Shown here one piece after another: positions 1 through 64,000 of a DNA stretch of 64,000 nucleotides. The notes below the pieces were generated by a model. It was given only the letters and a program-made list of their open reading frames with translations, had not been told where the DNA came from and searched no databases. The position numbers and the translations under genes are program-made. The stretch comes from Mytilus galloprovincialis (taxonomy: Eukaryota; Mollusca; Bivalvia; Mytilida; Mytilidae). Positions within the stretch are counted from its first letter, which is position 1; each line of letters begins with the position of its first letter. The stretch is from positions 11,688,441 to 11,752,440 of the forward strand of contig NC_134838.1 of assembly GCF_965363235.1 (NCBI RefSeq). The letters run 5' to 3'.

Positions 1-600
1 CTCGAATTAGACTTATCACCACATTTGTACATGATACATTATAATTAGCAGCATAATGGTTGTCACATGTGAAGCAGGATATGCTTGTCATTCCTAAAGA
101 CATCAACCTGGTATTTGGTGGGTTTCAAAGTTATATTTAAAGCTAGGGTATAACTTCGAGCTACCAGATCATTAATTCCTTTGGAAGTAATTCCAATCAT
201 ATTTTGTGAACAGTGATTCAAATTTTCAAACCACAAGTCAAACGTAGAATAACAAAACAGGAGTTTATCCGAGACACCTTTGTCTATGAACGCCAAAGTC
301 ACCAGATAATTACAAACTTCCTATTAGATGAACTGCGACCATTTCCGTGGGAAATTGATGTAAAGAACAACCCAAAGCCTTGCAACTAACATACCATACC
401 ACCTTGGATCAAATACAAAGCTTTTTAATGTGTGGTCTGTGTGGGTTTTTTTTTTTGTAATTTCATGTCAAATTTTAAGTTCTATATTTGACGACAATGT
501 CTCTACATACCAAAGATGTAGAAATTACCTAAGGGACATTAAAAACTCATAACTCATAAATAAGGGCAAGTGTAGTTTATCGATGTTTAGCTGTCATATA
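1..600. other. non-coding, nothing recognised
   Basis: No exon with splice signals or recognisable protein similarity was seen on either strand. Short open frames here are AT-rich chance frames. Confidence 0.5.
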
Positions 601-1040
601 TAAAAAAAAAAAGAAGATGTGGTATGATTGCCAATGAGACAACTATCCACAAAAGACCAAAATGACACAGACATTAACAACTATAGGTCACCGTACGGCC
701 TTCAACAATGAGCAAAGCCCATACCGCATAGTGAGCTATATGTCGACTAAGAAGACAAAGGTAACAAACCAAAACTGAGGGAATTGCATGAACTAAAAAA
801 AGGAACGAGACCACATGCCTTGACAAGGGAAGTTTCTCCTGCAAAGCATACAACACCAACCATGCAAATCGGTGGTGACAGTTTGGAAAAGGTAAAATCA
901 CAAAAATAATGAACTCCAAAGAAAATTCGAAACGGAAAGTCCCTAATCAAATGGCAAAATCAAAAGATAAAACACATCAAACGAATGGACAACAACTGTC
1001 ATATTGCTGACTTGGGACAGGAATTTTCGGGTATAAAAAG
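601..1040. repeat. dispersed mussel-type repeats, two abutting pieces
   Basis: The left part (about 601-760) is the reverse complement of the family seen at 5690-6035: GTGGTATGATTGCCAATGAG, then a segment about a GTACGGCCTTCAACAATGAG core. The right part (about 775-1040) shares the stretch AATCAAATGGCAAAA and the phrase TGACTTGG-ACAGG with 8070-8215. Neither piece carries a convincing ORF. The family identity is from memory; the similarity between copies is seen directly. Confidence 0.7.
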
Positions 1041-2400
1041 ATCATAGACTGAGAAAACATTTCACTAGTAAGTTAAGACACAAACCTATCTCTTCGGTCA
1101 ACAAATTCGTAATTGTGACTGTAAAGCTAATGTAATGTTAATTTCAGTCGTTCCCTGTTGGAGCCATTTTTGTGTAAGAATCACACCCGTATAGTGTGAA
1201 TATGCACAAACGTAACGTATAAATTGAGATACGAAAACGACACACATTGGACCAAAAAGATCAAGACATGAAGCAGACCTTCAATGTATCATTTTCTCAA
1301 TTTCCCTTAGATAAAAGCACAAATGGCAATATGGGTATTGTCTTTTATAAAAAAAACTTCCTTTTCACATTTTATGTTAAAACGAAGTAGGCCCATATTG
1401 GAGCAGGTAAGGTGATGTGCCCTATCTTTTCTGTAATAAAATGTTCCAATAGGGACCGAACATGTTGATTTGATAAGTTTTTACGGGTTTCCTTATTTCA
1501 AACTTAAATGAAGAAAACAAGTTTGGGTTTCTTTCCACAACACTATACTTGGATTATTGCTGAATACTTTAGCTGGTTCAGTACAAAAAGTATTAACACA
1601 AATGTAATATAACACCAATTGTGTCTACGTATGGAACATTCATGGTTTTCCAGTAATTGTGTATGAGCGTTCATAGTGAAAGTAAATCCGTAAAAGCGCC
1701 TCGGGCGAACGAAATTTATTGATTTTTTTTTCCTTTTGTGGTTTCATTTCAACGAGTATGCTGTTTTGTAAACTTTATGAACACTTCATAATATTAAATT
1801 TTACGCAGTTTTTATAGTTTGAAGTACCAGGTGTTTTTTTTTTTTAAAGTTCTGCTACCTGAAAGTACCATATCGTGAACTAGTTTGACGTGTCTTTCAA
1901 GTAGTTAAGTATTTGGCTTTCAGATCACACAATCTTACAATACGAACAATATGATAGCAATGAGAACCTATATCTTCATTATAGAAATACAAAATATAGG
2001 CTTTTAGTTTCAGACGCACGTTTAAAATAGTTAAAAAGATGAAAGATTTTACTAATTTTACTGCCGCAGCCTAATACAAATGATGTGTTCCATAAATTTC
2101 ATAGTGCTCTACTGAATGTAACAGCATTCCGTAAGACTTCTTTCCATGTTAAACTTTTTCTAAAACGATAGGAAACTCGAGAGTTTCTAAGATACTGACA
2201 TGCTTTTTCAATTATTTGAAACAACAAACAGAATGTTGATTTTAAGGCTACTTAGAATTTAAAGATAAATATACATTATCATTTACCATTCATTAGTGCA
2301 AAAAATAATCTGAGATTCTTGAAATAAAAAGAGCATATTACATTCCTTCACTGGCATCTCAGACTGACAGTCTAATTTAAAAGTTTTCTATGAATTTCAG
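1041..2400. other. non-coding upstream of the coiled-coil gene
   Basis: No coding exon was recognised. The stretch ends with TTTTCTATGAATTTCAG at 2384-2400, a plausible 3' splice site just before the coiled-coil ORF. That ORF may therefore have an upstream non-coding exon, possibly outside the window or in this stretch. Confidence 0.45.
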
Positions 2401-2415
2401 TAACAGTAGTAGTGG

Positions 2416-3069
2416 ATGAAAAAGGAAAAATATTTACTACGCAAAATGGAAGAAGAACTTACTACTTTAAAGACAAAGCTGATAGATGTAGAAAATGATC
2501 TGGCAAAGATCGTTAAAAGGCGAACAGAGCTGTTGGAAGAACTTGATAGGCAAGGGGAATCTGCAGATGGTAAACTTAAAAAAGACGTACGACACATCCA
2601 CCATGACGTCACACGTAAAGAAGGTGATATATTTTTATTGAAAAAGAGAATCAAACAAATTACGTATAAACTGGAAATAGCGGCTAAACTAAGTAAACTA
2701 GAACTTGATGATGATATAACTGATTTAAAGAAAATGTTGAATGACGTAAGCGGCCGTCTTAAAGTAAACAAACAAAAAGCAGTTGAGACATTTGACAATA
2801 TTCAAAAAATTCAAGCAGAAGGTGCAGAGCTAGCAAAAGGAATAGAGGAGTCAAGACAAAAAGCAATGGACGAATGTGATATTCGAACAGACAAACTGAT
2901 GGCACGTCTGGATGTGCGACAAGACTTTGTTGACCAAAAGAGAGCTGAAATAAGTGGCATAAGGCGTGCTTCTGGAATTCCTGATCCTGCCGAATTGGCA
3001 GAAATAAGAAGATTGGCAGCATTACATGACTCTGCCCGTGCTGCGAATGATGATGAGGATGACGATTGA
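2416..3069 (+). CDS. coiled-coil protein of unknown family, 217 aa
   Basis: An uninterrupted 217-codon frame, unusually long for this AT-rich window. The protein is very rich in Lys, Glu, Asp, Arg and Leu. It has heptad-like spacing over about residues 5-55 and 60-150 (for example MEEELTTLKTKLIDVENDL), few prolines before residue 188, and an acidic C-terminus ending NDDEDDD. No signal peptide or membrane segment is visible. The start is the first ATG, with an in-frame TAG two codons upstream. A likely splice acceptor ends at 2400, so the coding part appears to sit in a single, probably last, exon. A candidate AATAAA lies near 3664. The composition suggests a cytoplasmic or nuclear scaffold-like rod, but I do not recognise the family and infer no function. 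It could also be an intronless retrocopy. Confidence 0.75.
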   Translation: MKKEKYLLRKMEEELTTLKTKLIDVENDLAKIVKRRTELLEELDRQGESADGKLKKDVRHIHHDVTRKEGDIFLLKKRIKQITYKLEIAAKLSKLELDDDITDLKKMLNDVSGRLKVNKQKAVETFDNIQKIQAEGAELAKGIEESRQKAMDECDIRTDKLMARLDVRQDFVDQKRAEISGIRRASGIPDPAELAEIRRLAALHDSARAANDDEDDD

Positions 3070-4825
3070 TTGTTCAAGATTTGACCAGTGTGTTCCCCTT
3101 TGTTTTATATGATTTTATAGCATGGAAGTATACTAATGGAATCGGACAACATATTTCGATTGCATCATTGTATGCTATTTCAAAACAACTATTCGTTGCC
3201 TTTAGTGTGTTTGATAATTATGTGACGTAAAAATTATTCACCAGTGTCTTATTAGTGCACAATTAAAAAGCTACAACCACTATACTCTATATGCCTCTTA
3301 TATGGATCTACAGGTATTTTAACATTATTCATCTAACGGTGACAACGTCATTGGCTAGATAGAGTCAATTGTCTTTTGTGGTTAATTTTTCGTTTGAACA
3401 TTGAATGCATGAATGTGTTGTCGTATTTGATTGTGTTTTTTTTTCTGAACGGGAAAGTTTCAGTGATCAGAGGGTAAGAATATATGGGTTAACACAGAGT
3501 ACTTTCTACATGGTTATGCCATTCAAATATTAACCGTATTTTTCATTTGTAAATAATACATGTATTTTCCATTAGTCAAATTTTGCAATTTTCAAAACAG
3601 GAGCAAATGATTATCAATTTGAATTATTCTGTTTTATGCCATGAAATGTTTTAATGGATTTCAAAATAAATTTTACTGCAGAAATAAGTCTAAATTATTC
3701 CGTACGACTACAACTGCACTATACGCAAGTGTGTTTAGGTTATTCAAGTACATAAAGTCGTTTCTTTAATAGAATTACCATTATTTGATATTTTTTCTTC
3801 GATTGCCTTTTTGAATAACAGTGCGTTTAAGGTTATCTGTTTTTATCACCCTGAGACTGTTAAATTTAGAATTAATTAAGACAGATTAGAATACTTTCCA
3901 AGTGCCCATACGGAAAATACAACAAATTATAGCTGTAAGTGTATGCCAAACAATGATAACATCAACACTTGCAGATTCACCATAGGTGCAAAAGTCGAGT
4001 TACAATCTTTATAGGTTTGTTTGAAGTCGAAGAAACATTTTATGGGTCCAGGTACTAAACTTTACCAAAAATATGTCTGCCCAAGGGATATAATCAATAA
4101 AGCTGTTGTATGTTTCAAGCGATATATTATCCGAAAAAACAAGCACTATCATGACCAGTAGATACATTGCTACTGCGACCTTGACTTTAAACCTAATGAC
4201 CTCAAAATTGATAGCGGGGACTTTTTTTCGAAACAAAGCAGACTATCCACCAAATATTGTTAAAGAGAAGAAAATATTATTCTGATAAGAAACTTTATCA
4301 AATATTTCAGTCTATGTTCATGTATATGTATTGTGATCTTTTGTCCATTGATAAAGATTCAAACTGAATGTTGACCTCGCGGACGACCGACGACATTAAT
4401 CATATTATTAGCTATGAAAGTAAAATGGATAATTTAGAAGTATATTTATCATTATGCATATTAAATTGGTGTGTGTCAAGAGTCTTATCAGTGATTTTGC
4501 CGAAAGAGTATTTTTTTGTGATTGTCATATTATTAAATTCAATAAAATTTTATAGAGAGGGTAGCAACATATGTTCATTTTAGCAGTATTAATTTATTTT
4601 TTCATTTTATGTGTACCCACCATTCTTTTTTAACTACTGATTAAATTCCTATTATCAGTCATTTTAAGCCTTTGTTATTATTTCAAAAACTCAAACCTCG
4701 CTAAAGCTCCTATTGGTCAAAGGAGAGTGAGGCCGGACAGCAGAATTGAAGTAGAAGTCAGAGAGTAAAACAGAATGTGCTTGGTTCAAGTAGGCCAACG
4801 ACAAAATCTCAATAAGATATTATCT
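3070..4825. other. non-coding, nothing recognised
   Basis: This is 3'-flanking sequence of the coiled-coil ORF followed by AT-rich DNA. Frames of 71-75 codons on both strands are hydrophobic and low in complexity, with no splice signals or similarity that I recognise. Confidence 0.5.
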
Positions 4826-5530
4826 AATGAAGGCAACAGTAGTATACCGATGTTCAAAAGTCATAAATCTATTGAGAGAAAACAAATCTGAGTTACAAAC
4901 TGAAACCGAGGGAAACAGATCGACTAGAGGTTAATCCGATGGTATCACGATTACCAGTAACCTAACTATGTAGAAATCGATGATTGTATCCACCATCAAA
5001 GATGTGTACTATATTTAAAAAAAAGCCTATCAAATATTAAGTTAAATATTATTTTGCATTTGGCACTGACTAGTTACCTTTAAATCTGCAAGACAAAAAA
5101 GAGCCGAAAGAAACCAAACATATTCATATACTTAAGTAAAAACCAAATTGACAAAGCCATGGCAAAAGACGAAAAACAACCGAAATACAAGCAACAGCAG
5201 AATACAACACACAACATATAAACTAAAAACTGAGCAACAAAAACCCTTTCCCTAAAAAAAAAAACAAAGCAATAAAATCATACAAGCAAGCAAGAAACAA
5301 TAAATGGAGTGATCTCAGGTACCCCGGAATGGTAAATACATGACTCTGATACCCGATGTATGGCTCATGTAATTACAAACCAAGTGAATGAATGGATGAA
5401 TGAAAGAATAAGTCTTATTCTGTAGGTCACATTCGATCAAAAGAGGACGGCGTTGTGATAACTGGATTGTATACGTCGTCATCTGTCAAACAAGGTGTAA
5501 TATTAAAAACGGTTATCGTCATGTCTGTAA
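4826..5530 (+). repeat. dispersed repeat, same family as 8070-8555 and 38780-39040
   Basis: It begins with AGGCAACAGTAGTATACCG, which is repeated at about 38784. It also contains a TGTAGGTCACATTCG-like segment (about 5421-5436) matched by GGTAGGTCACATTCG near 8475. No ORF is conserved between copies. Confidence 0.65.
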
Positions 5531-5689
5531 ATAAATAAGATGATGTGGTATGATTACTGGACAACTCTCGTCTAAAGAGCAATTGACGCAGGAATTAAAC
5601 ACTGTAGGTCTGTTTTAATGACGTAACATAATGATATGTTCTTATAAAATAATGATTCGTTCTTATGCTGTACTTTAACACCATTGTCC

Positions 5690-6035
5690 CAGGTAAGTGC
5701 AGGATTGGGATCCCGGCCAACATGTTTAACCCTGCCTCATTCTGTATGTATGTGTCTGTCCCAAATCAGGAGCCTGTAATTCAGTGGTTGTCGTTTGTTG
5801 ATGTGTTACATATTTGTTTTTCAATGATTTTTTGTACGCAAATTAGGCCGTAAGTTTTCTCGTCTGAACTGTTTTACATTTGTCATTTCGGGGTCTTTTA
5901 TAGCTGACTATGCAATATGGACTTTGCTCATTGTTGAAGACCATACGGTGGCCTATAGTTGTTAACTACTGTGTCATTTTGTCTCTTGTGGAGACTTGTT
6001 TCGTTAGCAATCATATCACATCTTCTTTTTTTATA
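5690..6035 (+). repeat. dispersed repeat (ATTGGCAATCATACCACATC family)
   Basis: A near full-length copy in the orientation ending AGCAATCATATCACATCTTC. It contains AGGAGCCTGTAATTCAGTGG, GGTCTTTTATAGCTGACTAT and CTCATTGTTGAAGACC. Partial copies lie at 601-760 (-), 6635-6760 (+), 32640-32840 (+), 37577-37790 (-), 42868-42975 (+), 53515-53720 (-) and 58960-59190 (+). It is the most frequent dispersed repeat in the window. Confidence 0.75.
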
Positions 6036-6634
6036 TACATAAATCGAACCATAGACTCTGTTTTTAGTATATGTTTTTGGTATATATCATTTAAAGTAGT
6101 GTTCAAGAGCCTGTAGTTAAGGTGGCTGGGGTGTCTTCCTCCATCTTGGATTTTGAAGAAGCAGATATCTTTGGTCAAGATATTTGATGAAAAGTGCAAA
6201 TTTTGAGAGTTGTTAGTAATTTATGTACAAGACTTTTGTTAAATATAGAAAATTGTGTGGTTTATCATAATTACAGCTGTAATTTCTCAAAAACACCTTG
6301 TGTTTGATTCGATTTTTTTTTCAACTTTGCCAAATAAGGAGAGATAACTCAGATAAAGATTTTTTATAATAGGAAGTGTTATGAATGTAGCAAGAAAGCA
6401 TGTGAATAAGGGCAATCTTCTCACATTTTATCTTAAAGTTCTGATAGTACGTTTTCTTTTTATCACACAAAGTTTGATTTTCCATGCATAATCCATACAA
6501 AATCTGACAATTTTGCACAACCTGTAGCGTGAAAAAAAGTCCGGTGACCCATATTTTTTAATATATTTTTGAAAAAAAGTATGATAAAAACTTACCTTGA
6601 CAAGTTATCAAAAAATTCTATCAATTCTAATTAA

Positions 6635-6760
6635 GACGGGGCCTTTTATAGCTGACCATATGGTATCCGGTTTTCGCATTGTTGAAGGCCGTATAGTTGC
6701 CTCTAATTACTTATATCCACTTCATTTGAACTTTGGTAAATATAGTTGTCTTATTGTCGA
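6635..6760 (+). repeat. partial copy of the ATTGGCAATCATACCACATC family
   Basis: GGGGCCTTTTATAGCTGACC followed by CATTGTTGAAGGCCGTATAG matches the 3' half of 5690-6035. Confidence 0.65.
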
Positions 6761-6796
6761 TCATCAATCAATCTTACCACAATTCACCATAATCAT

Positions 6797-7010
6797 ATCA
6801 TAGAAGAAAAAATAGCTTTGTAGCCTGTAAAACGTCCATTTGTGATTTTGCTTCCGCTATACCAACTAGATAATACTAGACACCAAAAACGAAATTTCAT
6901 GATAGAAAGACAAATTGTAAATGAGCGTTTTTCGCTCATTTTATTAGATTCCAGAATATACTTGTTTTAATATATAAGCTGTTGTACAAAGAGACAGAAC
7001 TCAATTTAAT
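6797..7010 (+). repeat. first copy of a local ~210-bp direct duplication
   Basis: It starts CATAGAAGAAAAAATAGCTT and ends AAGCTGTTGTACAAAGAGAC; both ends are matched exactly by 7567-7767. It contains a perfect hairpin, ATGAGCG-TTTTT-CGCTCAT, near 6920. Confidence 0.8.
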
Positions 7011-7566
7011 TACTAATTTCAAAAAAAAAATCTCACAGGTGCGAAATGTAGAGTGAAATCATATAATAACTTGAACATGATGTTACAAATAAAAATACGT
7101 AATAAAAATTTGATTCTAACTAAGGTTTAGAAAATCGTTTCATCTATACAGGAAAAAAAAAAAACTCTTCTTCAAATAAATATCTCTTGATGTGGTATTT
7201 TAAGAAATTACTACTAATGCACATGTGTTAAAAATTTACATTTTATCAAAAACTGAATTACTTATTCACTATCTTACATATACACACACTAGACTGTGTT
7301 TTTCCTGTTAAAATCAAATTACATTATTGATGTGTGAAGAAAGCTCATTCATGCTTAATTTTAAGTTATTTTTTACTTTGATAGCAATAATATCAAATAC
7401 GATGTTGAATATGTCTTCCACGAAAAAGCTTCAAAACCAAGAACTAAATTACAAAAGTTCACAAATACACCTTAGATGTTGCTTATGGCACGAACAATAT
7501 ACAAATTATTAGAGAAAATAAATCCGGTTCTTCATTATTCCGAAAACAATGTTTTACCTCTTTTAT

Positions 7567-7767
7567 ATCATAGAAGAAAAAATAGCTTTGTAGCTCGTAA
7601 AACGTCGACTTTTGATTTTTTGTTCGCTACCAATTAGATAAAACTAGACTCCAAAAACGAAATTTCGTGATAGAAAGACACATTGTAATTGAGCATTTAT
7701 CGATCATTTTATGTGTTTCCAGAATATACTTGTTTTAATATATAAGCTGTTGTACAAAGAGACATTG
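7567..7767 (+). repeat. second copy of the ~210-bp direct duplication
   Basis: Same ends as 6797-7010, about 770 bp downstream, with scattered substitutions and small gaps. The hairpin arms are mutated here (GAGCATTTATCGATC). Confidence 0.8.
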
Positions 7768-8069
7768 TTAGTTAATGTCGTCCTACCTATTCTTCGTGTT
7801 TCCAAAGTTGCCTATAAGCTAACAATTAACATTTGTCATGTGCATGTTGTTGTAGTTTCTTTATGTTACGTTACAACTTGATCTTTCACGACTTATTACT
7901 ACAATACTACATGTAGTAATTTATATCCAATCCTTACATTATCTATATTAGTATCGATGGCCACCATGTCTGCAAAATTACACACAGACTACATCTAATA
8001 GTTTTCAAAGAAGATTTTGACCAATGACCAATATTTACTGATATCTGCAGTATAAATTAAAATTAAAAA

Positions 8070-8555
8070 AAATACTGAACTCCGAAGAAAATTCAAAACG
8101 GTAAGTCCATAATCAAATGGCAAAACCTAAATCTCAAACACATCAAAGGAATGCATGACAACTGTCATAATCCTGACTTGGTACAGGCATTTTCTTATGT
8201 AGAAAATGGTGGATTGAACCTAGTTTTTATAGCGCTAACCCTCTCACTTGTACGACTGTCGCATCAAATTCCATTATATTGATAACGTAGCGTGAACAAA
8301 ACAAACAGACACGATAGGTTAAAAAGTAACAAATAGGGATACAACAGCAACACAATCCCCACCGAAAACTAGGGGTGATTTCAGGTGCTCCAGAAGGGTA
8401 AGCAGATCTTGCTCCACATGTGGCACCTGTCGTGTTGCTCATGTTATTACAAATCAAATAAATTAGTATTATTCGGTAGGTCACATTCGTGAAAAGGGAA
8501 ATTGGTTGTAGTTACGACATAAGGAAAATATCCGAAATCATCTGTATAACGGATA
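8070..8555 (+). repeat. dispersed repeat, family of 4826-5530
   Basis: It contains ATCAAATGGCAAAA, CTGACTTGGTACAGGCATTT and the GGTAGGTCACATTCG segment. The 85-codon frame on the minus strand within it is a by-product of the repeat. Confidence 0.65.
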
Positions 8556-8758
8556 TTCCATAACGGTCATAGATGTTGTTGTTTGGCGATAGAAAATTTG
8601 AATGTCAGGGTTGTTTAAAAATAATAAACTATATTACATATATTAAATGCACATAATGAAAGACTTAAATCGGTTTAACTTGTGAATATATTGACTATTT
8701 ATAAAAATAAAAATGTGTTCTCCACATAAGTATCCCTGATCATTAACTCATAACATGA

Positions 8759-9127
8759 TCAAATAATGTCATCATTATCAAACAAATCTATTGGTATCCT
8801 GTTAAAATCGGTGTGAACATGTGCCATCGTAGAATTGTATGTTGATATGTTTGAGATATCTTCATCGATAAAATCATCGTCTTCGTTATCAACTTGAAAT
8901 CGATTAACTACTTGTGCTGTGCTTTCCGGTGCAAAACCTATTTTTGAAGAAGTCATTACATTGGCTGCCATTTCACTTCTGCCAGATTTTTGTATTGAAC
9001 TACTTGACACGGTATTTGCGTGACAAGAATTTCTTGAGGTAGATCCTTCCTGTCTAATATTCTGAACTCGAGCCGAAGAAGAGCCGTGCTCTCTAGAGGA
9101 CACAATTCCTCCTTCTGGGTTCATCCC
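8759..9127 (-). CDS. terminal coding exon of a Dpy-30-motif gene
   Basis: This minus-strand exon follows a good 3' splice site: GTTTTG then TTTTTAG directly before GGG ATG, with exon phase 0. It encodes about 122 residues and then a stop. The segment is Ser/Thr/Asn-rich and polar (SSREHGSSSARVQNIRQEG). An acidic stretch, VDNEDDDFIDEDISNIS, sits in the second half, and the protein ends IPIDLFDNDDII. No folded domain is recognised; it looks like a disordered tail. The upstream exon at 10423-10571 ends in phase 0 at a consensus donor, so the two join in frame to give ...LYKSK-GMNPEGG.... The pairing is inferred from strand, phase and order. The AUG right after the acceptor could also serve as an initiator in another transcript. 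Confidence 0.6.
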   Translation of the reverse strand, partial: GMNPEGGIVSSREHGSSSARVQNIRQEGSTSRNSCHANTVSSSSIQKSGRSEMAANVMTSSKIGFAPESTAQVVNRFQVDNEDDDFIDEDISNISTYNSTMAHVHTDFNRIPIDLFDNDDII

Positions 9128-9604
9128 CTAAAAACAAAACATAAGTTGTTAAACTACAACTAAAGGTTTATTGATTGATAACTGAAATGGTAAAGTATTT
9201 TATTTGTCTATACAAATGGATGACCAACGTCAAAGTCAAGATAATGTTGAAAATTTCCCCTAGTCTTTGGCTTCAGAATTAGTGGACAACTAATTTGTAC
9301 ATGGTAGGTATATTAACGTCTAGTGGCAATTTGGGTATGTATAATGTATTTCAAATTGCATTTATTAATCATAATTATTCCGAGTTTTTTTTATATTTAT
9401 CTATGCCATTTTTTTCAAAATCCGGCAGCTGACCTTTCAGACTCTGCCTATTGAAAAGGAATTACCCCACTTTTTCGATTTAATGATTGATCATTATTTG
9501 AAAATATTTCATAAACATATATTCAGGAGGTGAACAAATTGAAAATATAATAGGTGGGTTCTACAAAATGTTTGCCTGACAACTCTGGGGTCAATCACCG
9601 ACAT

Positions 9605-10480
9605 TTGACTTGTACAACCAGTGGGCCAGATACTCTATCCTGAACCCATTAAGCACATACCTTTGACATTTACAGCCAGTGGGCCTGATACTCTATCCTG
9701 AACCCTTTGAGTACATACCTTTGACTTGTACAGCTAGTGGGCCAGATACTCTATCCTGAACCCTTTAATCATATACCTTTGACTTGTACAGCCAGTGGGT
9801 CAGATACTCTATCCTGAACCCTTTGAGTACATACCTTTGACTTGTACAGCTAGTGGGCCAGATAATCTATTCTGAACCCTTTGAGTACATACATTTGACT
9901 TGTACAGCCAGTGGGCTAGATACTCTATTCTGAACCCCCTTTGTGAACATACCTTTGAATTGTACATCCAGTGGGCAAGATTCTCTATCCTGAACCCTTT
10001 GTGAACATACATATGACATGTACAGCCAGTGGGCTAGATACTCTATCCTGAACCCCCTTTGTGAACATACCTTTGACTTGTACATCCAGTGGGCAAGATT
10101 CTCTATCCTGAACCCTTTGTGAACATACTTTTGACTTGTACAGCCAGTGGACCAGACACTCTATCCTGAACCCTTTGTGAACATACCTTTGACTTGTACA
10201 GCCAGTGGGCAAGATTTTCTATCCTGAACCCTTGGTCAGTGAACATACAATGACTTGTACAGTCAGTGGGCCAGATTCTCTACCCTCTTTAACCCTTTGT
10301 GAACATGCCTTTGACTAGTACAGCCAGTGGACCAGATACTCCATCCCGAACCCTTTACGTAATACCTTTACCTATACAGCCAGTGGGCTAGATACTCTAT
10401 AACAAACCCTTTGTGTACATACCTTTGACTTGTACAGCCAGTGGGCCAGATACTCTATCGGGTCTCTAGGTCTGCTTTCT
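9605..10480 (-). repeat. 58-bp minisatellite derived from an exon end plus its 5' splice site
   Basis: There are fifteen tandem units with spacing of 54-62 bp, counted by the CCAGTGGGC-like core at 9619 through 10438. On the minus strand a typical unit reads AGAGTATCTGGCCCACTGGC, TGTACAAGTCAAAG, GTATGTNCACAAAGGG. The right-most unit (about 10418-10460) is the true 3' end of the Dpy-30 exon, including residues [12 protein letters not shown] and the donor AAAG/GTATGT. The other fourteen repeat this coding end and donor within the intron. Many units keep AAAGGTATGT; some are damaged (for example AAAGGCATGT near 10305). Open minus-strand frames of 67-75 codons across the array are read-through of these units. 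Confidence 0.9.
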
Positions 10481-10571
10481 ATTATTTCGGCCAATGCCCA
10501 TGACAAAGGTTCGCCAAGGTGTTGCCTTACATATTCTCCGTAATGTACATCACCTTTTAAATAGAACGTAG
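10423..10571 (-). CDS. exon encoding a Dpy-30 (DYDC-like) motif
   Basis: The minus-strand frame gives [17 protein letters not shown], then [15 protein letters not shown], then [15 protein letters not shown]. This fits the Dpy-30 motif (a helical dimerisation and docking motif) in the form found in DYDC1/DYDC2: a ...LG..L..ALAE....RP.DPIEYLA.WLYK pattern. In known proteins the motif binds amphipathic helices in ciliary or chromatin complexes. The donor at 10422/10421 is AAAG/GTATGT. The acceptor is uncertain: AG before 10571 or before 10553 both keep the frame, and an in-frame stop lies just upstream. There is no Met in frame, so an upstream exon must exist. A 45-bp segment at 10904-10948 bounded by AG and GT is a weak candidate, but its phase does not match. 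Confidence 0.75.
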
Positions 10572-11127
10572 CTATTTAAAGATCTTTAAATGTAGTGATA
10601 ACATTTTCGCTTTATAAATCAACTTAGACATAACGTGAAGGAGCTTATATATAATGAATCATGAAGGAATGCTTACAAACAGAATAACCCAATTTGCTTG
10701 TAGCTTAGAAAATACAGATCTTTGAAGAAATGTCAAAAATTATAAAAAGAAAATAAAGTTAGTGAAAAGGAACATTGCAGTGTAACTGACCACAAGATGT
10801 AAGTTGGGACAAGTAGATACGTATTAGCTATCATGCTCTAGTTCCAAATTAAGTAAATGTTGTTTCCTTATTTTACTGCTAAATTAAATAAAAGATTAAA
10901 TACCTCTACTCCTTTCTTCCATGTGGTGTTACAACATTCCCCATATTTCTATAACAGAAACCGTACATGAGCAGGTTCGTTGTCAATATAAATAAAAAAA
11001 TGTACACTTCCGGTGATTTAACCTTTAATCTTTTAAAAGTTGTAAGTGGCGGTTCGATTTAAAAAAAAAAAGAATCCCGTCAGAACATTTCACAGCAAGA
11101 TTACTATGGCTACTTACAATAAAATAG
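10572..11127. other. intronic or 5' region of the Dpy-30 gene
   Basis: No certain exon. The segment 10904-10948 (-) has TTTCTGTTATAG upstream, GTATTT downstream and an open frame beginning KYGECC. It is in the wrong phase to join the Dpy-30 exon and is listed only as a possibility. Confidence 0.35.
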
Positions 11128-12405
11128 AAAACTAGAGGCTCTGGGTCGCTCACCTTGGTCTATGTGCATATTAAACAAAGGACACAGATGGATTCATGAC
11201 AAAATTGTGTTTTGGTGATGATGATGTGTATGTAGATTTTACTTTACTGAACATTCTTGCTACTTACACTTTTCTCTATCTATAATAAACTTGGCCCATT
11301 ATTTACAGAGGAAAATTTACCAAATTAATGAAAATTGTTAAAAATTTACTATAGAGGGCAATAACTCCTTAAGGGGTCAACTGACCATTTTGGTCATGTG
11401 ACTTATTTGTAGATCTTACTTTGCTGAATATTAATGTTGTTTACAGTTTATCTCCATCTATAAAAAAATTCAAGATAATAACCAAAAACGGCAAAATTTC
11501 TTTAAGAATTGCCACTTGGGGGGCAGCAACCAAACAATCAGTAGTCCATTTCATCTGAAAATTTCAGGGCAGATAAATATTGACTTGATAAACAATTTAA
11601 CACCTTGTCATAATTGCTTTAAATGCTTTGGTTTCAGAGTTATAAGCCAAAAATCTACATTTAACCCCTATGTTATATTTTTAGCCATGGCTGCCATCTT
11701 GGTTGGTTGGCTGGGTCACCCCAAACATTTTTTAAAACTAGATACCCTAATAATGATTATGGCTAAGCTTGGTTAAATTTGGCCCAGTAGTTTCAGAGGA
11801 GAAGGTTTTTGTAAAAGATTACAAAAATTTAAGAAAAATTGGTAAAACCTATAAAGGGCAATAACTTCTTAAAAGGGGTCAACTGACCATTTTGATCATG
11901 TTGACTTATTTGTAGATCTTACTTTGCTGAACATTATTGCGGTTTACAGTTTACCTCTATCTATAATAATATTCAAGATAATAACCCCAAAACGGCAAAA
12001 CTTCCAAAAGAAATACCAATTCAGGGGCAGCAACCCAACAACCGGTTGTCCGATTCATCTGAAAATTTCAGGGCAGATAGATCTTCACTTGATAAATAAT
12101 TTTACCCCTATGTCAGATTTGCTCTAAATGCTTTGGTTTCAGAGTTATAAGCCAAAATCTACATTTTACCCCTATGTTCTATTTTTAGCCATGGCGGCCT
12201 TCTTGGTTGGATGGACGGGTCACCGGACACATTTTTAAACAAGATACCCCAATGATGATTGTGGCCAAGTTTGGTTAAATTTGGCCCTGTTGTTTCAGAG
12301 GAAAAGATTTTTGTAAAAAAATTAAGGACGACAACGACGACGACGGACACCGGACGCCAAGTGATGAGAAAAGCTCACTTGGCCCTTTGGGCCATGCGAG
12401 CTAAA
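11128..12405 (+). mobile_element. non-autonomous element, two ~500-bp internal repeats
   Basis: The left end is ACTAGAGGCTCTGGGTCGCT. The right end is GTGATGAGAAAAGCTCACTT followed by GGCCCTTTGGGCCATGCGAG and CTAAAAAA. The interior holds two diverged tandem units of about 500 bp, each with GGGCAATAACT(C/T)CTTAA, TTTACAGTTTA(T/C)CTC(C/T)ATCTATAA and a GAAAATTTCAGGGCAGATA segment. Other copies are at 21046-22276 (+) and 49893-50473 (-). ORFs inside are short and not conserved, so it looks non-autonomous. The GC-rich hairpin near the right end is compatible with a Helitron-like terminus (inference). Confidence 0.75.
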
Positions 12406-12479
12406 AAAAAAAAACCTTTATTGAGCGTCGGCATAGTGTACAAACAAGGTCACTTCATAAACTCTAAATAAACTCATCA

Positions 12480-12715
12480 CAGATAGGATTGGAATTTGAT
12501 ATTAATGATGACTCAAGTCAAAACAGAAGTGCTGAATACTGGGCTGGTGATACATCGTTTAATTAAAAATCCACCAGCAATGGCATCGACCCAGTGTTTG
12601 TAAATAAACTCATCATAGATACCAGGATTGAAATTTTATATTTACGCCAGACTCGCGTTTCGTCTACAAAAGACTCATCAGAGACGCTCGAATCAAATTC
12701 TTTATAATTGTCACA
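12480..12715. repeat. dispersed repeat (GGCATCGACCCAGT family)
   Basis: It contains GAATACTGGGCTGGTGATAC, ACCAGCAATGGCATCGACCC and CGTTTCGTCTACAAAAGACT, which I remember as a common mussel dispersed sequence. There is only one copy in the window, so internal support is limited to the two ATAAACTCATCA segments at about 12468 and 12605. Confidence 0.5.
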
Positions 12716-13157
12716 TACATTGTGGTTATTGTTCCACATTAATCTTCATTCAATCTATTGAAAACAACATTTTCTACAAAACCAAACCATAAGATCAAAC
12801 ACAAGTGATCTGTGATAGGTCGTTTGTTTCGTTTTGATCAGATAACATTCATTGACTTTGATTGTCAATGTCCATTTCTTAGTTAAAATTGAATAACCAA
12901 ATAAAATCAGACTTTACGTATCTAATATTAAGTTATTATGATAATAAAGCCGACAGCAAATTTAGTAACAGCTCGACTCCGCTTCGTCCGTTATTCTGTA
13001 CAAAAGGCTTTGAGTAAAAAACTTTCTTCAAACTTTTCTTGTCTACTATGAAAGTGTGTTTATTTTATCTGCGGCTAGATACTGTTGGGGTGAACATAGT
13101 GTGTTTGCATTTTATTCTATATATGTCGTGCATAAGCATCTTCTTGTTTGCCAATAG

Positions 13158-14120
13158 GTCTCCAATCTCCAAGACCGGCCCCATAATAAAATATGAATAA
13201 ACTATATTCACTATATGGACGAATTTGTCACAAATTTGAACAATATCAACGGAATTTGCAAAAAGTGTCGATGATGGATGACAACAGGTAAAGTGAAGTA
13301 TTGGAGATTGGAGTACCAGTTAAAGAACTATTTTAAATCGATACGAAACTGAGTGGTATTGTGTCTGTGTGTATAGCAGCTCCAACATATTTTAAAATGT
13401 GAAGATATTTTCCATGTTGACTTTGAATGTCATGGCGATTTTTATTTTATTTACCTCTCACACAGAGTAGCTAAATAAATAAATAATAAGTATTAATTGT
13501 ATATTTTTTTTTCAGGTAACATCAGATGCTTCTATAACACTTGTTTTTTTTTTGTAATATCGAATATAGTCAATATATTTTTCTTAAAGTTGACAATATT
13601 TTGAATAGTTGTGTGTAGATAAATAAAAACAAGTTATAGGAGTATCCATTATGCTTAATTGCAAGAAAATAACATGATATTGAATGCACAAGGATTCGGC
13701 AAATCAAACAACAGTTTAGAAATTTAAAAAAATTAAAAGAAAAACAAAGTTTGTATGTATCAGCTTGGGGATCGGCTTGTACCGTTGTGTATGTAACTAT
13801 TTGTTATATACGTTTTAATATAATTATACAATAATCTTGAAAACTTGTAATAAAAACATAATCAACCGAGTTTTTTATACTCATCTAAAAAAATATTTTT
13901 CAAAGGCCTTTTTTATTTTTTTTTAACGTACACCTTTTACATTATAATAAAAATCATAAACATTTATGAATTACAATTAATATATATCTTTATCTCTATT
14001 CCTTATAAATATATTTTTTATTGGGGCCGGATCGACTTTACATATGGGCCGGATCGACGTGGGGCCGGATCGACGTGGGACGGATCGACTTGGGCCGGAT
14101 CGACGTGGGGCCGGATCGAC
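13158..14120 (+). mobile_element. foldback-like element with GGGCCGGATCGAC end repeats
   Basis: The right end (14021-14120) has six tandem copies of GGGCCGGATCGAC with 3-11 bp spacers. The left end at 13168 carries one GACCGGCCCC in inverse orientation. The interior is matched by the reverse complement of 36489-36841: TCTTGAAAACTTGTAATAAA, AAAGGCCTTTTTTATTT and GATACGAAACTGAGTG all have counterparts. It has no transposase ORF. Ends made of short tandem repeats in inverted orientation are typical of foldback elements; the class assignment is inference. Confidence 0.65.
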
Positions 14121-14361
14121 CCGAAAGCGACATAACATATCTTTGCATCCGATAGCATTTTGGTTTAAGCTGAGCATGCCATTTTTACTACTCTTTTATT
14201 TTATCAGGAACCAATTCGACCACATCTAACAAAATTACTGATTTATACATGTCAATCTTTAAGCATTTATAATATTTGGATACAAAAAGGAACGACAACA
14301 GGAAGATCTGTAACCCAAATCGGGCTAATTATGTTGTGCATGCGAGCCAATAAGTCATTGC

Positions 14362-15180
14362 TTTAACACGACAAGAGTGCACACACTAAAATGTCTTGCC
14401 TTTTTTACTAACCATTTAAAATTATGTTAATAGTCCTAAATGTTAAGCTTTACTACTACTATTACATAAACTTAACATGATCCAAGAAAAGGAGGCCAAG
14501 TCATATAAATCAAACGAGAAATAAATGTACACCTTTCAATCATTCAATACACTAAATATAGTTGAGCTATTGCTTATAGTTTCTAAGAAACAGACTTAAC
14601 CATGAAAACTAGACATTATCCAATGAACCATGCAAATGAGGTCGAGGTCATATGAACCATGCCAGGCAGATATGTACAGCTTACAATGCTTCCTTACAAC
14701 ACATATAGTTGACCTATTGATTATAGTTTAAGAAAAAAAGACCAAAACACAAAAAAACTTAACACTGGACAATGAACCGTGAAAATGAGGTCAAGGCCAA
14801 ATAAAACCTGCTGACTTGTACATCATAAAATATTTCTATACATCAATTAAAGATGATCTATTGCATACATAGTATTAGAAAAAAAAAACCTCAAAATCTT
14901 AACTTTGACCTCTGAACCATGAAAATGAGGTAAAGTTAAGATGACATCTGCAGGTTGGACATGAGTACCTTACAATCATTCCATTCACCAAATATAGTCG
15001 ACAATTGCCTACAGTATAAGAAAAACAGACTAAAGCACAAAAAAACTATAAACTGATGAACCAAGAAAATGAGGTCAAGGTCAGATGACTAATTCCAGTT
15101 GGACATGTACACCTTACAATCCATCCATACACCAAATATACTAGACCAATAGCTTATAGTATCTATAAGTGTAAATTGGT
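14362..15180 (+). mobile_element. hairpin-ended type element with ~150-bp tandem core, copy 1
   Basis: It begins ACAAGAGTGCACACACTAAA, like the copy at 25508. It then repeats a diverged unit of about 150 bp carrying TGAACCATGAAAATGAGGTC, AAGGTCAGATGAC and GACATGTACACCTTACAATC. The right end merges into other sequence near 15180 and the terminal hairpin is missing, so this copy is truncated. Confidence 0.75.
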
Positions 15181-15289
15181 TCTATCTTTTCAATCAATAG
15201 AAAATGTAATATCTTCTTAGAACCAAATCTTAAAATGCATTGCTATACTGAAACTATACCACACTGTATGTGAATTGACCATAAAAATT

Positions 15290-16560
15290 GGCTACCTTTG
15301 ATAAGTGACAAAAAAATGGCAACCTTTGCATGAATTTTCCATACTGGATAGATACCTTTGAATGAATTGCCAATACTAGTCAGCAACCTTTGAATGAATT
15401 GAACATACTAGACAGCAACATTTGAATGGATTGTCCATACTAGATAGCAACCTTTGAATGAATTGAACATACTAGATAGCAACATTTGAATGAGTTGTCC
15501 ATACTAGTTTGAATGAGTTGTCCATACTAGACAGCAACATTTGAATGGATTGTACATACTAGAAAACAACCTTTGAATGAACTGCTCATGCTAGATAGCA
15601 AACTCTGCATGGATTGTTCATGCTAGAAGGCAACCTTTGAGTGAATTGTCCATATTTGATTGCAACATTGAAATGAATTGTCCATATTGAATAGCAACCT
15701 TTTGAATGGATTGTCCATACTTGATAGCAACCTTTGAATGGATTGTCCATACTAGATAGCAACATTTGAATAAGTTGTCCATACTAGATAGCAACCTTTG
15801 AATGAATTGTACATACTAGAAAACAACCTTTGAATGAATTGTACATACTAGAAAACAACATTTGAATGAACTGCTCATGCAAGATAGCAAAATCTGCATG
15901 GATTGTTCATGGTAGAAGGCAACCTTTGAGTGAATTGTCCATATTTGATTGCAACATTGAAATGAATTGTCCATATTGAATAGCAACTTTTGAATGGATT
16001 GTCCATACTTGATAGCAACCTTTGAAAGAATTGTTCATGCTAGATAGCAACCTTTGAATGAATTGCTCATGCTAGATAGCAACCTTTGAATGAATTGCTC
16101 ATGCTAGATAGCAACCTTTGAATGAATTGCTCATGCTAGATAGCAACCTTTGAATGAATTGCTCATGCTAGATAGCAACCTTTGAATGAATTGCTCATGC
16201 TAGATAGCAACCTTTGCATGAATTTTCCATACTGGATAGCTATCTATGAATGGATTGTCGATACTAGTCAGCAACCTTTGGATGAATTGCCAATACTAGA
16301 TAGCGACCTTTAAATAAATTGTCCATACTAGATAGCAACCTTTGCATGGTTTGTCCGTACTAGATGGCAACCTTTGCATGAATTTTCCATACTGGATAGC
16401 TACCTATGAATGGATTGTTGATACTAGTCAGCAACCTTTGAATAAATTGTCCATACTAGACAGCAACCTTTGAATGAATTGCCAATACTAGCTAGCAACC
16501 TTTGAATGAGTTGTCCATACTGGACAGCAACCTTTAAATGAATAACCATAACATACAGCA
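15290..16560 (+). repeat. 32-bp satellite array, about 40 units
   Basis: The unit is TAGATAGCAACCTTTGAATG followed by AATTG(C/T)(C/T)CAT(A/G)C. Six consecutive near-identical units start at 16041, 16073, 16105, 16137, 16169 and 16201, fixing the period at 32 bp. A block of about 170 bp beginning GAAAACAAC at 15562 recurs at 15851. A second block (GATAGCTA(C/T)CTATGAATGG) recurs about 160 bp apart near 16235 and 16397. This shows later segmental duplication in multiples of the unit. Degenerate units continue to about 16770. Because 32 is not a multiple of three, the 119-codon minus-strand frame here is a by-product. Confidence 0.9.
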
Positions 16561-16799
16561 ATTTTTGAAATGATTGGCCATAACAGATAACCTTTGAATG
16601 AATTGACCATAAAAGATTGCAACCTTTAAATAAATTTGCTGTCACTGCTGACAACCCTACGATGAATTTTCTGTTCCTTTGAATAAACTGTCTGTAAAAG
16701 ATACCAGCCTTTACATGGAGTTGCTGTAACAGATAGTTTAAATGATTCGGCTCTAACTGATGGCAACATTTAAAGAATAACAAATCTAATCATTTAATC

Positions 16800-17816
16800 A
16801 TATAACAATCAATTAATATACACAATATTTGCCCAGAATATTAACAATAAAAAGCAACAGACAACCCAATAATATAAACAACTACTGGCAGAAATAACAG
16901 TAATGCACACAAATAACCCGGTATCTTCAGAAACATTCATTATATATAAATCAGAAATAGAAAAAATATTGTTTACATGACTTAAAATTAAATCACACCT
17001 TTGGTATATATAAAGTGAGGACTATAGGCTAGAGGGAAAATAAAATATATTCAAGTAATTTAAGAAAATATAGCAATAACACTATTGAGAGTGAATACAC
17101 AATGAATATATTTGACAGTCAAATTTGCAAACAATTCTGTAATTAAGTATGTGCTTACTAATTAGAACTGTCAAAATTCATCAATTCACAAATAGACAAA
17201 TATGCATTGTGCAATAAATTTCAATGAACTACAAGAGGCCAATTAAAAACCATAATTAACTTTTAACCAGCAACCAAAGGAAAGAGTACATTTTGGGATT
17301 TATTTGGCCCTGTATATTTACTGAAAAAAAAAAAAAAAAAATGTTTGACATCATCATAAATTCACAATGCCAATGGTCAATCCTGTCTGACAGACATATA
17401 TACATTTATACAATGATTCTATATAGCAAATGAAGTTGTCCTTTTACAACAAAACATGTAATATTAAAATGAGGCCAAGGACAAGGTACATACGACAGTT
17501 GGAAACAAATAACACCAAGCATTTGAGATTCGATATTAAAAACACTCAGTTCTTACTTCTAAAATCTAAAGCTTTATATTTATATAGTTTACATGACCCA
17601 CTTTAATTAACATTCTTATATTGCTCATTCTTCAACAATATATTTGTTAGAAAGGCGTATGAATTTTCGTGTACAGGTAGCAGGATAATTGTAATAACAT
17701 TAGAGTAAGAAGTTCCATAGTATTTAAAGTTGTGCATGCACAAGTAAATTTTTCAACAAGGATGGTTACCATCTAACGAGGAATATGTATTTGTGTATGG
17801 GAAGAGTTATAATGTC
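16800..17816. other. non-coding, nothing recognised
   Basis: AT-rich DNA with a poly-A tract at 17323-17341. No exon or repeat boundary was identified. Confidence 0.5.
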
Positions 17817-18270
17817 TGACCCGTACCCAGTAAGGAGACCGTTGAACCAGACAGAAATTTTGACGAAGAAGTAACTAATGCAGATTTGTTTTCCTTGTTC
17901 AAGACTTACATGAACGGCAAGTTGCCTGGTATTGAGAGAAACTATGACGACAAAAATCACAGTTGGGATAAGAAGGTGAAGAAAGTTGAGACACCATTTC
18001 GTCTCAAAGGTAACCAGATACAATTTGAATTGAATTCTGACAAAGTAGACAGTATTGAAATAGCCGTGGAGTATATTGATAGTAAAAGGCCCACTAGAGC
18101 TAAGAAACTTCTTGAAGAGTTGATTCAAACACTTAAGAAGCATAATAAGCTGATCCGGATAGCTGATTAGTCAGAGGGTGGCTGGAACACAGCTCAACAG
18201 TATCTTTCAGAAGATGTCACCAGTAATTCAGAGGATGAAACATGTATCAAAGATGGTCAGCACACCTTCT
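17817..18270 (+). pseudogene. decayed retroelement-type ORF fragment
   Basis: An open frame runs from just after a stop at about 17820 to a TAG at 18168-18170. It reads ADLFSLFKTYMNGKLPGIER, then VETPFRLKGNQIQFELNSD and KKHNKLIRIAD. The same frame continues past the TAG as SEGGWNTAQQYLSEDVTSN, then SEDETCIKDGQ. I recall this arrangement (FK..KGN..Q.EFN ... KLI.IADKS..GW....Y..D..ASDSED) from uncharacterised proteins next to reverse transcriptase and tyrosine recombinase in invertebrate DIRS-like elements. The in-frame TAG sits where a Lys codon (AAG) would be expected. No flanking pol ORF is seen, so this is a dead fragment. Class assignment is from memory and moderate. Confidence 0.5.
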
Positions 18271-18279
18271 TTCCCTATA

Positions 18280-20150
18280 TTGTCTTTATTAACACAGAAA
18301 TGATTTCATTGGAAATATTTGAGACAAACATATTATTTTTCGTGGTTGGTATTAGGATGTGGTCAGAAAATAAGTAGCCTAAAGTATATAAATGAGTTAT
18401 TTTTGATTGAACAGAGTGAATCGAGAAAATAAAACATCTTATTGCTATTTGGGAAATCTGCACCGCTGGACCGAGATTCTGTGCCGCTCAACTATTGATG
18501 TCATTGTCTAGTAATGGTGGACAAACATCCATAAGGTGTATGCATTACAGGTGAGACAAAAAATAACGGTTTTATTCTACATTTACACTTGTAACATTGT
18601 ATTTTAAAACATCAAAACATAATACAACTAAAAATATATAAGGAACATAAGATTGTCAAAAAAAATGCTGTCTAATGACTAGCACCTGTGTCTATTGCAA
18701 AAATCCTGACACTTTAAATATAGAAGCCTGAGTGGAAATAGAAACTTTTTCATTTGATGAGACCTTGGGTATAAATCAATCAAAATACTGGATTTGGTGT
18801 TTGAGCACAAAATTTGTACACTGAGTTCTGAGTACAGCTTAACAATTGAAAGCCCAAAATAAAACAATTATACTGGATTTCTATTCCTTTTTCAATTTCT
18901 TCATAAAAACAGAAAAGGTAATTTTTCCATAGGCATCAGCTCCTAATCAGAGCAGGGTACAAGCAGAACAAAAAGTCTTTTGTTAAGTTTTTAATTATAT
19001 ACTTAATTTGCAGATTGCACAGTTAAATAACAATCAATAATCTTTTCAATATAAGCAAAACAACATATCAAAATTTGAAAGTCATTGTTTAAACAGTAAC
19101 TAAGTTATGACATGGTAAATAACTGGAGCTACCTGCTCATACACTGTACAAAAACAAATCAATAACTGGATTTTTGTCAGAAAGCCCTGTGAAAAATGTA
19201 AAGATTGAAGTCTATAGATTCATTAGACAGTCTTTTCACAAATAATTGTGTGAACGAAAAATTATGAGGTATTTAAATTTCAGTAAAATCTTAGCCGTCA
19301 TCTATAACACAGACATTCCTAAAACAGTTCATATTCAGTATTAAACTAAAACATACAAAAAGCAATGATACAATATCAAAAGACAAATAATGAAAGTAAA
19401 TATATCAAAAGGATGAAACAAAACAAAAAAACATAGAAAAATAATACAAGTTTTATTAGTTTATATGACACAGGACCATGATATGGATTTTCCGAAGTCT
19501 GCATACAAATCTTAAGAAAATTGCTATTCTTTGAACAAGTAATTTCCTAGTTCACCTGTACCAACAAAACCCACAAAATTTTTTATCCAAAGAAAAATAA
19601 CACATCAACAGTAACTAAAACAAATAGCATTTTTAAAATAATGGTAGCACCTCACACTGGTCTCTCGGAAAAAGAGCTTAAAATTATTTCACGTTCACAG
19701 TATAACATCTTAAAGCAATTCCAATCAAAATGAAGTTTAAATTCTGAAGTGAGTAGTTTTGTCAGAAAATATTATGATATGAGAATGATACATTTTACAT
19801 TTTCCTAAACATAAAAGAAACTGGACATTACTATATTAAATGTACTATTCTTCAGTGATTTTGAACACTTCTCTAAACTATATACTACATGTAATTGGTA
19901 TGATTAACAAATCTGAGAAATACAAATTAAGATTGTAGTGCAGTAAAACTCATAAATAGTGCATAATTAAAATATAATTGATTGTTAGTTGCTTAATGTT
20001 AAACATCAGATATTCCATGCATATTTAGTACATATATGAAGTAAAATAGTATAAAATATATCAGAAAATTGTAGATGCATTTAGCAGCATTTCTAACAAT
20101 AAATCTATATTTTAACAAAGCCTTAACCAATCACTAACTAATTCTAACAT
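18280..20150. other. non-coding, nothing recognised
   Basis: AT-rich sequence with no splice-flanked coding segment or repeat match that I could support. Confidence 0.5.
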
Positions 20151-20153
20151 AGG

Positions 20154-20328
20154 CCTTAAAGCAGGTGTTAAAAGTTTGTACATGTATTCCTTAAAGCAGG
20201 TGTTAATTATTTGTACATGTATTTCTTAAAGCAGGTTTTAATTGTTTGTACATGTACTCTTTAAAGCAGGTGTTAATTGTTTGTACATGTATTCCTTAAA
20301 GCAGGTGTTAATTGTTTGTACATGTATT
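20154..20328 (+). repeat. 35-bp tandem repeat, 5 units
   Basis: Units start at 20154, 20189, 20224, 20259 and 20294. Consensus: CCTTAAAGCAGGTGTTAATT followed by GTTTGTACATGTATT. Units 4 and 5 are almost identical. Each carries the palindrome TACATGTA or a near version of it. Confidence 0.92.
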
Positions 20329-20329
20329 C

Positions 20330-21045
20330 CTTGCTCAGATTTAATCAAATTGTTACAGATTCTTATTTAGAAAAGAATATCTCTATATCTTGCTTGACAT
20401 TAAGTCCGCCATAGCAATTCCATTTTCAAAAACCAAACTTTGGAACTTAAGTAAATTTAATGTAAAGTTAATTATAAAAGGTTGTTTCACTGGAGAATGT
20501 ACATATTACAGTAATAAGTCAAATGCATACAAATAAATATAGATATGCTTAAAGAAATCCAAAGTGATGTTATAAATTTGCACTTAAACCCCAACCTGTA
20601 AGAGATCACAAGAATGTTTATGGCAGGTTTCTGTATTAGATACATTAAATATAACATAAAAAAACATTCTGTAACCTACATTTGTACTACTACAATACTA
20701 ACATACTACATGTAAATCAATTATGGATTTCTAAGTCTTCTGAACACAAGTCAACAAGTTCATCAATGTGACTGCCGTCATAAAAGGCTAAGTAAAGAGA
20801 TTGTTTTAATGCCAAGCATATTTTATATATCAATCACATAACACATGCTAAATATAACAAATTTAGAGATTTGGTGGCATTGCAGTGGGTTATAATTATA
20901 TATAGGCTAGTCCATACAAAACATATGAATAATGAATACTTGTTTGCCATAAAGATAAACTTCAATCATACAGTGTCCAGAAGATATTAAAGCTATTGGT
21001 CTAGATATTTTGATTTAATCTAAGAAAGCTTTACTAGTATAAAAA
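20330..21045. other. non-coding, nothing recognised
   Basis: AT-rich sequence; no coding or repeat signal that I can support. Confidence 0.45.
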
Positions 21046-22276
21046 CTAGAGGCTCTCAAGAGCCTGTGTCGCTCACCTGTTACTGTATTTACTGTTGTTG
21101 GCCATCTTGGTTGGTAGGCGGGGCTCATTAGACTCTTTTTAAAAATAGATACCCTAGTAATGATTGTAGCCAAGTTTGGTTAAATTTGGCCCATAGTTTT
21201 AGAAAAGAAGATTTTTGTACAAGTTACAAAAATGACGAAAAGTTGTTCAATACATGTATTGACTATAAAGGACAATAACTCCTTAAGGGGTTCTTTGACA
21301 ATTTTGGTCAGGTTGACTTATTTGTAGATCTTACTTTGCTGAACATTATTGCTGTTTACAGTTTATCTCTATCTATAATAGTATTCAAGATAATAACCAA
21401 AAACTGCAAAATTTCCTTAAAATTACCAATTTTAGGGCAGCAACCCAAAAACCGGTTGTAGGATTCATCTGTTAATTTGTGAGGGGATTGATCTTATTCT
21501 GATGGACATTTAAATCTTGAAAGATTTGCCCTAAATGTCTTAGTTTCAAAGATATAAAGCAAAAACTGCATTTTACCACTATGTTCTAATTTTAGCCATG
21601 TCAGCCATTTTGTTTGGTAGGTGGGGTCATTGGACACATTTTTTAAACTATGGCCAAGTTAGTTTAAATTTGGCCCAGTAATTTCAGAGGAGAAGATTTT
21701 TGTACAAGTTACAAAAAATGACGAAAATGTTGTTAAAATTGACTATAAAGGGCAATAACTCCTTAAGGGGTTGACTGACAACTTTGGTCATGTTGACTTA
21801 TTTGTAGGTCTTATTTTGCTGAACATTATTGCTGCTTACAGTTTATCTCTATCTATAATAGTATTCAAGATAAAAACCAAAAACTGCAAAATTTCCTTAA
21901 AATTACCAATTCAGGGGCAGCAACCCAACAACAGGTTGTCCGATTCATCTGAAAATTTCAGGCCAGATAGATCTTGACCTGATCAACAATTTTACCCCAC
22001 ATCAGATTTGCTCTAAATGCCTTGGTTTTAAAGATATAAGCCAAAATATACATTTTACCCCTGTGTTCTATTTTTAGCCATGGCGGCCATCTTGGATTGA
22101 TGGCCAGGTCATTGGACACATTTTTTAAACTAGATACCCCAAGGATGATTGTGGCCAAGTTTGATTAAATTTGGCCCAGTAGTTTCAGAGGAGAAGATTT
22201 TTCTAAAAGTTTACGGGCGACGGACGCCAAGTGATGAGAAAAGCTCACTTGACCTTTCAGGTCAGGTGAGCTAAAA
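21046..22276 (+). mobile_element. non-autonomous element, second copy of the 11128-12405 family
   Basis: The left end is ACTAGAGGCTCTCAAGAGCC then TGTGTCGCTCACCTG. The right end is GTGATGAGAAAAGCTCACTT then GACCTTTCAGGTCAGGTGAG and CTAAAAAT. The internal ~480-bp unit is present twice, with GGACAATAACTCCTTAAGGG near 21270 and GGGCAATAACTCCTTAAGGG near 21749. The left-end phrase GCTCACCT and the right-end AGGTGAGC are inverse complements. It lies about 330 bp beyond the stop codon of the SLC35B4 gene, in its 3' flank. Confidence 0.8.
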
Positions 22277-22331
22277 ATCTATCATAAAATAAAGAGATCT
22301 TTCCAAGAATATTAATATTAATACACAAGGT

Positions 22332-22337
22332 TTTATT
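22332..22337 (-). promoter_or_regulatory. SLC35B4: candidate polyadenylation signal of SLC35B4
   Basis: AATAAA on the minus strand about 270 bp after the stop codon and just before the repeat element at 22276. Position is plausible; use is not shown. Confidence 0.3.
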
Positions 22338-22605
22338 ATTTGCTTTTGGTTTAACTATGTGAGATTGTAAATTAGCTTATCTATGTCTCTAGGTCTAGAT
22401 TTAAAAAATGATAAAATCAGTTTTCCAACAGTTTTCACTTTTCAAAGGAATGTCATGCCATATAAGAATTGCAATTATTTGATAATAAATAATGCATTTC
22501 TCCTGTAGTAAACTTTCCTGGTAATTTTAATTTTGATAAGACAAATTCAGAAACAATTTGATAGCATGGATACTAAAGGAAAGAAAGATCTAAAACATTA
22601 ACAAA

Positions 22606-22846
22606 TCAATCTTCTTTTTTCGTCTTCTTCTGTGGTAAAAGGTTATCTAGGGGCAGTACTTCTGTGAAGATTAGGATTCCTATAAATACCAACAAGGTAC
22701 CACACCAATGTGTTGGTGTGAATGGATTCTGGAAATACCATATAGAAAATATAAGACTAACGAACTTCCTGAGTGTAACGACTAATGTCACAGTTAACGA
22801 TGAACACTCTGTGGTTAGGATGAATACACTTCTTATACATATATAT
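22606..22846 (-). CDS. SLC35B4: SLC35B4 last coding exon
   Basis: Acceptor TTTTAACCAG before 22846. The frame after one split base reads YICIRSVFILTTECSSLTVT, then LVVTLRKFVSLIFSIWYF, QNPFTPTHWCGTLLVFIG and a C-terminus ending QKKTKKED before TGA. This covers the last two membrane helices and a cytosolic lysine-rich tail, of the kind that acts as a retrieval signal in this family. The exon needs two bases from the preceding exon (CA + A = Gln expected), but exon 24306-24381 leaves one base. Confidence 0.93.
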
Positions 22847-25800
22847 CTGGTTAAAAGTTAAGGACAAATTTAATAATTCAATATGATTCTTGGAATAATA
22901 TAAACCCTGTGTTAGTTCTTAAACATTAATCTTGAAGACAAGACCTTAGATTGATTAATGTTGGTTGTTTAACATTCAATGGCAAATATTGCATGCACGA
23001 GAACAAATGAACATAAATACAGTAGGTAGGTGCTGTTAAAAGCCGTCCAGGATTAAGGTGAGGGAAATTTGGACTGCTACTGGATGATGGTATTATCAAT
23101 ATATAGATAACAATTACATAGTAGGGGTAGCTTAATTTTCTTTTAGGAACACCATTTTAACTGTTGTATTTCCATTTTAATTTTTTTTAGGCTTCCCTCA
23201 GCTTTAGTTTATGTGATAAAAAAGACCACTAGAAATGGTATCAATCTATTTTCCTTTCATTTCTAATCTGTTCAAACTTTAATAGACTGTACAATACAAC
23301 ATGCATTCAGAACATTAGACATTCCAAAAGGGTGGCACCTCAAATAGTAAATTGTTTTCTCATTTTAGCAACTGAAGTTTTTTCATGAAGTACTAGTTAA
23401 CTACCTATTCTTATAAATACAATTTTATAAAATAGTACTTTTCTTTCAAGAGAACTGAAGACCTAATTCTGAATCTAAAAAAAAACCACGCATATTGAAT
23501 TTGTTATTTAGTACAGACAACTTGGACAATACAAATTCTTTTTATTTCAAAATGGTCTTCATTTCAGTTAGTTCAGGGAAAATCTCCACTGTCATTGTGG
23601 ATTTACATGGTCTTTACTCAGTTGTATCCCTTACCTTTTCTATTTCTTCTAAATGTTCAGTAATTATTCAAAATCTTTTAGATGTAATCTTAATTAGCAA
23701 CTGTTTTTGAATGGTCGATGATTTCACAACCATCTTGTCATCCATTGGTTATTTGACAATTATTGTTTTTACTGAACAACATTTGTTTAATCTCCAACCA
23801 TTTTAAAAGGATACTGTGTTATAACATTGAAAATCAGGAAAAACCACAATCTTGGTAAACTTATTCCAAAGGCTAAATCTAATGGTACTAAAAAAGAATA
23901 AATCATTAAATTAAAATGATAATTCAAGTGTATGAAATGATCAATGACAATAGGTCAAATGAAGCAAAAATTGTGTAATACATATTTGGATGATATAATA
24001 CTTTCTAAATAAAAGTGATAAATGATGCTTATATTTACATGTTACAATTAACCTCAATTGTAAGTTAAGAAATGATTTTTAAATATCAAGTGACACACCA
24101 TTCAAATTATCAACTTATGCACTCTAAATGAGCAGTTTATTAACATTATAATGTAAGAGATTAAAATAACTTATAATTGTTACACAACTTATCTATGACA
24201 TAATGTCTTATAATAAATCTGTCCTCCTAGTATTTCATGCATATCTAACCCATGACATAACATTTTTCAGACTAACATTAGAATGAGTTGTATATATGAT
24301 CATACCTGAATTATTAAATTTCTGTATATGACTGTATATGTCTGTTGCTAATAACAGAAAACCTGGTAGAGGTAGAGCATGCTGTAAAAATAAAATTATC
24401 AACTTTTATTATATTGACAACATGAAATATTTCTTAACTGCAAATCATAACTTCTGAAATATTGAAATCAAGATCAACCATTTATACATTTTTGAAAGTC
24501 ACATAAGAAATCTAGTTACAATGACAAGGTACAGTGTTATATGAAATAAAAAATTTGTAAAGGTTCCGCGGAACCCAGTGTCTCGCCTACTTTTGCTGTT
24601 AATTGCAGGCTCAACAAAAATGAGGGAAAAAATCAATAAAAATATTCCTCTTGATACTATATTTTAATTGTAAGAAGCTTCTGTACAAGTTTGGTAAAAA
24701 TCCAGGATAGTTTATGAATCTAATAAATGTTTGAAAAACTTTAACTGCAGGCTGTATGTAATGTTCACTGAAAGAAAAACATTTATAAGTAAAATACAGA
24801 TACACAGGTACAAAATTTTAACAAAATTTCTATCTAAATACTTGCTTTTGATCATAAACAAACTTCTGTCCAAGTTTGGTACAAACCCAGAATAGTTTAA
24901 GAAAGTAATTAAAATTTTAAAAACTTTAACCACAGAGTGAATGTAATGTTTCCCGGCAGAAAAACTAAGTCCATTTATAAGTAAAATACAGAAAAAAATG
25001 GAATTTTATTTTTACAAAATTTATTTTCTGGATACTATTTTATGATGATAAACAAGCTTCTGTCCAAGTTTGGTAGAAATCCAGAGTAGTTTAGGCAAGT
25101 TATTAAAATTTAAAAACTTTAACCACAGAGTGAATATTTGTGGATGCCGCCGACGGCGATGGAATGTAGGATCGCTATGTCTTGCTTTTTCGACTAAAGT
25201 CGAAGGCTCGACAATAAAAATAAAGTTGAAGGATCAACAATAAAACCATTAAGTCTTTTTCAAAATGAGTAGTTCATAGATCCTAGTCAATCTCATAATT
25301 CCTACTCCAAGACAATAACTCCTGTCATACTCATTAATACTGTGTACATAGTAGAGAGGCAACACACACAAATTTAGAGATTTTTGTGAGACCAAGCCAG
25401 GGAACACATATGCAATCAACTGCACTGACTAGATTCAAACATGCTTCTACAAGATAAATGAGTAACTCAACTAGTTCCAACTTAGTGTATGAAATGACTT
25501 CATATAAACAAGAGTGCACACACTGAAATGTCTCGCCTTCTTTACTAATCATTGATATTATGTTGATACTCCTAAATATAAAGCTTTATTACAACTGTCA
25601 CATAAACTTAACATGAACCATGAAAATGAGGTCAAGGTCAGTCATGTACAGCTAACAATGCTTCCATACAACAAATATAGTTGACCTATTGCTTATAGTT
25701 TAAGAAAATAGACCAAAACACAAAAATTTAACACCGTGAAAACCAGAAAACCAGGTCAAGGTCAAATAAAATCTGCACGATTGACATATAGATCATAAAA

Positions 25801-28800
25801 TATTTCCATACACCAAATATAGTTGACCTATGACATATAGTATAAGATAAAAAGACCAAAACTCAAAAACTTAACTTTGACAACTGAACCATGAAAATGA
25901 GGTCAAGGTCAGATGACATCTGCCCGCTAGACATGTACACCTTACAATCATTCCATACAACAAATATAGTAAACCTATTGCATAAAGTATGAGAAAAACA
26001 GACAAAAACACAAAAACTTAACTATAACCACTGAACCATGAAAATGAGGTTAAGGTCAGATGACATCTGCCCGCTAGACATGTACACCTTACAATCATTC
26101 CATACAACAAATATAGTAAACCTATTGCATAAAGTATGAGAAAAACAGACCAAAACACAAAAACTTAACTATAACCACTGAACCATGAAAATGAGGTCAA
26201 GGTCAGATGACACCTGCCAGTTGGACATGTACACCTTACAATCATTCCATACAACAAATATAGTAAACCTATTGCATCAAGTATGAGAAAAACAGACCAA
26301 AACACAAAAACTTAACTATAACTACTGAACCATGAAAATGAGGTCAAGGTCAGATGACACCTGCCAGTTGGACATGTACACCTTACAGTCCTTCCATACA
26401 CCAAATATACTAGACCTATTGCTTATAGTATCTGAGATATGGACTTGACCACCAAAACTTAACCTTGTTCACTGATCCATGAAATGAGGTCGAGGTCAAG
26501 TGATAACTGTCTGACGGGCATGAGGACCTTGAAAGGTACGCACATACTAAATATAGTTATCCTATTACTTACAGTAAGAGAGAATTTAACATTACAAAAA
26601 ATCTGAACTTTTTTTTCAAGTGGTCACTGAACCATGAAAATGAGGTCAAGGACAATGGACATGTGACTGACGGAAACTTTGTAACATGAGGCATCTATAT
26701 ACAATATATGAAGCATCCACGTCTTCCACCTTCTAAAATATATAGCTTTTAAGAAGTGAGCTAACACCGCCGCCGCTGCCGCCGTAGCCGCTGCCGCCGG
26801 ATCACTATCCCTATGTCGAGCTTTCTGCAACAAAAGTTGCAGGCTCGACAAAAAGGGAGGGTTTCTGACAAATACAATCTATATTTTAGTTTTAATTGTG
26901 TTTTGATCTAGCATTCAGTACCAGTGAGTAACATCAGATCAATAGTTTGTCTTTTTGTTAGTTTTTGTGCTTAGATATGGAATGATGTGTCAAGCCATAC
27001 AAAACACTATCTCTTGTTATCATGCAACTATTCCCACTGAATAAATGTAAAAAATATATCTGCTTACATTGAAGAACAGACTTTCTTTTGGATGTTTCCC
27101 ATACTGTTTGTAGATCCCTTCTTGGTAAATACCCATTCCAGCTGTCATAAACAAAGCAGCCGTCAATATGAATATACCTGAAATATAACATGTTCATAAA
27201 GATATATGCATGTACTGGTTTACCTTGGAGGAGGCAAAGTGTTCTGTGTTTTGGAGTTCATGTGAAAGAGGATTATCTGATTGCTTTACAAGACTGGGTA
27301 ATACTTCAGATTTTTTTCTGTTATCCTTATCAAACACATTTTTTTTCTATTCTCATCACATGCATTTTAGATGTTCTTTTTATCAGCAAACATAACATGA
27401 GGTCATGCATAAGAAAATACCATGATACAGCTGCAGATTCAATATAGAAGGTTTTTACAACTTTAAAAAGTAGCTTTAATTTCTTACATTAATTTTAAAG
27501 TTAAAAAATGTTTTAAATTTCATCTAAAATCTCTTATATAAAAGTTGCATAATGCATATATGATACGAAGGGGAAATTGTGCTGCCACTTACCAGTAAAC
27601 CATATTGCTAAATCATATAGTAGGTCTCCTGTTGATGTTGCTTTGTTATCTTCCTGGAAAAAGAAAATGTAACATGGTTTGTCAGGTCTGAACATGAAAA
27701 CAACAGAAATTAGAGACATTATAAGTCTTTAAAGTAAAATATGCTGTGCTTACAATGCAAATAGACAATGCAAATAGACAGACAGATAATGTATGAAAAT
27801 TCCAACTATCTCCCCTTTAACATATTTGACTGAGATTTAATTCCTTAAGCATGTCCTAAGGTGGTGTTGTGCAACTGTGTAAATGTTTAGTCATTATTGT
27901 ACAGCTATTTAGGAAGAGTTTATTTGACAAGGCAATGAACAGACCTGGTAATTTGGGATATATACAAAACAATAATAATAAACAATACTGTACCAAAGAA
28001 TGATCCCAGTTACGGTGGATTCATTATTATTTGTTGGATACTAATTCCGGTGGATTTTATGGGTACAAATGAACCACGAAATTAAGTGTTCAATGACAAA
28101 TTTCCTCTAAGGTTATATGCAGACTTTGTCAAAACCATGAAATCAAACATTCAAGAAAATGCAAGTTTTGTTCAATCTATAAAAATTGGTACATATGTAC
28201 CCACAAAAATAAATGAATCTACAGTACTATAAGCAAGGCTAAAAGTACTTAACATGATTATATCAAATGATGCATTCTACACTCCAAAGCTATTACACTT
28301 TGATAGCAGTACATTTAACATTGAGACAAATAAGAAACAGATTGATCATTGAATGAAAAGACATACAAATATTTCTTTTTGCCAAAAATAAACTGATCTT
28401 TTTACGTTGTTGAAAAAATGCATTCCAAAGATTGTTGAAATAAACTCATATACTTACAACTTGTTGAGCTGATGCAATAGTACATAGAATTATCCCAACT
28501 GTAATCAACACAACAGAGATATACTTCCCTGTAGTATATCTAGGTAATAGAAATACATATATAAATTAAAATCAAATGTGTTAGTTTTTAACTATGTTCA
28601 TACATTAAAATTCAATAGACCATCTACTGTAGATAAGTTGAGAATATGAGACTTCTTCAATAGAAAACATAAAATAAAGTTAATTTCAAAAACTTTCAAT
28701 TTTTGAACCTCAACTGTCTTTCTTACTGACCAGTCTTTGCTCTTACTTCTAAATGCTGCAATGCAAAGTAACAAGAAAATATTAATTCTAAAATCTTTGT

Positions 28801-31800
28801 TTTGAACCAGCCTGCAATCCGAAAACCATTATTTCCTGCACTCAAGGGAGGAGGCTACTATAGGAAGTAAAATATAAAAGATTTTTATCTAAAAATTGTA
28901 ATGATCCAAAAAAAGATTCACATGTATAAATTGTATGGTACCTGCAGCGTTATTTCCTGAAATTTAATATTTGTTGTTTTTCCAGATGTAAGTAAGTAAG
29001 CAACCAACATTTAAACTTTTTAAAACACAAGCTTGTGTTGATATGAATTCAATACTAAAAGTGGCAGATTTCTAACCAATAAGCTCTGTTTGAATTTATA
29101 ACAAAATCAACACAATAATGGTATTTTAGCATACCGGTACACAGAAAGAATCTTTTAATGTTATGTTTGCAATATTATCTATCACTATATCAAGTGTAAA
29201 ACTGTCCTATAATTATTAAAATATTATGATATTGAAGTTGAGATTAAATATTAAAAAGAAATAGATATTGTTTATTACTCTTCAATGTTTAGACCTTATC
29301 CATGGGTCATAATAGTGCCGTGACCAGGACGGGTAAGATCAAAACAAATTAATATACACCAACACTATTAACTTATTAATCAATGTATATCAGCTCAAAC
29401 CAAAGAAATCAACACAAACAGACTAACAATATGTAGTGAGTGTTTTTGGGTGAAATGAAATACATATGAAATGATAAACCCAACAATATGGAGGCACACA
29501 TTAGAAATAATGTTAGCACACAGTTTAGCTTTCAAATATAAAACTTTGTACAGAATATCACAAAATTATGATTTGTATTTTCTTAGACCTGCATCACTGT
29601 TGAGAACATACAGATCATAAGTGACTGATCTGTAAACATGTAACCAAATATCAAGAAGCACTGATTTATAGTTGTTGAGAAAAATCCTATTGAAACCTGT
29701 TACATGTACAGACAAATAAACAGTAACAGACAAATGAAGGTAAGCCAGTAAATCCGTTGGAGCAGGCATCAATAATGAATCGAAAAATGTATATCTACAT
29801 GTAAATCTAGGTACATCAAGCCAATCAATCAATTTATATCCATATTAACATTAAAAGAGGCAATGAATTTAGATCCACATTAACTGGCACAAATTAGTAC
29901 ATTGTTGACACTCCTGCTGCCAAAAACAGCCTACCGCAGTCTAGCTTTTTTACTGCCTTGAGCAAATGATGAGGCAAGGCAAAAAGCAACAGTCAACCAG
30001 GCTTCATCAACCAAAGATACAGAAATTAACCAAGGTATATCAACATGCACAGTATTGATCTATCATCCAGGTAGGGTATATTAACACAAACAAAAACAAA
30101 TTCGTTATTAGATGCTAGTTTTGATCACTAGTATTTAAGCGATCTAGTTGTCCAAAAATATTAATCACAAGTCTTACCTTTTCTTCATGATAATCATTCC
30201 TAATGTCAAATTAGCTATCAAGGATCCCTGTAAAATTTAATATTAAATATTCAAAACACAGGATGATTTATTTTTAAATTAAACTAAAATTGATAAAACT
30301 AAACAAAAAAAACCAAAAAATTCTCTCAAAATCACTTATTTTATTTTCACTGATATTGACAATTGCCAATGAGAAGGCAAGATGGATTTATCTGTAGAAG
30401 AAATACCAACAAACAAAAATGGCACTTGCAGTGAAAATAGGACATGATCAAAAATCATGTATACACTTTTGTTTTTACAGAGAATAAAAAAAAAAATTTA
30501 ATTCATTTTTTTATGCATGGCTGTTTGATCCATTTACTGACGGACTGACGGAAGGACAGACAGAGGTAAAACAGTATACCCCCCTTTTTTTCAAAGCGGG
30601 GGTATAATAAAATTAATAATGAATTGATCTCTTCTGAGAAATAAGTATAAGTTTGGGTTTGATTGATAAAGATGGTTAAGATTTAAAAATTGATGTACCA
30701 AAAGATAAAACATTTGACCACTTAATAGAATACTTACTGCTCTAAATATCATCTGTAAAGGCAGAGAGACATTGAATGACAAGGAATAATTATTGGCAAC
30801 TTGTACTACAAAGAAGAATGCCACCATTACTGTGTAGATGCTGAAAAATAGGAATGTTAGCATGACATTCTATACTTACTGCCCTGAATACCATCTGGAG
30901 TGGCATAGATATATTGAATGAATATGCCGCATTATTGGCCACTTGCACAAGAAAGAAAAGTGACACCATCGTTCCATATATACTGAAAAATACAAATACT
31001 GAATTTTCTAATTTTCCATTAAATAAAAATGTAATCCTCTTTGTATATATGCATGCACACATTTATTCTGCTATTCTTCAATAATCTATGAAATTGTTTA
31101 AATTTACAATAATCATACATTGTCATACATAAACTTACATTGTAAGTGCATCAAATTTAAAGGAAAAGGTACGATAAGGACTCTTTCTACAATATATTTT
31201 TGAAATTATGAATCTGTTCTCTTTATATATATTGTATGGTGTTATAAGGTCAGCACATGCGTGGGTCAATAAAATGTTACAAGTAATATGCTGAATTGTG
31301 TGGTGAAGGCATAAATTTAGAACATTGGGTGGAAGCAATAGATTGTGAGATAAATTTTTTAAGTCATAACATAACACATGTAGATTGATTTTTCTTTTCT
31401 TCTAAATTTGTATAATCTATTTAAAAGATCCATTGTATTAAATTTATCGAGATTTTGTAAAATTTGAAAAATCTCATTTAGGGGGAAACTCTTTATCATA
31501 CCTTTTCCTTTCTAAAGTGTATTCTACTCTACCAAATATGTTATTTTTTCAGACACACCAGCATGATAGATAGAAAATACTTAAATTCTATAAATGAGTT
31601 GTTACTTTCATGATATTAAAAAGCACCACACTATAATTTTAAGCAACCTCGGTAAAAGTCTACATACAGGAGGAACTAATACCAGAATGAAATTAAAATT
31701 TTGATAAATAAATGTTGTTTTTATTTATTGTGTTGTTCTGTGCTAGTTCAGCTGCAGTCTCATTGACTCTCATCCATATTTTTATAACATGCATTTTTTT

Positions 31801-34800
31801 TCAAAATAAGATAAAATCTAGGTTTTGTGAGTACATGTGTTTTTATCATATACTAAGCATAGGAAAAAGCAGATGGGATAACAAAAAATAAGTGAAAAGC
31901 TGAAACTATAAGAAGTAGACATCCGTAATAATCAAAACTTTTTTAAAAGTATCAAATACATGTAAGTACTTTAATATCATATTATCATTTGATTTAGCTC
32001 TCTAGTAAAGATATCACGTTTACTTTAACCAGTTTTTCTAGTCTTTCATTGTTAGGAAAAATTGCAATATTTAAATTATCCTAATTCTAGTAATTTACAT
32101 ATATATTTTCTGAACACCGATTAGTTTACAAAAAGAACTCTGTATTACACATGTATATATTAAAGCTGAAGTGTTAGCATTAAGCATTGAAGTCACCCAT
32201 TTGATTAAATCTACATAGTGTCAAATAAAATTATTATTAAATTTTAACTTGTGATTCATACCGAATAGGAATTTTTGGTTTTATCATTCCGAATTTTGCT
32301 GTGAATATTAAACCTTCTACTGCAATGAAGGCAAACTGCATAAATGTTATCAGGTTTCCACAGGTAGGAAGATCACTGAAAATACAAAAGTACTATATTT
32401 ATACACAACTAATATATTTTTCATACAGTGTCTATATACATGTATGTTAAACTATCTGGACCCATAGTATGTATGATCTATGTCTGGAACTTTGTCAACA
32501 GTTGTTATGGTTTGGTAGTGGGATTTTTATTTACAATTTTTGTGAGTTTTTTGTGCTTTGAGTCTATCTGATGAATCGAGCCTTTTTCAACTGTTTTTCA
32601 CAGTTTGTTATTATGTTGTTCTGCCACTCCTCTGTCCCAGGTTAGGTTAAGCAGTTGCAAACAGGTTTCTATATACAGTATTCCGCTCAAGGAGCCTGTA
32701 ATTCAGTGTTTGTCATTAGTTGCAGTTTATCATATTTATTTTTTGTTTATTGTCCAGTTCATAAATAAGGCTGTTCTCTTTGAATTGTTTGATATTTATC
32801 GTTTCACCTTTAATGGTATACTATAAAAGTTTGCTCATTGTTAAAAGCCATAAGTGACTTGTACATCCCTGTGCTGGATTTTCTCACTGTGTTGAAGACC
32901 CATGTATGGCCTTCAGCTGTTTTCTGCTCTTTGGTTGGGTTGTTGTCTCTTTGACACATTCCCAATTTCCATTTTCAATTTTATCATTTGGTATTGGTGG
33001 ATACACTGGACATTTCTCTTATTAGCAATCATTCTACATCTTATTTTTATTGACATTTAGTCAAGTTTACACATGAAAACTGTATGTTAACCTTAAAATT
33101 CTTTTTTGTTTGTAACATTTTCCATCTGACTGAACTTATTTTACTTTAGACAAAAATTAAATGTTAATGTAGGACATTCGTCCTGAACATGCATGAAGTA
33201 TTTGCCACTGGATGCTAAGCAACCAACAACCAATCAATATATAGGACATCAGACCTGCCAACTTTTGAAAATCTCCATGGGGGATTTATGCGCGCAACCA
33301 GATTTTTAAGGGTTACAATTTATGCGACATTTCTGTTTGCTTTGTTTTTACTCCTAAAATAGTCTCATTTCTCTTCTTTTTTCCTTTTGGTATACAAATG
33401 ATGAGCTTGAAAATTTACATGATTGATTGACTGTTGGTTGCTTAACGTCCAGTGGCAAATATTTCATGCATATTCAGGACGAGAACAAGTTCACAATAAA
33501 TACAATAGGTAGGTTGTTGTAATAGAGGCCATCTAGGATGATGGTCGGGGAAATTTGGACTGCCACTGGAAAATGAGGGTATATTGGATAGGGACAGGAA
33601 TTTTGCCTTGCAACAGGCCACCTACGGACCCCTCAAAGAGTTGTTGCAAGGGTTCTTAACGTGCAAAGAGCGTGGCACTCTCTTTACACGAGGCATCGGA
33701 TTTAACGTCCCCAATCTGACCGGACGTGACTGCGAACTTGATACATTCCGCACAGCCAAACGGACGCCCCACTTCGGCAAGCGTTTTACTGCCGGTTGGA
33801 AGAAGACCAAGTGACCATATTTCTATTCCCCAGTCACCCTTGGGGAACGAAAATTTACAAAATAACTGAAGAATAGAGAAAAATGGCATTAAAAATAAAG
33901 GATTCAAAGTAGAGACCCCCCTTTTCCCCCTCCAAAGACCTTCTTATCTATGAACCATAACTCAAAAGACCTAAACCTACATGTCCTAAAGTTAGGATGC
34001 ATACAGATTTTGATTTAGTCATCAGTATTAATGAGAAAATGGATAAAATTTGAGTTATCTTTCTTTGTATTCAGAGGTGCTCTTACCGGCGGAGGCTTAT
34101 ACAATAACACAGTAGAAGTGATTACAAAATGGCGTCGATTTTAAATCAACAGACACACATCGTATGGTTTCAAAAATTAAACGGATTTCAAGATAAACGA
34201 TTTTTTCTTGAGAGTTCATTACAGTTCTCATCTTTTAGTTAAAGTCATAAGAAACCTCAAATCAAAATAAAATAATGATTATGTTTTTTTATAACTCAAC
34301 GGATAGTTTTCATTATAAAACTTATGTACATAAACTTTTTTCTGAAGAAAATTCTTTAATTTATTCATATTTAGAAAAAGTTTACTTTATTTAAATTGCT
34401 TCCTTCCAGGAAGCAATTCCCCTGACATTTTCCGTATGCAAAGTGACCTCAGTGTGACCCATCTCGTAAAAATCTGGTGATCACAATACGCATGGATGTC
34501 CTTAAAATAGACTATTATCTGAATTTACATGTTAAACATGTGCTCAATTTCCATGCTTTTTTGTTGATTTTTTGTCGATTGTTGACAAACAGGTGACAAT
34601 CGTTAAACTTCGGCTTCAACACGAACTTTAATTACCTGTCATATTTTGACAACAACACTGACCGATGGAAAAAAAAATTGACGATTATACGAAATTTACT
34701 AAGTTTATGATGTTTATGATGTTTGTATGCATTGGTTCAAGAATTGGAAGAACATTATTTTTCACCGGTCACTCGTTTCTTATGACTTTAACTAGGATTT

Positions 34801-35486
34801 TGTCATGGAACTACGGTAAACGTTGCAAATTGTGCTTGTATGATAAATTGATTAAAATTGAAAGGCTGTCTGACATGAGGATAGTTATGGCCCATTAGGT
34901 GATTCGATTACATACGACAACTAATTATGACACCTGTTGTGACCGTTAATTAGGGTAGGGTCGTTAACTTGTCATAATATGTCCCCAGGTAAAATTATAG
35001 ATTTTTTAAAATTGATCTGAAAATCTTCAAAATGGGTAACCAATATTTTTTTCGGGTATATTTGGTGAAAATCGGGATTTTGACTAGTTTTACGATCCCA
35101 ATATCAGGATTCGGGTTGAGGGATGAAAATCGGGATGATACCACAAAAATCTGGATAATTGGCAGGTTTGGGACATAGTCTTGGCATTTAAGGTACATGT
35201 AGCACCTTCCTCACAAAACAACAATCAGTGCGATCAAGGCAAATAGACCGTATTGGTGAACGAACACAAGGCGAAAATGGAGTGAGGATAAACAGAGCTC
35301 ATGCCTCACAATTTTTTCATACACATTTATATATATGCACTATATTCTGTATTTATATGCACCCCCCTCCTTTTTCTATTTTCTAAAATCGTTTTTCAAA
35401 GTAATGTACCTTATTAAATATTCTAGGAATACAACATTACTGCAACAACCAAGGAACACAAGTGAGATGGGGATTGCAGGATGCAT
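22606..35486 (-). CDS. SLC35B4: SLC35B4-type UDP-xylose/UDP-N-acetylglucosamine transporter
   Basis: A minus-strand gene whose exons were recognised individually by protein similarity and consensus splice sites. Coding exons in order: 35486-35410, 32375-32262, then either 30982-30880 or 30840-30738, then 30227-30178, 28539-28458, 27653-27593, 27177-27068, 24381-24306 and 22846-22606. Known SLC35B4 proteins exchange UDP-sugars across Golgi/ER membranes as ten-helix nucleotide-sugar transporters of about 330 aa. The exons here give about 305 aa. Diagnostic segments are LVFLGCCSNVVFLEYL (first helix), MITE-free helix text such as QVANNYSLSF, LPLQMIFRAGSLIANLTLGM, GMGIYQEGIYKQYGKHPKES, HALPLPGFLLLATDIY, and VFILTTECSSLTVTLVVTLR near the C-terminus, which ends in a lysine-rich tail. 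All phases agree up to 24306. The exon expected between 24306 and 22846 (about 73 nt, including a MWLYLI-like helix) was not found. Confidence 0.9.
22950..23092 (+). repeat. partial SINE tail, family of 33421-33830
   Basis: TTGATTAATGTTGGTTG, CAATGGCAAATATTGCATGC and GGGAAATTTGGACTGCTACT match the tail half of the element at 33421. Only the tail half is present, as expected for a 5'-truncated SINE on the minus strand. It lies in the last intron of SLC35B4. Confidence 0.65.
24306..24381 (-). CDS. SLC35B4: SLC35B4 exon (HALPLPGF segment)
   Basis: Acceptor TATTTTTACAG, donor G/GTATGA. It reads HALPLPGFLLLATDIYSHIQ then KFNNS plus one base, matching the conserved luminal loop and helix that follow the GKH...E motif exon. 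It starts in phase 0 and ends in phase 1. Skipping directly to the 22846 exon would shift the frame and reach a stop within a few codons. Confidence 0.9.
24555..25217 (+). mobile_element. hairpin-ended element with ~190-bp tandem core
   Basis: The left end contains a perfect 14-bp palindrome, GGTTCCGCGGAACC, then CAGTGTCTCGCC. The core has three diverged units of about 190 bp starting with CTTCTGTCCAAGTTTGGTA-like text at about 24678, 24865 and 25050. The right end is GGATCGCTATGTCTTGC, then the perfect hairpin TTCGAC-TAAA-GTCGAA, then GGCTCGACAA. The same end design is seen at 26857. It sits in an SLC35B4 intron and has no ORF. Confidence 0.75.
25508..26857 (+). mobile_element. hairpin-ended element with 147-bp tandem core, copy 2 (complete)
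   Basis: The left end is ACAAGAGTGCACACACTGAA ATGTCTCGCC. The core units are exactly 147 bp apart over the best-conserved stretch (CTGAACCATG at 25884, 26031, 26178 and 26325); outer units are diverged. The right end has a GCC/GCT-rich tract at about 26768-26800, GGATCACTATCCCTATGTCG, the hairpin TGCAAC-AAAA-GTTGCA and GGCTCGACA. No transposase is present. A tandem core plus hairpin 3' end resembles the non-autonomous Helitron/Helentron-related 'pearl' elements of bivalves (inference from memory). Confidence 0.8.
27068..27177 (-). CDS. SLC35B4: SLC35B4 exon (GIYQEGIYKQYGKH segment)
   Basis: 110 nt; acceptor ATATTTCAG, donor AAT/GTAAGC. It reads IFILTAALFMTAGMGIYQEG then IYKQYGKHPKESLFFN. The GKH.KE(A/S)LF(Y/F)N signature is characteristic of SLC35B4. 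It starts in phase 1 and ends in phase 0. Confidence 0.95.
27593..27653 (-). CDS. SLC35B4: SLC35B4 exon (loop and start of a membrane helix)
   Basis: 61 nt; acceptor CTTTTTCCAG, donor G/GTAAGT. It reads EDNKATSTGDLLYDLAIWFT plus one base. The polar N-terminal part is the variable loop; the WF(T/L)G helix resumes in the next exon. Phases 0 and 1 fit both neighbours. Confidence 0.93.
28458..28539 (-). CDS. SLC35B4: SLC35B4 exon (membrane helix, VGIILCT segment)
   Basis: 82 nt; acceptor ATTACCTAG, donor GTT/GTAAGT. It reads YTTGKYISVVLITVGIILCT then IASAQQV, matching the KYTS..LVSVGIFICT helix of SLC35B4. Its first base completes an Arg codon begun in the 30178 exon. Confidence 0.95.
30178..30227 (-). 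CDS. SLC35B4: SLC35B4 exon (GSLIANL helix)
   Basis: 50 nt; acceptor AATTTTACAG, donor AG/GTAAGA. It reads GSLIANLTLGMIIMKK plus two bases, matching the GSLIANM.LG..ILKKRY segment of the family. Phase 0 at its start allows splicing from either of the two upstream exon versions. Confidence 0.95.
30738..30840 (-). CDS. SLC35B4: SLC35B4 alternative exon 3, downstream version (A)
   Basis: 103 nt, acceptor CTATTTTTCAG, donor GCA/GTAAGT. It reads IYTVMVAFFFVVQVA then NNYSLSFNVSLPLQMIFRA. This aligns with the helix holding V.NNYAL.LNI.MPL.MIFR in SLC35B4. Phase, length and the completed Arg codon (CG + C) are the same as for version B at 30880-30982. With 39 bp between them the two cannot both be spliced in normally, and inclusion of both would shift the frame (206 nt). 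Confidence 0.93.
30880..30982 (-). CDS. SLC35B4: SLC35B4 alternative exon 3, upstream version (B)
   Basis: 103 nt, acceptor GTATTTTTCAG, donor GCA/GTAAGT. It reads IYGTMVSLFFLVQVA then NNAAYSFNISMPLQMVFRA. By direct comparison 23 of 34 residues are identical to version A. Differences cluster in the helix core (NNYSLS versus NNAAYS, SLPLQMI versus SMPLQMV). Both frames are intact, so neither version looks like a decayed copy. Confidence 0.93.
32262..32375 (-). CDS. SLC35B4: SLC35B4 exon 2 (CGNLITF helix)
   Basis: 114 nt; acceptor GTATTTTCAG, donor CG/GTATGA. It reads DLPTCGNLITFMQFAFIAVE then GLIFTAKFGMIKPKIPI plus CG, matching the PGCGN(I/L).TF.QF.FIAVEG...PAIPIRYY segment. The split Arg codon becomes CGC or CGT with the two alternative downstream exons, so the junction residue is unchanged. 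Confidence 0.95.
32590..32990 (+). repeat. dispersed repeats in SLC35B4 intron 1
   Basis: Pieces of two families. About 32640-32840 matches 5690-6035 (GGAGCCTGTAATTCAGTG). About 32855-32990 holds GTGTTGAAGACCCATGTATG and TGTTGTCTCTTTGACACATT, which recur near 41785-41870 and, weaker, at 39660-39760. Confidence 0.65.
33421..33830 (-). mobile_element. tRNA-derived SINE-like element
   Basis: Read on the minus strand, the head is at about 33830 and the tail is (AATC)n at 33421-33435. The head has an A-box-like TTGCCGAAGTGGGG (33767-33780) and a B-box-like GTTAAATCCGATGCC (about 33692-33706). The spacing is somewhat long but workable for RNA polymerase III. The tail half recurs at 22950-23092 and, in inverse orientation, near 33183-33245. 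The 76-codon plus-strand frame inside is a by-product of its higher GC content. Confidence 0.6.
34239..34791 (+). mobile_element. TTAA-flanked inverted-repeat element, copy 1
   Basis: It is bounded by TTAA on each side with terminal inverted repeats of 13 bp (AGTCATAAGAAAC ... GTTTCTTATGACT). The internal near-palindrome TTGCTTCCTTCCAGGAAGCAA lies near 34400. The second copy at 51572-52153 is in inverse orientation with the same ends. It has no transposase, so it is MITE-like. TTAA target sites suggest mobilisation by a piggyBac-type enzyme (inference). It lies in SLC35B4 intron 1. Confidence 0.85.
35410..35486 (-). CDS. SLC35B4: SLC35B4 first coding exon
   Basis: 77 nt; ATG at 35486-35484, donor AG/GTACAT at 35409. 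It reads MHPAIPISLVFLGCCSN then VVFLEYLI plus two bases, matching the first membrane helix (LVFAGCCSNVIFLELL) of SLC35B4. The start was chosen because the family's N-terminus is equally short and an in-frame stop lies upstream (TAG in TTATTATAG). No promoter element was recognised upstream. Confidence 0.93.
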
Positions 35487-36423
35487 AGTTGTTTTTTTTC
35501 TATAATAAAATGAAGTTTCTGGAAATTATTGGTAAATTTCAGACGTCAACGCCGGCACCGGAAGTAATTGTAGAGCCGCTTATAACACCGATTAGGAAAA
35601 CATTATTATTTAACTTTTTCTCTTATTCCTCAAGAGACATTTTATATAAATCAAAGAAATTCGAACAAAATGATGTTGCACGATTTTCATATTAAACTAG
35701 AGTATTTAAGAAAAAAACTTTATGCTATAATTATATTTTCATTGATGTAAGCGACTCCAGATTTACATCTCTCCATGACTGTCTGTCACCTAAAAATGTA
35801 AAATTTGACGAAGGTAAACATATAGAATATTTTCAAAATGCTACTTCGTACATCTGATTTTATCTTTAAACGATAAAAAAATATCTCCGAATAATATCTG
35901 ATGTCAGAAAACGACATTCCTTTCTGTTTTAGTATCAATATTGCCCACACAAAAACCTCCTTTGTCTGTGTAATGTCTTTTAATGTAACTTTATACTGAT
36001 AATTTGGGTTGGTTCTGAAAAAACCTTGCTAGAAAAATTCAGTTGACCCTACTCCCCTGGTGTTACATATACATTTATTACCACCACTTGTTTTGACATT
36101 CTGTAATTTATTCATCTCAAGAATCTTTAGCCTCTTATTTCATTTTGTATTTTAATTTTATATTGGTGTATTTGACCATTTCATGTAAGATATAAATGAT
36201 CATACACCAATAGTGGTTCAAGTTAACATATATGACACACAACATTCAGATGGTGCTTTAATTTTTTGGTTTAATTTATACCACATTTTTTTACATCCTG
36301 TCTCTGCAAGTTTATCTGTAATCAGTTGATATGGCCATAGTGCTGTAAGGTTGATCTAAAACTAGGATTTCTGTTGATCCAACTAGATGTACACACGTAA
36401 ATCATAATACTGTAGTTCGCTTT

Positions 36424-36933
36424 CATGTCGAGCCGGCCCAACATCGATCCAGCCCATACATGTATTTAAAGTCCATCCGGGCCCAATAAAAAAAAATATT
36501 TTTAAGGAATAAAAATAAAGATATATCTTAATTGTAATTCAAAAATGTTTATGCATTTTATTAATTAATGTAAAAGATGTACGGGAAAAAAAAAGGCCTT
36601 TGACAAATAATTGTCTTTAGATGGGTATAAAACAACTACATGCAGGTTGATTATGTTTTCATTACAAGTTTTCAAGATTATTGAAGCTGCTATACATGTA
36701 TACATACAAACAGACACAATCACACTCAGCTTCGTATCGATTTAGAATATTTTTTTGACTGGTACTCCAATACTTCACTTACCTGTTGTCATTCACTATC
36801 GATACTTTAGTAGCTCCAGAGTCAATGTAGTTTATTCATATTTTATTATGTGGCCAGAACGACGTAGGGCCGGATCGACATGGGCCAGATCGACTTGGGC
36901 CGGATCGACTTTGGGCGGGATCGACTTGATGGA
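36424..36933 (-). mobile_element. foldback-like element, second copy (inverse to 13158-14120)
   Basis: Both ends carry GGGCCGGATCGAC-type repeats in inverted orientation. On the left are GAGCCGGCCCAACATCGATC and CCATCCGGGCCCAAT. On the right are four to five units between 36850 and 36931. The interior corresponds to the reverse complement of the copy at 13158. It is shorter, partly by internal deletion. Confidence 0.65.
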
Positions 36934-36939
36934 AATACT

Positions 36940-39900
36940 GATCCTGTGTCCTCTTTTTGCATACTAGGATTTGAAAAATCTGTCTTCTACTATTATTTCA
37001 CATGTCTATTGAGGTTACTTGGCCCTGCACCTTTAGTTATGGTTCATTGACTTTGGATTATTTGCATAGTTTACATGTTTAACATTGAAACCTCTAGGTG
37101 TGTTGAATGATACCAGTTCAGATTATAGAAAGTAGTGTTGTTTTTCCTTGTAAACAGAAATAAGGCCTACTTCCACTTGGATATTGGCTATATTAATTTG
37201 TAACACAATAAAAGAACAGTGTGCAAAAATGAATTACCCTCATACAAATGCATAAATGATAAAGAAAACTTGTACACAGATAACTTATAGAGGAGAGAAA
37301 AACTAAAATTATGCGCAATGAATGAACTCTGGTCTCTGGACGTATGTGAGCATAGAACCAAGCAAAACAACAACAACTGCTTGCAAAACTGCAGTTTTCT
37401 GAGCAAAACATCTCTGTTAAGATTTAAGTACATTTTGTATCTTGAACTATCTTGAAATCCTTAGGAACGATATTTGTGGTTTGATTCTACATTAACTGTT
37501 TTAAAACAAATAAGATGGGTATGATTTGGCCTTTACTTAAGCTTTAGAAGGAATTGACAGGCCCAAATTTTGTGGCAGAGTTAATATATAAAAATACAGA
37601 GGATGTGGTTTGATCATGTTGATAGCCAATAAGATAATTATCCACCAAAGTTCAAATAAAGTGGATTTAAGCAATTATAGGCAAACATGCAAACTTTAAC
37701 CATGAGATAAACAAATACAGAATAGTCTGCTATAAAACTAAAAGGATCCCACATGAAAAATATTAAGCATGTTATGTGAGATCTTAACCCTCCTTTTAAA
37801 GCTCTAGCCAATGTGAAATCAACTAACCCACAGCAATACACACAGTAAAACTCAGTTTAAATGATGTTCAAGTCCAATGTTAGATCAAGTACAAGTACAA
37901 TGTAACAAATGAAACTTAGCAAAATGACAATGACTAACATACATTAACAAAAGACTTCTAGTAGCTTGTACTGGCAGCTCTAGATCTAGGCCCCAATTAT
38001 ACTGAACGAAAGATTAAGTCTTCATCATACATGTATGAAAATCAACCAAAATTCAGGTTTACGGATCAGGCATGCCATTGACTGGTTTTAAAATAAATGT
38101 GTTTATTTCTAATGCCGAAATCTATTTGGTGAATCAAAAAAAAACATTCCTTCTTTTATGACATGCAATTGACAACAGTATTATTACTGCATCCCTTGTG
38201 AATAAGCTAAGTATGTTTAAAGGTTTGGTTAGTCTTTGAGGTGAATGATGACATTTTTGGTCTTTTGTATTGAATATAATTACCATCAATGATCATGATG
38301 GGATGTTAAATACATGAATATTTAATATGTCTGCACTTTGATTAAAATCATTTATATTTACAAATTATATTTGTGTACAGATGATAAAACTTAGTAAAAA
38401 TTTTGACAAGTTTCTGTTGTTTTGACAAGTTTCTGTTATCGGGAAAAAAAAACTGCTGTTTTAATAATTTTTATGTAACACAGAGATTTCTTTCCTTAAA
38501 ATTAAATGCTTATGTACACAGGCCTATTTAACAAGTTGGGATATAAAACACCATAATTGTCGATCAACATGTATTGTCCATGACAATCAAAACAACTCCC
38601 TTTTATTATTGTATAACAGGGGAACCAGCTAAACTAAATTTATTTTTGTACCCTCTTTGAAACAAAACCCCACAAAAAAAGGAATCTCACAATCCATAAA
38701 AGTTTATAAAGTTCAAGAACATAAAATGCATTTAAAATATAATTATCTAGTTCCTGCTACAATGTAAATATGGCTTAAATAAAGGCAACAGTAGTATACC
38801 GCTGTTCGAAATTCATAAATTGATAGAGAAAAAACAAATACAGGTTACAAACTAAAAATGAGGAAAACGTATCAAATATAAGAGAACTACGACACAACAG
38901 AAATACGAAATTAAAATGTAACACACACAGAAAGGAATTATAATATAACAACGGCCATTTTCATGACTTGGTACAGGGCATTTTAAGAAAAAAATGGTAG
39001 GTTGAACTGAGTTTTCAAACTTTTCCAGGAATACAGGTGTGTCTTTACTCAAGAGTTATTTATGTTGTGTAAACACAGCCATATTCGTCAATTCTTTTTG
39101 ACAAACCTTAAAAGTGATATACTTTATATGCTTACTAATCCCTTTTAGGTCATGGGTTCAAATGAATATGAAAATTAAGATGGATCTTTTCAGTATTGAT
39201 GATATGCTATTGGAAATTTGACATTGGCCCTACCAAAGATTGATCTCTCAGCCTTGAAAGAAACAAATTGGTTAAACAGTCAGATTTTTGTTTCAAATTA
39301 CTGGCAGTATCATGATGAGTTTTATGAACAATATGAGATGTTACATGTAGGTAGACATCAACTAGACAGCAGTCCAACCATAGATAAAAAAATATATATC
39401 TAGAAATATTGTGGAACAAATATATTGATATGGTACGATGACATGTCTGATGGACATTATTACACAATGATATATGGCAATTAATCCTAATAAACATTGT
39501 TCCTGTCGTTACAATATCTACAAATTATCTGACTTGGTTTGTTGAAATCTTACCGGGTATTTATAATCTTGTTGAAAATGTTCTGTGGTCATAGTGGTAA
39601 CTAATCCAGTCCTTTGACATGTTTATAGTATTCAGATCAGATCTGAAGAAGCAGATGCAGATAATAGAAAAGGCCTGGTGGTGGTCTTTGACTGTAACCG
39701 CTCTTAGGTCAGGTTGTTATCTCTTTGACATATTCCATATTTCCATTCTCAATTTTATTAATAAAATTATCTGACAAAAGTCTAAATATCTCACTGGCTG
39801 AGTGCTGCCATTAAAGAATTTTATGCTTGACCATATTGTATGCTACATTTTGTGTACCTACTTCATGTACATCAACTTAAGGTATAACCTATATATATGG

Positions 39901-40590
39901 CAATAAACATTAAGTTCGTACACTCTAACTTGAGGTGACTTATTATTATAGTGTATCATTATGATATCTGATGACAGTAAACTATAAATGTACATGTACA
40001 TGTACTTTCAGGTAAAGAGTTGGTAAAAGTAAATATATAAATATCTACATCTGCATTTGTAATTAATTAATATTTCCAATTGCAAATAATACATGTAATA
40101 TATACAGTGAAAGGAAAAGTCAATAATGTGGGAAACTATAGCCTTTTGGTAATTAATCTGACAAAAATAATTTAGCTTTGTCAGCATTCACATTTTACAG
40201 GAAAACCAGTTCAACAATACTTTGCTGCAAACATGACAAAGTTGTATCATCATGATCATGCTTCAGCAGATAGACTTCTTTAAAAAGTGGTGGTCCAATC
40301 AAAGGTTTGACCTTAAAAATAAAAAAAAAAACAGACAGACACACAATTTGGTATTTTTTAATACATGTACAAATAAAAGTGAGAACCATCAAATTTTATT
40401 TGAAGGATGACCAGGATTTATTTGTTTTCAAGAACTCTGACTAGCTGTAGGTCTATTGAAGTTTCTTTAGTTTCTTTAGTCTAGTAAAACAGATGTTTGG
40501 TCTTTTTTGATGAACAGAAATGTTATATATATCTGTATATTATGCTGTACTAAATGAATCTTAAAAACCATGTAAACAGGAATCATTTGT
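36940..40590. other. intergenic between divergent SLC35B4 and the PCTAIRE gene
   Basis: Mostly AT-rich sequence with repeat pieces. 37577-37790 is a minus-strand piece of the 5690 family. 38780-39040 is a plus-strand piece of the 4826 family, with AGGCAACAGTAGTATACCGC and TTCATGACTTGGTACAGGGC. 39640-39765 is a piece with AGGTTGTTATCTCTTTGACA. The two flanking genes are divergently transcribed, so their promoters should lie at or outside the ends of this stretch. No core promoter motif was convincing. Confidence 0.5.
39203..39403 (+). other. open frame with protein-like composition, unassigned
   Basis: The open frame runs from after a TGA at 39200 to TAG at 39401. It reads LALPKIDLSALKETNWLNSQ, IFVSNYWQYHDEFYEQYEML and HVGRHQLDSSP. 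The composition (W, Y, E, D, Q, with few low-complexity runs) is more protein-like than most short frames here. However, there is no Met start, no good acceptor, and no family that I recognise. It could be an exon remnant or chance. Confidence 0.25.
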
Positions 40591-40597
40591 GAAATTC

Positions 40598-40690
40598 TTT
40601 TCTTCAGATAGTTCTCTATGAAGTCAATGAATTTTATAAGAAATCACCAAACACTGAATTGGTGTAAACCAGCCCACCGGTGACAACACA
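40598..40690 (+). other. 5' untranslated part of the PCTAIRE exon
   Basis: An acceptor-like TTCTTTTCTTCAG ends at 40597, and an in-frame TGA lies upstream of the ATG at 40691. The exon therefore probably begins here with about 93 nt of leader, and at least one non-coding exon is further upstream. Confidence 0.5.
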
Positions 40691-40805
40691 ATGATCAAAA
40701 GAATCAAGCGACGGTTATCTCATAGCTTCAGTAAAGACCAGAATGTGGATGATAGTTTGTCAGATTTGACTATTGAGGACCATGGAGCAAAGGAAAATGG
40801 ATCAA
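40691..40805 (+). CDS. CDK17: N-terminal coding exon of a PCTAIRE-type kinase (CDK16/17/18 family)
   Basis: It reads MIKRIKRRLSHSFSKDQNVD, then DSLSDLTIEDHGAKENGS plus one base, ending at the consensus donor CAA/GTAAGA. Vertebrate CDK17 begins MKKFKRRLSLTLRGSQTIDE, followed by SLSEL...TIEEN, so the order KRRLS - (V/I)D(D/E)SLS(D/E)L - TIE is shared. In these kinases the N-terminal extension is regulatory and phosphorylated, and the kinase domain follows. Here the kinase domain is not in the window; the gene should continue beyond 64000. The CDK17 versus CDK16/18 assignment is uncertain, since invertebrates often have one PCTAIRE gene. The exon ends in phase 1. Confidence 0.7.
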
Positions 40806-41251
40806 GTAAGAATGGTCAAATTTCACATTTCTCAATAGGGCTCTTCAGGGTTAGTTTGGCAGATTTTCATAATAGAGGTAAAAATGGTGTGAAAAATACG
40901 GGAAAACATCATTAAAACAGAGCAGTTGCTTAGAAACATGCATAGGATTTCCCATACTTTCATACAATTTCCACCTCTTTCAAAAAAATCTGCACCCTAT
41001 CCAATATGGCAGAACTAACTGTGAAGAGCCTATTGTGCAATACATGTACATTTTTAGCTGCACATGTTCATTTGTATATGCAAACATTACCATTTTTTGC
41101 ATGTTTGAATGAAATGAAAATATAGATAATGGTGATTATAAGTGTCAATGCAGAGACAGCAACCCAATGAAATATGTATGTTCTTACATAGGAAATCAGA
41201 TTGTAGAAAGTGTCACAAATTTCTTTTGACCTCTGTCATGTTATGTACATG

Positions 41252-41356
41252 TGACGATCCTCCTAGAGGTGACTTTTTGTGACGATCCTCCTAGAGGTGA
41301 CTTTTTGTGACGATCCTCCTAGAGGTGACTTTTTGTGACGATCCTCCTAGAGGTGA
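41252..41356 (+). repeat. 28-bp tandem repeat, 3.7 units
   Basis: The unit TGACGATCCTCCTAGAGGTG plus ACTTTTTG is repeated perfectly three times, with a fourth partial unit ending GAGGTGAG. It contains the imperfect palindrome CCTCCTAGAGG. It lies about 450 bp into the intron after the PCTAIRE exon. Confidence 0.95.
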
Positions 41357-44300
41357 GTTTTTATTTATCAGACTTTGTTGTTCTATCTATATACATGTAG
41401 CTTCTCTCATCCTAATCAGTGAACTATAACAGAGTTATTGTGATGCTTGTTAAAAGAAATGTACTGTATGTTCATTGATCAATTGTCATTGATTTATATA
41501 TATATATTTATAAGAAATCAAAATAAGAACTATTTGAATCCTCAAATATAGGTTTTACAATGTACACAAGATCTTTTCAAGTAGAACATTAATTTTTGTA
41601 TTTAAAGTTTTATTTAGTTATACATTTTTTTGTACAAAGTAACATAAAACTTGCAGTCTTTCCAATCATATACTTATATTTTGTCCTGGAATTAATACAT
41701 TTAATTGTGTTAAATTATGCTTCTGTCAGAGAATTTTAATTATGTATGACAATGTGCATGTACATCCTCCATGTACAGGATTTTCTCTGTGTTGTTGACC
41801 CATTGGTGGTCTTGTGCTGTTGTCTGCTCTTTGGTCAGGTTGTCGTCTCTTTGACACATTCCCCTTTCCATTCTTAGCTTTTCAGTTGTAGAAATATTTT
41901 CCAAAAGCTTTCTTATTGTTTCATGACATGGTTAAGGCTTTTTTAATTGTTTGAATATTGTCATGATATACATATGCATTGGTCAGGTTTAATTTTGGGG
42001 ATGTGATCTAATCTCAACAAAATTTAGTAAGTACATGTATGGCAGTTTGAAAGATGTCATGACTTTGATCCATCTGGATGGCTGGATGCTCATTTTGTCA
42101 TAATTAAGTACGTTTATTTTTTTCAGTAGCTGAATTTATATGTAAGAAGTATTTTTTTTTATCTGACTGTCACATAATCTTGATGTTCAATACATAGACG
42201 TAGATTACAAACATGGTGGTTGTTACATCTTTTCAAAAACTTTGTTTGGTTATCAAAATTTCATAGTAGTAAGTTTGAAAGAAAAGGTTTTGACATGGAT
42301 TAAAGTTTGGTAACATATTAAGGAAATAGTATACAGCAATGTTTAATGTATGTACTTTTAAGAATAATAGCGTGTTCAGGTTGTTGACAGGAGTATTGAC
42401 AAGGACTGTTATGTACCCCACACCCAACATTCTTTATCTTTGTAAGATTATAGAAAGGATCAGATTTACTATGTATAGCAGTATGCACGCTAAATTGTGA
42501 CATAACTATTTTCTAATCAATCAGATAAATATATGTTCAAATACAGATTTACAAAAATATTTTGATGACAACATTAATTTGTCTCACTCCTCTCACCTCA
42601 TATGACCTCGGGTTATAAGAGAATGTAGGTAAAAAACATATCAGAAGAAGAATTATGTCACAATGCAGGTGACATAATATTTTTACATAACACACCTGGT
42701 ACAGTAGGTTTGTACTTATCTGAACCTAATTCTTAAGATCATAACAAAATTCTTGAGGGAAACAGTTGACCTTTATGCTACCATATTGAATACCTACCAT
42801 GAATACTTATGACTACTGCTGCTGACTGAATTAGCTGTTATATTTCACAGTGAATTCTTGTAAAAGGCTCCGTGTTGAAGGCCGTACATTGACCTATAAT
42901 GGTTTACTTTTATAAATTGTTATTTGGCTGGAGAGTTGTCTCATTGGCACTCATACCACATCTTCCTATATCTATTGATTGAGGGTGATTCACTTGGAAA
43001 TATATGTTATGTACAGTATGTTCAGAAGGTATTATTTGAAAGGACCATAAAGAGAGTGATCTCCCCTAAATCAACAGTAATCACCTTGTTTCAGAAGTTT
43101 GCTGGTCACCAGCAACATGCAGTTAAAACATTAAAGATAAGCAATGTCAGATTCTTGGTCAAAGGACAGAGTGTGATGAGGAGCTTACTTGGTCTAACTT
43201 TTCCTTTACTTGAACTTTTTATTTAAAGTTTTAATTAATGTATTTGTTTTTAAAAGTTGTTTTGACTTTCCCTAAAATGCAGTTTTGACATCACAAAAAA
43301 GGTCCTCCTACATGTCCTTTGTGTTTTTTCATGAAAAATACAATGATTTTGATATTTTTTGTAGTTTTTCATTTGGACTTATAAATAAAGACAGCAGACA
43401 TGCACCAATTGAATATTTACTACAATGTTTGTCTATATGGACAATAACTTTCATAACTGTAACTACTTTTGTAAATTTTTGATCCACAAAAGGTATAAAC
43501 TCAATCCACATTAAGGTTTGGCATATGATGTGCACACTTCTAGAAGTCTATAATTAGTATCATTGTGTTGTTTGGTTGGTTGCTGTCTCATTGACATGAA
43601 CTTCACATTTCTGTTTATTTGTATTGAGTTAAATTAAAAATCTCTCAACATATATTCTAATCCTGGAAGCTTTGTTGAAGGGTATTTCGAGTTCTTTCAG
43701 GACAGCTATACTGTTGTGTGATACAGGTTATCTATTCCCCTTAGAAACTATTTCAGACATGAGGAGGCTATGATAAAACACTTGTTGTTTTGACATATCA
43801 TAATGACTTTGTAGTAAAGATGAGGTTTAGAATTGAGCCGTAGGTAAACAAGTTATTCCAATACAATTTGGCTGTAATTGGAGAAGGATATTTTGGTTTG
43901 TAGAATGTAGGTCTATAGGTTTTAGGTTATCTTGAAAGTTTCTATCTATCAATAGGTGATAAGTTTTGATCAACTTTACAATTTTTTATCAGATTGTATT
44001 TGCCCTCTTGGGATACCATTTAAAAAGGTTTTCATCTGCTTTGATAGAGAATAGATAATTGAAGTGTCCAGGAATTGGTCTATAATTCTCTGTTGTATTT
44101 GTATGAGATCAAGTATTGTCAGGAATTTCTCAGAATATAAATCTGTTTCAGTCTTAACTAAATACTTTTAGAGCTTTTGATTGCAGTTTTAAATTGAATT
44201 ATTTTTTTTAATTAAAAGCCTTACAATTTATTTCTAAATGATCCTATCCTTAGATTGGATCTTTGCACAGTGTGTTATGCTCTGTATAAGATAGTAGCAA

Positions 44301-45680
44301 CCATTATGTATTTTCATCTGTTAGTCTGTACATTGGTCCCTCCGGTTTCTGGTTTAAATGTTTGTTTATTTAGTATCCATTATGTTATAGTCACTATACA
44401 TCAACTTGAAACTTATAAAACATAATCATGAGTATGTGAGCTTTTTAAAATATATACTAAATTAGGCATTTTTACCTAAATTTTGTTGTTCACTGAACAT
44501 GGAAACGTTAATTGAGTGTCAGTGGTGCATTGTGAATTTGTGACCTATGTATACTTTCAATGTTTTTACTTTAATCTGTGGATAATCTGTTCTTTAATTA
44601 CAAAATAAAAATCAAATCTTAAGTATTAACTGATATGACTATCCCTTTGTAATAGTACTGTACCTTCAAGGTAAAATTATTATAAGAAGTTGGAACCGTC
44701 ATATATGTTAAATATAATACCAGATTACTTGACTGATTTCTGCTCCCTTAATGCCCAATCGTATATAACATCTAAATGTATATTCTATTTCAATATTTTA
44801 ACCAATATTATGATATCTATTGTTGATTAACTTTATGTCTCTTAATTAGAAGTAGTGGTTTGATCAAATCTTTGCTATCCAAGGGTTACAATCCAGTCCC
44901 CTTCTCTCTACCCTTGACAGATCTTTTATTTACTTTGAACTTCCTTATTAGAGAATTCTAAGTTTCAGGTCTTTATACAAGGTCTGCCTGTGCCATATTA
45001 ACTGACTATAAATGGTTATTCCCTAGATTAAACCAGAGCAGCCTGCTTACCATCCTGATACATTTTGTTCATTTCAAACACTAAATTTACTACTTAAGAT
45101 CGGTGATTCTTTTTGGCCACTCTGGTTTTCCTGAACCAATGAAAACTGGTGGCAATAAAATAGAACAATATAGTGTTGAAAGTGGTGTTAAACACCAGTC
45201 AATCAATCAATCAATCAAACACTAACTCATATCATTAAAAATTTTGTATTATATTCAAATTTTTGATTTTTATTTTATTCAACTTCCTGTTGATTTATCT
45301 TGTTTATGCTTATTGCTTAGATACATTTTCTGTTTACATTCATGTAAACAACAAATATGTTTACACATACTAAACTAATACTTATGTTTATATTTTATAA
45401 AGCATTATTTCTTTGACCCGCAGCTTGACTCAGATTTTGTATTTAATCATGTTAAATTGTTGTTTATGTTGTATATCCTGCCTTTGTCAGTCTGATTGGA
45501 ATCTGTGCTGTTTTTATGCCAACACCAATAATTATAGAGAAACTGACAGGAAACACTAAGCTTAATGTTGGAAATCATCCATTTATTGAACTTATCATTG
45601 GTTACTGCAAGGATGGACACAGGTTTTCACAGAATATTTTAGATTTATAATTATATGTTGTAGTTTCTCATAACGTTGTC
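41357..45680. other. intron-like region with scattered repeats
   Basis: No exon was recognised. Repeat pieces: 41755-41885 (GTTGTTGACCCATTGGTGG, GTCGTCTCTTTGACACATTC), 42868-42975 (the 5690 family end, GAGAGTTGTCTCATTGGCAC) and 45080-45216 (a SINE-like tail, GTGTTAAACACCAG then (TCAA)n). The 100-codon frame starting at 42924 begins inside a repeat and has no similarity that I recognise. Confidence 0.5.
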
Positions 45681-45689
45681 AGTGATAGA

Positions 45690-46000
45690 ACTCTTTCAAC
45701 CATTAAGATCTTTCATTCAACCATAAGAAATTGAATTCAAAAATATTTTTTTCAACCATTGAGTAATTTTATTCGACCATTGAAAAAGTCATACATGTAC
45801 TTTGACCATTGAAGAAATCTGGAGAAGCCATTTATTCAACCATTGAAGTCATTCTTTCAATTATTGAAGAAACCGTTCATTCCACCATTGAAGAAGTAAT
45901 TATTATTTCAGCCAATGAAGAAGTAATTATTATTTCAGCCATTGAAGAAGCCATTCATTTAACCATTGAAAAAGCCTTCCCAGCAACTTTTAATTCAACT
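45690..46000 (+). repeat. degenerate 30-bp minisatellite (TTCAACCATTGAAGAA)
   Basis: About ten diverged units carry TTCAACCATTGAAGAA-like cores spaced near 30 bp. The clearest adjacent pair is AATTATTATTTCAGCCA(A/T)T then GAAGAAG. The period is a multiple of three, so the frame 45809-46024 is open and reads as a ten-residue repeat (STIEEVIIIS). It is more likely a repeat by-product than a gene. Confidence 0.75.
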
Positions 46001-46024
46001 GATTCAATTGTGCATATAAATTGA

Positions 46025-49000
46025 GATATTATATGTTGTTTTTCAAAAATTTACTCCTTTTCAAGACTATAGTTTTATGATATAAATGCCTGAAAGAAAA
46101 TTATGAAAAATTGGTTTTATGAAGCTAAATTGCACTTGCAGATATAAATATTTTTTTATCAGTTGCATCACATCAGAAAGTTTTCCTCATGCCATGATCA
46201 TGCTTGTTTTCTACTGTAGTTATCTAAAGAGTTTGGGTTGATCAGCATGCATCAGATTGTCTTAATTGATTAGTATGTAATCCATTTGTGATGTAACATA
46301 TAAATGTATATGACCTATATATATGTAACATCTATTTTGAGAGGTATTTTATTTCCTTTCATTAGAGGCAGGATTATTTATTGGAACTTCAGAGGGAGAT
46401 ATATATATATAGTAAACATGATAGTTGCTGCTGTTGAGGTTCAAGATCTCACACCTTTAAGATGTTTCTGCCTCATGCCTACGCGAGGAAAGACCTTATT
46501 GTTTTTCTTATGTTTTTTTTTCTTTTCTCTTTTTCTTTTTTTCCTTCCAACATTTATTTGACATGCCTGCCTCTTGTTTCTGTTGAAGTTATGAAGACCA
46601 AATATGGACCATCGATAGACCTCATCATGCAGTAATTTCTTGTTTTGGCAGTACTTTTGGTTCATTTTTGTTTCATCTTCTCTTTGACATTTGTATTAGA
46701 TTCTTGATTTTCGAATATTTTGGCCTTGATCGTAACTGAAGAGACATTATTGTACTTCTAGTGCTATAAACTTGGTTCCATTAATGTTATATAATATATT
46801 TAATATATATCTTTGGTCTGACTTCAAGACAACTTTTATCTTTCCAGTCTATAAAAAATAACCATAAAAGAGATACTGCTAGTCATGCAACTCTTCTGGT
46901 ATAATTGTTTTCATTAGTTCATTCAAGTCAAAAATAACAATAGGGTTACATACAGCTTTTTTAAAGCAACTTTTTCATATGAAAAGATTCAAAACATTTT
47001 TATCAAGGTAAAAATTACCTTCATATACTACACGTACTAAATATTCTTGGAAATTTTTTGTAGATCTTTTCAACATCTTAAAATGTGTCTTTATAAAACA
47101 ATTTAATAAATAACTTCCCTTGTTTTCTATTGTAGAAATTTAGAAACAATTTTAAGCTGTTGTTGCTTTAAAAATATTGAACTTGACTTTCAATTCAATA
47201 AACAATACAAAATGAAATAGAAGATGCTAAATATTCAATTAATTTATTCTATAGAAATGTTCTTATCCAATGTACTACAATATCACAGTAAAGGCTGGAT
47301 TTGAAATTATGAGAATCTGTCATTTTAAGATCAGAAGTCACTTGGAATAAAGAAAAATAGATAAGAGTACAGTCTTATACAACTTTATTATATTGCTCAC
47401 TTCAAAGTCTTAATTGAAAAGCTAAGAAAATGTTCAGATTGTATTTCAAAGATGCTCTGGGGTGGAAATTGACAAGTCTAGACTAAGGCAGCCTGGCTAT
47501 GATAACTGTAATTGAATCGAAAATTAACAATTGCTGTTCCATTAGGGATTATTTCTATAACTGTAGAAGTCATACTTAACATCGTTTTATTTGGATTTAA
47601 ATTGGTATGAATGGCATTAGAAAAGTTATAGATCTTCAAAATATTGACAGATTGTGACTCATTGAAATACTGAGTAATTCGTCTGTTTCATGCAATTGTC
47701 TATTCCAAGATCCACAATTATTTCTTCTTTTTTAATGTTATTTTCAAACATTTTTATAGAAAGATGAGTATTTGTAAATGTTATGTTGTCACCAAGGAAA
47801 GTGAGAGGAGGAAATTCTGTTAAGGGATTCTGATTACGTTTTGTCACATGTCGGTGACACTATATCTAAACAGAAACTATAATCGTGTAACAAAATGACG
47901 TGTTTTGAAGTAATATTTCAAGATAAGTATTGGATAACAAAACAATGTAATTATGAGAATAAAGAAGTGTTCTAACAAACATGTTTTGTCAATAGTTTCT
48001 ACTTAAGTTATTGTCAGGAAGTTTTCGTCTAGACTGAACAGTTGGTCAGCATTAGTACCATATGTTTATATTATTGTTTACTGAATGCATAATTTCTGTT
48101 TGTACTCATGCATTTGGATGTTTGTTTCTTATGATATAAGTTTAACACAACAGCAGCTGGTTGGTTGTAAAAGACATGTAATAACAGAAGTAGGACAGTG
48201 AACTCTGTACAAATTGCTGTTAAAAGTTTTCTACAACGTTGTTGGGATTGTCTACTATCCCTTCACATTGTCTGTTTTGACAGATGAACTCCTGTTCTAG
48301 AAGTAGTAGTGTCTAATTATCTTTTGTCTACTAGAATTGAACCTGTTATAAGGCTTGTTTCAAAGAAAATTGATTGGGCTTCTGGTCAATGGCCATATAC
48401 TGACAAGTGTGCAGGTACTATTTTGACTGCCCGGTTGTCTGTAACAATATATTATATTGAAGTGATATTTTTTACATACAGGTATTTTTGTCCCAAAAAA
48501 TATTTCTTGTTCTAATCTGGCCTTCAACTTTGTAAATATTTCATCAAGAATATAGTCTCAGCAATGATTTCATTATAAATACAATGAACAAAATGAATGA
48601 TGGGGAATTCTGGAGAAAATGGTTTTATTGATTTAAAAGAGGAAAGTAAATCCTAACTTAATTATCAAAATCTTAAAAGTTTCTTGCTCAACCTTCATAA
48701 AATACTTTTGTTGAACCTACGTTTGACTTTATTAAATTCTTATGTAATATTATCCAATAAAAATATATTCAACTTTAAAAATGACATTAAAATTGATTTT
48801 AATCTAATAGTATATCTAGTGGAATTGACTAATAGTTTTAGATTTTCTGGTTGTATTGATTTGAAGGACATCAGCTGTTTATCTGATATTGTAAGGATTC
48901 TATTGGATTATACTTGTCACAAAACTTCAAGTCCTTTATAATTGTTCAATGTTTTGAGAAGACAATTAGGGAGGAGGTGGAATAAATAAAATTTATATAT

Positions 49001-49290
49001 ACATGTATTGTATGTAGGACAAGTCAAAAAGGGTTTAATTCATTTACACAAATTGGGAAGTCTAATAATTGAAAAACCAATTAATATTTATAGATTATCC
49101 ATGGTTGAGATGTAACAGAGAAACATCCTTGAGTTTGAAAGACTATAGATAGCCTATTTAACACTATTTTGCCTATGATGTCGTTTATGTTAACATTGAC
49201 AGCGTCACATGTGCTCTTAGGAAAATTTCTATCTCAAGCAAGAAGCATATGAAAAATTATCACAAAAAAGTTTGAATGAAGTTTTTGCAA
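46025..49290. other. intron-like region, nothing recognised
   Basis: AT-rich sequence, with a pyrimidine-rich run near 46500-46555. Frames of 62-85 codons (for example 48309-48515 and 48684-48941) lack convincing splice signals or similarity. Confidence 0.45.
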
Positions 49291-49297
49291 AATTATA

Positions 49298-49627
49298 GAT
49301 TATTATTGGTCATCTTAGGGACGACATCAAAAGATCGATGTAGGATAAAAAACTTAAATCAAATAGTTTGGGGGTGGGGGGTTAAAATTCTGCAAGTTTT
49401 GTATATCTAAAATCGATTTTTACATATATCCCTATTGGTAAATCAATTTTTCCCAACTTAAGTTAAGAGGGGGGGTGGGGGGTCAGTGAAAAAACTATGT
49501 GAATTAAGTTTTTTATCCTACATTGAACTTTTGATGTCGTCCCTTACTGAGATTAATTTTTCTCTTGAGCCTATAAGGCGAAAGAGAGAAAAACAATCAA
49601 GTTGAGATGACCAATGATAATCTTTTA
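49298..49627. mobile_element. nested inverted-repeat elements (MITE in MITE)
   Basis: The inner element is 49318-49543, with long inverted ends (GGGACGACATCAAAAG ... CTTTTGATGTCGTCCC; about 40 bp with mismatches) and TTA on both sides. Its interior contains GGGGGTGGGG tracts. The outer inverted pair is GATTATTATTGGTCATC at 49298 and GATGACCAATGATAATC at 49607-49623. The inner element appears to have inserted into the left part of a second palindromic repeat. No ORF. Confidence 0.8.
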
Positions 49628-49892
49628 GTTATTTTGCCTATTACAACAGTAAAATTTACAGGAAATTATCAGTAAAATCAAACAAAAATTTCGTAAAATA
49701 GTGATAATCATTGATATTCATGAGACACCAACTTTTGCAAATTAAGGTGACTTATACTCTGAAGCGGGTTATTTTTGCGGTTGTAAAATTTCACGATTTT
49801 CATGTAATAAGGTAAACAAAATATTTTGGCGGATATCGTCTTATATCAATACCTTTGCATGTACATTTTTAAATTGGCAGAATTCATTTTTT

Positions 49893-50473
49893 GCCCGAAG
49901 GCTAAAAATAGAACATAGGCGTAAAATGCAGTTTTTGGCTTTTAACTCTAAAACCAAAGCATTTAGAGCAAATCTGAAATGGGGTAAAATTGTTTATCAG
50001 GTCAAGATCTATCTGCACTGAAATTTTCAAATGAATTGGACAACCCGTTGTTGGGTTGCTGCCCCTGAATTGGTAATTTTAAGGAAATTTTGCTGTATTT
50101 GGTTAATATCTTGAATATTATTATAGATAGAGATAAACTGTAAACAGCAATAATGTTCGGCAAAGTAAGATTTACAAATAAGTCAATGTGAACAAAATGG
50201 TAAGTTGACCCCTTTAGGAGTTATTGCCCTTTATAGTCAATTTTTAACAATTTTCATAAAATTTGTAAATTTTTATTAAAATTTTCCACTGAAACTACTG
50301 GCCCAAGTTCATTATTGGATAATTGTAAGCAGCAAGACTGTTTAGTAAAGTAAGATGTACAAACACATCACCATCACCAAAACACAATTTTGTCATGAAT
50401 CCATCTGCTTCCTTTGTTTAATATTCACATAGACCAAGGTGAGCAACACCGGCTCTTTAGAGCCTCTAGTTTT
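49893..50473 (-). mobile_element. truncated third copy of the 11128-12405 element
   Basis: Minus-strand copy. The element's left end is at 50473 (GGCTCTTTAGAGCCTCTAGT on the plus strand). The interior has GAACATAGGCGTAAAATGCA, GGACAACCCGTTGTTGGGTT and AGTTATTGCCCTTTATAGTC. It stops near 49893, before the terminal hairpin region, and holds only one internal unit. Confidence 0.8.
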
Positions 50474-50479
50474 CTATCC

Positions 50480-51570
50480 ACGAAAATAAGCGAAAATTTA
50501 CACTCTGCCAAAAAATAACCTGCTATAAGGTATTACCTTCATTTATCTTCATTTTGTGCATAGATATTGAATAGTTACCATTAAGTTTTGGTAAATGGTT
50601 GTCAACCATTGGTTGATCACATTAACCATCATTTATTAAGATTTGAATATAAAAACAGATATAAATGAATAACAGAAAAGGGCTGGGAAGGGATAAGCTT
50701 CTTTTTTTATATGAACCAATCATGTTGCTCAGAATATTAATTATTTTTTGCTGAAATTACATATATTTGCACAGCATTTTGGTATTATCAGAATTGATGT
50801 TTAATATCAGATGAAAAAAGTTTTTATTCAAATAAACATTCTGTTTGAAAAGGAGCATTATAGAGCAACAGTTGATGTCTTTGGCTGTGCATGAGAATCC
50901 TACTAGACTTATATGTCAAACTCAAGTACCATAATTATACACCAGCTGGTATTATATAGATTGAGGGATTACTATTTGCCTTGGCCTTAATAAAGGGGTT
51001 ATATTTCCTTTAATAACCCAGAAGTAGGATCATTAGATGAATTACCAACTCAATAATCATTGATGGAAGGCTCAATCAAATCTGTATGGGTATTAAGACT
51101 GCAGGATGTTCAAGTTATATACAGTAATAATGCAAATTACTCTGTATTGTGTAAGAGACATTAAAGGATAAAAATTAAGTTATGATTTGGAAAGGAAGGC
51201 ATTGTCGTCTAGACTTTGTAAGTAATGAAGGCAGAAATGTTCCCTCATAACCAGTAATTGGTCATTTTGTTCAAAAGGTCAAACTAACATAGATTGTTAT
51301 ACATTTCTATTATCAGATTTTAATGGCAGAAAGTATGTCATAATAATGGTGCAGTTGACAGCATCTATGTCTTTATTCTTTTATGATATGGTGGACTGTT
51401 CAATAACATCTTTAAAAGCCATTTTAGCCTTCAGATTGAACAGTTTAAACTGTTAAGAGTACCTGGTATAGGTCTGGTATGGTTTTGACATTAACACTTT
51501 TTGATATATGTTCTCCTATTTATTTGTATTGTAGTCCTGTAATATTATATGTTGTCACTTTAATGTTATA
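50480..51570. other. intron-like region, nothing recognised
   Basis: No exon or repeat signal that I can support. Confidence 0.45.
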
Positions 51571-51571
51571 T

Positions 51572-52153
51572 TTAAAGTCATAAGAAACGAGTGACCAGTG
51601 AAAAATAACGTTCTTCCAATTCTTACACCAATGCATATAAACATCATAAACTTAGTCTTCGGTGCACGAATTTATCATTTTTTTCGTGTAAATTTCGTAC
51701 AATCGTCAATTATTTTTTTTTCAATCGGTCAGTGTTATTATAAAAATATGGCAGGTAATTAATGTTCGTGTTTTGAAGCCGAAGTTTAACGATTGTCACC
51801 TGTTTGTCAACAATAAACAAAAAATCAACAAAAAAGCATGGAAATTGAGCATGTGTTTAACATGTAAATTCAGATAATAGTTTATTTTAAGGACATCCAT
51901 GCGTATTGTGGTCACCAGATTTTTACACGATGGGTCACATTGAGGTCACTTTGCATACGGAAAATATGTCGGGGGAATTCCTTCCTGGAAGGAAGCAATT
52001 AAAATAAGGTAAACTTCTTCTAAATTTGAATAAATTAAAGAATTTTCTTCAGTAAAAAGTATATGTACATAAGTTTTATAATGAAAACTATCCATTGAGT
52101 TATAAAAAAACATGCATTATTTTATTTTGATTTGAGGTTTCTTATGACTTTAA
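51572..52153 (-). mobile_element. TTAA-flanked inverted-repeat element, copy 2
   Basis: Ends TTAAAGTCATAAGAAAC and GTTTCTTATGACTTTAA, inverse to copy 1 at 34239-34791. The interiors match along the whole length: CATGCGTATTGTGGTCACCA here corresponds to the complement of GTGATCACAATACGCATG in copy 1. It lies next to and probably inside a copy of another repeat that continues at 52175. Confidence 0.85.
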
Positions 52154-52174
52154 CATTGCCATTAAAGTTTAAGG

Positions 52175-52330
52175 TTTGGCAAGCTACAAAACCATGTTCA
52201 ACCCATCATTTTTTTCTTTAAAAATGTCCTGTACCAATTCAGGAATATGGCCATTTTTATATTATAGTTGTTTCTGTGTGTGTTACAATTTAGCGTTGTG
52301 TCGTTTGTTTTCTCTTATATTTGAGTGTGA
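52175..52330 (-). repeat. minus-strand copy of the 38780-39040 repeat
   Basis: AATGTCCTGTACCAATTCAG, ATGGCCATTTTTATATTATA and TCTGTGTGTGTTACAATTTA are the reverse complement of the segment around 38900-38980. Confidence 0.7.
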
Positions 52331-52951
52331 ATTCACATTACTGTAAGAAGTGTCACAGTGCTTTTTTATCCCAATGAGCAAGTGTTACTGACAATTTACT
52401 TTGAGATGGCCCTAGTTTATTTTACAGACTCATTATATTTTAATGTTATGCCTTTCAATATTTCTACAGGGTTGAAATAAGAAAATGGCTAAGTTACTTG
52501 ATTGTCAGAAATAATGTATGCTTTTTTTAGCTCATCTGGTCCAATTGTCCAAGTTAATTGTAAATTGACCACTCTTTAAGTTGATTTAATCATTTAGAAT
52601 ACTTGACTGTACAGTACATGTATATTGTATACAATTTGCATTGGTTGAAATCAAGTAGGCAATTCACCTTAAATTGAATCTACACAAACATTTCACTGTC
52701 TGTCCACTTTTAAAAAAGCATTGTGCCAAGCATTGAAACCCAAATAATGAACACAATGAATATGAAACTGGCCTTTCGGAGGCCAAACCTTCATTATGAT
52801 ATTTTGGGTCTTTGGTTGTAAACAAAAAGCAATTAAGTTTCTATTCAGTGTCTCATTAAAAACCTAATGATGCAGGATGGAGGATCTTTAGCTTATTGAT
52901 TTAATGAGTTTTAACTAGCTTTACATTAATTGATTCTTGTCAGCATGTCTT

Positions 52952-53165
52952 AAGGACATTATAGATTAACCTATATGACATCATATCACATATTAAACTT
53001 AGTGCAGAAAGATAACTTTGTATGAAAGTTAGTGTACATATGTATGCTTTTGATGTCATAATTAGGACATTATAGATTAACCTATATGACATCATATATT
53101 TTACATATTAAACTTAGTGCAGAAAGATGACTTTGTAAGAGAGTGAGTGTTATGCTTTTGATGTG
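52952..53165 (+). repeat. tandem duplication, two ~110-bp units
   Basis: AGGACATTATAGATTAACCT ATATGACATCATAT and ATTAAACTTAGTGCAGAAAG occur at about 52953 and again at about 53066, each followed by ATGCTTTTGATGT. Only a few substitutions and small gaps separate the units, so the duplication is recent. Confidence 0.9.
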
Positions 53166-53514
53166 GTCAGGAAAAACAATTTTAACCCACAAATGTCCGT
53201 CCTCCTTTTGTATTGATTACAGTTTATTAGATTAAACACTCTAACAGTCAGTAAGTTGTACAAAAGACATGATGAACATGCAGTTATTAGTTATAATCTT
53301 GCTATAGGTCAGTCAGTGTAGTAAGAATAAGGCCAAGTCAATGTAATAAGTTGTTTTAATGCACCCTTTCAAAACAGTTTTAGACATATTTTTAGGTCTT
53401 TAAAGTGCAGACAGGTTTAACCTTTATATTTTGGCTCTTATTGCATTTAAGCTCTCTAATGTTGTTTTACAAATTGTTGATCATGAGTGTATCTGAAAAA
53501 GATTTTAGGAACTG

Positions 53515-53720
53515 TGTTATGATTGGCAATGAGACAACTATCCACTAGAGAACTTTGGGATATCCTCAAAAGTCCTTGACAATGAGACCATTATCCTTCA
53601 GAGTCCAAATGATGTGCATGCTAAGAACTATTTAAGGTGATTATATGGCCCTCAACAATCAATAAAAGCCATACCATATAATCAGCTATTAAAGGTCTTG
53701 ACATGCCAAAATGTGAAATA
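53515..53720 (-). repeat. minus-strand copy of the 5690-6035 family
   Basis: TTATGATTGGCAATGAGACA ACTATCCACTAGAG is followed by GGCCCTCAACAATC and CATATAATCAGCTATTAAAG, the reverse of the canonical family order. Confidence 0.7.
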
Positions 53721-53724
53721 ATTC

Positions 53725-55125
53725 AAACAAGAACCAACAGCCTAATTTGTGACAAAACAGATATCATATTGAAGCAGCCCTTTTTTGTAAGGGTTTGTTT
53801 GTAAACATCCATTAGCCTATGAAAAGGTCATAGCATACTATTCTGTGTCAAGTGACATGCAATTAAATGAAGCAAAAGTAAAAGAAGAAAAATAGGCTCT
53901 GCTTAAGAAAATAAAAGAAGGCCATAGTTTATATGTAATTCATGTTGATACAAATATAGGAATTATATGAACTTTTTCTTTAAGCATGTATAAGAAATCA
54001 AATCTATTTTGTTTTTTTGTTCAACTTATATGTTACCCCTATGAGACTCCAAGCATATTTTCAAAAATGAATTGGAAAAAATACCCAATAGTCACAATTC
54101 TGCTTTTACATGCCTATAGGATATTCCAGGTAAAAATATGAAAATTGTCTTATACTGATAAGAATATTGTCTACATGTGCATGTATGCGTAAATCTTAAT
54201 GATAAGTAGAAATGACAATGACATATTCCCATTGATAAATAAAGGAGCATAAAGAATGGCATTATGATTATGCAATCTTTTGTTAAACATGCTGAAAAAG
54301 ATATTTTTTTATTTACTACATTAATTTCAGCAGTCAGAGTTTGATGAACTCCAGAAATCCACAAAATACTAATTTTAATTGAAATAAACCTGAATAAAAG
54401 ACAACAATTTGATTTGCTGGTGCATATGTAAACAATCTGTTATCTGTTATGTTTACATGGTGAATTCTATCAATAAGATATTTGTGAATGATGCTGTGGT
54501 ACAATCAGGGATCAATGCTATGGGATTGGCTGTGAAGTATCTGTTATTCTCATGAGGCAGGTTTTTATGAATGAAAATGTATTTTCCAAGACAAACAATA
54601 TAAGTGAGGTGGTAAATTTGATCAAAACAATTCTTCCTGAAGACTATCTAAATGGTACCTAGTGCATAATTGATTGCTTTCTGTGGCTGACTTTCATCTA
54701 ATCCATAGTTTAATATTCAAAAGTAACACTTTCTGTTTGTTATATAACTTGAATGTTAATGCCCTTATATTCTGTAACCTTGTACATATAAGGAGGTTTG
54801 TTGTAACCTTTTGGAAATATATAAAATGGTAATTCTATAATATTAAAAAATCACTAATCATTATACTGAAATCATATGTGTCATTGTATTGAATATGCTA
54901 CATTGTATTTTAGATATAACGTAAGAATTAATTCAATATAAAAATGCAAAATTTGAAATTAGAGTATTAATATATCAATTACACTTCATTTGCAAGGAAG
55001 AAAAGATCAAATTAAAGGTGAAACAATGGAAGAGAAAAATAAAGCAGATAATGCCAAAGTTCATTTAAATCTCTGTGATGCAGAAACAAGCATTTTACAC
55101 TTGAGAAAATGTTGACTTATATTTG
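53725..55125. other. intron-like region, nothing recognised
   Basis: No coding exon or repeat boundary could be supported. Confidence 0.45.
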
Positions 55126-55129
55126 GTGT

Positions 55130-55625
55130 ATGGAATGATTGGAAGGTCATGAAGGTGACAATGTCTGTCATCTTACCTTGACCTCATGTTCATGGTTTAT
55201 TAGTCAATGTTAAGTTTTCATGGTTCATTAGTCAATGCTTTAAGTTTTCATGGTCCATTAGTCAATGTTAAGTTTTCATGGTCCATTAGTCAATGTTAAG
55301 TTTTCATGGTCCATTAGTCAATGTTAAGTTTTCATGGTCCATTAGTCAATGTTAAGTTTTCATGGGTATATCAGTTCTCAGATGCTACATGTATTAGCAA
55401 TAGGTCAACTTTATTTGGAGTTAAATGATTGCATGGTGAACATGTTGTCTGTCATGGTTCATCTGACCTTGACCACATTTGTATGGTTCATTGGTCATTG
55501 TTTAATTTTTGTAATTTGGTAGGTTTCTAAAACACTAGTAGCAATAGGCTTGCTTATATTCTATGTACAGTTTGGTTGAAGGAAAATATCTGGTGGTGTT
55601 AATCCGACCTTGACCTTATCTACGT
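55130..55625 (-). mobile_element. partial inverse copy of the 147-bp-core element with a secondary 28-bp array
   Basis: TTACCTTGACCTCATGTTCA TGG and GCAATAGGTCAACTTTATTT are the reverse complement of the 147-bp core at 25600-26400. Inside it, about 55180-55364, the segment TCAATGTTAAGTTTTCATGG TCCATTAG (28 bp; one unit 30 bp) is repeated about six times. This is a secondary expansion not seen in the copies at 14362 and 25508. Confidence 0.8.
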
Positions 55626-55829
55626 AAGTCTTTATGTTCGTTGTTGATGTTTTGTATTTTGAATTCTGTTTCAGTTTATTTGATTTGATTTGTTCGTCAT
55701 TTCATCTTAATTACTTCATTTATATCAACTCCTTTAGTTATGTCAAACCATAAGCTTGGTATAATGACCAAAGTTTCCCTAAATTAAAGTTTGTGTAACA
55801 TGAAGTTGAGTGAAACTTAGTAAAACTTC

Positions 55830-55990
55830 CAAGTTCTAACAACAACAACAACCAACAACAACAATACTTTATTTTAAGAGGGTTACACAGTTAGCTATAA
55901 CTAATCTTCCCTGAGGCCCTCATCATGAGAAATCAAACAAAATGCAAACATATACATTGCATACTTTAGTATAAAAAGTCAAGTATGATA
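55830..55990. repeat. (CAA)n tract and adjoining repeat end
   Basis: The (CAA)n-rich run AACAACAACAACCAACAACA is followed by ACTTTATTTTAAGAGGGTTA and CCCTGAGGCCCTCATCATGA. It resembles the tail of a retroposed element read on the minus strand; the assignment is weak. Confidence 0.45.
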
Positions 55991-57990
55991 AAAATGTTCA
56001 ATACAACTTGATGAAATGTGATGAAAAAATAAACATGATAACAGTTTTCAATATTATTGATACAGCTAGGTTGATTTCAATAAATGATCTGTTATTTTGT
56101 ATTTGAAAGAATAGTTATGAATCTTTTACACAATGCTTGTTACTACAAAACACAGATTACGTTGGAATTTGTGTGGTGTCACTGTTACCTTTATGCTTCT
56201 ATACAAATGGAGAAATTGTTGAATTCTATTCTCTAACTTAAGTTTGCCTCAACCAAATATTATGAAACTTATACACAATAATATTACCACAAAATTTAGA
56301 TCAAGCACGAAATTGGCTGGGTCATGTTCACCATTTTTGAGTTATGTCCCTTTATAACGTTATATGTAAGGTAGGACATCATCTGTGTTCCATGGACACA
56401 TTCATTTCATATTTTAATGAACCTTTAGTCTGTTTTAAGAGCAATTTACACATTCTTTACATGAGGTTGACCTTTGTGATGGTTTAAGATATAGTAAACT
56501 TGTCTTAAATCTTGCAAAACATTTTCTACATTTCTGTTAACTCCTGTAGGAGTTATTAATCTCATGACTTCTAAATTCTTGTCTGTTTTTAATGTGGTAA
56601 ATACAAATTATCATAATATAATAATCAGGCATTCTGATATTTATCTCATTTACCTTCAAAAGAGCAAATTTAAAGAGCAGTGCAGAAAAGTCATATTGCA
56701 CATGGATGAAAAAGAATAAAAACAGTGAATTTATTTTAAATGAAGTTAATGTTAAAACAGATTTTCATGGCAGAATGTTCTGTACAAGATAAGACAAGAT
56801 TAAACATATAAAACAACCTGATACTCTATCTGCTTCCTATCTGTACAATTATCATCTGAAGCATCTAGGCCATGGCAGAAGTTACCACAGGTCTTTGAAG
56901 AAAGGCTTGGATTACATTCTATCTAAAATCAAAATGCAATACTTGATTACTGGTTCGTTTTACATTTATTTGTGTATGAACTTCAATATAAATGGAGGCA
57001 GATTTTCTGGGAAGGCCACTTATATTCCTCAAGCCGTGTGATGGATAAATTGTAAAAATGTTTTAGATTTTCTGAACATGCTTTTGATCAAATTATTTTT
57101 GAATTGTGAAGCTGTAATACTGGATAATTGTGAATGAAATACCAGGATTTACAGGAAAAAACAGGATGATTTTACTAAACGGTAGAGGAATATCCTGTCT
57201 TCAGTGATCAATAAAAAATAACAATTATTATATAAACGTAAATGAAAGTGAAGAGAATTTTATACAAAAGATAAGTTAAGTGATAAAAAAGTTAAAACTT
57301 AATTTGAAAAAACTAGTGTTTGGAGATATGTTTTAAAATTTCATTTCCCAATATAATTATTGGAAGGTAGTTGCTGGAAAACTGTTCAGCAATATTTGGT
57401 ATATATCACCATTTGATGACAATTTTTATTGAAACAGAAGCGTAATAATTGTGTGATAATTATTAGATACAAACCTTGAGGGAGTAATAATCAATATAAA
57501 ATATTGTCATTAGGATATTGTAAATAATAGGAGGTAATTTAAACTATTGACATGTTATATGGTCCCTAATATGCATCCTACTGTGATTAGAATGGAGAGT
57601 GACCAATCCTTGGACATTACTGGTCATTTATTATAACATCTGCTATTTACATCTGTATGTTTGCTTCATGAATGGTGATACAATATTGTTTCCTTGCAAA
57701 TTGGTCACTTCCTCCCAGGAAATTGACAAGACTAATTTTACACATTAAGTCCTGGTGTTTAGATGAAATTGTTTTTTTACATGGTTGATTGGAAAATAGT
57801 TTTGAAAGATAAACTAGATTAAGTGATTATGAACCTTCAGCTTATGTTATGATCTTGCTAGAAATGGACGTTACATAAGTGAAGAACAAATATTATTGTG
57901 AAAGGATATACATATAAAGAATCAGGAAGTGTTTGTGTAAAATGAATGTGTGTTTTATTTAATTGAATAATAAAATTAAAGGACTCAAAA
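55991..57990. other. intron-like region, nothing recognised
   Basis: No coding exon or repeat was recognised before the PCTAIRE-like exon at 57996. Confidence 0.45.
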
Positions 57991-57995
57991 TTCAC

Positions 57996-58245
57996 ATGGA
58001 TAAAATGCATCAATTTGAAAGTCGTAGTTTTCGCCAAAGGAAAGTGCTCACATTACAAAAGTTAGAGAAAAAGAAACCGTTTAGTCGGTCTTTATCTTTA
58101 ATAAGTCGGATTAGAAATCTTTGGTCCCGGTCAGATAGTTCTTCACAGAGATCACCTGTTCCCACAACAAACATTGCTGTTACTCCGCCAAAGTTAAAGG
58201 AAGAACACGACAAAAATCATACATTGCCTAGAAATGCCAGATTAG
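57996..58245 (+). CDS. second PCTAIRE-like N-terminal exon (alternative first or second coding exon)
   Basis: The frame from ATG reads MDKMHQFESRSFRQRKVLTL, QKLEKKKPFSRSLSLISRIR, NLWSRSDSSSQRSPVPTTN and then KNHTLPRNARL plus one base, with donor AG/GTAATT. The end resembles MPRNGSRLDIVHENL of vertebrate CDK17: the split codon G + AT would give the Asp. It ends in phase 1, like the exon at 40691-40805. Both could therefore be alternative first exons joined to one downstream exon. Equally, AAAG/GA just upstream (57983/57984) would let it follow the 40805 exon in frame. The protein is basic and Ser-rich, as expected for the regulatory N-terminal extension. Downstream exons with the kinase domain were not seen before 64000. 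Confidence 0.55.
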
Positions 58246-61200
58246 GTAATTTTGTTTATAAATTATAATTGTTTTCTTTTTGAAATTTATTAACAATATC
58301 ATAGTATTTAAAGATGTTACTTAATTTTATGGATAGGCCATGGCCATCAGCTTTTACAGCAGTTCTGTAATTTATCATTTGAAAATTATAAAGATGTTCA
58401 TTCTCAAGACTAGTATTTTTCGCAAATACCCCTCAAGATATATCTGTTTAATTACACCCAATGTCTAAAACGCATTGATGATCGTGACTTTACAAGCGTC
58501 CAGTCGGATAGATTATTTTTGGCAAATACCACGGCAGAGAGGGTAAAAAAGGCATATCCTTTTTGCATATACCCAGGCAACGTTAAAAATGAACGATATT
58601 CATTTGATAGCAGTAAATTGGTGAAAAATACACTGGCTATTAACCAATCAAAACCAAGGATCTTTCATAAGGTGTAATTATTCTTGAATATTAAATTGGG
58701 CTCTATATTTTTAATTTTGATTGATTACCTGAGTTCTATAAGAGAGTGAATTTTGACTGAATTTATATAATAAAGATATCTATTTTTCATTGATTGTAAA
58801 CAATGCATGGATAAAAAGAAAATTATAAGGAAGTAAAATAAAAACTAGCAATATCTCTGTGCTCTTATGAGCATGATGAATTGATTGGTTTTTGTTATTC
58901 AAGTAATTCAAAGCACTGGGAAAGGGTTATTGGGCAGCTGTTCATGCAGCATCATTCGGCTGTCCTAAGTAAAGGGAGGGTTCAGCCCTCAGAAACATGT
59001 TTCACCCTGTCACATTCTTTATGTGTGGTTGCTGATTGCTATCTGCCGTATTAATTTTGTTTGTTAGTTTTAAGCATTATGTAGGTTGTTGGTTTTCTCT
59101 TTTGAATTGTTTCACATTTTGTTGAGCTAGCCTACTCTAGTCTTTATAGCTTTTTATACAGTATGGGTTTTCTCATTGATGAAGATGTGAAATGGCATAT
59201 TTTGAAATTGCCCATATATCAAAGGAAAACTGTGTGTAATGTACTCCTTCTAGAAGGTGTTAATAAATATTTCAGACAAAGAAAGAAATGAAATTACTAT
59301 AACTGAATAAAGAATGGTTCGATCATATTTTAAAAAAACGCTTTCTTAAACTTATAGTTATCAATAAAATAGATTAAATTTGTTGACTTGATGAAAACTG
59401 TAGATGATTAAAAGTTTTATAAAGATTCAAATCTTTCTCCTGAAAATCAATTTGAAATATGATTTAAACAGTAACATCTTATGTACAACATAGTAACTTA
59501 GTTACTGCAGGTTTTATACCTTTTGATAATGCTGGATTCAACAATGTTAAGTGCAATATTTATTTCACCTTGACCCTAAAATATGTTTTATATCAGTTTT
59601 AGTTGATTAATTGATATTGAATGTAAACTAAGTGCTGTGTATCATATAAAGATAAGACACCAACTTAGAACCATGCTGAATATGATCTAGACATTTCCTA
59701 TAGAGATAATTCATGTGGGGCCTTATCATGATGACCTATTCCTATGAAATCATTCTAAGGTTTCATCTTTGACCTATTTGTTGAACATCTCAACTTAACT
59801 GTCAAGAAAAAATTCTGAGGAGCAGTGCTAATCTTTCAAGATCAATGCAAGTTTGCTGTCAGCTAGTGTTATTTATATAATAATCAGAACTAAACAATAG
59901 ATTACGCAGCAGTTATAACAAAATTCTTTTCTATGTATTTATCTGTTTAAAGTTCAATATCCTTTAGCATTATTCCTTGAAGTTTCTTTAAAATCAGGAG
60001 AAAATCATTCTTTATAACATATATAATGATAGAACTCTTACCCTTCACATGCTTAATGATTTCATTTGCCCCCTTTTTGTGGCACAATAATCAAAATTGA
60101 TATTTGTTTCTAGGCAATCATACCCTATCTCTTTATTTTGTATTGTCCAACAATTGCTGAATATATGTTATATTGTATGACCTGTGATTCTTATGTTTGT
60201 TTGTAATAAAATGTAATATGGGCATGAAATTCTTAGATGCCTCGTGAAAGGGAGATGCTATACTCTCTGCCCAACAAGAACCCTTTCATTAACATGAACA
60301 ATGAGGGGCTCAAATGAATGAAAAATGCATAACATAATGATCTCGCCCCATTTTAGTTGTTAACATATTGGCTGACATTTAAAGAACATTTTTGAATAAC
60401 AGCCTGATTTATCATGCAAATGAAGTGCAACTAAAATGCTTGTTTGCACATGGTTGCATGATAGTTTGAAAGATTATATGTTCTATAAAAAATAACTACA
60501 CACTGCACCTGGCTTTGATTGCATTATTCAGTTCACATAGGTAGTTTATTTATAGGCTTGAAAATTTAATGTTGAAGAGTTATTTCCTTTCAATTAATAC
60601 TTATGTTTTATATCCAGTGGCAAACATTACATGGATATCAGAATGAGGACATGTTTAATGGCTGGTATGAAAATGAACCCTGCTATGAACTTATTTTTAG
60701 AATGCTAGTTCACAAACTAACAGTCAGTTAAGGAAAACGATGTCATCCTACTTTGACACTGCCCTAATCTAGTGGCAGATCCAGGAGGGTGGGAGGGTTT
60801 TGGGATTGGAACCCCCCTTTTTTTGTATGATCCATTCATTTGAATTGGTAAATATGGATGGAAATCCCCCATTCCCCTGGGTTGGAAACCCCCTCTTTTA
60901 AAAATGCCACATATACATGTATATAGGCTACTAGCAATGTATATATCTTTACCATTGACTTATCTTTAAATGACACATTTTTGTTGTCTATAAACCATTT
61001 GAACAGTTTTCAAAATCAAAATGTGTGTGGTTTTTGAAGCGTAGATAATCCCATTTCATCTTGACATTAAAAAACTAATGGAAGAGCAATACAATTATGT
61101 CATCTTTTTAAAGTAAATAAACCTTGAAACAGCTAATTTCCTGTTTGTAATAGAAATATTAGCCATAACATCTGATACTTGAGGTACTTTCTGTGTCAAG

Positions 61201-64000
61201 GTTAATTTTTATGGATTTTTACCTGCTCCAACTAAGTAGCACATGCACGCTCAAAAAGTAATGAAATATTGAACTTTACTACAATTTTTTTAATTTACCA
61301 TATCTATTAATCTCACTGATAACAGTGAAACAGTCTTTGAAAAAATATGATTAGAAAGATCATAAACAGTTGAAAAATAATGTGGTTGATTTTAGCACTT
61401 TATACACACATTGGCAATTTTTATTTTTAAAAAGATTCAGAACAAAAAAAAGATTTGAAATAATTGAAGACTAAGGCTGTCAAGCATTTATGTATGAAAG
61501 AGATGCAAACGGTTGCTCTAATCATTTATACCCCCACATTCACATTAACCAGGAATTACTAAAGAGATACACATTTTAGTTTGATCTGCATTGTTTTTGT
61601 TTGATTTTATCTTTGTCATTCCTCCCTTGGGGACCTTAAATGGAATAATACAATTGATTGATCTATTTTTGTGGAGGTTTTTTTACAGTTTTATAAGAAA
61701 TTTGTTGCATGATACTATTTAGCTCACAGACCCATTGGGGACATTGCAAATGTTTGTCATTGTCTAGATGGCTTTCAGCATGTGGGATAGCAGAATTAGC
61801 AGGGATAATAAACAATTAAAGTGTAAAAACGTTCCCTTGCTGATTGAAATATGCTTCCAATAGTCTCTATTGTTGATTATGTACCTTTCAAGGTTCAGTT
61901 TTATATCAATATAAAAGGAACTAAGTAGCAGGACATTGTTTTTGATATGTTTACAACCTGGTTTATAGTCAATGTTAGTGCAGACTGTCTGTCTAAAAAA
62001 CCAAACCGACTCAAGGCAAATGGTTCTTTCTGGGTAGGCAGGCTACCTCCACCAATGAATAGACTGTCCCCTGATATAATAACCTGATATAAAGAGCACT
62101 GAATGTGGCAGTAAACAACAAAAATATTTCAACCATTTAATCAGTCTTATTACTGTCATAGCAATCTTAGGTTAATTTTCCTAAAAATGCCCTGAACCAT
62201 TGTGAAAACTATTAACATGCTGATGCACCATTATGCCTTTGGAAGATTTTGATGATGAATGGATTACTCTACTTGATGTATTACAGTTTAGCTAGAATTT
62301 GTGATTTGAATATAAATATTCCATCAAGGATGCTGATGTTTGTAAACATGAAACCCCACATAACTACTGATATGGGTCATTGTTTTATGTTCAGGTATCC
62401 TGTAGAGTCCATTGATAGGTTCTATGTTGCTACTGAGATAAAACCTTTGATTTCTTGTAAGTTTCTACAAACTTTATGACAGGAGTTATAAAAGTGGAAC
62501 ATTAAGATAATGTTTAACCTCTAGGTCAAGGATTATATTAGAATGTTAATTTCAGCTCTTTGATGTCCGGCATGTCTCAGAATGTATACAGATATCAAAC
62601 TAAATATGGATATCTCTGCAACTGTTTTGAAATTAAATTCCTTTTTTCTCATAAAATAGCATTGATTTGGTATACATTATCATCAGGGTTCATCAGTTGA
62701 GCAAATGATTATTAATGGTATCGAAAAAAATAAATGAATATAAAACAGAAGTTAAGCAGTAGTTTTGAATAAAAGGATATATGGGGAATACATTACATCA
62801 ATTAGACAGCTATCATTGGACACAAACAAACCAAAAGGACCACATATAAGTCATTAACAAGAGATTAATGTCAAAACAATTTGTCAAGGTTTCTTCTGTT
62901 CAGAGTCTAGAAAAGTAAGCAACTATCAATCTTCTGACATTGCAACTTAATATACTGGGTATGCATTATTATTTGTTGAAGACCCAAATTTTGAAGATTT
63001 CATAAGCAAAGGAAAACCACAAATTTTAAATGTTCCGTGAAGTTCAAGTGTTCCTTAGTTGGCTTGTACAGGCTTTTGCAATCACCTATCCACAAACATA
63101 TAATTTGTCCTCATTTCACCAAAATTAATTTCAATGTTTACAGTATCTTTTAAAATCTTTTGCCTATGGCCATTTTATAAATGGCTAAATGTTATTTTTT
63201 TATCATAAACTTTTGTCTTAAAACAACATTTCTGTTTTGGAGGGAGCTGCAATGATGTAAACCTTCCTCAATTATCAGCTATATATCGAATCTAAGATTG
63301 AGAAAAAAAAAACCAACTGATAAATACATCGAATAGTTACGTGCATGTCAACATGCTAAAATCTATATGTATACGATTTGTCTTTTAACTGGAACAATTT
63401 TGCATGATTGTCTTGCACTTTTTAGAATCTTGTAGAACTGGGAGTGAAGCCATTACATAACATATAGTATCAATATCAGGATAAACATATCATCAATTTT
63501 ATCATCCTGATTATTTCTGTAAAATTATTACTCTCCTTTTAGATAAGCTTGTCATCTATATTATGAAATTGTGAGGCACAAAATTTGAAGTCTGTCAGGG
63601 ACTGGTACCACAATGATAAAATATGTGTGGAAGGTCTCCAGTGTTAAACTATAAATGATTGGGTAGAAATTGCCGAGGGTGTTTAATCATCTTTCTTGGC
63701 AGGAAGGAAATTAAATCTGATGCCTCTCTATTATTGCTGCATCTATTTTAACAGCTGTCAAGTGTGGTTTACTTAGTTTTTGTTTCAGTGTTAATGTCCT
63801 ACCCCATACATGCCATATTACAATAAAGTCAGTAGTTTTAAAACAGTCAGAAATTGAACTGAAATACGGGAAGAGGCTGAGCACTTTCATTATAAACTCT
63901 AAAAGTCATTATCATAAGCTCAACTATGTACATGTATGATAAACTTACAAAAAATGTGCTTATATAATATGTGTTGAAAGTGAAGAGCTAAATGTTTAGG
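58246..64000. other. intron-like region to the window end
   Basis: No further PCTAIRE exon (for example a GSDGESD or kinase segment) was found. Repeat pieces: 58960-59190 (a diverged 5690-family copy with ACCCTGTCACATTCTTTATG) and 60770-60905 (TGGCAGATCCAGGAGGGTGG, then a palindromic C/G-rich pair around AACCCCCC and AAACCCCC). The frame at 62249-62479 has no recognisable similarity. Confidence 0.45.

Follow-up and report, generated by a model that had tools for sequence, protein, structure and literature searches.

The window analysed here, a stretch of 64,000 nucleotides of Mytilus galloprovincialis DNA (GCF_965363235.1, contig NC_134838.1, positions 11,688,441 to 11,752,440), carries on its minus strand an intact gene of the SLC35B4 type, which runs from 35486 to 22606 and comprises ten coding exon positions. 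The third of these is occupied by two adjacent exons, here called 3A and 3B. Homology and splice signals served to rebuild the gene model one exon at a time, with GT-AG boundaries at all introns; exon 6 was picked from three candidates compatible in frame and splicing, on the strength of its acceptor and its GTAAGT donor. The parts of the gene are the following:

35410..35486, minus strand: exon 1, from the start codon onward (gene model and homology)
32262..32375, minus strand: exon 2, whose 3' end is the CG of a split Arg codon (homology and gene model)
30880..30982, minus strand: exon 3A, 103 nt, IYGTMVSLFFLVQVANNAAYSFNISMPLQMVFRA, an open frame with acceptor TATTTTTCAG and donor GCA/GTAAGTATA
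30841..30879, minus strand: intron of 39 nt between 3A and 3B (sequence)
30738..30840, minus strand: exon 3B, 103 nt, IYTVMVAFFFVVQVANNYSLSFNVSLPLQMIFRA, an open frame in the same phase as 3A
30178..30227, minus strand: exon 4 (homology and gene model)
28458..28539, minus strand: exon 5 (homology and gene model)
27593..27653, minus strand: exon 6, loop region (fit of splice sites and frame, without a homology match)
27068..27177, minus strand: exon 7 (homology and gene model)
24306..24381, minus strand: exon 8 (homology and gene model)
23815..23887, minus strand: exon 9 (homology and gene model)
22606..22846, minus strand: exon 10 and stop, C-terminus ...KKTKKED (homology and gene model)

The spliced protein counts 328 amino acids with either 3A or 3B, and its probable assignment to the SLC35B4 type, proposed by an earlier sequence-only reading of the window, holds against both the gene model and Pfam. 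The UAA profile matches residues 4-311, nearly its full length, with E-values of 2.5e-110 for isoform A and 2.4e-111 for isoform B and scores of 368.9 and 372.3 bits, compared with a curated cut-off of 26.2. Identity to human SLC35B4 is 58.6% over 331 aligned positions. The protein ends in KKED, a dilysine endoplasmic reticulum (ER) retrieval signal of the KKxx type (for the meaning of the motif, see PMC9368800 and PMC3718619); C-terminal dilysine signals are common to the mussel protein, human SLC35B4 (KDSKKN) and Drosophila Efr (KKVE) (PMC9368800, PMC3718619). The transporter probably carries activated sugars (nucleotide sugars). The splice variants described for mammalian SLC35B4 encode proteins of 331 and 231 amino acids (PMC9368800) and are not an exon swap of the kind proposed for the mussel gene.

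A profile search of the genome brought up further UAA loci, two of which look SLC35B2/B3-like and SLC35B1-like, both labels being provisional. One version of the exon corresponding to exon 3 was seen in the SLC35B2/B3-like gene, and in the SLC35B1-like gene this exon was seen only in part. Elsewhere in the genome (C3:53035599-53036501, G000), a full-length UAA match lies within a single uninterrupted frame of 389 codons, an intronless gene of the SLC35B type.

Exons 3A and 3B share 72 of 103 bases and differ at 31, and 23 of the 34 encoded residues are identical. The acceptor TATTTTTCAG is common to both, as is the donor GCA/GTAAGTAT; in each, the first base is the last of the split Arg codon and the 3' end falls on a codon boundary. 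The earlier reading had placed at 30738-30982 two intact 103-nt exons with this number of identical residues, near-identical acceptors and donors and an Arg completed from the upstream split codon by either copy. Each of these points was borne out exactly, and the interval corresponds to 3B, the 39-nt intron and 3A on the minus strand. The duplication was also detected independently by Tandem Repeats Finder (30730-30992, period 142, 1.9 copies, 74% matches, 0% indels), and Pfam UAA recognises the two exons separately, at 29.5 bits for 3A and 33.6 bits for 3B. No third copy or relic of exon 3 was found in the window, where the best ungapped match elsewhere reaches 49 of 103 bases; compared with the 72 of 103 between the copies, this argues that the pair is not a product of chance.

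The features used to predict mutually exclusive exons in PMC3228551 are present: equal length (103 and 103 nt), AG and GT splice sites, the same phase, frames free of stops that yield 328 amino acids, and homology of the encoded parts (identity at 23 of 34 residues and at 72 of 103 bases). On the fly X chromosome, just 90 of 16180 other exons show these features (PMC3228551). That the pair might be an assembly artefact or a false duplication is extremely improbable: nothing was seen in favour of it, the 31 differences in 103 bases are far beyond what allelic or assembly duplication would leave, and the 245-base stretch holding the pair occurs at one locus in the 1.38-Gb genome.

Five transcript forms were translated, containing 3A, 3B, both exons, both exons with the intron retained between them, or neither. 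The full protein of 328 amino acids is obtained only from the forms with exactly one of the two exons, so that the either/or logic put forward by the sequence-only reading survives the frame test. Premature stops arise after 114 amino acids with both exons, after 127 with both exons and the intron, and after 66 with neither, and each of the three precedes the last exon junction by over 400 nt, a position from which nonsense-mediated decay would be expected. Double inclusion does shift the frame, as had been claimed; the accompanying figure of 206 nt can be made more precise, in that one extra 103-nt exon enters the message and gives 206 nt instead of 103.

The same translations also bear on a different account of the exclusion, in which the either/or outcome is real and is enforced mainly by frame shift and decay, or by regulated RNA structure and splicing factors, the short intron being incidental. 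An early stop is present in each of the three wrong products that were translated, as an enforcement by decay would have it. This account is nevertheless rather unlikely, for the 39-nt intron, whose likely branch point follows the donor at 23 nt, falls below the steric threshold discussed below, and steric exclusion suffices.

The intron between 3A and 3B is far shorter than those of a genome survey that took in 66 further introns, the shortest of which measures about 141 nt. The survey covered the CCT chaperonin and P450 families together with the transporter gene, and introns so short that one profile match bridges them may escape it. In the CCT genes, 75 of 79 rows were used, the four left out being C6:42370915 and C6:42370486 (which share a single open frame of 567 codons) as well as C3:96889212 and C2:97844481; 44 neighbouring pairs qualified by a profile gap within 12 positions, giving gaps of about 157-7598 nt, with lengths that are approximate. 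Twelve P450 pairs hand-picked from 97 matches gave gaps of 305-2869 nt, and five more, omitted for one shared open-frame length each, had gaps of 240 nt or more as judged from their listed positions. The nine other introns of the transporter gene span 415-3034 nt, and a single profile match encloses one more intron, some 141 nt long. The last emerged from a check for excess length in 28 of 176 rows, four of which exceeded 20 nt (21, 45, 51 and 141); the excess of 51 nt belongs to a long stop-rich stretch and is not a 51-nt intron, and that of 141 nt has the look of an intron of roughly this length.

Within the 39-nt intron lies one element that resembles a branch point:

30856..30860, minus strand: CTAAC, branch-point-like element (consensus; putative role)

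Its adenine, at 30857, is nucleotide 23 of the intron, 23 nt from the donor of 3A and 16 nt short of the 3' splice site of 3B. Wherever the branch point sits within the 39-nt intron, its distance from the donor is below 50 nt. The published threshold for steric interference is about 50 nt between donor and branch point, and 57 human exon clusters (9% of 629) fall below it (PMC5740500); in OGDH, the distance from the donor to the branch points is 25-41 nt (PMC7969005). The suggestion that 39 bp is probably too short to splice is thus supported by the intron survey and by the published threshold.

Given an intron of 39 nt and a predicted branch point below the threshold of about 50 nt, steric exclusion is the simplest mechanism. 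U1 bound at the donor of 3A and U2 bound at the branch point of 3B, 23 nt apart, would collide, and the joining of 3A to 3B would be blocked. Exon 2 would be joined to either 3A or 3B, and exon 4 then to whichever had been chosen. Double, retained-intron or skipped products would meet an early stop and be removed by nonsense-mediated decay, which would act as a second barrier. In the choice itself, the two near-identical acceptors would compete for exon 2, a competition presumably tuned by factors that are not visible here. It is very probable that exons 3A and 3B of this SLC35B4-type gene are true mutually exclusive exons, which arose when a unit of 142 bp was duplicated in tandem long ago and are kept apart by steric exclusion. 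With its 39 nt, the intron would offer a very compact natural test of this mechanism.

A candidate regulatory structure bears on the part of the competing account that invokes RNA structure:

31042..31081, minus strand: segment of the upstream intron with a predicted pairing to the 39-nt intron (30841-30876)

The predicted pairing has an energy of -25.7 kcal/mol, the best of 850 window placements apart from the antisense of the intron itself, and the best partner is intron sequence just upstream of 3A, a point in favour of a structural control of the exclusion. Four of the 850 overlapping placements reach that energy, two being the own antisense and two the same site. When ten region pairs were tested, nine lay within one standard deviation of shuffled sequences; the 39-nt intron paired with the 300 nt upstream of 3A gave a z of -3.0 (60 shuffles). 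As predicted, the pairing would mask the acceptor and the branch point that serve 3B, along with a portion of the 3A donor. However, it is a prediction from a single genome, and the next-best site elsewhere, near 27100-27250, reaches -25.2; with so thin a margin, the pairing may be a splice regulator or may be due to chance. A search with Rfam gave no match within the window.

Had one of the two exon copies drifted unconstrained, a dN/dS of about 0.5 or more would be expected. The comparison of 3A with 3B gives a dS of about 1.2, a dN of 0.24 and a dN/dS of about 0.2 (Nei-Gojobori, rough at about 23 synonymous sites), and both copies therefore appear constrained. When 30 differences were placed at random in the 102 whole-codon bases, 13310 of 20000 placements gave a stop; at least 23 residues were kept in 2 of the same 20000, neither of which was free of stops. 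Measured against human SLC35B4, 3A and 3B are each identical at 18 of 34 residues; among the 11 sites where they differ, the human residue is that of A at 3, that of B at 3 and a different one at 5. Neither copy looks degenerate, because the human protein matches the two equally. These observations make it quite improbable that one exon is a relic or barely used, with effectively one protein made: both copies keep the frame, the splice sites and the residues conserved in the family despite about 1.2 synonymous changes per site, and Pfam recognises each. What can be said for it is that the acceptor and donor sites of 3A and 3B are alike, so that usage is not predictable from them.

The pair would go back to an old tandem duplication, the copied unit of 142 bp being made up of exon and intron. 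A and B resemble each other more closely (23 of 34 residues identical) than either resembles the human protein (18 of 34), which suggests, if rates are similar, that the duplication took place after the split from the vertebrate line; by the same crude dating, it appears old enough for heavy silent change. A prokaryote genome collection, searched for orthologues that contamination could have introduced, gave 54 pattern matches and no relatives.

By alignment to human SLC35B1, exon 3 covers transmembrane helix 3 (TM3) together with the beginning of TM4 (TM4a), with approximate helix limits, and each isoform would accordingly possess its own version of TM3 and TM4a. The alignment to this distant paralogue starts at residue 72 and is interrupted by a single gap within the exon. 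The isoforms differ at eleven residues, namely 67, 68, 71, 72, 75, 82, 83, 84, 88, 90 and 95, the first three of which lie outside the SLC35B1 mapping. Residue 84 (Y in A, L in B) aligns with SLC35B1 L105 and residue 90 (M in A, L in B) with Y110, and Q93 and R97, the same in both isoforms, align with Q113 and K117; the NN pair at 80-81 is likewise the same in both. In the structure of SLC35B1 Q113F, L105 and Y110 touch the introduced phenylalanine and make contacts that close the cavity on the lumenal side; in the lumen-facing state, K117 contacts a phosphate of an ATP analogue (PMC12267056). Part of the swapped segment thus adjoins, by sequence alignment, the lumenal gate of SLC35B1, and the earlier proposal of a helix swap near the substrate path agrees, on this alignment, with the structure paper.

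Since residues next to the gate change and the equivalents of Q113 and K117 and the NN pair stay, the isoforms most likely differ in gating and in substrate preference or rate, and not in the ability to transport. A more specific possibility, offered tentatively and more doubtful than not, is that the exon switch determines the nucleotide sugar imported into the ER, the choice lying for example between UDP-xylose or UDP-GlcNAc on one side and GDP-fucose on the other. If true, the supply of glycan building blocks in this lineage would be set by tissue or stage through the splicing of one carrier, and not through two carrier genes. Two naturally occurring gate variants of a protein that is identical elsewhere would moreover reveal the residues that set selectivity or rate.

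The folds and substrates of SLC39A14 and SLC25A3 are unrelated to those of the SLC35B4-type transporter. Both are, like the product of the mussel gene, solute carriers, and both have mutually exclusive exons (PMC5740500). The human clusters with potential steric interference (PMC5740500) resemble the mussel pair in their homologous exons, equal length and phase and a distance of less than 50 nt between donor and branch point, and some of them also share the frame shift on double inclusion; they belong, however, to other genes, and in the mussel the whole intron measures only 39 nt. The term SLC35 is absent from the main text of that survey of human mutually exclusive exons. Exons 4a and 4b of OGDH likewise form a two-exon cluster, in which a spacing of 25-41 nt between the upstream donor and the branch points enforces the exclusion; these branch points are, however, of the distant type, with a pyrimidine tract of about 65 nt behind them (PMC7969005), whereas the branch-point-like site of the mussel lies 16 nt from the 3' splice site in a very small intron; furthermore, OGDH encodes an enzyme and the mussel gene a transporter.

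A further parallel is the Schistosoma mansoni GDP-fucose transporter GFT, also a nucleotide-sugar transporter, in whose transcripts mutual exclusion of exons 1 and 2 is reported (PMC3718619). It belongs to a different subfamily and the exclusion concerns first exons; the accessible portions of that paper state neither homology between them nor a swap of membrane segments. The earlier reading knew of no described case in the family; the literature searched agrees with this for a duplicated-exon swap, and exon exclusion as such has a precedent among nucleotide-sugar transporters in the schistosome paper. No duplicated-exon swap was found in the accessible portions of the literature on mutually exclusive exons in SLC35B4, SLC35 and nucleotide-sugar transporters, and those of papers on SLC35C2 and SLC35B3 splicing in human cells mention no duplicated exon pair. 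Among the mollusc titles listed, none refers to such an exon pair, although 'mutually exclusive exon' occurs one or two times in three of these papers, and a published mollusc annotation of the gene may exist elsewhere. The kind of arrangement, mutually exclusive exons, is thus known, and the gene appears to be new to it as far as the literature was searched.

The window also contains several repeat arrays. Two of them lie in intron 7 of the transporter gene, at 25643-26498 (a 147-bp unit repeated 5.9 times) and 24675-25135 (a 185-bp unit repeated 2.4 times), and there are long minisatellites at 15319-16636 (32-bp unit, 41.6 copies) and 9604-10459 (58-bp unit, 14.6 copies). A profile scan of 50 of the 62 open frames of 75 or more codons included a frame of 218 codons on the plus strand at 2413-3066, which has an acidic C-terminus and weak matches, below the cut-off, to the coiled-coil-type families GAS and Fez1, and which is perhaps the last exon of another gene.
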